DNA of 64,000 bases from Sphagnum magellanicum (taxonomy: Eukaryota > Streptophyta > Sphagnopsida > Sphagnales > Sphagnaceae). The notes below the pieces were generated by a model. That model was not told the DNA's origin. It searched no databases and saw only the letters and a program-made list of their open reading frames with translations. The DNA is taken from the NCBI GenBank assembly GCA_021904315.1, contig CM038921.1, positions 10,012,146-10,076,145 on the forward strand. The letters run 5' to 3'. This document shows positions 1 through 64,000 of the stretch, piece after piece (within the stretch, counting starts at the first letter, position 1; every line of letters begins with the position of its first letter). Both the position numbers and the translations under genes were made by a program.

Positions 1-459
1 TCTTTAATTATCAAAATTAAAATAATTAATATCAATGTATTTGGAAGGTTTACCTTAAATTTCTCAATGGACATGCATGAACACAATTTTGGGGTACTTC
101 TAAAGGACCAAGACCCAAGTGTTGTGAGACTTGACAAATAGTTTTTATTCCATTGGAATTGTTGCCCAAAAAATATAGACCAATAAACTTTTTTTAGTTG
201 TTTCACACTTCCAACTTTTAACTTAGAAACATCAAAATGTTCATAAGACACAAAACATGAAATGAACTTTCAAGTGCAATGGTAGCCTTTAGAATTGACA
301 AAATGAAAAAGTCTAAATAGCTAAAAAAAACCTAGAATTTCATGTGTTAATCATCCCACAAATACCTAGCTTCTTTTAATTCATCCTCATGTTCATCCAA
401 CAATTTTACCTTTGTAGGATAAAATTTAATAATGCAATAACATGCAATAAAAGAAGCTC
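1..459. other. AT-rich spacer, probably the inner 3' flank of a dead hAT element
   Basis: No gene is visible. It lies downstream of the transposase tail described next and may belong to the same hAT element, but no terminal repeat or target duplication was found inside the window. Confidence 0.4.
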
Positions 460-1081
460 CTTCTCTCACATTAATAAGCCACTTTTCATAATTATTAGAA
501 GCCCATCCAAATTTGTAATTGAGATGACATCATTTCAAGTTCATGAACAAACTTGCAACTAAAAATATTCGTTTGATATCAATTTGAAATTTGGGAATGC
601 CAAGGCTTTACCTTGATAGAAAGGAAACATGTGGGTACCTTACTGAATGTTCCTTCCACCATGTCAGAGGTTGGACCTCTTCTTCCAACACAATAATGTG
701 ATGAAATAGATAAATAGTTCGTTCATATGCTAACATGGCTTTAGTAGCCTCATTATTAGATACTAGAACATCAAAAAGGAAATTTGCATTCATTGTTTTA
801 GTTTGCAATGCGTTATTGCCACCAATAAGCTCAAAAACTTGTTGGTTTTCACCAACCAAGGTATCATAGCTTTTCATGTTATACCCAACAATAATAATCT
901 TCACTATGCCCCTAGCCATTAAATTCTTATATGAAGGTCTAGCATGAAAATAAACATGTTGTGGGCCCTTACATTTCAAATTTAGATGCAAAAAAAAATG
1001 AATGGTTTCAAAACACTCACTACTTATATTGCCAGTATACATATTAAATTTCAAGCTTTGAATCAAAGTCCACATTGCCAA
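460..1081 (-). pseudogene. hAT transposase C-terminal (dimerisation domain) remnant
   Basis: Read on the minus strand, the conserved tail of plant hAT transposases is recognisable. A WWKEHSVRYPHVSFLSR segment is followed by an in-frame TAA stop at about 608-610. In the same frame come LGIPKFQIDIKRIF and then, after a frameshift, NLDGLLIIMKS. In intact hAT proteins these blocks run together as W-W-x(3)-E...RFP...LGI..SQIE.ERIFSLAG..L...NLD.L..I.KNWP. The stop and the frame change show it is dead. The 157-residue open frame upstream of the stop has no separately recognisable domain; most of it would be the middle of the transposase. Family assignment rests on this motif order only. No ends of the element were found. 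Confidence 0.75.
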
Positions 1082-1948
1082 AGTGGCCTAGGCCTATGTG
1101 CAACAATTGTGAATTTGAATCCTTACAATTTAATGTTGATAATGATAGTGGTATGTAATGCATATGAGAGGAGTTGGTATTGTTTCGATTGATTCAGAAC
1201 ACATTACTTGATAATGGGTGTTGAAGTTTTTGTAACAACACATGGAATTGTTTAAGTTAAACCATATGGCATTTTGGTTACAAGCATTATGAAAAATTGT
1301 GTCCTTAGAGATTACACTGGCATGCAATTAAATCGTCACGGAAACTATTGTGCAATTAAGGTATAACTACAGTATGGAAATACGATGATTTAATAATTAA
1401 AATGCCACATCAGAATATTTCATAATTATAATTTAGTTGCACATTAATTGCAACTTGGACTTTATACGAGTGTATGCATGCAAATTATATACGATGATAA
1501 TCAACAGTAATTTGACATGATCACAAGTTGTAGTGTAGTGGCTAATTTCAACTATGTTGCAATTGGTGTAGCTTTAGTACTAAGTGAACAATTACTTTGC
1601 AACTGGCATACGACATTGATGCGTATGATCATGCCACGTGTATAGTTAAATAAAGGTCCATGACATCTAGAACTTGCAACTTGTTTGCAATTAAAAGTCA
1701 ATTAAATTGGTTAGTTTTATGATTAAGTTACAACCAAATGTGCCACTATGATTTCACTACATAACTACTATTTGTCCACTATTTTGGAACTAAAGTGTTC
1801 AACTCATCTAGAATTAGTTGTCAACTATGTGGCAATTCATACTATTAAAAGATTTGTAGATTGTGCAATTCATTGAAAATGTAAATGCAGGCCTTAAGTT
1901 GGATTGGAATGGTGTATTAAAATGTTTATGAGTATGTATGTATGTATG

Positions 1949-1983
<35 letters not shown>

Positions 1984-2897
1984 TTGCTTCTACATTTCAA
2001 ACCTTTTTATAATATATTATTAAATGCTTCATTGATATGAACCGATTCCTTTATTGAATAAATTAATTAAAATAATTAATTATGATAATTATTTAAATAA
2101 TTAAAATTTAAATAATGTAGTAAATATTATAGTCTTATTTTTTGTGATTGATGTTCAATTGTTGTGTTAATAATATTTTACTACATTGGAATTCACAATA
2201 TTATTTTGGTATACATACATATCAAACCATAAAATTTCATGAAAGGTGAAAGTCTATTTTTGAATTGAAATAAAAAACAATGTGTGTATTTTATTAAACA
2301 TTCAATAAAGGTGTACATATGAATATGTTTTTATATACCTCAATGTTTTCTACTTAAATTCATTTTTATTATTTAATATTTTAGAATGAATTATTTTTTA
2401 CTAATTTTTAAATTAATAATTAATATGTAATATACTTAATTACCATGAATTAATTAAATAAATTAAATAATAAACTATTCATATGAATTCATTAATCAAA
2501 TTTGATTAATTAGTATTTAATTGATTCATATAATCAATCTAGATAATTAATTATCATATAATTAATTTAGATAATTAAATTCCAAATAATTATGTCAGAC
2601 GATTAATTATAAATTTCAAATTAATTTTCTTAAAAATCAAACAGAAAGCATGGAAAATGTTTTTTGGTAGTTACAACTCAATTGCAATTAGGGTGTCACT
2701 AAAAGATTTAACCCATATGCTTTGTTTTCAATATCTCATTTCATAAATATATAAAAAAGGGGTGTTTCCTCTTACATTTTCACATTAAAATACATGTGCC
2801 ATGTTGGGATGAATTCATAAAAGTTTAAAGGCAAAACACATGACAAATTTAAAAACTTATGTGACTACTTTTTAGTTCACTTACTTTTTAAATATTC
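1082..2897. other. AT-rich spacer with scattered TTGCAA-type motifs
   Basis: No gene. Between about 1100 and 1870 short motifs of the kind TTGCAACT and GCAATT recur in both orientations, as they do again around 2680 and 3290-3430. Such motif clusters resemble subterminal repeats of DNA transposons, but I could not pair ends for an element here. Confidence 0.4.
1932..1981. repeat. Compound (TATG)n-(TA)n microsatellite
   Basis: Uninterrupted TATG units pass into about thirteen TA units. Ordinary simple repeat. Confidence 0.9.
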
Positions 2898-2993
2898 TAC
2901 CTTCCTATTTACCTACTTGCCTACCTAAATAAATAGGTCCTACTTTTCTACCTACCTAAATAGTAAGTAAGTAGTTAGGTAAGTAGGTAGGTT
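2898..2993. repeat. CTAC-rich segment facing GTAG-rich segment (potential hairpin)
   Basis: CTACCTA-type units (2898-2960) are followed by AGTAAGTAGGTAGG-type units (2961-2993), so the two halves can pair. The same tetranucleotide theme returns at 5530-5950 and inside the CACTA-type element at 55.5-57.4 kb. Confidence 0.6.
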
Positions 2994-5529
2994 GGAGCTA
3001 TATCAACTTACCTACCTATGGTTATGTACTGACCTCCCTAGGTACATATATATATTTGTTTCCGAAATTCAATTAATATGCCATGTGGCAACTTTTGATT
3101 GTGCCACATGTCATAATCCAAGATTACTAAAACAAATAATCATAATGGACGAGGGATATCAATATTTCAAAAAAATCATGAAAATTCCTCATAGTGCCAT
3201 GTGTTAAATTTTGATGGATGGATGAAAAATGACATCAACATGACATTATGATTATAGTCATAGGGGAGTTGCATAGTAGTTGAAAAGGAGTTATTACAAC
3301 AAAATTGTAATTGAGTTGTAATGAGTTGCAACTTTTGCAACTTGTCTAATAGCACTCATGGTGTATAAATATAGTGAGTTGCATGTGTTTGATGCAATTC
3401 AAAAATTGAGTTGCAAGGCTATTTGCAAAACACCCCTTTTTCTCATAGTGAAGTGGAATGATTGCTTATGGTAACAAATGTTGATAGAATCAACATATTT
3501 GAAGGTTTTTTGGAAGATGACAACATGATTTATAAATTGGATTTTCATAGGGGTTTTTAATTTTCAAGTGGGTAGCCCTGCCCTAATGCATGCCTTGTCC
3601 CACTCTTGTCTCCCCATCCCTTGAACTTTTAGTTCACGTAATCGTTTTCTACAAAGTTCTTTATGCATGTTTAAATGATATTTTTTTCATGCCAACATAA
3701 AGTTTTGTGTCATTCATTGCATATTAGCATGGTTTGGACTTAACATAACCAAAACATGAACTTGCAAATTAAGACACATCAAGATATAAATAAAGCACAT
3801 GTGACCATTGAAGATAGTGTAGCTCTTAGGGTGTTTGGGATGGCACCTTTGTTTTTTACCTAAACAATAACTTTGTTGGTTAGTTGGAATTAAATGAAAA
3901 TGTATTTTACAAATTTTGCTAGAATTACTCCAATTGTGTTAGGTGCTTCAAATAGCCCTATAATCGCACGCTTTGGTTGTAAGGCCACTCAAAGAATGAT
4001 TTGACTGAAATGAATGACTTCAATAATCAAAATGGTTTCCTTGAAAGAATTTGAAAAATTCACAAAACAAATTATCACAAAATATCTATGGAAAAGAAAA
4101 ATGGTCAAAATGAACACGAAAAGTCTTTAAACTTCACATCAAAGTTATAGAATTGCATGTCTTTTTTGGTTTTTATTGAAGATGTTTGATAAGCAATGGG
4201 AATGTCTCCCTAATTTTTTCCTTTTAGTCCCTTATGGGAAAAAACCCACTATAGAACCTTATCAAACATTAGTTTTGCATGAAAATAACAAAGTAAAAAG
4301 GAAAATAAAATATCATTGTAGAATAAATCTACACAATTGAATTATTCCAAAAAAAAAATCTTTGTAAATCTCTTAAAGTTTCCTTCTTTTGTTACATATC
4401 CTTTTTTTGTAAACTTGAAGAAGTAAAGATTTAGACATTATTACAATTCATGGTTTTTCAAAAGGTTCAAGTTGACAAACAAGTCTTTTTTACTAGTGGA
4501 CATGTACATTTTGGGTGAATGCAAGGTAAAGTGGCTCATTTTTTATGTCACAAGCTTGATTTTTGCAAATGTTTTGTGTTTAATGCCTATGGTGAATGAT
4601 TTAATTTTAAATACATTAAATGATCACTCATTCTAGATTAACAACTTGACTATGAAGACATTTGCACTATGATTTTTTGAAAATAATGCATTCACTATCA
4701 ATAGTGGACTTTTGAAATAAAAAATATGGACTTAACAATTATTGGGCACAAAAAAATCAATAATTCATATTGAATTTCACTTTGAATTATTTATTGTGAT
4801 TAAGCATGGGTTGAAAAATGAGATCATAAAGTTGATTATCAATTTCTTTTTGTAAAACCTTAACCAAATTGTAGTTATGAACTTTTGAATAGTTAGAATT
4901 GGACCTTGTTTTCAAAAATCCTTTTGAAATGATTTTTTTTATTTGTTAATTTTTTTGTGACCAATGGGTATGTAATTGAAAAATCTAAATGGGTTTTCAT
5001 TCTTATGGACTTTATGGGTTTTTATTTTAGGATTTTGAAAGTGATTTCAGCATACTTGTAAACAACAACATTTTTCAAGATGGGTTTTGACCTCGTTTTG
5101 AGAGGTTTCATAAGTGACCAAAACTTTAATAATTAAACATTACACTGATGAAAACCTTAGAAATTGAAACCATATCCATATGGATCATTTATAAAACCTT
5201 GTTTATGACTCTTGTGAGAGCTATATTTGCCTGAAATGAGCCACTGAATTAAGCACTTACCCTTTTGACTATAGGTTTGAGGCTTGAATGACATGTGTAT
5301 TTTTTGATTGGTGAACTTGATTAAAGACCTATTTGACTATTTGTCAAATTGAATATCTAATCAAATTATACAAAAAAATGACCACCTTGTTGAAAATGGC
5401 CAATGGTTTTTAATCAAGTTGAACAAAGCAAAATGACATCTTTAATCAAGATGGACATGGTGTTTTAATCAAATGGGACATTTTATGCTACCTAATAAGC
5501 AAATATAACTACAAATGAGGGTAGGCAAT
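2994..5529. other. AT-rich spacer
   Basis: No gene recognised. Open frames here are short and without family resemblance. Around 5330-5490 motifs such as TTTGAC, TTAATCAA and AATGGCCAA recur, similar in style to the subterminal TTTGACTAAA/TTGACCAAA motifs of the CACTA-type element at 55.5-57.4 kb. A CATAGTG end-like sequence stops at 3450, but no partner was found. Confidence 0.4.
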
Positions 5530-5950
5530 AGCCTAGGCCCACTTATATACCAACTTATTTACCTACTTAACTATCTATTTTAATTTTTCCACCTACCGTC
5601 CTACAAACCTACTTACCTACCTACCTCCTAATCCTACCTCCTATGACCAACCTACCTACCTCCTATGATCTACTTAACTACCTACCTCCTATGATCTATT
5701 GAACTACCTACCAATTTATTATTGAACTACCTACCTCCTTCCCACGTACCATTGTACAAGCCTACTTACCTAACTACTTGTTTTTTGTTATTTACCCACC
5801 TACCTACCTACCAATTTACTTATTGAACTACCTACCTCCTTCCCATGTACCATTGTACAAGCCTACCTACCTAACTACCTGCCTTTTGTTACTTACCTAC
5901 CTACCTACAAACCAATTTACTTATTTACCTAAGTACCTACTTCTTATTTC
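5530..5950. repeat. CTAC-rich minisatellite with ~100-bp tandem unit
   Basis: The tract is built of CTAC/TACC units. Within it a longer unit is repeated: the marker CCAATTTA recurs at 5711, 5811 and 5912, a period of 100-101 bases, with GTACCATTGTACAAGCCTAC between markers. The Tyr/Leu/Pro-rich open frame at 5778-6011 is a by-product of the repeat and not a gene. Confidence 0.8.
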
Positions 5951-8900
5951 TTCATTTAACATTGACATCCAACCTTCATCAAAAAAATTTATAACCAAAG
6001 CAAATGTGTAAAATCTAACCTAGACATCCAAAGGTCAAATGTAATGATGACAATACTTAGGACAAGTTAAACATAAGTTTCTATGGTCTTCGCAAGGCAA
6101 TGCAAGATGTTCTCATTCATGGGTTGCTTGCGAGTGGGGAATTGGATTTTTGGGTTTCGATGCATCACAAATTGATGAAGTCATGGCAACTTGATGAAGA
6201 AGAATACTTCATATCCTTTTGTAATATTATAAAAGACAAGGTTGTCAATGAACTTCAATTGAAAAGGGTCTCCTTTTCTATAACCTTGATGACCACTCAA
6301 ATATTTTGTAATTGCCAATGGATGCATGACATTCCACATTTTTGTTTTCTTTTTACCACCTTCCACACCACCTTTAATAGGTTTGGATTAAGCCTTATAC
6401 TTGACAAAATCCTTTGGATGTTTGTTCAACAAATGTTTTTTCATGGAAATACTTTCATGGCTAGGGTTGTATTGGTTTAGGTGTTTTGTGAAATCCTAGA
6501 TATAGGAGAGTAGGTATTGTGGCAAATGATGCACCTCATCACTTGCACAACTTGTACATCAACTTCATAGTTTTGGTCATGAAGAAAGAAAAGCCCACAC
6601 TATACTTGAGCAATGGTGTGGCAACCAAAAGTGCTAATTCTTTGTGAGGAAAGCACAACATACCTTCTAGGTTACAAGTTCTTCAACTACTTATATCTCG
6701 TCCAAGCTTTGAGTAGGGCCTTCGATAGCTTGTAACAATGTAAATGTTGCACCCATGGTCATTTTAAGTTCTTGTAGTTCTCCCAATGGTTCAATAGCCT
6801 TGTGTTGCCTACTTCATCCCGAACACAAGTATCAAAGTTTGAAAAGGAGATTCCTTCTTTCATAGGAAAAAAACTTGCAAGAAAAAAATATAAGTTAGTT
6901 GTACTCATTAAAAATTATCACTCCTACTGCTAGACAGTTGTGATGGGGAACCAAAACACTAACACCAACTATTAAATTATGAAAGAAGGAAATACACAAG
7001 CCATATTTGCTTTCTATTGAGTTTCAAAACAAAAATGAGGTTCAAGCTAGGACACAAGCATCCTGAGTATTGCACATGATACAATGAATTATGAATAAAG
7101 ACATTGCCATCCTTTGCTATGCATGTTGCACATTTTGCACACAATGCATTTTGAATAAAGCCATTATAAATTAGAGAAAATGAACTTGAAGGAGACCATT
7201 ATAAAATAGACAACAAAGCACATAATTACTTATTGCCTTCAACAAAATTAGAAATATGCAAGTCAAAGAAGATCACCCCTAGAACTTTTGATTATTGAAA
7301 GAGCCACAAAGCACAAGACGAAATCACGAAAACTTAACTTCATATTCATACCTAGCTCTCCATCACCATCCCCAAACAATAGGACTAATGTCTTGAACCC
7401 TAATATTGATACCTAGCTCCATTGACCCCTTTGAAGCATGAATACTGGTATTGCCCACAGTATCACAAAACCCAATAATTAGGCTAGTATCATATGAGAG
7501 CTCTAAACCTTAATGACATACCCACCCCGATATGAGTATCACCTAGGTATATAGATAATTTCATACCCAACTATTAACCTGCTTGTATCTTATTGTGTGT
7601 GTGGATGAAAAGAGATGGGCATCCACCTGCTGAGCAAGTTATGGATGTAAAGGATGCTGTTTGTGTTGGGTAATTGGCTTGAGGCCCCCTGGGTATCATA
7701 AGTGGCCTTAGCACTCCCCCAATGTGGCTTTGCAGTGTAGTCTGCTGATTTCTACAGGTTGAAATCTGTTGGTTGGAAGTGAGGAAAGTGAGATGCATAA
7801 ATTATACAACTCTTGAAGTCCCTCTAGTTTGAAAGTAGCAGATCCTTTTCCAGTGTATATATTCTTGCAATTCAAAAATTTGTCAGAAATCCTTTTTTCT
7901 TGAAGGAGGGAAGAAAAAAAATGGTACTTTTTTTTTCAACTATTTCATCCATGTTTGACAACCTATTTTGCAAAGTACCTTCAATGTGAGGCAAAACTTG
8001 CAAATTTGTATTTCTTTATGATACCCACTTGTATCATGGAGTACCAAGAAGGCTTGGTGGTGACTTAGCTTGTACATAATGGAGAGTGGGTGTACATATA
8101 TGGGTATGATGGTATTTATGGGGAGAGTAAAAATGCATGTAAGTACAACTTGAGACTTCCTTCGGAATGGGATGTCATTGTGCCTAGGTTACCTATTTTC
8201 AAACTTTTGGGACATTGCTTTTAAGGCAAAGTTGAAGTCATCAATTGAGGAGTGGATGAATATGGTACCCCAAGCGTACATATTTCAACTAAGGTACATG
8301 TGTGAACTGAAAGAGGTTAAATCTCCATGAAAATTTACAAATGCTTTCATCATGGCAGTGTTTCAGTTTGAAGAAGCTTCCAACCCAACCCAACCCATTG
8401 AAGTGGCTAACAACTAACAACACTTTTTCTAGTGGATCAAGATTTGGAAATAAACTAGCATTGAAGTTTACAAATATTTTTCCCATTATTCACATATCAA
8501 GTAATTTATCTTCAATAGAAATATTAACACAATGAAGCCTATCTTTGGAAGCTCACAAATAAACTTTAACCTTATGGTATGTGGAGCAAGCTTGACTTCA
8601 AGGGATTTATTTCACAATAGGTTAAACCTTTCACAATAGGGACCCTCTCCAGCCCCTACAGCCCAATAGTACTTTAGCATGCTTCCCTATTCATGTTGGC
8701 TTTGGCCAATGTCAATTGCATAGAAATGTCCCAAAGAGATCACATCTCCTACTTGAAAACACTTTTTTTCATAAGTTCCAAACATTACCCAACCATGCAC
8801 TTCTTTTTAAATTCATGAACGCATGACATTGTACGTGGGGTGAAATTGAGACATGACATGTCCGATTGATTTGTAGCATGATTGAAATTATACAAAAGTG

Positions 8901-9555
8901 AACCATATATGTGGTTGGTTATCTAGATTCTTTTGAGCTATTGAGATGTGTGTGCCACCATTGGCATCTTGAACCGTGCGATTTTTGGAGTGGCAATTTT
9001 GTTCAATTCATCCATAATCGTATTTGAACTTAGCAAGTTCATTGCAAAAATATTTGTCATGTATGCCATGAATTTCAGAACTTGATGGAATATATCATAA
9101 CAAGCAAACTAGGAAATGGTCATGTGGGACATTCTAGAAATTTTGAATGCTTTAAATTGGGACTGGCAATGGAATATGAGTTTTCAATGCATTAGATATT
9201 CCTTTCAAGAAAGTAACAAAATTGCATAATTGAAACTTGGATGCATATATAGTTTCTCATGTAACTTACAACCTTCTGTTGGACATCTAATAAAGACTAG
9301 GCCTTGAAGACTAATGTTGATGTGGAAAATACTTAACACATATAGTGAATACATGGGCTGGAACATCAATATAGTGTTTATTACAATTTTCTTTAAGGAG
9401 GGGGGAGGGGGGGAAGGGGGGGGGGGGTAATATAGGTTTATAGCCATGTTTTTTTATTCCTTTATGGGCAATCAAAGTTTACATATTCAATGTATATTAC
9501 TCTTGCACTTGATTCTTGAGCTATAAGGAATTCCAAAATATGGAATATGACCTTC
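5951..9555. other. Gene-free AT-rich spacer
   Basis: Several short open frames occur (the longest about 126 residues at 6100-6480) but none shows a recognisable family, codon-use contrast or splice context. Nothing else is identified. Confidence 0.45.
9397..9427. repeat. Poly-G tract
   Basis: About 31 bases, nearly all G, ending in an unbroken run of G. It is a simple-sequence tract. Confidence 0.85.
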
Positions 9556-10778
9556 TAACATGGTCCCAAAATCAGGAAGAAGGGTTCCAAATTCACCAAA
9601 CAAGAGTTCCCTACTCCCAAAATGGCCCCCAAAAAAGGGTCCTAGTCCTCCCATTCAATCATCCCAAATAGCAAGCCTGGTCATACACTGCCAAATGGGT
9701 CCTAGAAAAAAATACCCGGCGGACATAACAACCCGCGGCTTTGGTTCCCGGGCAGCAGACCTCCTCCCGGGCGCCGTTTTCGCTCCTCCTCCGACGTTGC
9801 CGCGCGGGAACGCCAGGCAAAAATACCCGGCGGATACAACAACCCCTGGCAGGGGAGCGCTACAGCATCCGCAGCCGCAGCGTCGAGTTCCTGATTTCGC
9901 CGAGGAGGAGGAGGAGGAGGAGTTCCGCGGCCAATCTGGTGGGGAATTGCAGGCGGATCATCAAGGCAAGTAAAACTGGGAGGGAGGTGGAGCTCGGGTG
10001 GAAGCTGGAACTGCTGCATGTGATTAGGGCGTGATTAGTCTAATCACGGCTAGGGGAAGCTGCAGATCATATAACAAAAGCTGGAAACTACTAGATCATC
10101 ACTGCAGCATAGCCTCTCCGACTCTCTGGCGGCCGCAGCAGCAGAAGAAGAAGAAGACGAAGAATTAGAGTCGAGTACAAACCTTGATTAGAGTACCAGA
10201 AACACATTACTTAGCAATTTTTATTTTATTTTTTCATTTTTCGCTATTGGAAATCCATGAGTACTTATACACTGGGTCATAGCTGCATTTATGAGCGCCC
10301 CTGCATTTAACCCCGGCTGTTGGGTCGTTGGCCTGCTCTTCTTCAGCGTCCTCGCTCGCGGCTACCTAGTTCTCCGTCGATAGCATATAGATTGATTGGT
10401 CTGTTGATAATTATAACTGCAGCAGCGCCTCGGCTCAAACTAAACCAGCTCGTCTGTTGATCTTGAGCAATTTTGGTGGTGAAATTAGTACTCCACAGCT
10501 TCGATTTCTTTTCAGATTTTTGTTGTTGTTGTTGTTGTTGTGGGTGCTGGTCTAGTAGTGCGCAAGAGATTACGGCACTAGTAGTAGTAGCAGTAGTAGT
10601 GGGAATTTTTCTGTTTTAGTTCGGGGAGATCATCATCTGGTAAGCCGTTACACTAGTATACTAATTCGTGCCGGCGAGCTGGTGCTAGTTCAGGGGCAGT
10701 GAAGGCGTCCAGTAGATCGATCACGGAGTACAGTCGAGGCCGTCGAGTAGTTAGTCAGTGGCGGCAGCAGCAGCAGCT
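9556..10778 (+). promoter_or_regulatory. GC-rich upstream region and probable 5' leader of the CFL1-like gene
   Basis: Base composition rises sharply from AT-rich spacer to GC-rich sequence here. Trinucleotide runs are frequent: GAG at 9900-9921, GTT at about 10520-10541, GTA/CAG at about 10573-10601. No single TATA box can be defended. A leader intron is possible but not provable. The open frames in this stretch (for example 9560-9973 and 9741-10034) overlap one another and show no domain, so I treat them as chance frames of a GC-rich leader. Confidence 0.5.
9706..9845. repeat. Pair of near-identical ~28-bp direct repeats upstream of the CFL1-like gene
   Basis: AAAAATACCCGGCGGA followed by CAACAACCC-like sequence occurs at about 9706-9735 and again at about 9819-9845, with starts 113 bases apart. 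The duplicated block is GC-rich and sits about 1 kb before the start codon. It could be a duplicated cis element or a small local duplication. Confidence 0.65.
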
Positions 10779-13086
10779 ATGGAAGTTGCGTGGAGAGGTC
10801 CAGGTGGAGAGCAGCAGCTGAGTCGTGCAGGTACTGCAGCAGGAGCAGTGTTCGACGTGATGAAGAAGAAGCGGGCTTGGGGTGTAGATGCCCACAAAGT
10901 GGTGCAACTCATGATGGGTCAGTTGCAGCATGAATCGGGCGAAGAAAATACTGCAGCCGCGGACGCGGCTACTGATGTTGGTGATGAAGTGATGCTACTA
11001 GACTTGTTAGGAGGCGCTGCCGGAGATCAAGAAGTTGCAGCAGCAGGAAGTTTTTATAATTCACCTACTCCTTGGCCTGTGCAGAGTGATATAAATATGA
11101 ACAACAGCGGCTGCTCGACGTCGATGCCGGAGTTTCTGGAGCTGGATCCTGATCATCAGCCGAGACTACCCTCCGACTGGAAGATGTGTCTTGACTTGAA
11201 GGTCGATCCTGCTGCTGTCTCTTGTTTCCTAATCCTGTGCATCCTTTGGAATTGTTGATAACTTCAGACGAAGAATTGAGTACTACACGTACTTAGAGAT
11301 GGGAGAGATCTCAGGAGGCTGTACTTCGCTTCCGGCCTTCCAGATTGACTTTGCCAGCATTTGAATAATTTTGTTACATGACTAGTGTGCTGGTGAGATG
11401 CATTTTATTCAAGCACTAATTTTCTTCTCTGCCTGATCTAGCTTTATTCTTAACATGATCTGGTTGATGCAGACCGGGAAGATGTCGTTTGTTCACAAAA
11501 CAACGGGGGTCACCTTGGATAACGATCCGCGGAATCGAGCAGCCTTGGCTATGCAAGATCAGGGGCCTGCACTTAATATAGAGTCATCTTCCGCGACGTC
11601 CCCGCGCCGCGCCCACGAGTTCCTGAGGATCAAGAAGTCCGAGAATATTCTACGTGCTCATGAGAGCAGCTTGAAAACCGCATCGACGACCTCCTCGTCG
11701 TCCGGTGCAGGAACTAGTCCCAGGAAGCAGCAGCTGGCCGCGACGTCCGCGAAGGACATGAAATTGCAGCAGCAGCAGATGTTATCGTTCTCGACTGGAT
11801 CGCAGCTATGGAACCTTCAGCTTGATGACATGACAAATTTCATCAGCCTGGTAAAAGATCAGCAGCAGAAGCTAGTTGCTGAGGGTGATACAAAGCTGCA
11901 CGAAAGATCATCGAATCTAGAGCTCGATCTCAATCTCACAGCAGCAGGCGCTGGTGCTGGTACTGGTGGCTCACCAGCGCAAGTCGAGCAGCAAAGCTGC
12001 GTGTGCACAATGGAGATGGTGGAGAGGGCACTACGAGAAACCGGCGATCAACAACATCCTCACGACTTGTCCCGTATAAATTACAGTCGAGAATTGCCCA
12101 TCTCCAACGTTCCACCCAAGCTGCTGCTGCTTTCTGGGTCTCCATCTTTCTCATCTCAGCTCACTTCCGCTGCACGGTCGGAACCGGCTTGCTCGACTCT
12201 TGGGTCTCCATCCACCAGCGCTACTTCCTCGGCGACATCAGCTTCCCGTTCTCCGCCACGGTTAGAATATGCAGCTGCAGCTTCCGTCACCTTGCAGGAC
12301 GACTTTCGCGCCTTCCAGACGGCCAAATCACTACCTACAGGGTACGTATTACAACCAGTTCCGCAACCGCTTCTTTCCTAAAGATTTCAGTAGGCCATCA
12401 GCTGCTACATGCCTGAAGATCGACTCCTGAGTATAACTACGCGAGCTCCAGTTCTTCACAGTTTTGGCCAAATTCGTTATGAAGCTCTTCACAATCGCGT
12501 CAGCGGAGTGCGGACACTTAAATCTCACAATTTCTTCAACCAATTGTTCTGCGTGACAGCAGCTGGGATAATATTAAATACTATCAGCACGAGATGATGA
12601 ATGCAGTAGTCGATAATTTGCAGAGTCCTTAGACTGAGTGCTAATTCATGATATACTAAACCTCAGATGATCTTCAAGTCTCAAACTCGTGGGGTTCTTT
12701 GTTTTTGGGGAACTTTTTGTTTGTGCAGTAACGACACGGTTGCTGCAGTAGCTGTAGTAGCTGGACCAGATCATCATCATCAGCCTGAAAGCTGCTGCAA
12801 GAGTAATATGAAGCCTGTAACTGCTGATCGACGTGATGAAGCTGCTGCTGCTGCTGCTGCAACTGATGGTGATGACAATATTCTTCAACTGGTGATGGGA
12901 GCTTGCACTCGTTGTCTCATGTACGTCATGTTGGCCAAGTCCAACCACAAATGCCCTCGATGCGGCAGCCAAGCGTTACTGGACTTCACAGCAGCTCCAG
13001 CTCCAGCTGCAGCTGCTGCTACTACTACTAATACTAGCAGCAGCAGCTGCGGGGTGAAGCGGCAAAGAGTGGAATTTCTAGTCTAA
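10779..13086 (+). CDS. CFL1: CFL1-like protein: WW-like module, EAR motif, C-terminal four-cysteine module
   Basis: Three exons join cleanly: 10779-11201, 11473-12341 and 12729-13086 (introns phase 0 and phase 2, all GT-AG), giving 549 residues. The start is the first ATG after an in-frame CAG/GCG run, in a good plant context (GCTATGG). Residues 130-161 form a WW-like module, LPSDWKMCLDLK joined across intron 1 to TGKMSFVHKTTGVTLDNDPR. Residues 290-296 are LELDLNL, an EAR repression motif. Residues 490-509 carry CTRCLMYVML...CPRC (C490, C493, C506, C509), followed by ALLDF, as in CFL1 and GIR1/GIR2 proteins. Known family role: rice and Arabidopsis CFL1 act with HD-ZIP IV factors in cuticle and epidermal development, and EAR motifs recruit TOPLESS-type corepressors. 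Oddities: the protein is longer than the roughly 200-300 residues I know for flowering-plant members, with long Ala/Ser/Gln-rich linkers. Function here is inferred from the motifs. Confidence 0.82.
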
Positions 13087-13504
13087 AGAAGCTGCAAGAA
13101 GAGAGTTCTCATCATCATATTGTAAAATTAGTTGTTGTCACAAATCATTTCAGTTGTGCTGTAGTTGTGATACAAGCACAAGTTTGTAAAAATTCTCTTG
13201 TAAACTCTCATGTCCGTCCGTCCGTCCGTCCGGCCTCTTCTTCCTCCTCCTCCCCCTCCCTCTCCCCCTCCTCCTCTTCTTCTTCTCCTTCTTCTTGTTG
13301 CTAACCACCATGATACCATTCAGCCACAGACAGACAGACAGACAGACAGACATTAACAACTGCTTTTGCTTTGTATCATGAATTTATGCTTCAATTTTGT
13401 GTATAAATTTTTTCTCTGTTTTGTTTCATACCACATTTGGAATGCCTTGCTTCAACTGAATGCTGGATGATTTTGGGAGCAGGGGGCTGGTGGTTTTTTT
13501 TTTT

Positions 13505-13509
<5 letters not shown>
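13087..13509 (+). other. 3' flank / probable 3' UTR of the CFL1-like gene, with simple repeats
   Basis: Follows the TAA stop. Contains (GTCC)n at about 13212-13231, a pyrimidine TCC/TTC tract at about 13237-13296 and (CAGA)n at about 13329-13351. No polyadenylation signal can be singled out with confidence. Confidence 0.5.

Positions 13510-13561
<52 letters not shown>
13510..13561. repeat. (TA)n microsatellite
   Basis: About 26 consecutive TA units. Confidence 0.95.
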
Positions 13562-13562
<1 letters not shown>

Positions 13563-14972
13563 CATTATTTAAAAAAATCCAGAAATGTCCAAAAATTGAT
13601 TGTAAAATATCATAGATGAGTGATATCCAAAAATTGGCAAATTTATTTCACACCCACACATAGATACCTAGGCATTAAATTTGTAAGCAGGGTCATAACC
13701 AGCACTTACACTTCACCTAAAGGGTGTGGTTTGCATTTAGAACCCTGGGGCCATGGCCTCTAGAATTTTTTTTCATGGTAGCTTGCCTTTTGGGATGAGA
13801 CCATGGGGAAAAAAACCCATGGGCCATCATGACTCAACGGCCTTTGTTCTTAATGTAAATTCAATTTGGACCAAAAGAATAAACAAATGATTTTCTCATG
13901 GTGCATAATTTCTTTTCCTTTTTTTAAATTCCTCACCATCTCTTTTATTTTGTTCAAAAAATCTAAATGTTGCGAGAACAAAATTAGGAACTTCTCTCCA
14001 ATTTTATTTTTATTTTCTCGTTATTATAATAAGGGATCTTCAGCCATGGAAAGGGCAGCCCACATCTTTTGAGAATTTTGATTCCACCTTCGTGATTGCA
14101 AGTAATTTCCATCATGTGGATACCTTTTCATGATTGGGAAAAAAAAAAAATTGTGAAAAAAAAAACTAAGAAATTGAATTGTTAACAAATGATTCTAATG
14201 CAAATAGAGGAAATTATGATTTTTTAATTGTTGTATTTAGGGTTTAAGGGGCAATAATTGGAGGGGAAATGAGCCACCAAAAATTTCCTTCAAATTTACT
14301 TTTTTTTTTAAAATTAAAAATTAAGAAAATCATAGAGTTTTTGGGACCCATGGGTTGCTCCTATTCTCATTAGGCTCACCTTTTCAAAATACCGTAAGAG
14401 CTCAAGCAACATTATGGACCATAGTGCATGTAAGATTTCAACTAGATTTTTCATCTAAGGCCATTTGCTTGGGTTGGGGCCTCACACTATGGTAGTGTAA
14501 ACCCAAATCAACCACCCTCCACATTTTGAACCAATGAGGGCTTTTAGATTGACCACCCTTTGCACTTTGAACCAATGAGGGGTTTTAGATTTTTGTGGTC
14601 CCAAGCCCAAGAACTTTAGTGTAAACCGTCCCTTATGTATATACTTCTACCTTCGTGAGTGAGACCTCTTAGGGTAAGGTAAAGCTCAAGAATGAGGACA
14701 TTATTTCAAAATAAGGGCCCAAGTGACCGAGGACAACACAATGCCTAATTTTGGTAATTAATTATGTTGTATTCTGTTTTTTTTTCCCTTGTGATACCCG
14801 GCAAGTATCCACTGGATATCACCCCAAAAAAAAAAAACAAAGTCAAGTTTTGCAGATATGAATATCAAAATTTTCAACAAAAGAAGTCCATGGATTATCA
14901 ATTAGCATTTGCACTCAACCAGTACCTACATTGGTAGACCTTTACCTTCTGGAGCAGTATCTTCTGCCTTCA
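13562..14972. other. AT-rich spacer with a 41-bp tandem duplication
   Basis: No gene recognised. ACCACCCT... to ...GAACCAATGAGGG...TTTTAGATT is repeated twice with a 41-base period (14511-14592). The duplication is flanked by GTAGTGTAAACCC-like sequences, suggesting part of a small element, but no clean ends were found. Confidence 0.45.
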
Positions 14973-15060
14973 AAAACCCTAAACCCTAAAAACCCTAAAG
15001 CAGAAAACTGAAGGGTTTTTTGGGTTTAGGGTTTTCTGCTACAGAAACCCTAAACCCCCC
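14973..15060. repeat. Interstitial plant-telomere-like repeats in palindromic arrangement
   Basis: Several AAACCCTAAA units lie on one side and GGGTTTAGGGTTTT on the other. AGCAGAAAAC (14999-15008) and GTTTTCTGCT (15031-15040) form an inverted pair, so the block can fold. A third telomere-like segment, GAAACCCTAAACCC, follows. Confidence 0.8.
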
Positions 15061-17448
15061 AAAAAAAAAACATTTAGCCTTTAGTGATGACACATTATTT
15101 GCAAAAGAAATGTGTCCAAACTGTAGAAAACTGGCCCCATAACCCCCCTCCCAAAAAAAAAATTAAAAAAAAAACTTCCAAAAAGTGAGTAAATTTTCTC
15201 CAAAAAATTATTTCTTGAAATTTTGACAATTTCTTTCTTAAATAAAAAAAGAAAATTTCCATAAATAAATATAATTATCAGAAATTTTCTGCCAATGTGT
15301 TACATATTATGAAAAAATGTTTTTTAATATTAAACTTTTGGTTGAAGATGCTACACTTAATGATACCCATGACAATGGATTTGAAGAGGAAAAAGAGGAG
15401 TAAGCTCCTGATGAGCCTGGAAGAAGAAGCAGTGTGTCAAAATTAAATGTATAATATAATAGAAAATAACATAATATTTGGGTTTTAGATATCCTTTTTC
15501 ATCTTAGTTTGGCACAAGGACTACTAGGGCTTGGGGACTGGTGCATGCTGGCTTTTCATGAAGGATTGGCTGGTCCTATTTGACACAAAGTTATTAGCCC
15601 CCAAAGTGTGCCTTGGATTTCTTTTGTTTTTGTTTTTGTCAGGGTGCAATTTATAATACTACCTATTCACAGTTGCAATCAGATATTAGTAACCCACAGT
15701 TCTGACTCCTGTCTTGGTGGGGTATCCTATCCCATCAGAAGGAAAAAAAAAATGGCATTAAAAAATAGAGTTATTCTTAAAGTCACCCTGTCTTTGGGCC
15801 TGCCATTGGGCCTCCCTTTGCTCTCTCATGGCTGGGTTTAATATAATAATGTGTTCAAAGTTGCACATGCTTTCATTTCCTAAATGATTTGGAATTTTCT
15901 CCATTAAACTGGGCACACCCACCATGGAAGTGGGCCTCTCTCACAGTTAGTTGCACATTTCCTAATTTGTCCTTGTGTTGTTTGCTTCTTCATCATGTAA
16001 CTTGTTAGAGCATCTCCACCAATGCTCAGTATATGAGTGACCCTGCACTGGAATTCTTGGATGAGGTTCCAAGTCAAATCCAGTGAATCCATTGCAAGAC
16101 TTCTCCAACCATGAAAATGATCAAAGCTTTCAGAGTCCGGGACAAGGCCTGGTTAACACAGTCAAATTGTGTTTATGACTGGTCCCTGATTCTGATTGGG
16201 TAGATAGTTTGATTGGTCCAAGTGGTTTGCTATTAGTAATCTCTCACCTAGACTTCACATTTATAGAGGATTTGGGGATTAAAATGTTGGCTGGAACTGC
16301 GAACCAATTTTGTGAATGATGGTTGAAGACCTTAGTGTATTCTCCTGGCTAGGCTGCCTTGTTTTCTTGATTGAAATTCATTTCGCATTCAAATCAGCTA
16401 ACCAAGTTATACGGTTTCATGATTTCCCATCATTTTGTTTCGTATCATTTTATCCCTTGACGTAGCTATTGTGCAATGAGCCGTTGTTGAATGGAGACTG
16501 CAACAATACCACCCACAATAAATTGCTCCTGGAATTTATTTGGAGCTCTTGTGCAAAAAGGACACACAAGGTGGAACTCTGGTGGCCAAGAAAATGCTCA
16601 CCCATCCCCCATAAACTTTCCCCAGCCGAGCACAGGCCACTCATGTACAGTGTTGGTAGCAAAGGGAGTGCACTCATAGTGAGTGAGTTATGGATTTTCT
16701 TGGCTAACTGGTTAAAGTGATAATTGCACGGTATTGAAATTTCAAAAATCTAATAAACTATCTGGATGACCTGATTATCAACCATGGTAGGTTATCAATC
16801 TTTGAAAAATAATTCTAATTTTTTTAATTAAAAATCTGATTAAATTTTTTTTAAACCTTATAACCAGATAATAACTAAACGGATAACAAGCAGTTATCAA
16901 TTGATTATTTGATAACATACCTTATATGCCAAATCAAACTAGTACAAGGCTAGTATTAGCTCAGGTTAACCCTACCAGTCTGGTACTGGCAGTAGGCTAG
17001 TATTGCCTGAGGTTATACCAGCCAGATAAGGGTCCTTGCTACCAGCCAGGTTTATACCTTGCACAGACCTGACTCCAGATTGCCCAGTGCCCACAAGCTC
17101 AAAGGGGTTGACAAAGTTTTTCTTTGGATTGTAACCACGCAGGGTATGAGTCCTCCTTTACCTGAACTTCATTTAGGATGTAATTTTACTTGAATGGTGC
17201 AATTCACTTTAAAAGCTTGTTTGACTTGCTACATGGGGTTTATATATGTATGTTGCAGTCTGTGTTTTCTGGCAATGCCAAGTTCAACTTCAATGGGTTG
17301 TAGGGAACTTTGTGCTTGACTGCTGCTTCCAAGGTGAATGAATTAAAAGGGAGTTAGTTGGTTCTTGGTTGGGTGCTCATCACAATCTTGACTTGTGGTT
17401 TGATGGTAGGTATAGTACTTACTTATCTGGAGATGTTTGATCCTTCTT
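15061..17448. other. Spacer without recognisable gene
   Basis: Homopolymer-rich at first, then more mixed in composition. A TTAGAGCATCTCCACC motif at about 16006 resembles the ends of the structure at 42.4-43.6 kb. Around 16940-17050 CTAGTATTG- and CCAGCC-type motifs repeat loosely. No coding region is supported. Confidence 0.4.
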
Positions 17449-17602
17449 TCGCTCCAACAAAAGGTGACCCTGTGCGTCAAGTGATTTCATTGGATTTTGA
17501 GTGAATTCACTGATTGTAGTGAACATGGATAATGAAGAAATAATGAATTCATTGATCTAATGAACAGGGACTAGTGAATTGCACCCACATTTTGTAATAG
17601 TG
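17449..17602. mobile_element. Short CACTA-derived MITE (about 154 bp)
   Basis: The right end reads ACATTTTGTAATAGTG, the complement of CACTATTACAAAATGT. The left end, CTCCAACAAAAGGTGACC, looks like a mutated CACTACAAAAG. The inside carries GTGAATTCACT and AGTGAA motifs. The arrangement matches the ends of the 46.4-51.9 kb element and the copy at 35888-36022. Left boundary and target duplication are uncertain. Confidence 0.55.
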
Positions 17603-18753
17603 TAGCTTGTTGCAAGTGATAATTGTTGTAGGTTGTGGGTCCAAACCACAACATTTGTCTTTTAGAAAAGAATTGATTACCAATGAGCAGAGTTCATGAA
17701 TCATGCATGATGTTTGCTTAATTACAATAGCTTGAAGGAGACATGCATGGTGATTAGTGTTTTTTTTTGGGGACAATTTTTTGGCTGCTTTTTTTTGTGG
17801 GGGGGGGGGGGACAAAATAAGGGGAAATTCTTAGATCATTTTTCTAGTATAAGTTTGAATAACTTTTCTAATTTTTTTTGGAAAATTTAGCCAGATTTGC
17901 AATATTACAAAAATGAAATTTATAAACCCTGATCATGATTTCTCCAATCTCTCAGTAATAGCATGTTTTTTTTCTTCCTCTCTTTTCGTCCAACTTTATG
18001 TTGTCGCTGAAGTGGCAATAATCCACTAAATGATTTAATCAAATCTGGCTGTAAAAAAAATGTGCAGTAAAAAAAAAAAAAAAAAGCAATCTTCTATATT
18101 ATTGGCTGCCTACAGGAATTTAATATAAAATCTGGAAATTTCTTTATTTTATTTTTTGAGAAATTTTGTGACTAAAAAGCCAAAATAAATAATTTAAGGG
18201 TGATTATTTGAAACAAGATGTTTTTTTTCTCACTGACCCCCAATGTGTTTTTCAAAACACATTGCCTCTTAGATGCCATGATGCCCATTTTGGCTGCAGA
18301 GTACAGAGCTTCCTTCAAAAAGGGCCATGCACAGTGCACAGTGTACTGAGATTGAGAATTTATAATTTTGAATCATGGCAGCTTTGTTAAGAGAAAGTGC
18401 ACATCTTCTCCAAACCAAAGAAGATTGATCTTTCCATGGGGCAATTCACGGAGCCATACTTTTTTTCCAAAACTGGTTCAGCTTATGACTATTAGTAAGA
18501 GAAAATTAGGTGAAGAAAATTGAGGATGTAACATGAAACTCTCTACAAAATAGAGAGAACATGAAGAGAACAATCAGCTTTTCATTAGCTTATAAACCCT
18601 AAACCCTTAAACCCTAAACATATAATAAGCATAAACAGCCAAGCACTTCAGATACCAAATAATTTGTGCCATCCTGAATGGGACTGATATGTGGTGAGCT
18701 ACTCAACTATACCATTGACTACCCTAGGCCCGGTCTGATTTCCTTTCCCATAT
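17603..18753. other. AT-rich spacer
   Basis: No gene. Contains a poly-G tract near 17800, a poly-A tract near 18068 and a short CCCTAAA cluster near 18595-18618. Confidence 0.45.
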
Positions 18754-18761
18754 GTCTCAAC

Positions 18762-19664
18762 CAGTGTTGGGCGGTTCTCACATAATTTTGTGTGAGAATC
18801 GCTCACTCACTTGCGATTTCCACATAGGTTTGTGAGAATCGATCTGGTTTCTTCCTCTCTTTTTTTAACCTGCTGAGAACCTGGTCGGGTATCAAATTTT
18901 TAAAGAATTTATAACTCACTTGGTTCTCAGACATGTCGATTTTCACAAATGTAAGAACACTCAGTTTTCACATTCGGTTCTCACAACCTGGTTATTGAAT
19001 TTTAATTCTTTTTTTTCTTACATCCCAAGTTAGTGGATACTTTAATACCTAAAGTTAATAAAATTTTTAATGAAAATGCCTCCCAAAATTAAGGCTCTAT
19101 GATTTGCATAAAAAAAGATGTTTTTGAAAACATTCAAAACAATTTGTCAAATTTGAGAAAAAACAAATAAAATTTGACATATTTAAATTTTCAACATAAG
19201 TGTTGTGTAGGTTGTCAATTATAAGCAAGAATCTATAAAACCTCCTATTTCCTTTTTGTTGGGTGTTTTAATAAAGTTTTGCAGAGTTTCATGTTTTGTC
19301 ATCTTCTATTTTTCACTAGAGCATTTTGGCTATTAAATGCTGTATTTGTTAAGGGATTCTCATCATCAACACCAGCACTTCATAAATCGCACTACTCTAC
19401 TACATCCTAGACCCTGTGGACAGCAAGCCTGAGAACCGGGTCTAGGGTCTGCTATTGAACTTGTTGGGTTGTCAATATTTTGATTTTCCAAAATATGGAC
19501 CCACTTCTCAAGAGCCGGTTCTCACTTGGATGAGAACCTCTGGTCCACTTTTGAATCCGGTTATCACCAAGGCCCAAATGTGAAAACAAGCAATTTTCAT
19601 TACGAGAACTAGATTGAAAAGCGATTGGATAACCGAATATTCCTATGAAAATCACCTAACATTG
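18762..19664. mobile_element. Non-autonomous hAT element A (903 bp) with 8-bp target duplication
   Basis: Left end CAGTGTTGGGCGGTTCTCAC; right end, read inward on the other strand, CAATGTTAGGTGATTTTCAT, so the termini are imperfect inverted repeats. Both sides carry the same eight bases, gtctcaac (18754-18761 and 19665-19672), the duplication length expected of hAT transposition. No transposase is visible inside. Interior sequence is rich in GAGAACC/GGTTCTC-type motifs seen in related elements at 23.7, 41.3 and 52.9 kb. Confidence 0.85.
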
Positions 19665-20873
19665 GTCTCAACTAGTGTGGGGAGGGTATTTGTTTCTTTG
19701 AGGGGTAATAGCTAGGTCCGGGTATTTGAAAATAAAAATTCAAAGAATCTCCTAGGTCTAGTTCTTTTATTGTTTTTAAGTTATTTAAAGAATCGCCCAG
19801 GTTTGGGTCTTAGAAATTCAAAAAGAGACAGTTATGAGGTGGGGGTGGGAGTTAAGGTATGTGATTATTTTTTTGAAAGAGCTCCTTAAAAACACATGTC
19901 AAGTTTTTAACAATGTCCTACAAGGTCGAATCTTTGCCAATTCTCTAAAGCAAATGGTCTTAAATTCTTCAAGTTCACAAGGTAAGAGTTTTTTTTTCTT
20001 TACAATTTAAAGATAGCAAGATTCTAATTTTTGAAGGGAAAGTGCAAAACAAAACTTTAAAAAGGTGGTTGTTATGGTTGCCATTGAAGCTTTTAAAACT
20101 ACAATCCAACTATCGATTAACCTCAAAAATTTGTAAAATATATATGAATTAGAATGTGAAAGTTTTTTTTTTTATCATGTTCGGTGAATTTAAGTTTTAG
20201 GTAAGTCTTCTAAACCTTTCCATTCTGTCTTCCATCTGGCATTTAACTCGACAGACACAAACTATAGATTGGAAACATGAAAATCAAAGACACACATCAG
20301 ACATACACAAAATATGACACAGAAACAAACCATAGAAAGACACTACACATTCAAGACATTGAAAACACAAATTTTAGACATTATTTAAACATAAACAACT
20401 TTTGAATTTGCTAAAGACACTACCTAAAGACACAATTGACATTAAGACTAGCTAATTGAAAACACAAAGACGTTGAAAACACAAACATTGAAAACACAAA
20501 GAGCACAACACACAAGACTCTTACCTAATAGAAAGACACAAGACATGTAAACATTAGACACGAAGACAAAAACATTTAAAACTTAATTATGAAAAAAAAA
20601 AAAAAAACATTTAGGAGTTAAAACAAAAGACACCAAAATAAAAAAGATAAAAACAAAAAACACTTAGGACTTAAGATAAAAGACACAAAGATAGAAAACA
20701 CTTAGGACACAACTACCACTACAAATTTTAAATAATTATGAAGTGTTCACAAAATGGAATGAAATCATAAAACAATTGCCCAAACTTGCCACTTGCCAAA
20801 TGCTTCCATTCATCATCTTCAACCTAACACAAAACATAAACAAACCACCTCCACACATAAACAAGTGGAATTT

Positions 20874-21115
20874 TTAAAAATCATGCAACTTGAAGGAATC
20901 TTCATTGTTGACTTGGTCCTCAAATTTAGCTTCTAGCTCTACCATCAAATTAAATTTTGCCTCACATGCAAATGCAACATTAATGGGTTTCAAACAACTA
21001 ATCCATGAATCAAATAGCCAATTTTTGTGGACAAATATCAACTTGTCCATATTATCCATTTGAAAGCAACATCTTTAAAGAGTAATCAAAATGTCAGTAA
21101 CAAAAATAACGCGTT
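20874..21115 (-). pseudogene. hAT transposase C-terminal remnant in element B
   Basis: The minus-strand frame reads, with in-frame stops, RVIFVTDILITL-stop-RCCFQMDNMDKLIFVHKNW. It lines up with the hAT signature ERIFSLAGILTSLRR...LQ.DNLDKLIFVHKNWPND. The frame continues about 40 residues to its natural-looking end near 20874. The upstream part of the transposase was not traced. The TAA replacing an arginine codon before RCC is one of the visible disabling changes. Confidence 0.75.
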
Positions 21116-22084
21116 ATTTCGTTATTTGGTTAGCTAAGTTGCCAAATATATGTCACATCAATATAGCAATGGTTGGAAACTTGTTTTGTTCTTTGTGCCA
21201 CTAAAATAAAGCACATTTGAAGAAACCCCCTTGGGTGGTACCACTAAGAATGTCACACCCCATGATAACAAATTGATTATCATTCACCTTAAAGAATGCC
21301 CATGTGACTAAATTGCAATAGTGTGGCTTCCAATTTACTTCTACAAGTTCTCCAAATGTACTTCAATGACATGTTGTTCATCAACACCATCAACATTTGG
21401 AATCCCCATTTCAAGCCCACCTTCATGCATAGGTTGCACATTACAAATATTGTAATTGTTGTGATATCCTACAAATGTTGGAAGAATTTCATTGGTGGAA
21501 TTAATGTCATGAAAAATTCAAGAAAAAACCATTTAGGTTATTAAAACCTAGCATATGATCAAATTATTTTCAAGACCATTAACCTTATTTTGTCTTCTTC
21601 AAAAGCTCGATTTGCCTCCATAATCTCTAATGTACAAATGTTTTAGAAAGCACTCAAACCTATTGCCTTTCGAAAATTCAATTTGCCTCCAAAATCTTAA
21701 ATTAATGCAAAAGATTCTAAAAATCACTCAACCCCTCTTCTTTTTAGAAGTTTGATTCACCTCTAGAATCTTTAACACAAAAATGTTCTAGAAAACACTA
21801 TACCCAAGAAATCCATAAAATGTTCATGAAAGCACAACAAAAGAAAGAGTAAAAATCATTTACCTTCTTCTAAATTGTTGACACTTGTGTGTTGGTGTTA
21901 ATCCATGCTCCTAATTTGCTTCTAGAATCTCCAAAATGCATTCATGAAACTTAAATGTGCAAGGTGACAACACGTTGTGAATATTACAAATAGTAAGAAT
22001 GAAAAAACACCAATCATGGAAAAATCATGAAATGATATAAGCTACAAGCACTTAACAAACACTTAAACCCTAAACCTGTTTCCC

Positions 22085-23300
22085 TTGGTGAGGAAGGGAG
22101 TTACCTTTTCATTGGGGATTAAGTTACATTTTACCATGGGGAGAAGGGGACTAAGTTGCACTAGGGAACAAGTTTTTGAATGTTTGACAAGAAAGGACAA
22201 GGGGTATATTTTGTCAAAATTAAACGTTTTCTATAAAAGCTCTTGAAGTGTAGATATTTAAAATGAAATTGCATTTTTTATTGAACCTATAAACTAAAAG
22301 TTATGACCCAAAAAAAAAATGAAGGTCAAATTTTCCAAGTTTACCTTCTCCTTGGGGGATAAAGGAATTAAGTCGCCCAAGGGAGCAATTTTCCTTAGGG
22401 AACAAGTTCTTAAATTTTTTGACGAGAAAATAAAAGGGGTAATTTTTTCCAAATCAAACATTTTTTATACCATTAGAAATCTATCGAAATGTAAATGTTT
22501 AAAACAATCTTGCATTTTCGATTTGAAGCTATGAGCTAAGAGTTATGACCAAAAAAAATAAATCAAAGGTCCTTTTCTCCCCTAGCTTTTCTTTTTGTCA
22601 TAACTTTTAGTTCATAGCTTCAAATTGAAAATGAAAAATCATTTTAAACATCTAAACTTTGATAACTTTCCAATGGTATAAATAATGTTTGATTTGGACA
22701 AAGTTTATACATTGTATTTTTTTGTCAAGCATTTTGGAACTTCCTCCCCAAGGGAAAATTGCTCCCCAAGGCAACTTAATCCCCTTCTCATAGGGGAAAA
22801 GGTAATTTAGTCTCTTTCTCCATGGGGGAAAAAACAACTAGAAAATTTAACTCTTGATTATTCTTTTCATCATAACTTTTAGCTCATAGTTTAAATCAAG
22901 AATGCAAGATCATTTTCAACATCTACATTTCAAAAGCTTTCCAATGACATTGGACAAAGTTTACCCTTGCATTTTCTTATCATAAATATGGGAAATTATT
23001 TTTTGAGGCAACTTAATACTTTTAATTTAATCTCTTTCTCCTTAAGGGAGGAGGCAACTTTGAAATTTTGATTCCTGATTTTTCTTTTTTTCATAACTTT
23101 TAAATCATCATGGCTTTTGATACAAAATGTAATCGCTTTAGATATCTACACTTCAAGAGCTTTCCAATGGCATATATATTTTTAATTTGGACTAAGTTTA
23201 CCCCCTATACTTGCTTGTCAAACATTTGAAAAATTACTCCCCCAGGTAACATGGGTGGAACTACCATTTTGTCTCCTCCCCAAGGGAAAGAGCCTTTCTA
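22085..23300. repeat. Fold-back array of five ~230-bp modules inside hAT element B
   Basis: Two modules run forward (about 22085-22310 and 22320-22552) and three run in reverse (about 22590-22815, 22858-23070, 23080-23300). Each contains a CATAACTTTTA/TAAAAGTTATG block, a CTTTCCAATGG-like block and a CCCCAAGGGAAAA/CCTTGGGG block in fixed order. The axis of inversion is near 22570. Modules have diverged, so the array is old. Confidence 0.75.
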
Positions 23301-24920
23301 GCTTGGGTATAATAATAAAAAATTGAGAGTATTTTTTTTACTAATCATTTTCTTACAATTAAATCAATCAAGATTAATGTTGCATTTAATTCGTTATTTT
23401 TATTTATTTATAATGAATTGCCTTAACCCTAACTACGACCTCCTTTGGGTATGAAAAGGTTATTGATCCAAGTTTTTGAAAACACCTTGCACTATGACTC
23501 TCCTCAAGTTGGATCTAGTTACGAATATTTGAAATTTTAAAATCACTGGTTATGAAACAAAGGTGAGTGTTCACTTTCAAAAAATGTCAAATAGGAGGGG
23601 GTTTTGAAAAAATAAGACCTAATGGGTACATATGCATATATATCAGGTTTGATACACATTCAATACTCACCCCACACTAGTCTCAACCAATGTTGGGTGG
23701 TTCTCATTCATCGACTGAAAATCAATGCCAATTTTTAATGAAAACCACCATGAAAACTTGCTTGGCAATTTTCATTAGAGGTAAAAATCACTTAATGAGA
23801 ATTACCAAGGTTATCATAGGGCATCAAATCTTAAAATTGGATTAGGTATCACATTTTGAGGAAGGTCCAATTTTCATGGTAAAAAGTAAAATAAGTAAAT
23901 AAATGAATAGTGAATAGTAGTAATATATAATAAATAAGAAGTAAAAATAAAATAAAATAAATAATGAAATAATAAATAAACCAAACTTACCATTTGTGAA
24001 TGTCAAAAATAAAAAGTTAAAATTAAAGAAAATTAAACTTACCATTTATGGAGGTGGTTGCCACGTTAGGGTTAGGGGTTGGGGCACTAACCCTAATGTG
24101 ACGAGCGCCACCTTTTGGGGTTAGGGTTTTAATTTAATTATAAAAAAGGTCTAAGCTCTCTCTTGGGTCCATTTTGCTCCTACTCATTATTACAATTTTA
24201 GATTATTCTTTGTTCTCTTCCACTTTCAAATGCTCTTTTTTTCTTTAGGATTTTAAAAATCTTCTTAATTTTTTTAACGTTTTGTGTTATTTTTAATTCT
24301 TGTTTTCGTTTTCTGCTTTGTTTTGTAAAGTTTGTAATTTGTAAATTGTGTTTTTTTTTCATTGCACTTGCTCCCATTTGTGTTGTTGTTTTTGCTTGTG
24401 TGTTTTTGTTTTCGCTTATGCACAATTGCTCCCTCTTATGCATTCTTATTTGCTTTCGCTTGCATGTTGTTGATCCTACTCTTGTTTGCATGTGGTTGCT
24501 CCCACTTTTGTTTGCCCATGGCTTTTCTTACCTACATGTGGTTGTTCCTTGTCCATTGCTACTCCCTGCCTTGTGCTATTCGTTGCTCATGGCTACTCCC
24601 CACCCATCATTGCTCTTGTTGCTAGTCTTCACTTTTCTAAAGTACCTCTAGTTCCCTTTATTATTGTTATTCTAGCTTGTCCATTGTTGCTCCTCACTTG
24701 TGTTTCCCTACATGGTATTCCCGCCCGCTATCTTTGCCTTGTGTAGGTAGTCTTTGGAGCTACAAACAACAAGCAAAATCTAGCAAACAACAAGGTAAGT
24801 TTTTTCTTTTTAAAAAATTTCATTTTCTATTCGATCATTTAAAATTTTTTCTTTTAATTCAAATTTTTCAAAATTTTAATTATACAATATGATATAATTT
24901 TATTTTTATTGATTTTGTAG

Positions 24921-25166
24921 GACCAATGGTGGGAGAAACATGAGTCTAGATTTCTTGTAGTTAACTTTCTTGTAAAACAAATTTTAGGAATTGTAAGTTC
25001 TCAAATCGAAATTAAATGCATTTTTTGTTTTGTTGGAATTTTGACAAGCCTTAGAAGATGTTGGTTACAATCTGAAACTTTAGATAAATTAATTTTTGTT
25101 AGCCAAAATTGGCCCAATGATCCTAGGGTAAGATGTAATATGCTATCAACCTTGATGGAGTTCATA
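24921..25166 (+). pseudogene. hAT transposase C-terminal exon (82 codons) in element C
   Basis: The frame opens right after a splice acceptor (TTTTGTAG) and runs DQWWEKHESRFLVVNFL, then QILGIVSSQIEIKCIF, ILTSLRRCWLQ, then ETLDKLIFVSQNWPND, to a TAA at 25167. This is the complete hAT C-terminal dimerisation block in its usual order and in one frame. A good donor (CAAG/GTAAGT) at 24795 defines a 126-base intron before it, and the frame upstream of that donor is open for at least 16 codons. Upstream of that is a low-complexity TTGCTCC-rich tract rather than a recognisable transposase core, so the protein is probably incomplete. Family: plant hAT superfamily. Confidence 0.75.
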
Positions 25167-25521
25167 TAAAAGGGTGAAATTGTAGAGGAGGAGTGGGAAG
25201 AATTTGAAAGGAAGTTGGAAAGGGAGGAAATTGTAAATATGAACTCTTTATATTAAAAAAAATATTTTTCATCATTTATTAATTCACTTAGTTCACCATT
25301 TATTATGATCATAAGAAAAGAAACACAAAAGAAACCAAAAAAAAAAAAAAGTGAAAAAAGAGAAAAAAAAAAAAGCCCTTGATTTATGAGAGCTGACTTG
25401 TGAGAACCGCCCTTGAAAACTGATGGTTCAAAATTATGTGAGACCCACCAATCTTGAAAATCACTTAATTGGATTTTTTCTTAAATTTCAAAACCGAGGC
25501 GATTCTCAGAATGGGAAATTT

Positions 25522-25522
<1 letters not shown>

Positions 25523-25573
<51 letters not shown>
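25523..25573. repeat. Poly-A tract of 51 bases
   Basis: An unbroken A run near the right end of hAT element C. Its length may be affected by replication or sequencing slippage. Confidence 0.95.
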
Positions 25574-25575
<2 letters not shown>

Positions 25576-25652
25576 TGAGGCAATTCTCAGAACCTGCCCC
25601 CAAAAACCCGAATCGACGATTCTCATGAAAAAGTGTGAACTGCCCAACACTG

Positions 25653-26433
25653 GCTTTGCCTATACCAGTGTTGGGTGGGTATTTGATCTATTAATAACCA
25701 CCATTTTCAAAAAAAAAATTAATATTCCAAAAACATTATAGGCTGTTTAAAAAATAAAATTAAAAAGACCCATTTGTTCCTATTATTTCAAAAACCTCAA
25801 AGAACTCACAGTTAAATTGTGATGAGTGCTTGTTTGACATTTTAAATTTTCTTTTTAGAACCAATGAATATGAATCCTAAGAACTGCCTTATAATAGACC
25901 AAGGGTGTGGTAATATGGTGCAATTTTGAATACAGCCCAACTAGTTTGCTCCTTTCCAAAGAATGGAATGCACATTTTAGAATGTTGTTTCAATTTATTG
26001 TCAAGATACAAGTAATGTTGCTACCTGGCTAATATGAAGCTGGGGTGGATTGATCTTCACAGCAAGCCAAAAGGAAAAGGGATTGATGCACACAAGGTTG
26101 GGCATGGTAGCAATAAGCCGTTAAACCACTCAAATAATTGGTTGTTGCATGTATGGAAAAGAAGGCAAAAGATTATGAATCTGGCAGAGCTGCAACATGG
26201 GTGGTTTTTATGAGAAGCATGTAGGGTCTGCAACACTAACTATGTGGCAGTGAAAGAAGAAGAAGAAGAAGAAGAAGCACAACACAGTAGTGGGTCATTG
26301 AGTAATTACTCTTATCCATATAGATTGGGGGAGGAGAGGAGAGGAGAGGAGAGAAGAGTAGTTGGGGGGAGGGGGGGACTCATCTATAGAATACCCATGC
26401 AAGGAATGAACAACCATCCCATTCAACATTGAA
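25653..26433. other. Spacer with an unpaired hAT end
   Basis: CAGTGTTGGGTGGGTATTTG begins at 25666, preceded by gcctatac. It matches the termini of element B, but no partner end with the same octamer was found. The rest has GAA and GGAGA simple repeats (about 26250 and 26331) and no gene. Confidence 0.5.
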
Positions 26434-28717
26434 GTCCAAGGCAAGGATATTATTGTGTCTAGATTCATTATAGAGTATAGTAGCTTAAGGGATTTTGGCC
26501 CAGCACCTACGTAATAGGTCTATTTTTATATGAGGATTTTTGAAAGATGATATTTTGGATTGTGTTAAAAGTTGAGATTAGTTATAGAGTTATAATATCT
26601 TGAAGGATTTTGGTTTCTTTTAGATGATTTTTTGAAGATTGTATTTTTGCATGGTGAAATATTTGAGTTTTCATAGTTCTTCTTTTGCCTTAAGATACCC
26701 TTTTTAATGTAAATGGCAAGGCCACACTTTGTGTGACACACCCCCTTGTTTTGTTAGGTATATGTTCAAAACCAGCCCTTGAAACACCATAATCAAGACA
26801 CACCCCTTCTTTTAGAATTGGAACAAGTTGTCAGAACCTGAGACTTGGCAAAATCTTTAACTAGCATAAATGGCAGGCTCCAAGGGCATTTAAGCCTCGA
26901 CCATACCTAGTGTGTATCCCTCTACATGTCATATATGCTATAAAAGTTCTTGTACCCTGATACACAAGCTGCTCCCTCCCTTTCTTTGCTCTCCTAATTA
27001 AAAGGCCCTGGACACCCCATCTATTTTGAATATGGGTTTTTGCACTTACTTCTTACAATTTGGGTTGATCTAATAATCATCAGGGACATTTTGTAGGGCC
27101 ATTGGTTTGTATGCAAGTATTTCTCAGTCTAGTCTCTTTGAATCCTCCCATCATTAATGAAATGTGTGTCGGCTCTTGTTCCCCTCTGATTTGCATTAAC
27201 CCAACCCTAACCCTAACCCATTCCTTTCTTCATACATTTAAGTATATCAGTTCCCATGAGTGTCTTTTCTTTCAATTTTATGGTGTAGCTGATCTCTGGA
27301 TCATCTTTAAGCCAATTTAGCCAAATTTGGCTATTAGAAAAAATTTAGAGGAAAATTTTTAAAACAGCCTTTTCTTTTTTGCTACTTGATTGAACCATTT
27401 AGAGAAATCTGGCTATTTTAAATTTTCAAAAAACTTTTGAATTTTTTTTTCATGAACTCAATGAATTTACAACATAGAAGTTGAAATATTCACACTAAAA
27501 CATGGCTGCTTCTTATCAGACCCATCCTCCAGATTCATAAAAACCATGCTTTTTTTCTAGTGTACCTGGAGAGCAACTTACTTAGCATAAAAAAGTCGAC
27601 TGGCTTTATGAAAATACAATTGCCCGCCATGTTACATTTCATAAAGCCCCTCGCGGTTTTCTCCCATGATACCCAGTGGGTATCAAATGGGTATCCACCT
27701 GGTAACATGGGATTTTTTTTATAAAAAATGCATGTAAGGGCCAAGGGCACGGCTGATACAAGAATCAGGCCCATCTTGATCCACCTTGCACACGCCTTTA
27801 TTCCCAATTATGCCCAATTATGCCTAGGGCCTTGGGTGTTACCTACCTATACATCAACAACTAAAACCATAACTTACTTCTTCCAAATCTCCATGGCAAC
27901 AACAGCACTTCACACCATGGTAATAATACTTTGAATTGAGAGCCACCAGAATGAATGAGGCAACTTCTGGAAGGAAAGAGAAATCTTGTCATGCAGCAGC
28001 GTTTCATTACTCCCAAATTTCAACCTGAAAAAATATGATTTCAACCTATACAAAGGATTTTTCATGGACAAAAATGGCCCAAATTTGCCAAATTTTTATG
28101 ATAAGTACTAGTAGGTAGCCAAGAACATAGAAGGATTCTGGTTTCGTTTTCGACTTTCATATTTAGTGTGTAGCCAAATTTGGCTAAATTATCTTCTAGA
28201 TGATTACCACCTTAATAACTACATCAGCAAATACTTAAAAGAAACCCAGATCTTGTAGTCCCTCAATCACTCTTCTCTCTCCACCTTAGGAGGGTGGAAT
28301 TTTGAACGCATTGTCATAATTTATGGAAAGAATTTTGAAAGGTACCCAAGATTCTTTTTTTTTAATACGCATCCTTCGTTCACAATAACAAGGAGTGTGT
28401 CACACTGTCTGTCACCTTGCCATTTAGATTAAAAAGTATCTTAAGCCAGAAGAAGAATTATGGAAACTCAAATATTTCACCATCCGAAAATATAATCTTC
28501 AAAAAATCCTCTAAATAAAAACCAAAATCCTTCAAGATATTATAACTCTATAACTAATCTCAAGTTTCAACACAAGCCCAAAAAATATCTCCTTTCAAAA
28601 ATCCTCATATAAAGATAGACCTATTAGGTATGTAGGGGCCAAAATCCATTAAGCTACTATACTATATAATGAATCTAAACACAATATCCTTTGCCTTGGT
28701 ACTAGGCAAGGCCAATA
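26434..28717. mobile_element. 2.3-kb structure with ~320-bp inverted terminal segments
   Basis: The segment 26434-26757 (from CCAAGGCAAGGATATT to GTGTGACACACCCC) reappears inverted at about 28385-28717, with matching order throughout. Between them lies unrelated AT-rich sequence that itself contains a smaller inverted pair around a TTTAGCCAAATTTGGCTA palindrome (about 27318 and 28171). A third, single copy of the same segment stands at 62550-62885. No coding capacity is recognised. It could be a long-TIR element or two opposed insertions of one short repeat; no clear target duplication was seen. Confidence 0.6.
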
Positions 28718-31709
28718 AACTTGGTGTGTCTCTCTTTCGCTCTTGTGGCATCAAGAGAACAAATGTAGTGTGGCAGCATCATCTTCTTCTTTATTAAAGA
28801 GTGGGGGCATTCACAAGCACCATGTGATTGGGATCTAGTTATTGGCTTTCTGTAGGTGCACTTTGCCCATTCTCTACTCTTTTCATGTTGCAGTTTCTTT
28901 TATGGGCACAGTTTTATGTGGGGACCCAATCAGGGTTTTTTTAAGGAATTTCTTTCTCTAGCCCAAGTGATGACCACCATCTATAGTGAAGATTTATCAA
29001 AATGGTGATCATCCTTAGGAAGATTTGGCCAAATCTGGCTATAAACCAGATGGGGAGTACAAATTATTTAATCAACTTTGTATATTCACGGCCACACATT
29101 GAAAACAAAACAATCTAGCAATTTTCCTTATTCGGTTGCACTTCTAGCGATGGAAACCTTCCAAAATCATTTTCTGAATTTTATTTTATTTTTTCTTTTA
29201 GGCTACATTTTGCCAACCAAAAAAAAAAGGCTGGACCCAATAAGCACAGCATAGTATACCAGTGTTTAGATTTTTTGAGAACTGTATTTATACCCTTCAT
29301 TTTGGTAATGACCCTTCCTTGGGGCTTTACCTTATAGAGGAGTGGATGGGAGATCCTTGCATTGTGGAAAAACCCCTATCAACATTGGCAGCATACTCCC
29401 TGATAAAATTGAGAGAATCTGATGGATATATGAATCTTGTCCTGATCAAACCAGCACCAATTGATGAAACCCTGCCAATCATAAATAAACCAAAGCACCC
29501 CAAAAAAGGCGAATACAAGGAACAAAATAGAAGGACCCACGTCCAAGAAGACAAGAGAACCATATAAGAGGGTCAACTACAAAGGGAACATCAAGTTCTT
29601 GAACCCTCTCTTGTTGCAAGAAACATATCAAATAGGGAAAGGTGAGGACTTCCTGAAAAGACAACTAGCCTAGAAGAACCCTCACCTAGGACAATAGCGA
29701 TCGCTTGTGCATGTTGTAATGCCATTGACACCCTCTATTTTTAAAATGTGCACGAAATTGAAAAAGGTGGGCCTCTAGTGCATTTCACTCTCCACATTAT
29801 GTTGGCACATCAATCAAGAAACATGTCCGCCTATTGGTGTAAACATCCAAAAGCTTTCACACATAGAGGAAGAAACATATTTGTTGAAGATCAATGATGA
29901 TAAAAATCATCCTTCACTTCAATCGTAACTATTGTCGCAACCTCACAAAAAAAAAACAGCCCATGAAACCAAATCAACTTGAATGCGATCAGTGATGACA
30001 ACAACTGCCATTGTGTGAACATAATAAACTGATAACACAATGTTGATTTAACAACACAAGGACTATAAGACAAAGAACGAAAGAACATGAGTCTGCTATC
30101 ATGAGATATGAAATCTCACATCTCTCTCACAGTAGTCACAAAAGCATCTCAAACCAATTAATCGATCAGTTATGAAAGATGTGAGATATATGAGTTTTGG
30201 GTGCTCAAAGTGAGTGCATATTAACATCTCACTAAGTTGGAAATTAAGATCAGGGGTAGATGACATGCATTGCAGTTTGACCTTGGATTTGTTGCAAGTC
30301 CCTGCATTTTTTGCTTTGGAAATCTGAACCCCTCGTACATTTTTAATGATTATCTTTAGAGGAATTTTATACAAAGTACATGGAAGCTTCACTTTAGTAC
30401 ATAGTCAAACGAAATCAAAGTCATTTGTTTTGTCAGAAGAGTTTACTGATCACTGTTTGGTTTTTTTTTTTGCATTTTTGTGATCTAGGTAGCTGTTACA
30501 GTGCCCAAACTTCAACCATCACCTAACTAGCTGCCATATCTTTATTCATTAAAGTGCTACAAACAAAAAACAATTCTTTAATAAAATCTTTTTGTTTATT
30601 GGGAATTAGCAACCTATGGACAGAGCAAGGTCAGGCCCTAGGGTGATCAAATTGGAGTCTAAATTGGGTATACTTAAATATTATTTGCTTTGAAAAACAC
30701 AAAACACCACTACAATATTGAGAGTGTTACTGCTTGCTTTGTGCAGTGTTGTCCTTTTGGAGGTAAAATATGAGTGGAGATCACAAGAGAGAGAGAGAAT
30801 CGATGCGGACTAGGTAAGCAGAAAAAGCTCACTGAGCTAGGTAACGCCCTAGGTCAAGGGCATCACCGTAAGAAGGGCCCTGTGTCAGGCAGGAGCTGAG
30901 CATGGGCCTGCTTCTGGTAATGCCCTTGACTGATGTGAAGCATGATACTAGAAAAAACAAATAGGAGGCGCTCAAAAATTGGGAGATATTTCCCAAAAAC
31001 ACAAGATACCTCCCAAAAATCAAAACACCCGACAAACAAATTATGAGGCACTGATGTTGACAACATATCAAATTTGGCCCTCCAATTACACTAACAAAAT
31101 TCCCAGAGTGCCTTGGGGTTACCACCGCAGACAGTCCAGGCACAGTCTAAGAGCTAAGACTATTCCAGGTAACCAGCTTGGATACAGAATATGACGCTGA
31201 ATGTCCAATGAGGAAGAGACACATCATTGAAACAGCTGGTGAAGCTTGTGGCGAAGCCAGCTACCCAGCCAGCCAGCAAGAAGAGCAAGGATTAAGGAAT
31301 GTCTGATGCTTTTTCTCCAAGGCAACGCACTCTCCACCATTAGGAAAGGGAATTGAGAATTCAGTTGGCTGCATGAGATTCAGTTGATGAGGGGAAAACA
31401 AAGATGATAGAAATGGCATTGTTCCAAAAAGGAAGGACTAATAAATTACTCATATACCCATGACCACATTGCACTGTCTTCACTCTTCTGCACCCAACTA
31501 GTTTGTAGCTCAATGGACAGCCGTTTTTGTAATCAGTTACATTGATCTCCATAATAAGATTCCATGACTTCAATTTCTCAAAATGGTGGTGTCCCTTTGA
31601 GCTATTTAAGGGGAGGGAGAGAGGGTGTGGGACAAGTGGAGGAGTGTGTTCAGTCTTTAAGAACTTGGACCCATCATAAGTTATTCCATGGGTGTTGTAT
31701 GTTGTTGTT
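28718..31709. other. Spacer without supported gene
   Basis: Open frames (for example 29262-29567, 30829-31143) show no family resemblance. A short block around 29462-29500 (GATGAAACCCTG...CAAAGCACCC) is echoed near 32246-32285, suggesting a dispersed repeat. A CCAAATCTGGCTA/GATGATC-type motif near 28995-29045 belongs to the family discussed under 27318. Confidence 0.4.
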
Positions 31710-31960
31710 CCCTTTACTCTTTTGCTATACTTGGGTGCTCAGCCATTTTGTTTGTTGTTGTACTCTTTACTCTTGTGATATACTTGGGTACTTGGCCATT
31801 TTGTTTGTTGTTGTACTCTTTACTCTTTTGCTATACTTGGGTGCTCAGCCATTTTGTTTGTTGTTGTACTCTTTACTCTTGTGATATACTTGGGTACTTG
31901 GCCATTTTGTTTGTTGTTGTACTCTTTACTCTTTTGCTATACTTGGGTGCTCCGCCATTT
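31710..31960. repeat. 53-bp minisatellite with two alternating monomer types
   Basis: Monomers start at 31710, 31763, 31816, 31869 and 31922, exactly 53 bases apart. Types alternate A-B-A-B-A: type A has TTTGCTATAC and GTGCTCAGCC (GTGCTCCGCC in the last copy), type B has TTGTGATATAC and GTACTTGGCC. The overlapping Cys/Leu-rich open frames at 31564-31978 are repeat-driven. Confidence 0.95.
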
Positions 31961-34900
31961 AGAGCACATGATATTTAAATGAGTCAAAGTGAACAGAGTC
32001 TGAACTCACTCTCTCTGAACCTGATCTGTATATATTCAGACCAATTTGGGTTCTCCTACTAAGTTTAGTGGAGGCCTTCTTTGTGACACTCTTATGGACA
32101 CCATGTGGCATTTGGACCATTCCACATTATGGCTTATGAGCAGATGCATGTTTTGGATGAAGCTCTAAATTCTTATTGAACATTGAGTCTACCCGCATTC
32201 AACTGGTTGCCTGAAACAATCCCTTCAAACTCCGACTCTACATGATGAAACCCTGGCAAGCTTGATAAAACAAAGCACCCAGCAAAGGGGCAAAGGAAGA
32301 ACAAAGGGAAAGGATGCACTCCCAGCCAAAAGTGCAAAGACCCAAACTGGGTCACTCTACATACTTCATTTATGTTTTGTACCTTTGCAAGTGACTAGAG
32401 TAATCATAGGGAAAATTCTCTTCTTTGTCATTTGTGTACCTAGTGGGTTGTCTCAAAATCACTCCATGGGAGTTGCAATGTATGTAAACTATTTGTTGAT
32501 CATCTTGCATACATATGATCTCTTCAACTGCACTACAAAAATGCCATTCCAAAATCTAGTAAAGCATTGGCCATCTTAAGCAATCCCATCCAAGCATTCT
32601 CCATGATCTCACACATGATTTGTTCATTTGTGAGCCAATATGGCGAGTTAATGTCTGAGTGTGCCTTGTTGATGCAAACATGACGTTCAACAAATTAGCA
32701 TTTGTTGGGATGTTTGTGTTTCACCAATTTATATGTGCATGTGACTTCAGCTAATATCATAACATGGAGTTTAGTTGTTATGAAACTAATAATTTTGGAG
32801 AAATTGGATTATGATGTTAAGGAAATCAAGAATTGGCACAGAATCTCTACTATTATGTGGGGTTTTTGTTCATTCAAGATGGATCTTGTAGAAAATGAAA
32901 ACCTCTAAAAGATAATGTCCTTAAATAATCTCACAAATGCTTCAAACCTCATGACTTTTACATGTTCAATTCATTCATGTGAATAATTTCAAAGCCTTTT
33001 GCATGGGACACCACTTAGAATACTCTCATTGACAAATGTTGTTGAAGTCATGACTTATTTACCTAAAATGGCACATAATGTGTCGATGCTCTTGTTGGTA
33101 GATAATTGCATTTAATTGTCAACACAAGTCAAAACAATTTGGGCTTTGTGTTACTTTTCATTAATAGTGACAATCCTTTTCTTTTTTTTCTTATGATCTC
33201 ATATGGCTTTCAATAGTTCATCATTATTTATGTTAGTGTCAAATTTCGTTTGAAATAATATAAATTTCATAAAATGAAAAGGAAAATGTTCATTTTCATT
33301 TTCATATTCATGTTGATGGGTAGGAAAAGGAGTGGGATAGTTATAAGGATAGGAAATCTATCTCTGAAGCAAGGTGATTGTTTTGTTTTGTTTTATCATG
33401 CTGAGATCTCCCAAACCATCGCACTTCATGTTGTGCTCTTGGTATTGAAAGCTCTTGCTGACTTGAAATTATTTGGACCTACCATGTGGAAGTTATTGAC
33501 TATTGAACCATTTTCTCAATGAAAATAAAATAAAATCGAAACAAAAAATTATATTAGAATTTGAAGGTGTTCTTTGTGTTGTTGGAAAGCCTTGGGTGGG
33601 TCAAATTTAATAGTCTATTTTACAATTTTCAAAACTAAAATGTGAAAGATTTTTTTTTTGAGTGAATTTTGTTCCTGAAAATTTAAACAAATTGCAAAAA
33701 TTGGGTTTGAAAAGAAAAATCAGTTGAGCCCTCAATGTGTTCACACTTGGAAGTTGAGGCAATAGCATAGGCTATGCTAGTAATTATTAAGAAAGGAGTG
33801 AAATAGTTATAAGGATAGGAGATAGTTATTAAGAAAGAAGTGAGGTAGCTAGGCTTGGAAATGGGGTAGATATGAATTGATTTTGGAATTGTCCAAAGAT
33901 GACCATATGAAGAATTATGCAAATCTCTCATATACCAATTTCTCAAAATTTCTCATTACTAGAATTTGATTATATAATGTCACCAACATAATAGTCAATA
34001 TTTTAGTAAAATTTGATGAATACATGGATTACTTCAAACATGGCCACAATTTACAAACCAAACCAAAAATCACTTTTAAATCACAACAAATATTGCAATT
34101 TTTGAACTTTGAGTTATCGCAATTTGTAACATTAACCCCTAGATGCTTAATGAGTCAAAAATGGTTTTTTGAATTTTAAATTAATCTAGTAAGGATACCA
34201 AAAAAAAATTTTTTTTTTTTTTGTTGGGCCATGTGGAGTGTGGTTGTGAGCTTCACATGGCATGTTGATCGGAGAATTACATGTCAATTTAAAAGGGGGT
34301 AATCACAAGGCATGTAGGCACCTCTCATGGGGTGGGAGATTTGGTTGAAGGTAAAAACCAATCAATTACATGATGGTAAGTTTTAGCATAAATTGCGCTT
34401 ATATTGGGAAGGGGGGCGGGGAATGGGCATCAAAGAGTCATTCTAATCCATTGGAACTTGGTTGATTTACTATAATCAAGTTTTGATCATGTGTTGTAGT
34501 TTTGAGCTCTTTTCATACCTCTAGTAATCACAAGATGGCGTATAAGCACATAGTGTAAGATTTTTTATATGGTTGTTTGACTTTGCCCTCTATTAGTCCA
34601 TAGTTTGGTGATTGCTTGGGCATCCAACACCTACCCACCTTGTGATGGTACCAATCAAAACGTTACATCTCATCATCCTTCAAAGCATTGGGCCATAATT
34701 TTTTTTGTCACAACTCATCCATGATCTTCACTTCAAATTCAACAATTCATTTATTTATTTGATGCGTCAAATCTTAGATTTAAAAAAATTTAACAATTTC
34801 AATTGTAGGAATATAAAAAAGCTTCCAAGAGGCTCCAAGCACATCTAGGGTTAATTGAACATTTTTATTTCTAATGTTTTATATGTTTCAAGCATGAGGT

Positions 34901-35887
34901 TGGAATAAGCATGCTAATCCAGCTAGTTTTTAAATAATTTCAAACCTTTGGTTTACAACAATTTTGTTGAATAAATGAAACTCAATATGTCATTTAGAAG
35001 GAATACAATGACTAAAGTAAATGTTCACATTTTTGGATAAAAAGAAATTCAAAAAATCTTTGAACAACCAAGTTGGTGCAATGAGCAAAATAATAATTAC
35101 AATGTCATTTTAGTTTTAAAGTCCAAAACATTACTGAAATCCAAGGTTGACCAATCTAAATGTTATTGGTTCTTCAATCAGTCAACCCTATATACAAAAA
35201 CACACAATAAAAATGATAAGATTATAGAGGTACTATTATCAATGACCTTCAATATATATATATATATATATATAATTTTATTTTCCAATCCTATACCATA
35301 TAGGCATGGATGTTCATTTACAATTACTTATCAATTGATGTAATGATATGAAATCAATATGAAATTGTATAATCAACATCTTTGTCATTTTTTGTCATCC
35401 TCATAATTAACTTATCCATGTATTTAACCATTTGCCAATAGAGTTTATCCAACACTTATGCAAACTACTGTTAATTTAATAATGTTAAAATGTTTATTCA
35501 CATGCTTTCATAATGGTTAATGGATTGTCATCATTCAAATATATGAAACAAGGTGTCTTTTTAATTTATAGTAAAATATTTTCATTTTTACATAGATTAT
35601 AATGTGGGTTGATATAATTTTAAACAAATTTCACTTTGTGACTCGATTCTCCAACATTTTCCCCCCTACATATTCCTAAAAACTATTTAGCTTCAAACTA
35701 AACAAATTACCTTTACCTTCAATTTTACTATAAAACTCATATTCCATTCCAAAATGGTTGCCATTCATTCCCACATCACATTCTACCCATGGCAACTTCA
35801 TAACCCATGGACATTGAAATTGTTAATCAAATTGAAATTTTTCCTTAAAAATTTTCTTTGTAAAAGTTAGGTGATTCAAATACTTAT
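31961..35887. other. AT-rich spacer
   Basis: No gene recognised. A CACTACAAAAATGCC sequence at about 32532 looks like a CACTA-type end, but no partner was found. A (TA)n run lies at about 35251-35272. Confidence 0.4.
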
Positions 35888-36022
35888 CACGACAAAAGAT
35901 GTCCATGTATGCCAAGTGATTTCACTAGTTTTTTAGTGAATTCACTAATTGGGGATGCAATGAATTCATTGGTTTAGTGAACAAGGACTACTAGTGAACT
36001 ACACCCACATTTTGTAGTAGTG
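35888..36022. mobile_element. Short CACTA-derived MITE (about 135 bp)
   Basis: Left end CACGACAAAAGATGTCC (CACTAC with one change); right end ACATTTTGTAGTAGTG, the complement of CACTACTACAAAATGT. AGTGAATTCACTAA and AGTGAACTAC motifs lie inside. It is a close relative of 17449-17602 and of the termini of the 5.5-kb element at 46368. The flanking triplets (TAT/ATT) do not match exactly. Confidence 0.6.
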
Positions 36023-39000
36023 ATTCATGATCAATATGGATTTGGTTAGGTGCATTTGAAAGCCTTGCATTTGTAAAGGTGTATATTTATAGAAAAACAT
36101 ATGGAATTGAAAACTCTTAGTAGGTGCCAAGGGTGGCATATTTACCATGCAACTTGTATGGCTCATGAAATCAATTATCTATTATGTATAATACACCCCT
36201 AATCTCATTTGAACACACACAAAATGATAATCACATACAACAAGTATACAAAAGGAATAGGAAGGTTTATTTCAAACAAACAAATTCATTCAAATTCACA
36301 TTATGTGTGGTCTAGTTGGAAGGAGAAATCTAATCCCCAAAAATGTTGCATTAGTATTAAAAAAAAAAGAAAAAAAAAATGTTAACATTAAATTGAGTCA
36401 CTAGAAAAAATTGTAATGAAAAACAGAGGATAAATCATGTTTTTGTTTGCATCCCATCGAAAGAAAAACTTGCATTTCATTGGCAATTTGTGGTTATGAC
36501 TTGTGAATAAAAACCTCAAAGTTCCCAAACATTTTGTATCTCCCCATATTATTGAAGGTATAGATAACAAACATTATTACAAAAAAACATGAAACAATAT
36601 GTCATTTAACACCACCCAACCATTGGTCAAAATGACCAACATGATTGGAAGACACTTGACATTGTCCCAAACTCCAAATATAATAGTGCACGTTGCACAA
36701 TTTCTTTTGCCATTTGGAATGATCGTGCCCATCATTTTGTCAATCCAATAGCTAAAGTCCACTCCAATGGGGACAACATTTGTCCAATTACCTTTCATTT
36801 TTTTTTATTGATTTTCCCCTTTTAATCTCACATGCCCTTTTTATTGGTCAAAATTTGGTTATTATTTTCCCAAATAAATATTGGTCCACCAAGTGAGATA
36901 TTTGACTCATGGATTATTAGAATTATTGTGGTACCTACCCTAGTTTGGTAGTTATGTGCCTAATGATCAATCTTTTTTAATTCAATGTGTTTGGAAATAA
37001 AAATTTAAAACTTATAATTCAATATTTTACTTTTTTGAAAATTCATGTTTAGGTTGTAAAATGATGTAAAGGCAATCCTAAGTGACATCTAATGGTGAAT
37101 TTAAAAAACACTTGTGTAGTTAAAATAATATACTTTAAATTAAACTTTATACTTAAAATGCAACATATAACATATTACACAACCATAAAGTCAACACCTA
37201 TTAAATAGGACATGGACAAGTATTTGATACCTCAGTACTTGGGTAGTTTTGACATGAATTAAATTATTTTTAAATTGTCCAAATAAATTGATTTTTTTGG
37301 AGCAAACATGTCAATGTTTTTGAAAAAATGTTTTAAAATGAGCAACCAACCACTAGAAGAATACAATTGAAAGTTTCATTACCCAAATTCAAACCTACAC
37401 ATTTCAAGTACAAACAATTAACTATAAAACACAAAGACGCATAAATTGGTAACTAATAGTGCTTGTTGTCTTCTGAGTAATATTTCATATGCCAAAATCT
37501 TCAAAAATTCAAAATCCAACTACCAAAGTCCAAAAGTCTAAATAAATAAATTGTTCAATAGGGTATTGCCAAAGTAGCCCAATATTACTATGGTCATAAG
37601 TGACTTATCAATGGCTAAGTAAAAAATAACTTGTTTTGTGTTTAAATGTGATTTCATAAAATGTCGAAAATCATGGTTGAAAGTTTAACATTTCCTTCTA
37701 TGACTTTTCAAATTTTCAACATGGCAAGCATGTATTTATTATTTTTTTGAAAATAAAAACTAATACATTATCAAGCTAGATACTAAAGTATTCATTCCAT
37801 GGATGTCAATGTTGCACAAGCAAATGCCAAAAGCTAGAGTTGGGTACACACAATATTGTGATTGTATGTCATACACACACACATATTTGAATAGATGTAT
37901 TTAAAAGACATGGGATTTAGAATTGGGTGTATATCAATGTCAAAATTATTAAAAATTGCACTTACTAATGGTGATTTTCTTAGGCAATTCTTTGAGATAT
38001 ATAAAATTAAATTCTCATAAAATCAAAATCCATTTAATGTACAACAATGGTTCTAAACAAATTTAGGAACCGATTTTCATATATAGGTAAAATTTTCAAA
38101 AAAATGTAAGAACCAATCAAATAACCATTTATTAAAATTGTCAAAAAAAATTGGTTATTTTGTGAAAACCACTAGTTTTTTGAGGGGTTTTCCAAAAAAT
38201 CATAATAATAATTGGAGGTTTTTTAATTTTGAATATTTTTCTAAAAAATCAAAGAACCACTTAACATTGGTGCATACATTATGCGGCATTTCATTAGTTT
38301 TATGAACAAAGGTTACATTTGAAAATAGGAGGAGACCAAAGTAAGTTCCAAACTCTTTAGTTGTTGTAGACCTTATGAAATTGCATCACAATAAAGTTTG
38401 GATTCCTTTGTAGGTACCATGTTAACTCATTAACAAAACATTATGTGTACATATCATATCTATGTAGATTATATTAGATATATATGTCACACTTGTCCAT
38501 AGAATGTATTACCACACATTACATGATTAACAAGTTTGAAAAATTAGGGCTACTATACATACAATTGATGTGCAACACAAGTTAATACATGAAAAGCTTG
38601 GCAAAAAAAAAGGAAAACATTTCATTACTTGCTAAAATTTATGGGAATCAAACTTCATCCTCTTCAAAAAATTTCATTCTCCCAAACAATGCGAAAAATT
38701 TAGAAACACAAAACATAAGGAATCATTTTTATAGTTGTTTGTTCACTATTAGAATTTTGAAATATTAAAATTGGGAATGTTAAACCTCGTTTTCTCAAAT
38801 AAATAAACATTTTGGCATCACATTGTTCAACATCAATATTAGGCATAGGGATGATAAGGAATGTGTGCCAAAAGGAATGCACAAAACGCTTGCCCTACAT
38901 TCTATAAATTGAAAAATTGAATGAGTTTTGGACATCACACTATTTAGATTTGGGTCTTGTTTGAATTTGATCTCATTTTTAAACTATTCAACCCATATGA

Positions 39001-41264
39001 AATTACAAGAATTCATGTTGGTGCAAGGATTTTGGATGCTGAAATTTATCCATCAAACATTGCTTACTTCAAAATATGAAAAAACATTTAGCAAAATTAT
39101 TCACTAAAATTATATCAAATGTAAATCCCAATAGGAGTTTTTTTTTTCCAAATTCGGGATTTCAAGGAATGGAACTTCACAACATGACAAAAATGAAGGA
39201 ATGTGTCATTTGGTAATGATTAGACCATTTGATAAATCTACATTAGTCAATATAAAACTAAACCTTATAATGTATCATTTGAGATATTTGATCAAAATAT
39301 ATATTTGAATTTTTTTTGTAATTGAAAATTAAGTGACAATTTTTATTTTGTTTCCATCAAGTATCATAGGGTCATGTTCACACTTGGAATAATTACATAT
39401 TCATATTCATAGTATCATACTTGGACCAATAGCAAAAGCCATACTAAAAACATCTATGAAGGGAAGTAATTTTTTTTTCATAATGAAATTTTCCAAACCA
39501 TTTTTCAATGAGTAATCTTAATCATTGAAAATTCAATCAAAATTCAAAATTCAAATCTAATTAGATGAGTAGCAAGTTCACATTTTAGGCCAATGATACA
39601 AGCCACACCATTGTTCATTGTTTTTTACCACAAATACCAAAAATGTTCAAATAATGTCCTCAAGAAGCATAAGATGATTGCAAGCATAGATGGGCCATTC
39701 ACATCATTTCAATTATGATTTTCAATTTTACCAATTTATTTTTTTTGTAATTTTTTGGGGGGGGGTAAAAAGAAAACCAAATTTTTTTATGATAAGTTTC
39801 AACAAGTAATCAAGAATATAAAAACATTATGTGTTTTCTACATTCATATTTAGTATGTAACCAAATCTAACTAAATCATCTTATGGATGATCACCATTTC
39901 AGATACATCACAAAATTGAAAAAACCACTAACTGTAAGGGATAATTTTTTTAAATTAATATTTCATTTTATTCCCACATTTGAAGAATGTTCATCAAATG
40001 TTAGTGTGAATTATAAGTCCAATTTTTTTGGAGGAACTTCATGGAATGTAACATATTTTTTATTTGAATGATGTAACTTAATTTTTTTTAGTGTGACATG
40101 TGTCATTAGCCCAAGTGAGAACTCAACTAATTTCTCCTTCCAACTAATTTTTTTTAATTCAATACATCATGCAGCATAGGTCTAAAAATCAAACAATTGC
40201 CTCCAAGAAATCTTATTCTTCAAAAGGCTTTTTAATAATACCAAGAGCATCCCCAATTTCTTTTATTTTTTGAAGTTTTAAACTTATTGTTCCTTTTCTT
40301 TAACAAAATTATTTAATAATTCTCACAACCTAGGTCCAAACATTACAAAACCACCTTAATGTACCATTGGAAAGCCCTTGATGAATAGGGGTGCACCAAG
40401 TTGGTTTCATAATGTTTCAATCTATGGTGGAAAAGTTATTGAACAATGAACAAAAAATTTCATTGAAAATTCATTTAAATCAAAGTTAAAAATTGTAGAA
40501 TTCAAGTGTGCTCTTGATATTGTTGGAAAGTCCTCAAATGATTAGGATTTAATGAAGGTGATTTGAAAAAAATTAGACTTAAGGTGCAAGAAATATTGAA
40601 ATTTGACAAAAAAAATTCATTGAAAATTTAACAAAATTACAAAAAAAGATTTTGAAAGGAAAACTTGATTTGGTAACCAATTCACACTTGGGCCAACAGC
40701 ACATGCTACAATAGTTGATGTGAAGTGTAAGTTCAATTCCTAAGGAATTCCATAAAACATGTCTTATTTGAATTGTTGCTAGTTTGATAAGGGGCATCAT
40801 TGATATGAAGTGTTAGTTCATTTTATGGGGAACTTCATGGGACATTTCCTACTTTACCTATTGTTGGTTTGAACTTGCCAAAAGGGGCATAATTATTGTG
40901 GAATATGAGTTCATATTTGGGACCTTAATAGAACACTTAAGGTGTGGGGTAGCAGATTATGCCAAAAAAAAACTTACCACATTATATGACATAATCTTCC
41001 AGTGATGGTCACACAATTCGTAATAGTGACCAAAATCTTTGTTGAAAATGTTTTCAAAAAAGTTGTTGAATCTCCCACCCCACACTTTAATGTCACGGAA
41101 TGGTCTTACCCTTTCCAATATTGTTCAGTGCACTCATATATCTTGGTAAAGGCACCAGGTGAGCTTGTGTCCACAAGCTTGGTGATGCAGTGCAACCAAG
41201 ATAACCACCAGAGGCTTGACCATTCCATAGTGCATTCCCTATCTAAGCGGTTGCTGGATTGAAC
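36023..41264. other. AT-rich spacer with a degenerate hAT-type end
   Basis: No gene. Around 38050-38274 GAACC/GGTT-rich sequence ends in CCACTTAACATTG followed by gtgcatac, the usual right end of the hAT family seen here; its left end was not found. A GGATGATCACCATTT motif near 39887 belongs to a dispersed repeat also present near 28200 and 29000. A G-run is at about 39759. Confidence 0.4.
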
Positions 41265-41669
41265 CATGTTGGCTGGTTTGTAAAAAAAATTTAAAGAACC
41301 ATCAGTTTCAATTCTTTAAAAAATTAAGAACCAAAGAAGCACCAGTTCCCATTCTTTGAAGAAAATTCAAGAATCAAAGAAGCACCAGTTCTCATTCTTT
41401 GAAGAAAATTCAAGAATCAAAGAACTGCCAGTTAAATTGGTTGTTTCAAAAACTTTAAAGATTCAGAGGTTCTTTCATGAAAGATCCAGCAAAGAGTTGA
41501 TGGTTCTCTAGCCAGTTCTTAGACTTTTTCATTATGTTTTAGAACCGTGGTTATATTACCAAAACCAGTTCTTAGAATTTTTTTGAGAATTGACAAGTGA
41601 GTGGGTATATATACCCAGGTTGATAACCAGTGGGTATCTGTCTCTGGTTCTAAGAACCACCCATCACTG
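41265..41669. mobile_element. hAT-type MITE (405 bp) with 8-bp target duplication
   Basis: Left end CATGTTGGCTGGTTTGT, right end GAACCACCCATCACTG; read inward, the right end is CAGTGATGGGTGGTTC. Flanking octamers are gattgaac on the left and gtttgaac on the right, seven of eight identical. Inside, a 48-base unit built on CCCATTCTTTGAAGAAAATT is repeated twice (about 41340-41435). Confidence 0.75.
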
Positions 41670-42410
41670 GTTTGAACTTGCCAGAAGGTGGGGACGGAGC
41701 CATTCCATTGATGATGATAATGATTTGCTACTTGTTAGAAACTGGACTCGAAAGGAAGGTAACATGGACTTCAGAGTTCACAAACAAAAAGCACTATATT
41801 GCTCCATAGCTAGCTGCAACCCATTCATAGCTCAAAGATAGTGATCACGAGGATTTGATGACAATCCATAGTAGTTCATGTTGTGTGGAGCTTACTGTGC
41901 TGCTGCACTTTTTTGGTTCACACTTTTAGTTATCAACAACTTTCTTTAGAAATGCTGGCTTGCGTGCCCAGTGATCAATTTTCCTGTGATGCTAGAGTTC
42001 ATCCTCAAATCCTTACAGTCGATGGACCTCATAAGCTACATTGACAAAACAATAATGAAGGCCTTCTATCGCATCTAGAGCTTCGGGGCATAATTACTAA
42101 GGTAATGAGTCAAGTATGGAATTGGCAGAACTCATAGGATCACCAAGGAGAAGTGGATCTGAGCTGCATCTGGTAGGCTAGGGTTTAAAGTTTAACCCCT
42201 AAACCCTGCAAGCTGCTGCAGAAAAAAAAATTATGTGGCCTGACAAATGCAGCAGGACCCAAACTAATGAGCTTCTGCCGGAAACTGTCAGAAAACTTAA
42301 GTGAAGAGAGAGTGGACTTTATTCGTGAGGACTGCAAGTTGCCGGAAATACTTAATTCGTGAATCCTGCAACAAGTGCAAAGTTCTATGAGATGACATAA
42401 ATTTGATCCA
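41670..42410. other. Spacer of mixed composition
   Basis: No gene recognised. A TTTAACCCCTAAACCCTG cluster near 42194 is telomere-like but short. Confidence 0.4.
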
Positions 42411-43594
42411 TTATAGCATCTCTAGCGGTGCTTAGTATGTCACCTTGCAAAAATATTTCTCACATCCAAGTTTAGTTGTTTACTCTTTTTCTTTTTCCCA
42501 ACCTCACCCATAAAACTAAAACTGGGACAATAGGGGGAGACTACTAACAGCAACCCACCTGGACCAAAATCTAACTATCCAGGCAATCAACAGCAAACTG
42601 TTAGGCTTAGCTATGCCTTTTACCAGCCTCGTGTGCAAAAATGCAGTAAGCCGAACCAACATGTTTTGACTTTTCTTAATCCAATTTTCTTTTCGCAGGG
42701 TCATACTGAACACTGTGGAGCTGAGTGGAGCGACTCTCCACTCTCTGCACTTCACAGACTCTCTCCTTATTTTACTTGATAGTCCCGCGACCTGATAAGA
42801 ACCCAGTGCCTGCCACTGATCTCCTTACTCCTCCCTGCTATACTCAGCTTCCGTGACGTCTGCCACTGTCTGAGCTCCACCCGCTTTCCACGCCTGCAAC
42901 CTCATCAAGGAAGTATGTACTACTACTGCCTATTCCCCAAGCGTACTCACTCACTCCTCTGCAATCCCGCACGGCCGCTCCTACTGCACACGACATTATA
43001 GCAGTTTGTTGACGCAAGGCCAAGCACCCTCGCACATCTGCATTGGCCACAGCCCTCCTAATGGGAGCGCCGATATAACTTTTTTTCTTTTGGCTTATTG
43101 TTTTTAGCCAAAATTTTATATAAAATTTATAAAGTGCTGAAATCAAACCAAGTGCTTTCTGAGATGTACTTTGGTTAAATCTTCTTGTGGATCATTGGCA
43201 CTTTGAGTACATCACAGAATTGAACCCAAAAAAACCCAGGCTCGGCTCTGAGGGCCTCCCTAGGGGGAAGGGGACCTTCATCACTAGAGATGCATAAAAA
43301 TGTCTGAGAGAGAGAGAGAGAGATGCAGATGCTTTGGTTAGCTAGTACATTACCTCCTCCAACTTTGGATGTAATTATGTAATTTCATACTGAAATTAAT
43401 TTCCATCATAAAGACAACTCAGATGCTGCAAGGTGATCTAAGTAGCTTCCTACTTCACAAAAAATCAGGGACTCAGACTTCAAATCTAACATTTTTGGGG
43501 CTTAATATGGCCACTAAGAGGCCTCACTCTAGATGAAGGTACCAACATGGGTGCTGGTTCACCTTGGCCATGGATGGAGATGCTCTAATAAGAT
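42411..43594. other. GC-richer island bounded by inverted AGCATCTC-type motifs
   Basis: TATAGCATCTCTAGCGGTGC at 42412 faces GGATGGAGATGCTCTAATAA at about 43573-43592. The inner 42500-43080 part is clearly less AT-rich than its surroundings and has open minus-strand frames (42516-42755, 42844-43146), but no protein family is recognised. A (GA)n run lies at about 43306-43322. The structure may be a Harbinger-like non-autonomous element or a short gene relic; neither is proven. Confidence 0.4.
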
Positions 43595-46364
43595 ATGCAC
43601 ATCTAATCCAGATGGCACCATCAAGTGCTTCACCACTTTCATGCAATAGCCTAGTAGAAAGAAGTACATGCCACATGGGGAGGAGAAATCTGAGGAGGGA
43701 GTTGCAAGGACAGTTGTTGGACTTGATAGATAAGTTGGTACTAGGTACTAAGCCTTTTGTACATGGTGGTGTGACCTAGAGGCATGTCTGGTAAAAATGT
43801 AAGACATTTTTAGGGTTTTATTTTTTGTGCCTTTTTGCATGGGATGTGATTGTCAACCTATTGTTTTTCATTGAAGAGTTATGGATGGAAGCAAAATAAA
43901 ATGAACAACTTGATTACCTTGTCAAAATTGGAACAAATAGATTTAAAATAACAACAAAACTCAGTATAGAAATGTGAAACATTTAATATTTTCATTTCAA
44001 TGATTAAATATAATATATGTTTACATTAATGTGCATTGATTTTCATATTTCAAATTGTAAAAGTAAGTTTTAAGTAGGTTTTGCAAAATACAAGTAGCTT
44101 TTGACGTTTACTTTTCATTGTGGACTTTTGGTTTCAAATAGGTGAAAGTAGGTTTTTACCAAATGGAAATAGATTTTTTTTAATGACTTGTTAAAACATA
44201 TGTTGATCTTTGTTTCCTAATTTATTATATATCAATTTCATTAATTTTTTCAACTAAAAAGTAAGTTTGAACACAAATTTTTCAATCGATTTCAAATGTA
44301 TTTTTTATATTTTTTAAAAATTCATTTGCTTTTAATTTTTTTAGAATTAGATTCTTATAAACTTAATAAAGCAAACTAATACTACTTGACACATACTTTC
44401 ACCTAATTTAATGTTATTTTATGGCAGTTATATGAATGGCACATGGTTGAAATGGAAACATCTACTTTTTTTGTCTACTTTATCTTGCTTTGACCTTTAT
44501 GGCATGGCAACTAACAAAAAAGAAGCCATTACTTGTTGGATTTTCTATACTTGGTTTGTTCTTGAATTTGGTGTGTTGGTTAATAAGATTTTTATGGAAG
44601 TGTGGCGTGGAGGAAATATGATGGAAGATTCTGATAAGGAGCTTTAAAGAGGATTTAAATGGGGAAGATTTAGGCAAAATTTTTAAGTAGCTAAGTCCAT
44701 TTTGTGCAAATTTTATGTGTGTGGATTTTTTTTTACAAGATGTATCCAAAAACTATTTTTCATTGTGTAGAGATAGTAGTTAATAAGTTATATAGAATAA
44801 AATGTAGGAGTTATGTTTTTGTTTTCCTTGACTTAAAATTAAAGGAATTGGAAAAGATGACAAAGTTTAACTTTCACTGTTAGATAGGTTCCATGTCTAA
44901 AGATTTTGCATTGGGAGTTGGATTTTGGTTGGATCATGAAAAAGGGAAATTATGGTGCACTACGTGGGAAGGATTTTCATCATCAAGGGAACATGTTTTA
45001 ATATGTCGGGTTTTTAAGTGTTGAACCATGGGATGATACTTGTTAAATGGATAAGAATGGTGAACAAGAAGAATATGATCTAAATTATCCAATCAAATGT
45101 CGTCAAGATTCATTAGAAGTAGTGTGTGTTCTTAAAATATAGTTATGTTGTGGTTGTGATAATGTGGTATCGATCATTGCAAACTATGTTTCAAAGATCA
45201 TATGAATAAAAATATTTAGCAGTCTATGTGGTTTGTTTTTAGAGGTTATTCAACACTATTGTTAATGGCAATTAATATACACCCCCAAATTTGGTTATAG
45301 CGACTCTAATCACTAATTTTTTTGTTCAATTAAAAAAAAATCATCATTGGCTAGCATCCAATGTTGGGTAATTTTTACCTTTTTGAAAGAACCATTAGTT
45401 TCAATTCATTGAATAGCTAAAAAAACAAATCATGTTTTTTTATAAAAAAATTTGATACCTTGGTTAGTTTTTAGATTATCATTAAAAATATGATTACTTG
45501 TTTTCAAGCAAGTTAGCTTTCAAGTTTAAACCCAAGATTATTTCAATATAAATTCAATCTTCAAGCATAAAATCATGATTCACAACCAATCACGTGAAAT
45601 AAATTGATGATTGTTTTTTTAATATTCATTCATTCCAATGGTTTTTAAGTTAAAACCATTGACATGTGTAAACTTGAAATTTAAAAGTTCAAATTTATGA
45701 TGCACATGTAAAGGGTTGCGGCCTAGTGATTTGCATGTTTTAAAATTTCCAAGAAGCCTTGGGTTTGGACTCAAACCTTTATGTCACAATGAATAAGTGC
45801 CTTACTTATTTGGGCTTTTATAAACATATACAAATATGAAAATTGAATTTGGGGTTCATTTGATTACCTTCACAAGTATCAAGTTTGGGCCTTTATGATA
45901 CCCAATTAGTTTTCAAAGTATTAGTTCTCACCCAAATTTCAAACGTCTAGTTTTTAGTTCAAAAATCACACTAGAAATTGACCTAAAATTTGGGTGAGTT
46001 AATGATTTTAAAATCACAATCCAAATCTAACAATATAAATTTCAAAAAAATCTGATTTTTTCATAAAATAGGAAAGTATTATGACAAAATATTCCCTCTT
46101 TTTTTTTTTACATTTTTGTAATTTTTTGCACCAAAAAAACATTGGCTCCAATACCTTGGATTACATTACTTATATGGTGAATTATTATTTTTTGGAATAA
46201 TGGCATGATTACATTGTGCTGAGTAATTGAAAATTATTGTCAAGTCCAATATGCTTTTAAATGTAATATGGATGTTTGTAATCGTAAAGCAAATAATCAT
46301 TAACTACATTTATGAATTTGAAGTAATCTTAATTTTAAGGCTATTCCTCAATTTTTGAAGGTGT
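43595..46364. other. AT-rich spacer
   Basis: No gene recognised. CAATGTTGGGTAATTTTTACC at about 45359 is an unpaired hAT-type left end of the family seen at 18.8-25.7 kb. Confidence 0.4.
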
Positions 46365-46600
46365 AGACACTACTAGGAGATGTGACCAAGTTCACCTTGT
46401 ATTTCACTAGGATTTTGAGTGAACTAGGACAGATTCACTATATGAAATCATGGTAAAACATGTTAACCCCGTAAGTGAACGGGGACTAGTTGCTAGGACA
46501 GGTCAATTAAGCTAGTGAAACAAGATGACAATAAGTGATACCCAAATTTAGGTGGAAATTACACCTATTAGTTAAATCAACCTACAACACTAGTCATTTA

Positions 46601-46735
46601 AGAGGGTTTTTTCACCAAGTGTGGTTAGTTAATTTAAATTGTTTTTTCATATTGTGTTTAGTTAATTTAGGAGAATTTTTTCACAAATTATGGTTGGTTA
46701 ATTTAAGGAGATTTTTCCATCTATTAACCATTAAA
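46601..46735. repeat. Short tandem repeat, ~33-36 bp unit
   Basis: TTAGTTAATTTA (or TTGGTTAATTTA) followed by a TTTTTTCA-like stretch recurs at about 46625, 46658 and 46694. It lies just inside the left subterminal region of the CACTA-type element; such minisatellites are common there. Confidence 0.6.
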
Positions 46736-47022
46736 TATGGGTAATTAACTCCATAGTATTTTCATCTTGTAATTTCCATGTGTCCATCTAAGAAATCAAG
46801 ATGACAAGTATAGAAACATGCATAGAAACTTGTAAGGTTTGATGATCCTTGTTTGAACTTTCAGTGTGCTTGCAATTTATACAAATGAAGAGTCACCACT
46901 ACCCTTGGATGACATTTTGTTGCCCTAAACTGCCTAGACACACCACATCAATAAATTTATGACAATGGACAATTTGAGTGAGACAAAATCAATGCAATAC
47001 AACTATTGATCAATTTCCTTAC

Positions 47023-49088
47023 TTGAAACGCTTTCAATTCTTTCTTTCCAAGTTTTGATGCCCAATAAGCGCCCAATGTGCAATGGGCACTTCCTGTAGC
47101 TGGATCCTGCCATGTACCAGCTCATTTTCTGAGAGAGCATCCTCTTTGCCATAGAAGCAAATATGTATGCAGGAATTTAGCAAAATCAGACAGATTACTA
47201 ACACAACTTTATGAAAGTGCAGAGAAATCTCCTTAACAACACTTTGACGGGAACAGGACAAGGAGTGCAGACAAAAACTTAAGAGAGTTGCTCATCATAA
47301 AATGTCAGACCATCACCTTCATCAGAAATAGCAGTGATGGGTTGCCATGACTACTACCCACTAACTTTATTAGCGCCTAGCAGCAGTGGGTGTAAACAAA
47401 TTCCTACATAGCTCAGAAACTGACAAGGCTCTCAAAGCAATAGTTGTATTCAAAGTCAAGGTGAGAGATCTCTCTCTATGTAGTACCTCAGATATGCCAC
47501 CCTTGGGACAGAAAATCGTGACACAAAATCATATTCGCTATCTTCAGGTGCGAGGGCAGTTATTATGACACCACCACGACCATGAAAGTCCATCATTTTG
47601 TGAAATTGAGGCTTCACACGTTCAACATCTGCACCTGATGGTAACTCAACCTTTTGTAATCATCACCAAACATTATCAATCAGCAAAAAACAAAAAGAAC
47701 ATTCATTTGTTTTTGGTTCACAAATGTAGAACCAAAGGGGCTGCTGCTGCTTTACAAGTTCACAGTTTGAGAGCTCTACCAGATAGTCACCAAGTGAAGT
47801 TTCACCAGCCCATTTGATTGCAACTCCTCCCAAAGCTTCAGAGAGAAGAAATGTGTCATTGCAGGGAACAGCAGGTACAAGAGGAAAGTTGAGTTGCACA
47901 ACACCTTTACCACCTGGGCGCCTTCTCTCTGGCCTCTTCCCCAACTCATCTTCTTCCTTAGGCAACTCCTCATACTCTTCATAGCCCGACACCTTAGTTG
48001 CTTTCAAAACCCCAGATTTTGTGTGAAATAGAACTGTGTCCCCCAACACAATCCCAGATGCAAAAAGAAGATGCGCAGATGCCAATGTTGCATGCCCACA
48101 TAGATCAACATGCTTGCACCTACTGTAGTCAGCTCTGTCTCTGTCTCTCTCTCTAACACACGCACACACAACATCATCCTTCCTGCTTGTACTTAAACCC
48201 TTTAAACCTTAAACCCTAAATCTGTATGTATCTTTGCAAATAGACAGCAGTTTCTGCAGAAATGGATTCAACAAACCTCAATTGTGGGAGTGAACCAGCT
48301 GAGATCAAATTCATTCTCCTCAACCGCAATGCCCTTTTTCTGTTGTTGCACATCTTTTAAGGTTTTTCCATTTTCATCATCAACTTCCAACAGTCTCCCT
48401 TTCTGTGCATCTTTGCTTCTTGCTGTTGTGTTCTGTCTCTTCACCAAGAAAGTTGTCTCTGATAGATTGAATTCCCGGGCAATAATACTCCTGTTCTGGA
48501 TCATAAACAATTCTGAGTTCGAACTTTTCCAAATGTCTTGAATGGAACTAGAGGATGTGGGAAGGACAGAACTTGTGCATAATCGATTTCGGCAAATAGC
48601 TCTTCTTCTACGTCGTATTTCTGCGCGATTTGCTTCAAATCCACATCAGTCATACGCTGCATCACTTCCTCCATCACGCGGTTCCTAATATTTTCTTCGT
48701 TAGGCATAGGAATATTTCCTTCAACAAGCTCTTCCTCCGTTACCTCGTCTTCCTCCTCCTCCTCTTGTTCCTCCTTTGACGATGAAGTAAAAGGATGCGA
48801 GTCGAACACTCTCCCTCCTCCTCTCATGTTCATCCCATCGAACCTGGCCGAGAATCCAAGAGGATGATGATGACAGTTTCTCCCTAAAATCTGAGCCCCG
48901 CTCTGATTCTTGAGCGTTGTTGGAATCTCGATTGGGCACAATATCCTCCACACCCCTCGCAGTCTGCATGTAGAATACTGATCAGCAGCAGCAAGCGCGG
49001 GAGTTGTGGGAAGTTGTTCTCCTCGGAGTTGAGAGACGTTGCTGCCACAATGGGCGAGTTTGAAAATGCAAGAACAGAAAGTTGCCAT
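47023..49088 (-). pseudogene. PhzF-family (phenazine biosynthesis-like) isomerase pseudogene with introns
   Basis: Minus-strand exons: 49088-48277, 48112-47780, 47650-47487, 47106-47023, with GT-AG introns. Recognised PhzF blocks in order: SIIAREFNLSETTFLVK (with the catalytic Glu of NLSET), FDLSWFTPTIE, VDLCGHATLASAH, VVQLNFPLVP, GDYL/VELPSGADV across an intron, GVIITALAP, SRF, then KGGISE/DPATGSAHC across the next intron. Two frame breaks are visible: one near 48500-48560, and one near 47503-47508, where SRF and KGGISE are in different frames (exon length 164, not a multiple of three). The first 195-residue frame starts MATFCSC, resembles a plastid transit peptide plus an acidic Glu-rich linker, and only weakly resembles the usual PhzF start. 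The final exon is missing or badly decayed (traces near 46845-46945). PhzF-like proteins are DAP-epimerase-fold isomerases of unclear role in plants. Sequencing error could explain a single break, not the whole pattern. Confidence 0.75.
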
Positions 49089-49449
49089 TGCGACCACCTC
49101 AAACACTGAAAAAGAAATCCAAATCCGAAGAAATCATGTCTCCCTTTGACCCGTCTCTCTGTGTACCTGCCTTCCTCCCTCGCACTCATCTCTGGTCCCA
49201 CAAACGAGCTTCTCCCATGCGCACAACAAAAGTGCGCAAAGAATTAGGAGCAAAATATCCGAAATTTGCTCCAAATCCATCTTCTAGGGTTGGTCTCATG
49301 GGTGACAGGAGTGGGTGGGGACTCGTTTGGCATGCTTGCTGATTAGGGCAATTCACGGTTCTGTAGGTGATGGAGAATTGGGTGAGTCGAATCCATAAGA
49401 CCTACCAAACCCAATCCGCAAGATAGTGAAGAGAAGTCTCAAATTCGCG

Positions 49450-49486
<37 letters not shown>

Positions 49487-49517
49487 GTGAGTGATATATC
49501 ATGCACTGCACAGAGCG
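49089..49517. promoter_or_regulatory. Divergent spacer between the PhzF pseudogene and the + strand frame
   Basis: About 430 bases separate two start codons pointing away from each other. A (GA)n microsatellite at about 49453-49482 sits just before the + strand start, a common position for plant core-promoter or leader GA repeats. If both frames were captured as one piece of DNA, this would be their original bidirectional promoter. No TATA box is singled out. Confidence 0.45.
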
Positions 49518-50094
49518 ATGGCTGTATCCTCTTGCCTCATCCCCATCCCACAGCAGCTTAGCCTTCGCCCTGCCTTCTTCTTCCTCCAAGCATGTTCTTG
49601 TAAGCCTAGAAAAGTGTGCCACAGATGGGATGAAGCAATGCTGTGAAGGAGATGTTGTTAATGATGCAACAGCTAGCGCAAGGAATTGTAACAACAACGG
49701 GGAAGCTCCAAGCCAAGTGCATCAACAAATATTGGCTTCATCAGCAGGAGGTAGGGGATCAGCAACAATTCAAGGTGGATACGGGATGGAGCGCCTAAGA
49801 CCGGGATTGAGGGTCGAGTTTGTGAGCAATTGGACGCTCAAAATGAAGCCTGTGAATCATAGAAGGTTCAGTCTCAGAAGGAGTTATTACGGATTTGGAA
49901 GTATGGCTGAGAAAGGACCTCTGCTTCTTGCAACCATGGGCAATGTACCACAGTGTATAGAGACCTCTTCTGTTGTTGCAGGTGCTTTGCAAACTCTGAT
50001 GTTCTGTCAGTGTCTCTACATGATGTTTGCTTGTTTGCATGTCCTGTGCAATCTTGGTGATGTTTTGGTTCTTTTTCATACTAGCAGACCTTAA
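49501..50094 (+). CDS. Unrecognised reading frame, possibly plastid-targeted or captured
   Basis: An open frame of 197 codons begins at ATG 49501. A second ATG at 49518, in another frame, opens with MAVSSCLIPIPQQLSLRPAF, which looks like a plastid transit peptide and meets a good splice donor (TCTT/GTAAGC) at about 49587; the true gene may therefore be spliced. The middle of the long frame (GYGMERLRPGLRVEFVSNW and following) is basic and of even codon character, but no family is recognised. It ends in a hydrophobic stretch (GALQTLMFCQCLYMMFACL). Starts about 410 bases from, and points away from, the PhzF pseudogene, within the same CACTA-type element. I do not assign a function, and whether it is expressed is unknown. 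Confidence 0.35.
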   Translation: MHCTERWLYPLASSPSHSSLAFALPSSSSKHVLVSLEKCATDGMKQCCEGDVVNDATASARNCNNNGEAPSQVHQQILASSAGGRGSATIQGGYGMERLRPGLRVEFVSNWTLKMKPVNHRRFSLRRSYYGFGSMAEKGPLLLATMGNVPQCIETSSVVAGALQTLMFCQCLYMMFACLHVLCNLGDVLVLFHTSRP

Positions 50095-50116
50095 AGTTGA
50101 GAAAGTGCACATGGTG

Positions 50117-50630
50117 ATGGCATCCTCAATAGCTGCAGCAAGCTTCTTAGATGTTTCCAAGCCACAGACTCGAAGCACATCCAAGAGACTAGCACAGAAT
50201 GTGGACAATGAGGCAAACCAGGCAGGAGCACAGATGCCAATGGAGTCTTCCTCCATTGCTGCCAAAAGTGGAACAGATGCTCCCAAGTGCCAAACCCCGA
50301 AGAGTCTCAAAAAGACTACTAGCTCATAAAGCAGTCAATAAGGCAAGTTAGGCAGAAGCCAATATGTCATTCAAGTCCTCCATAGTTGCAGAGAGCTTAT
50401 CAGTTACCAAGTGCCAAACCCAAACTGCCTCAAGAAAATTAACACACAAAACATATGCAATGGCAAGTCAGGATGAAGAGCACATGGCATTGCAACCCTC
50501 CATAGCCGCAGAAAGTATATCAAATAGTCCTGAGTGCCAAACCAAAAGTGTCTCAAAGATAGTAGCTCCAAAAATGGACAGTAAGGCAAGTCAGGAGGAA
50601 GTCCCATCGGGCTTATGAGCCAATTGTTTT
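50117..50630 (+). pseudogene. Degenerate array of four ~41-residue protein repeats
   Basis: Four copies start at about 50117, 50240, 50364 and 50484 (spacing 123, about 130 and 120 bases). Each encodes SSIAAxS, a C/PQT-x(2-3)-S-K/R motif, and a tail such as ASQxEE. Examples are MASSIAAASFLDVSKPQTRS and MALQPSIAAESISNSPECQT. Copies 1-2 and copies 3-4 are in different frames, and a stop follows copy 2, so the array no longer forms one protein. An upstream frame (from 50027) runs into copy 1. The repeat is not one I recognise. Confidence 0.6.
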
Positions 50631-51700
50631 GCAGATAATAGATACAAATACTGGAGATTCATGAAGCATACCATAGATATGGTTAAGGTTCTAGAAAGCA
50701 TGTTGTCAAAAAACCCTAAAACAATGAGGTTCTACCAATTCCTTAGAAGAAATGTCATGTTAGAAAAAGTGTGGCAGATTTTTCCTATTGCCACTCAATG
50801 CCAAGGTGCACATATAGCAAACCTTGATGTGTCCCCAAATTTCAAAAGTCTTGGAGGAGGTCATGAAGGAGGGGATGGATTTCCAAGTTTGTTGGTACAC
50901 GTGAGCTTTTTTGGACTCTAATTGCTTCTATTTCAAGTCTGCATGGATGCCTTCCAAAGTTACAGATTTGACATCATCCCACATGCCATACATCTCACCC
51001 GCCTATCTTTTTGTTGTATTTGTATCCATGACTCCTCTCTGCATCATAACTTGATTGTGGACACGCCCTTAGAGCTTGAGATGCATTGCTGGCCACACCT
51101 GAATTGTGAAATTGTTGGTCATAATCAGGTTGCAAAAATTGTTCACACAATTACAAAGATCTCTTATAATAGTGCATTTTTTGTCACAAAATAGTCTACA
51201 TGCACTGTGTTTCGCCTGTCCACAGATGATGGCCAGCATTTAGACTCTCAACAATGCCTCAACTGAATACCCATGTTGAACCTATTGTTTATGCAGGAAA
51301 AACAAACATGCAATGATTTTGGCTATGGCCTTAGCTAGTCCACATTCACACATGTATTTGGAGCATCATCAAAAGTTCAATATGGACCTAGCATATGTTG
51401 GACATCTCACAACTTAAGGATTTAAAAGCTTCATATTTTATTGTCCCACATGGGAATGAGTGGTTTTTGTCTTCTGCATGCTACCTCAATATCGTGCACA
51501 AGAAAGTCAAGCCATTATTTTTCCACCACATCCATAATTTTTCCCTCCCCCAAAAGCAAGAGTAAAAATGTAGGTGGAAGTAATCATCAGACACATGATC
51601 AATGCTTGAAATGGGAATATATAGATAAAATATGTCACATTTAACTAATTAATTTACTAATGCCCTGAACCCAATTAACTAGAGATTTTTCAATAATTAT
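50631..51700 (+). other. Interior of the CACTA-type element, function unknown
   Basis: Open frames 50661-50921 and 50922-51194 follow each other on the + strand with coding-like composition but no recognised domain. They may be 3' exons of the same captured locus as 49501 or chance frames. The rest is AT-rich transition into the right subterminal region. Confidence 0.35.
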
Positions 51701-52879
51701 TTTAATAATGTTAAAAAAATAAACCTAGTTTACAAACTTCACCCTTAGTAAACATGTACACCATATAGTGAACCATTTTCACCAATGAAGGTAAGGGCAG
51801 TGGAATTATAGTGAACTTAATTCACTTTTATGGTTGCACAGTGAAATAGCCTAGTGAACTACACCACACTTTCCTAGTAGTGAGAATGTGGCATCATGGC
51901 CTTGTGAATAGGAGCAAAGTGGTTGATTAGGCAACTGAGCTACTCTTAATGACACCAATTTCATGAAATCACATGGTGACCTTACTTTGTGATTTTTTGT
52001 ATTTTTTTTCCCAAATGAGAAAAATAATGTTAGTTTTTATTTTAATTTCCAACAAAAGGAACACAATTTATGACTAAAAGTGCATCCTTTATGAAACAAA
52101 TTGATGTTCATAGACCAACAATTCATTATATTTATTAAATTTATGGAAATAAAGGGATTCACAAACAACATCAATCTTCCTAAATATTTTAAGATAAACA
52201 AATGTATAGGAGAAAATCTTGGTTATAGAACCTTTTAGATTTGAAATTTTGTTTCAAGGCCAATAGGCCAAGTGGAAGGGCTAAAAATCCAAAAGGTTTT
52301 ATAACCAAAACTTTCCCATACATAAAGTTCAAGTTGATTTTTCTTTTAGTCTTTTTTGTAGCTTTTTTTAACTTTAGGTTTTCTTTTAGTCATCTTCCTC
52401 ACCCTTAACTTTAAGTAAAGCATATGAGGTTTTCTTTTGTGCATTGTCATTTTCTTCAAGTTTTTGTGTTGTCACTTTCCTTTTTCTTTTTATGGATCAA
52501 AGCTCCAACATCTTCATTATTGTTCACCTTCAACATCTTCTTTGTTGTTCTCCTCCAATATCTTCATCATTGCTTATTTTGTTTCTTTGTTTGTTTCGTT
52601 GTCTTCTTTCTTGTAATATTTATGTTGTAATTCTTTGTTTATATTCTTCAAGCTTTGCAAGGATTTTGTTTGGCATTTGCTTCATTTTCACCTTCTTTGT
52701 TTTATTCTTTTATCTTGTAGCACTTTGAAGATGCAAATTTTTTCTTTACTAGTGGTAACCTGTGCTTGCAAGGCACGATAGGGCACTGATGCAGTGTAAC
52801 AGTGAAAGATGCCTTCCGCTTATCATACCGGGTATGCACCACTCACCTAGCGGCCACTTTTTAAAATATTCAAACAATC

Positions 52880-53055
52880 GGTGTGGCTATATAACCACAG
52901 TTCCCAAATTTTCAGGAAAAAAAAAGAAAGTCTAAGAACCAGTGCATTTTTTTACCAGTTCTTTCATAAAACCTCTGGTTCTTCTTTTGAAAGAACCGGA
53001 ACCGGTGATTCTTTGATTATGGGGAAAAAAATTCAAAGAACCGGAACCAACACTG
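52880..53055. mobile_element. Fragment of a hAT-type MITE
   Basis: GGTTCTT/AAGAACC-rich sequence ending in GGAACCAACACTG at 53055, followed by gttcatac. The right end matches the hAT family at 18.8-25.7 and 41.3 kb; the left end is degraded. Confidence 0.5.
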
Positions 53056-53172
53056 GTTCATACATAGGTCTCATACATAGGTAGGTAGGTAGGAAGGAAA
53101 ATAGGTTCCATATATTATGTGAGACCATAGTGTGAACCCAACGGTTTTTTATATTTTTCCAATTGTTGCTAA

Positions 53173-53330
53173 ACACCAGTTTCCATCGGATCACACTGGG
53201 CCAGAGTGATTCAGCACCCATCGGCGCACCATCCATCCACTGGACGCCTGAACATTGGTTTCCATTAGATCACACTGGGCCAGAATGATTCAGCACCCAC
53301 CGGCACACCATCCATCCACTGGATGCTTGA
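53173..53330. repeat. 79-bp tandem duplication
   Basis: GTTTCCAT...GATCACACTGGGCCAGA...GATTCAGCACCCA...CCATCCATCCACTGGA is present twice with a 79-base period. The unit is GC-rich relative to its surroundings. Confidence 0.85.
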
Positions 53331-55544
53331 ACTTGTTGTGGATGAACCTGAACCTCTCCCGTGCCCAGCCCGCCCGTGTTGGCCCACCGTCACAGACTGA
53401 CAAACAGACGAAATGAATTAATATGTATGATTTTGAAGCTTTATTGGCTTTGTAAAGCTTCATTAAAAAAATTCGCACATTTTTTGGTTTCTTTTTTTAT
53501 CCCTAGTCACTATTTTATCTCATTCTTCTTTTTATGTTTTTATCTTATAATTCTTGTTTTTGGTGTGCAAGTTTCTTCAAACATTATTAATTATTTTTTA
53601 TTCATGGTTTATAAAAACCATTTCATTTCTTCCCTTGTGTGACAATGTTGTTTAAATTGGTGGCAATGGCCATGGCTTCCTATTTTTTGTTTTGCATCAC
53701 ATTCTAAGTAAACCCTTATCCTCCTTCTTCTCTTACTTTTCCATTCCCTTATTTTTTGTTGTTTTTTTTTTAAATCCTTTTTTTTTGTTGTTTATTTACG
53801 TCTCATTTTTATCAATTTGTTTGAAAAAAAACTTTTTTCTGAAATAAAAACTTTGATGGAATTATTGGTGAAGCCAAAAATGTGTTTAATGAATTGTAAA
53901 AATTTAAAGGTTATGACAGATAAAAGATGATAATAGATTTATTTGAAAATGAAAAAATTGTAAAAGAACTTTTTGACATGTTTTCTTTGTTTGTGTAGCA
54001 AGTTGTAAAAAACAATATGAGTTTTTACCTTCCAAAATAAATACAATTATTAAGATTTTTTTTTAAAAAAATTCTTGGTTTTGCTATTTTTAATTTGATT
54101 TTTTGTTGTTAATTATTTTTGTAATTTTCTAGTTTCTATATTTTTTTCATGCTACTATTGTTCTTTGTTTTACTTTTATTTTTGTTGATTCATCTACATG
54201 TTTCCATTTTTATTTAATTTTTTCATGTTGTTATTTTGTGTCTTTATGTGTTTTTTTCTTTTTCTAACTTTATGTTACTTCATGGTAACATCCAATCCTT
54301 GATTAAAGGCATTGATCAACTTATCCGACAAAGGCCAAAGGGTGAAAATATCTTTGGGCGATACCACTAGGAACCACCTCAAGGAATGAAAAAAGAACAA
54401 AAAAAAGCCAAATCATTTTTCTAGGCCTTTTATTTTAAATGTTTTCACAATTATAAATTTTTTTCTCATGTTTATCAATTGCATGCACTAATATATGGCT
54501 TGAAGTTTATTTTGGAATAAAATTTTAAAATAAAATAAAATGGCCCTCTCATAAATTGATAGCCTTAACTTTGGAAATTCATAACTAAATTATATTTATT
54601 AAATTAATTTCCTAATAAAAACCTAATAGAATGACTTCCAAATTACCTTAGGAAAAAAATTCCCCAAGAAAATTCTCAAATTATGTTTCATTTTTTTGTT
54701 TTTAACCAAAAAGTTTAAAGACAGGAACCAACATTACATTTCTGAAACTTCTTCTAAATGCAATGATAAAAACATCAAAATACACGATATTTTTAATATT
54801 ATTGAAATTTAAAAATCTATGGAACTTAATAAATGTATTCATTAAAAAACTGAAAATATTTATTTAAATGTTTCTTATGATTTTTCAAAGTCCGATGAGT
54901 CTAAGAAATCAAGGTGTGACGGTTCCCAATGGTACCACCCAAGGATCTTACCCAAAATCAATGGGTTGTCAAAACAAGTGTAACTCCAACAATTCCCTTC
55001 AACATCTTCATTGATGCAAGGTTTAATTGGATGGGGCATGTAAACAATTAAGTTTCATTATAAGCTTTTAATGTTGGTCTTGGGAAGTGCATAAAGAAAT
55101 TTAATGTTCTTCTCATTCAAGAAGAGTGAAAAATGTTTGCACAAGTCATGTGTTAGCCAATGTCTCCAATCAACTTGAATTTGAGGTTTGGTTATTTAAG
55201 CATGAGGAACTTTTTCATTAAAGGTTGGTCTAAGTTTTTAAATGTAGATTTTGAAGAATTTTCTTTAGTGCAATGCCTTATTAGGTTGGTTTTGAGGTTT
55301 TGCCAATGAATTTTGAAAAGTTAGTGCATTGATGTCACAAGATGTTCAACATATCAACATTATTTTCTTGTGGACTATCCAATTGATGATGTCATTATGA
55401 CTACAAAAAGCTACCTCATTGGCATCTTATTTGGCTCATTGAAATTCCAAGTCATGACCCTTTTTTTACACCCTAAACCTAAATGGAAGTAGAACCATGA
55501 TGTGTGGTGTTTTACTACTTTGGTCGGCTACAACTAGTTAAAGT

Positions 55545-57416
55545 CACTATAAAAAATCACAACCTTTTCAATTGGGAATTTATGTCAAAAAAACCCCCCA
55601 TATGGTTTTTTTGCCCCCAAGTCCAACTTGACCAAAGTGCCATTCTGGACAAATTGTTTTGGACCCTGACAATAATAGAATTTGAACAATGACCCAAATA
55701 TACATTATTTAAAATATTTTATTTAAATTTTATATGACAATATTAACTAATTAGTTAATTAATTACCTACCTACCTACTTACTTAATTAATAAACCTAAT
55801 AATTAATTATGCAAAAAAATATTTATTAATTAATTATTTACCAACCCTATGTCCTAAGCCTAGGCTAAGCCCCATAGTTTAGCCACCTAGGTTAGACCAA
55901 GCCACTTAGGCTAAGCAAAGCCCCTTAAGCTAGGTCAAGCCCCTAAGGCTAGGCCAAGTAACCTAGGTTAAATGGTGTAGTAGGTTTGCAACCTAGGCTA
56001 CTTAATCATGTCAACTATTTAGTCAAGGTAATTTAGATTGCAAGTGTGAGCAGTTCAACTCCTCACCTCCATATTAAGGAATCAAGTCCTTAACCATTAC
56101 ACCACCACCCCAAAAAGTGAGTTTCTTGAACAACATATTGTAATGAACATGATTTTGGACCAACATATTGTAATCAACTTCCATGAATTTTTTTTCAACA
56201 TATTGCACTAAATAAACTTGAATGTTTTTACACTACTTACATAAATAAGCAGGCTATGGTAGGTTAATCTAGTTAGGTAGGAAGCACCTATTAATAAATG
56301 CATGTATTTAAGTAACATGTAGGTTATAATTTATTAGGCCTAGCTATTAAGTTTATGTTTATACTTACCTAGTAAACTACCTATGCCTATGCTATTTAAT
56401 AGGTTGTGTAGGTACCTAATAACCTATTAATAAATCTAGTCTAGGTTACCTAATTAGGTAGCCTAGCCTATAAGGTAGGTATAGGCTTAAGTTACTACCT
56501 AATATTAAGCTCGGCTACTTATTTAGTAGCCTAAGTGGCCTAATTTAGGTTAGTTACATACCTACCTAATAAGTTTAAATAGCTTATGTTATGCTATGTA
56601 TGTACCTAGATAGCCTATGTTAGGCTACATTCCTACCTAGTAAGCCTAGATGGCCTACATTATGTACGTAGTTACTAAGTAGACCTCGATAGTTTAGATT
56701 AGGCTACCTATTTATTGGGCCTAGGTGGCGTAGGCTATTTACCTATCTAGTAGGAAAGGTTCCCTACCTACTAGGCCTAAATGATTTATATTATTTACTT
56801 AGTAAGCTTAAGCTACATACTTATAGTAGGCTTAGGCTAATATGCTACCTACATGGTTAATAGGTTTAGTAAGCCTAGGTCACCTAGGATACCTATTTAA
56901 AAAGCTTACACTCCTTAGTTATAAGCTACTTAGCGATCATAGGCTACATCCTAAGTAACCTACTAAGTAGGTATAGGCTAAGCTACTAGCTAGGTTATTA
57001 CCTAATAAGTAGCCTACTAACCTAGTAATTATGCTAAGTTAAATAGATAGTTTAGGCCCAGCCTAACCTACTTGTTAAGTTATGTAGGTAGTTTAAGTTT
57101 AACAAGTAGGCTAAATCATCAAATGAATATGGTTCATTTGACTAAGTGTCAAATCATAATGGTCAATTTGACTAAACCATCCATTCAATATGGCCAATTT
57201 GACTAAACCATGGCCATTTTGAATGGACATTTGTCCATTTTGACCAAATCTTCGGCTTGACACTTGGTCGAAAAGATCACTTTAGTTACATGTATTAGTC
57301 AAATGTAACATGTATTTTTCATGCCCTAAACCTTTCATCAAAATGGACATACCTTTTGGTCAATGTGAACATTTTGGTCAAGTTGGCCTTCTAAAAAGTC
57401 GTGATTTCTTGTAGTG
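55545..57416. mobile_element. CACTA-type element (1.87 kb) filled with TAGG/CCTA-type sequence
   Basis: Left end CACTATAAAAAATCACAACC; right end, read inward, CACTACAAGAAATCACGACT. These share the classic plant CACTA terminus and match at 16 of 20 positions. Subterminal CCAACTTGACCAAA-like motifs follow on both sides, with many TTTGACTAAA/TTGACCAAA copies at 57120-57400. The flanking triplets are AGT and GGT, two of three matching. The core, about 55750-57110, is dominated by TAGG, CCTA and TACC words in both orientations, a self-complementary low-complexity fill. No coding capacity. Confidence 0.7.
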
Positions 57417-60400
57417 GGTTGATTATTGATCATTTAATTTTTGATTTTTTGCCCCTAAAAGATAAAATTTTATCAAATTAAATTGGACGAGGTGTTGGCA
57501 TAACTCAAATGGGGGAAACTCTAATGCCATGTGAATATGGCATGGAGGTGACAAAATCATTGGGACCCAAAATCTTATGGGAAATGAATTTTTAAAAAAA
57601 AGTTGTTTTACATTTTCATTTTGGTTTTCAATTTTTTCAATTATTGTTTTCATTTTTTATTTTCTAATTTCCAATCCTTTTTCTTTTGTTACCTATATAA
57701 GTATAATTACATTGATAAGCACCTTAGAGAAAAAACTTTACAACACATTATTAGTGGTGAATTGAAAAGGAATTGTTTCCTTCACTATGATGAAGCTTTT
57801 AATGAGGAAAAAAAGTTTTTTGAAAAATCAAAGGTATGTGGTCATTTCTTTTTTTTTAATTTCTTTTCCTTGCTTTTGGATTCTATAAAAAAATTGTGCA
57901 GGAAATCATGTGATGCCGATTTGTCTTTTAGTCTTCAATTGTTGTTGCCTAAGAAATTTCAATGGTTGATGTTAGTGGTAGTTATTTACATGCAAGAAAT
58001 GATGATGGTGATTGTAATACATTTGTCTTTTTAGGTTTTTTTTTCCCCATTGCTTCTTAATTGTTTGTCTTGTGCATGGATTTCATGTTGAAGATGATTA
58101 GAAAAATGTCATTCTTGATCGTGCTCATAATGTTTTTGGTCAAAAAAACCTTTTTTTTCATCTATTCATAATCTAAAAAAACCTTTCGCTGGTGTTGTTT
58201 CAATTTTTAAAACTTTATATTGTAATGATTTTTGGTTCAAAGAGATCTTTTGTTGTTGATGTTTTTGGTCTAAAAAAACCTCCTTCTACAATTAATGTTT
58301 GTAATTTTAAAAAATTGTTTACTTTTGTTATTATTTTAATTCAAAAATGCCTTTTATATTTGTGTTCCTTTTCTTAGGTTAGAAGACCTTTTTCTATTAT
58401 TAATTTTCCTAGTCCAAGGATACTTTATGTTCTTATTGTTATTTTTTTCTAGAATGATTTTCTATTATTGTTGGTCCCAATGTTGTACAAGAGATTCTTA
58501 TGCAGGGTGATGATCATTTTTGAAATGACTATTTCATTATTGAAATTTTTAAGCACAAAGATCATTTAGAAGTTGTTTATCATTAACATGCATTTAATGT
58601 TTTCAACATCAACATTACCTTTAGGCATGTTTTCAATTGTATGCAGAATTGCCCAATAAAAATCAACTTGATGACTAATCTAATTGAAAGCATAAATAGG
58701 CATGATTTTTTTTGTTAATTCTTTTTTATTTTGAAATTTTGATGTTTTGATTTAGTTCACAATTTTTGAAAATTGATTTGACTTTTTATGTTTCAAAATT
58801 AGTGATTCATATTTTGAACTTGTGTTACAAAGTTCATGATTCAAATTTGGAACTTGGAGTTGTAATGTAGATTCAATAAAGATTTTTTTAATTTTTTTTT
58901 ATGGTTTTGGATTTTTAAATATTTTTTTGTTTTAGTTATAAGTTCATAAATTGGCTTTTGTGTTTCAAAGCTTGTGATATGGAGTTTGTGATTCAGATTT
59001 GCAAATAAATGTTTATGTACTTTAGGTAATTGTTATGTTTTGTTTAACATTTCTTATTTGTGAAATGTTATCATGTTTTGTTAACGATTTCAACTTTTGT
59101 AAAATAACTTTAATTTTGTTTATGATTCAAATTTGGAACTTTTGATTTAAAGTTTGCGATTTTGATTTGGAGCTAGTATATGATTTGATACACATTTTAT
59201 TTTACACTTACGAATTTATAGAACTTTACATGTTCATGTGGTACATTGAATCTAGGCCAATTCAAACTTGGAGCTTTTCTATTTTGTTTGATAAATTCAT
59301 AATTTCATTAAAGTTTAAACAACTTGTTTTCTTTGGTCAACTTTGTAATGTAGCCAAAGTGGCAATGATTTCCAAGAAGATTTAGATCAATGTTGTGATG
59401 TTTTGAAATTTGGAGTGGAAGCAACTTGGTTTTTTGCTCAACTTTGTGATGTAACCAAAGTGGCAAAAATTCACAAATAGATTTATGTCAACTTTGTTGT
59501 TTTGAAATTTGGTATATTCTTTTAATGATTTTGAAACAATGTAATTGAAATAAGTAATAAGGAAAAGACATAAAAAAGTAAAAAGTAAAAAAAACAAAAA
59601 ATACCAAAATAAATAATAAGAAAGAAAACAAAGAAAAAAAAGTGATAAAGAAAAAAAAAACTTCCAAAATTTAAAATGCCTCAGCCAAGCAATAGTGGGC
59701 CTTATGAATCTTGGAAGTTCTAGTAAAATCTATAAGGTTCAATAAGTTTGAAATTGGGAAAAATTGGGTAGGTAATGGATTCAAAAACACAAGGAAAAAA
59801 TTGGCTTGAACTTTATGTTTATGAACAAACAAGTACAATTGATTCCTCAATAACAACAAGAATTTGGAAAATGAATTATGCAAAAAAACACCATAACATT
59901 CAATCATTCTTATTCATTTAACAAAACATTACATGGAAATTTTCCAAGGTGTAAAACAATTAACCATATATGCCAAATACCACAAGGTTCAAATAAGGAT
60001 CCAAGGTAGCCCACAATTTGTTCTTCAAAAATGTTAATGTGAAACAACATTCATCCAAGTGTTCCCCAAATCAGAACAATAATGGTCATTTCTACTAACT
60101 TAAAAATATTCATGGAAAAAACATGTCAATATTAAAAATATAAGGAATAGTTTTCCAAATTCAACCTAGAAAATTTAAATCAAAAGGTGGTTCCATGTCA
60201 ACATTGGAGTTTTTCATCCATGATTATGTGCCCATATGCTCGTCCCAAGGTATCAATGATAAATTTTCAAAGTGGACAACACTAGAAATCTAAGACATAG
60301 AACATGGGGCACATTCTTTAGTTTTTCACATTAGGAGGGGTGCAATAGTTTGAAATGGAACTAAGATGAAATGACATTTGTTGCTTCATGGGCACCACAC

Positions 60401-62549
60401 AAACAAACCAAATTTGAGACAATACACCACCTCTCTCCCCATCATATATTTTATAATTGTCCAATGTAGGTGAAATGATAATTAGATGGATTGTTTAAAT
60501 TGTCACATTCAAAAAAAAAATTAAATTGTAAATGAATTAAAAAATGTAAAATCATATTCAACATTTAAAATTTCAAAATTTTAATTATCCATGGTGTAAT
60601 TAGATTTAAGTGAAAATCAAATTGGAAAATATGGATGAATTTTAAAAAAAAATGAATTCCTATTCAACTTTTGAAACAATGACACTATTTCTATGATACA
60701 TATAAAATTTACATGTGGGTTTAAAAAGCGTAACATAATAAAGCCAATTTTTTTAATAAAAATGTACTGAAACTTTTTTAATATAAGAATTTTTTTTTTC
60801 AATGATAATTTTTTTTTTTGGGTCATTGAAAAGTCCAAATCGCATTAAAAACTCCAAGGTTTCAAATGTATGTTTTGATCAATAACATGTTTAATAATAT
60901 TTATATGTTGGTTTATGAACAATTTACTAAGGGCATAGGAGAATGCACATTGGATAAATATCTTGCTAACTATCAAGTGTAAAATGTGGACTTTCATATG
61001 TCATTTTTGAACCAATTAATCATACATGGGACATATTCAAATGACAAATTTTTTGAGAGTTTTAGCATGAATTCTTAAAACTAAGACCCAAATCTTTGGA
61101 ACACCATAACTTCCTAAAAACATGTTTTTCTTAATCATCTGGCCTAACTTTTTTGTAATTTTTGTTGAAACCTTTTCAATGAATTAAAGATCACTCAATT
61201 TGAAAGTGATTGTTTTTTCAAGTTGCTTTTTGAACATTCTCAACTTCTAACAAGCTCCAATTTTCAAAGTGAAAGTTTATCTTGAAAGTCCAATAGTTTA
61301 ATGGTGGACCATGTAGTTTAATTTGTGATTGATAAGTTGAAAAGACATATCATGTTTTAAATGAAGGCATATAAAATAACTAATTGATTTGTGACATATA
61401 ATTTAAATTTCATGTGACAAACATTTTTGTGATGGGAAAACTCAATGTGTTTCTTTTCTCCTTTTTAGTAGTGATGATCATCCAAAAACAAATTTAATCA
61501 AAATTTTCAATAAATATGCAAGTAAAAGCATATGAGAATCATCTTATATTCTTGACTACCTAGAACTTATGATAAAAATATGATGATTTTGAAAAAAAAA
61601 TCCGTTAAATTTAGTAAATTTGGACCTTTTTTCAATGAAAAATCCTTTGTATAAGTTGAAATCATATTTTTTATGTAAAAATTTGATAAACATTAACCAA
61701 AAGAAAATCATTGGAAAGTGGCCTATTTGACTGACATATTGGACCAACAATGCATCTATGATGGACAACCCAACAACAATGTCACATTGCACGATGAAAA
61801 CAATGACACAAAAGCTTTCCAAGTTCATATTATATCTACCTGATGACATCTATCAACAAAGGATTTTACAAAATTCTAGTTTTAGGTTGATTAATCAATA
61901 TAGATTATTTACATGTTATTTGAAAGACATGAAATATATGATATAGGTTGTAATTTGAATTGAACAAATTTTATGTATGGCATATTGTTCCTTTGATTAT
62001 CAAATCCTTGATGGAATATTGAAAATAAGAGAGTATGATTGAAGGTGTTCCTTATATAGCCTTGAAGACGATCACACCTTGGCCCAAGGACTCACTAGTT
62101 ATATGTAAATGATATATATCAATGATTTGTTTTTGGCAAAAATATTGATGAAGTCTTTTGAGTGTAAATTTGACTAATTTGATTATTAACAAAATCCATC
62201 AAAATTTAATATCACAAAAAATAAAGAAAAAATAAAGAAGTTACAACTTGCACAACAAGTTACGATAGGTTGAGATTTCAATATTTCAACCTATGGAAAC
62301 AAGTCATTGCAATTTGCAAGCTACAAACTGCATAGAAAATAGGCAATTAAAAACTTGCAAAAAAGATATGTTAGTCACAACACCTCCATATCTAGCTAGG
62401 GGAAACACATGAAGAAATTTCATAAACCTAACTTGATAAGCACAACAAGCACTTGGAGAAGCTTCCTAATGTATTTGGAGAGCACCTTATTATGTCTATG
62501 GAAGAGGAGAGAGTCAGAGGTTAAGCTTTTCTCTTAAAACTTGGGATTT
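57417..62549. other. AT-rich spacer without recognisable gene
   Basis: Open frames are short and low-complexity. A 101-bp tandem duplication (AACTTTGT.ATGTA.CCAAAGTGGCAA) lies at about 59339-59500. TTTTTAGTAGTG at about 61475 is a possible unpaired CACTA-type end. TTGCAA/GTTACAAC motifs around 62240-62370 echo those at 1.1-3.4 kb. Confidence 0.4.
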
Positions 62550-62885
62550 GTTGGCCATGCCTACCAAGGCAAGGATATTGTGTTAAGATTCATTATAGAG
62601 AATATAGTAGCTTAAGGGGATTTTGGCCCCTAGGTAATAATGATAATAATAATAGGTCTATTTTTATGTAAGGATTTTTGAAAGATGATATTTTGGGCTT
62701 GTGTTGAAACTTGAGATTAATTATAGAGTTATAATATCTTGAAGGATTTTGGTTTCTTTTAGAGGATTTTGGGAAGGTTATATTTTTGGATGGTGAAATA
62801 TTTGAGTTTCCATAATTCTTCTTCTTTTGCCTTAAGATACTCTTTAATGTAAATGGCAAGGCCACAAGTGTGACACACCCCTTGT
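62550..62885 (+). repeat. Third copy of the ~320-bp repeat from 26434 and 28385
   Basis: Begins TTGGCCATGCCTACCAAGG and ends GTGTGACACACCCCTTG, in the same orientation as the copy at 26434. Similarity runs through the whole segment. It sits about 600 bases upstream of the ABCE1 start codon. Being single here, it shows the segment can exist without an inverted partner. Confidence 0.75.
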
Positions 62886-63465
62886 TGTTTTGGGAGACTT
62901 TTTGCAATGAAAAAAAATGAGATTTTCTTTTTTCCAGTGTAATTTAGACTAAAATTTCTGTTTTGGGGTCAAAATTCGCCAATTCATCGACCTCACAATT
63001 TATTTTTAAAACAAAAAAAATCCCTGTAAATTCCAAATTCCCAAAAATAACTACCCAAACTATTCACAAGTTAAATTCACAGAGGAAGTAGGCTTGAGTA
63101 GGTCTTTGTGCACACGTGTCGGAATTAGGGCTTCGTTTTGCACAAAAGAATTAGGGATCGGATGCACACGTGCCAGATTAGGGTTTCGTGGCACAAACGA
63201 TTAGGGTTTGGCGACAAGGTCTTTTGCGAGCGCATACGTACGTGGATTGTGTTGCTCTCTCTCTCTCTCTCTCTGTGTCTGCAGTTTCTCTCTGGATTGC
63301 TTCTCGAATATAGTTGGCGAAGGAGAGCTCCTAGGATAGTCCAAGTGCTTCGCAGAAGCGTGAATCCAAGAGAAGCTTTCTTTTTGATCTAGTGCGCGAT
63401 TGGAGCTAGGAGGTTGGGAAAGGTGTGGGGGCGGGGGGTTGGGGGAAGAGAACAAGGCCGGTGCG
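62886..63465 (+). promoter_or_regulatory. Promoter and leader region of ABCE1
   Basis: Contains two CACGTG G-box cores (63113-63118 and 63167-63172), two telo-boxes (listed separately) and a (CT)n tract at about 63253-63273, typical of plant core promoters or leaders. The transcription start is not defined. A leader intron ending near TCTGCAG at about 63282 is possible but unproven. Confidence 0.6.
63178..63209 (-). promoter_or_regulatory. Two telo-boxes (AAACCCTAA) upstream of ABCE1
   Basis: TTAGGGTTT occurs at 63178-63186 and 63201-63209, that is, AAACCCTAA on the minus strand; near-matches (TTAGGGCTT, TTAGGGATC) precede them. In plants telo-boxes are enriched in promoters of ribosomal-protein and translation genes, which suits a ribosome-recycling factor. 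Confidence 0.7.
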
Positions 63466-63853
63466 ATGTCAGAACGATTGACGAGGATTGCAATTGTGAG
63501 CTCCGACAGATGCAAGCCTAAGAAATGTCGTCAGGAGTGCAAGAAGAGCTGTCCGGTTGTGAAGACAGGTATTTTTTTTCCTTTCCTTTGATTCCTAATT
63601 TCTATTCTCTTCTTTTTTTGCAATTCTTCTTCTAGTCCCTCCCTACTTTGAAGTCCTCTCGGTTGCTAAAAGGATTCTCTTTTCCCTTACGATTACTATG
63701 GTATTGGAACGGTAGATTGATTTTCCGAGATCACTGTGTGCGTTTTGTGTATTTCGTGGGCTGGCAGGCAAACTCTGTATTGAGGTTTCATCTCAGTCGA
63801 AGATTGCCTTCATCTCTGAGGAGCTTTGTATAGGTTGCGGTATCTGTGTGAAG
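63466..63853 (+). CDS. ABCE1: ABCE1 / RNase L inhibitor, N-terminal iron-sulfur exons (partial)
   Basis: Exon 1 is 63466-63568 (34 codons plus one base) and exon 2 is 63768-63853; the intron has GT-AG ends and phase 1. The protein starts [20 protein letters not shown] and continues through [15 protein letters not shown], then [19 protein letters not shown] and CIGCGICVK. Cysteines 16, 21, 25, 29, 55, 58 and 61 match the positions that hold the two 4Fe-4S clusters of ABCE1. The eighth cysteine (about 65) would be in exon 3. After 63853 a donor GTGAGC opens a second intron that runs to the window edge, so the two ATPase domains lie beyond it. Known role: ABCE1 (RLI2/ABCE2 in Arabidopsis) splits ribosomes after termination with eRF1 or Pelota and is essential in eukaryotes; it acts in the cytosol. 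Identification is very strong. Confidence 0.95.
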
Positions 63854-64000
63854 GTGAGCTCTTTGTTTTGCTGCTGGATGTGGTTGAGTACGATCTCAAT
63901 CATGATTGGCTGAATTGTGTTGTGTTGTAGGCTAGTTCGAGCTGCTTCTCTACTTACTCCTATGACCTGAGATTCCTTCCACATAAGGCCTTGGAAAATA
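63854..64000 (+). other. ABCE1 intron 2, cut by the window end
   Basis: Starts GTGAGC. The next expected exon (a KCPFEA-like block) is not present before position 64000. Confidence 0.7.

Follow-up and report, generated by a model that had tools for sequence, protein, structure and literature searches.

The Pack-CACTA elements of Arabidopsis were reportedly described by Catoni et al. in 2019. In the available portions of later accounts they are elements with CACTA-type ends and without a transposase, which contain captured coding DNA and occur as mobilised copies (PMC8903248, PMC13317346). The Pack-TYPE elements of rice and maize, likewise non-autonomous, multiply pieces of genes and acquire them sequentially, the captured pieces given as examples in the accessible text being 58–280 bp long (PMC8903248). 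Fragments of host genes have also been found within CACTA elements of Chenopodium, although there, in the part of the account at hand, domains of the transposase region are present, e.g., in the case of an 80-bp AP2 fragment (PMC8978399). In the literature examined, as far as its accessible parts go, descriptions of Pack-type elements come mainly from flowering plants. The CACTA superfamily is said to make up 6.8% of Sphagnum genomes, and the accessible portions of that description contain no mention of gene capture by transposons (PMC9946827). A literature search by titles and abstract openings, with most subscription journals outside its coverage, found no Pack-CACTA element in a moss. The element presented here, from Sphagnum magellanicum, would belong to the superfamily mentioned and is most likely an additional member of a class already known from the published accounts, as far as these are available (PMC8903248, PMC13317346, PMC8978399), in a moss. 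It shares with the Arabidopsis elements all the features listed above and differs from them in its host and in the captured block of 3.6 kb, which comprises parts of two divergently oriented genes together with the sequence that separates them; the block is also far longer than the rice and maize examples.

The window, i.e., the whole stretch of 64,000 nucleotides that was analysed, contains at positions 46368–51882 an element of 5515 bp that begins with the terminal inverted repeat (TIR) CACTACTAGGAGA and ends, in inverted orientation, with CACTACTAGGAAA (Table 1). When the window was scanned, two CACT...AGTG pairs had the same triplet on both sides and agreed at 11 or more of the 13 TIR positions, namely this one, with 12 matches, and a second one in low-complexity sequence (CACTTTTTTT), with 11. 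Ten first-order Markov sequences gave 1, 0, 2, 2, 0, 3, 0, 1, 3, and 0 comparable pairs, so that the window by itself is only suggestive and the copies elsewhere in the genome are needed. The subterminal AGTGAA/TTCACT repeats, present on both strands in direct and inverted orientation as is characteristic of the CACTA superfamily, number five in the first and five in the last 160 bp of the element, whereas 160-bp stretches elsewhere contain 0.126 on average. Of these other stretches, 0.14% also reach five, and they are located at another CACTA-like end near 36 kb. The window has two more CACTA-like right ends, for which no convincing left-end partners were found. The first-pass annotation, made from the letters of the window, had pointed to CACTA-like inverted ends, to AGA on both sides, and to zones dense in TTCACTA/TAGTGAA; the ends and triplets lie exactly where it placed them, the motif counts bear out the third claim, and the same pair of ends recurs in every copy of the element in the genome.

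Table 1. Features of the element and its captured DNA, in positions of the window.
Feature	Positions	Strand	Remarks
Target-site duplication AGA, left	46365..46367	none	From flank and copy comparison
Left terminal region, TIR CACTACTAGGAGA, with TTCACT/AGTGAA subterminal repeats	46368..46987	none	Common to other CACTA families and transposase-bearing elements
Junction of transposon end and captured DNA, about 15 bp	46988..47002	none	Weakly alignable to related left ends; breakpoint approximate
Captured host segment	47003..50604	none	One unbroken stretch at donor C4:23869483-23873257, apart from 171 bp missing here near 48484
PhzF exon 5	47023..47106	-	Exon 6 of the donor was not captured
PhzF exon 4	47487..47650	-	1-bp deletion relative to donor in window copy
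PhzF exon 3	47780..48109	-	Preceding AG acceptor reads AT in window copy
PhzF exon 2, truncated	48277..48485	-	First 88 bp and upstream splice acceptor lost in 171-bp deletion
PhzF exon 1 (N-terminal extension)	48573..49088	-	Start codon kept
Inter-gene region, putative shared promoter	49089..49517	none	GA microsatellite at 49453-49491; promoter role presumed
Divergent gene, 5' part, with repeats of about 120-130 bp	49518..50604	+	Donor ORF crosses capture boundary; putative gene extent
Third segment, absent from C4 donor	50605..51205	none	Related sequence at four other places
Right terminal region, TIR CACTACTAGGAAA	51206..51882	none	Right ends of related elements match all or part of it at 93-95% identity
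Target-site duplication AGA, right	51883..51885	none	From flank and copy comparison

A search of the assembly (438,994,042 bases in 31 contigs) with the 5515-bp element retrieved 12 copies with both ends, located on ten contigs, three of them on C15. Four, the window copy included, are full-length and uninterrupted; the other eight were matched in two or more pieces, split at or near the GA microsatellite or at an insertion. The copies range in length from 5.3 to 6.5 kb, and an independent search with window positions 50600–51230, in which all 16 candidates were scored, recovered the same 12 at 97% identity or more. The right end reads CACTA in all of them and the left end in 11, with CATTA in the C14 copy. 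Their flanking 3-bp triplets are equal in each case and their insertion sites differ, and the ends and the interior travel together throughout. Kimura two-parameter distances between copies are 0.019–0.050 (mean 0.033), with 18–59 private changes per copy, i.e., 0.36–1.16% of 5066 gap-free columns; a FastTree tree of the 12 contained many weakly supported nodes and was left out of the conclusions. A related empty site was sought by a genome search with the joined flanks of the window copy and by comparison of the flanks of all 12 among the retrieved loci. The genome search (three of three candidates scored) gave one non-self match, C13:20852874-20852926, of 53 bp at 87% identity, which spans the insertion point, extending about 16 bp to one side of it and 37 bp to the other, and is short yet rightly placed. 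Junction-spanning alignments obtained for C15b (its own flanks, 69–75%) and for C9 (against L004, 71%) were of low identity and repetitive, and were discarded.

These observations, together with those on the donor and the transposase given below, are best accounted for, with a probability of roughly 0.96, by a Pack-CACTA element, i.e., a transposase-less CACTA transposon that carries a 3.6-kb host block from a gene pair on C4 and is present in 12 copies derived from one founder. Its placement in CACTA (EnSpm) rests on the CACTA TIRs, the 3-bp duplication, the subterminal repeats, and ends in common with a tnp2-bearing element; its Pack character rests on the lack of a transposase of its own, on a host fragment whose donor has been identified, and on mobilisation together with the captured DNA. 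This was also the reading of the first-pass annotation, which the donor, the 12 copies, the retained introns, and the lack of a transposase match support. The refutation proposed with it is contradicted, within this assembly, by the presence of further PhzF sequences and by the joint occurrence of ends and interior in all 12 copies.

The donor is located at C4:23869483-23873257 (minus strand) and corresponds to element positions 636–4237 at 95% identity; an intact PhzF locus outside the window, which had been proposed as something to look for, thus exists. The gene there has six exons, GT-AG introns (the GT-AG boundary choice adopted for intron 3 is also consistent with the family), and a product of 505 aa belonging to the PhzF family (PF02567, E 1.2e-65). 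Head to head with it, on the opposite strand, lies a repeat-bearing ORF that crosses the capture boundary and is followed, about 0.9 kb beyond, by PPR motifs (PPR_2, E 4.2e-19); the ORF and the motifs would together form one gene. The captured block contains PhzF exons 1–5, the upstream region that both genes have in common, and the 5' part of the neighbouring gene, and at C4 coding sequence runs past both of its boundaries. No CACTA end motif is present in the 6.8 kb around the donor. A genome search with PF02567, with all 47 candidates scored, gave 26 matches, which fall in the donor, two loci on C19, one on C2, and the 12 copies, so that the PhzF sequence in the window is far from the only one; among the matches listed, the first 51 positions of the profile are reached by the donor and by no copy. 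The four GT splice sites of the donor are kept in all 12 copies at the positions they have in the C4 gene, and the introns, as first noted, are therefore retained and the capture took place at the DNA level. A 171-bp stretch of the donor, including the intron 1 acceptor and 88 bp of exon 2, is missing in all 12; being common to them, this loss predates their spread, and all copies come from one founder.

In the window itself PF02567 matches one ORF at E 2e-9 and a second at E 2.5e-4, the latter below the curated cut-off, in agreement with the PhzF-family content first proposed. The further reading frame in divergent arrangement is real: the plus-strand frame belongs to the 5' part of the second gene of the donor. 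The minus-strand ORF at 48501–49133 is no further gene and contains PhzF exon 1. That ORF had been regarded as a separate gene, perhaps for a plastid protein, a proposal rejected on comparison with the C4 donor; it gave nothing in Pfam and a single meaningless match (E 0.64) in PDB. The approximately 15 bp at the left junction do not align to the donor. The third segment (element positions 4238–4838), whose origin is uncertain, has relatives on C15 (89%) and C8 (86%) that lie at most 3 kb from diverged left ends of the same CACTA group, and others on C19 (76–82%) and C5 (76%), with no such left end nearby among the matches listed.

No transposase had been visible in the window, and in tblastn searches with three ORFs of a transposase carrier on C14 neither the element nor any of its 12 copies was matched at E 0.01, the C5 element described below being matched as a positive control. 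The element would therefore be moved in trans, by the tnp2-type transposase of related elements with the same ends. One of these, C5:17185303-17202486 (17.2 kb), has both ends, TCC duplications, and a tnp2 (Transposase_21) region; its left end is 97% identical to that of the window element over the 487 bp fetched and its right end 92.7% identical over 685 bp. Its tnp2, DUF4218-bearing, and third frames show 81–90% protein identity to those of the C14 element, and its tnp2 homology is split and contains stops. The C14 carrier (C14:2697901) has a left end, an open tnp2 frame of 532 aa (PF02992, E 2.5e-68), and DUF4218 (E 1.3e-32), and no right end within 16.8 kb. With one carrier broken and no right end found for the other within that distance, neither can be taken for a complete autonomous partner. 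Relatives of the transposase are plentiful, since a genome search with PF02992 yielded at least 152 matches with 150 of 657 candidates scored. One 13-base end motif has 141 exact occurrences in the assembly, compared with 29 when it is read backwards.

At least three families are delimited by the pair of ends seen in the window element; they carry PhzF/PPR, dynamin-like/Ras-like/protein-kinase, and DHHC-like plus possible amidohydrolase-like sequences, respectively. The second of them (L039) is represented by six or more copies of about 7.85 kb and four or more of 2.75 kb, with 40 of 746 candidates scored; its left end is 98.5% identical to that of the window element over 620 bp and its right end 93.4% identical over 319 bp, and it is flanked by the equal triplet TTT. 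Its cargo consists of dynamin-like (PF00350), Ras-like (PF00071), and protein-kinase (PF00069) fragments, for genes that we take to be EHD, Rab, and CK2, and the donor places are likely those on C6, C5, and C17. The third (L051), of 7.9 kb and with the equal flanking triplet TGT, shares 641 bp of the left end at 96% and 683 bp of the right end at 94%; it contains DHHC (E 0.00023) and amidohydrolase-like PF22039 (E 0.00086) sequences, both matches being under the curated cut-offs. The 7.85-kb relatives were considered as the autonomous partner and rejected, as they carry host gene fragments, and one copy tested gave no transposase match. In these longer forms a 655-bp direct repeat, 99.1% identical, flanks a 4.4-kb middle that matches separate places, two regions on C5 and one on C17. 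That the 4.4-kb block had been inserted into the captured dynamin-like fragment was likewise rejected, because the direct repeat stands on both sides of it and either order of the 2.75- and 7.85-kb forms is possible. Shorter and longer forms of a family may record the order of acquisition.

The history of the window element is read as follows. A CACTA vehicle took one contiguous segment of the head-to-head gene pair on C4, and the founder lost the 171 bp, including a splice acceptor and the first part of the PhzF core, before amplification. A related tnp2-type transposase would have moved it in trans to 12 places, and methylated copies would subsequently have lost to T their CG and CHG cytosines, which abound in the captured DNA and are almost exhausted in the ends. 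For the capture itself, template switching during break repair at an excised element is proposed with moderate confidence, at about even odds, and is favoured in view of the sister 7.85-kb family, in which sequences from several donor loci are combined into a mosaic. The contiguous C4 segment is compatible both with this step and with the fusion of neighbours, i.e., with two neighbouring CACTA insertions that were joined and moved as a unit together with the DNA between them, as has been proposed for Arabidopsis Pack-CACTA in the part of that work available (PMC8903248). Fusion is a possible, somewhat doubtful route here: the C4 segment is contiguous and internal, as it would require, and the direct repeat around the 4.4-kb middle could have been left by two fused elements, but that middle matches C5 and C17 sequences and not one intervening stretch, and no CACTA end motif lies beside the C4 segment, though excision would leave little trace of one.

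Very improbably, the element carries a functional PhzF paralogue that has been retained for its enzyme. An open frame of 279–281 aa does cover the middle of the gene in six of the 12 copies, and PF02567 still matches all of them. Furthermore, a hypothetical cryptic acceptor, a CAG in the deletion junction to which exon 1 would be spliced, would, if the exon boundaries of the donor are assumed, keep a frame of 460 aa in the C9, C17, and C11 copies; the motif is absent in three others (C1, C3, and C15c), and in the remaining six the frame does not stay open to the end of exon 5, closing only four codons short of it in the window copy and in C18. It is also worth mentioning that both the window copy and C11, one of those with the 460-aa frame, have lost a later acceptor AG. 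Against retention stands the lack, in all 12 copies, of the first part of the catalytic domain and of donor exon 6. Moreover, in-frame stops are present in exons 1–5 of four copies (C3, C12, C10, and C15c), 1-bp exon indels in four others (the window copy, C14, C15b, and C18), and a 937-bp insertion in exon 1 of C15c, and the acceptor AG has been lost at further introns in the window copy (on C15) and in C10, C15c, and C11. The private exon changes, 112 nonsynonymous and 30 synonymous, look neutral (dN/dS 1.07). Lower ratios are found for changes common to several copies (22 nonsynonymous, 13 synonymous; 0.48) and for the copy majority against the donor (24 and 17; 0.40), which speak for retention; the latter comparison includes the evolution of the donor and provides no evidence of function inside the element, and some master copies may have been under weak constraint. 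The PhzF copies of the transposon would probably make no working enzyme.

The decay of the captured DNA has a marked sequence context. Of the 457 singletons, 310 are C>T or G>A. When variants present in at most three copies were counted, with element positions 3081–3139 left out, changed sites at positions 636–3080 amounted to 49/120 for CG, 112/208 for CHG, and 98/778 for CHH, and those at positions 3140–4237 to 13/24, 64/114, and 63/381, respectively, i.e., 0.41–0.56 per site for CG and CHG and 0.13–0.17 for CHH in the captured part. Rates in the terminal regions are similar on few sites (CG 3/4 and 2/6, CHG 7/12 and 10/25), so that little is left there to lose. Among 61 fixed C/T or G/A differences, the donor has C or G and the 12 copies T or A in 48, the reverse holding in 13. 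Mean identity among copies is 95.8–97.0% in the captured part against 98.2–98.4% in the ends, and the loss of CG and CHG cytosines, of which the ends are nearly depleted, can explain the greater divergence of the former; other substitutions are also raised at positions 3140–4237, a stretch with internal repeats (0.086 per site against 0.030–0.039). Methylation is the usual cause of C>T changes concentrated at CG and CHG sites. On the strength of this substitution pattern the copies are probably methylated, their CG and CHG cytosines turning into T.

It is still less probable that the C4 locus is an old copy of the element that has lost its ends. The 95% identity alone would permit it, but C4 retains the 171 bp missing from all 12 copies and an intact PhzF gene of six exons, its coding sequence extends beyond both capture boundaries, and the locus lacks both a CACTA end motif in 6.8 kb and the third segment. 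Least probable of all is a chance match of ends around an ordinary gene locus, which the zero to three pairs found in each Markov control would allow for the window considered alone but which is refuted by the 12 copies, all with both ends and with duplications.

As a Pack-CACTA element, the Sphagnum case is unusually complete within one assembly, since the donor, the founder deletion, 12 copies with their duplications, sister families, and a transposase-bearing relative can all be found there. It allows the same gene DNA to be compared in two settings, at its donor locus and within a transposon; in the latter, decay is fastest at CG and CHG sites, which is what methylation would lead one to expect. 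Decayed copies of this kind can inflate gene counts, PF02567 matching 12 of them here. Tentatively, and at odds that are rather against it, one CACTA lineage may act in this moss as a continuing gene-capture machine, and the inter-gene region, multiplied twelvefold, could give rise to chimeric transcripts or small RNAs that act back on the two donor genes.

The 12 copies of the Pack-CACTA element differ strongly in the length of a GA microsatellite located between its two divergent genes, and the aligned stretch around it ranges from 30 to 389 bases. In one copy only, C15c (L020/L026), PhzF exon 1 holds a 937-bp insertion.

L039, a 7.85-kb relative, carries dynamin-like, Ras-like and kinase fragments. 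Its 4.4-kb middle is bounded on both sides by a 655-bp direct repeat (99%), which is single in a 2.75-kb form on contig C8. L051 represents a third type of gene-carrying element, with the same ends as the Pack-CACTA element; its DHHC and amidohydrolase-like matches are both under the cut-off.

Coordinates of L039, L051 and features in the window
Feature	Location	Remark
L039	G000:C9:7934380-7942424	
L051	G000:C13:10038270-10046350	
CACTA-like right end	window 17602	CACTATTACAAAATGTGGG, inverted
CACTA-like right end	window 36022	CACTACTACAAAATGTGGG, inverted
GA microsatellite	window 49453-49491, and the corresponding position in the other copies	
Imperfect palindrome	window 22236-22940	0.7 kb, about 70%; related repeats extend to 23252
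Repeat, three copies	window 26436-26754, 28381-28719, 62547-62892	0.32-0.35 kb, 85-87% identity

The window also contains an imperfect palindrome and a repeat present in three copies, as well as two more CACTA-like right ends, which share the same orientation and are both accompanied by AGTGAATTCACT-type repeats. Since convincing left ends were sought for these two and not found, they are probably truncated elements, and the family to which they belong is probably other than that of the Pack-CACTA element.
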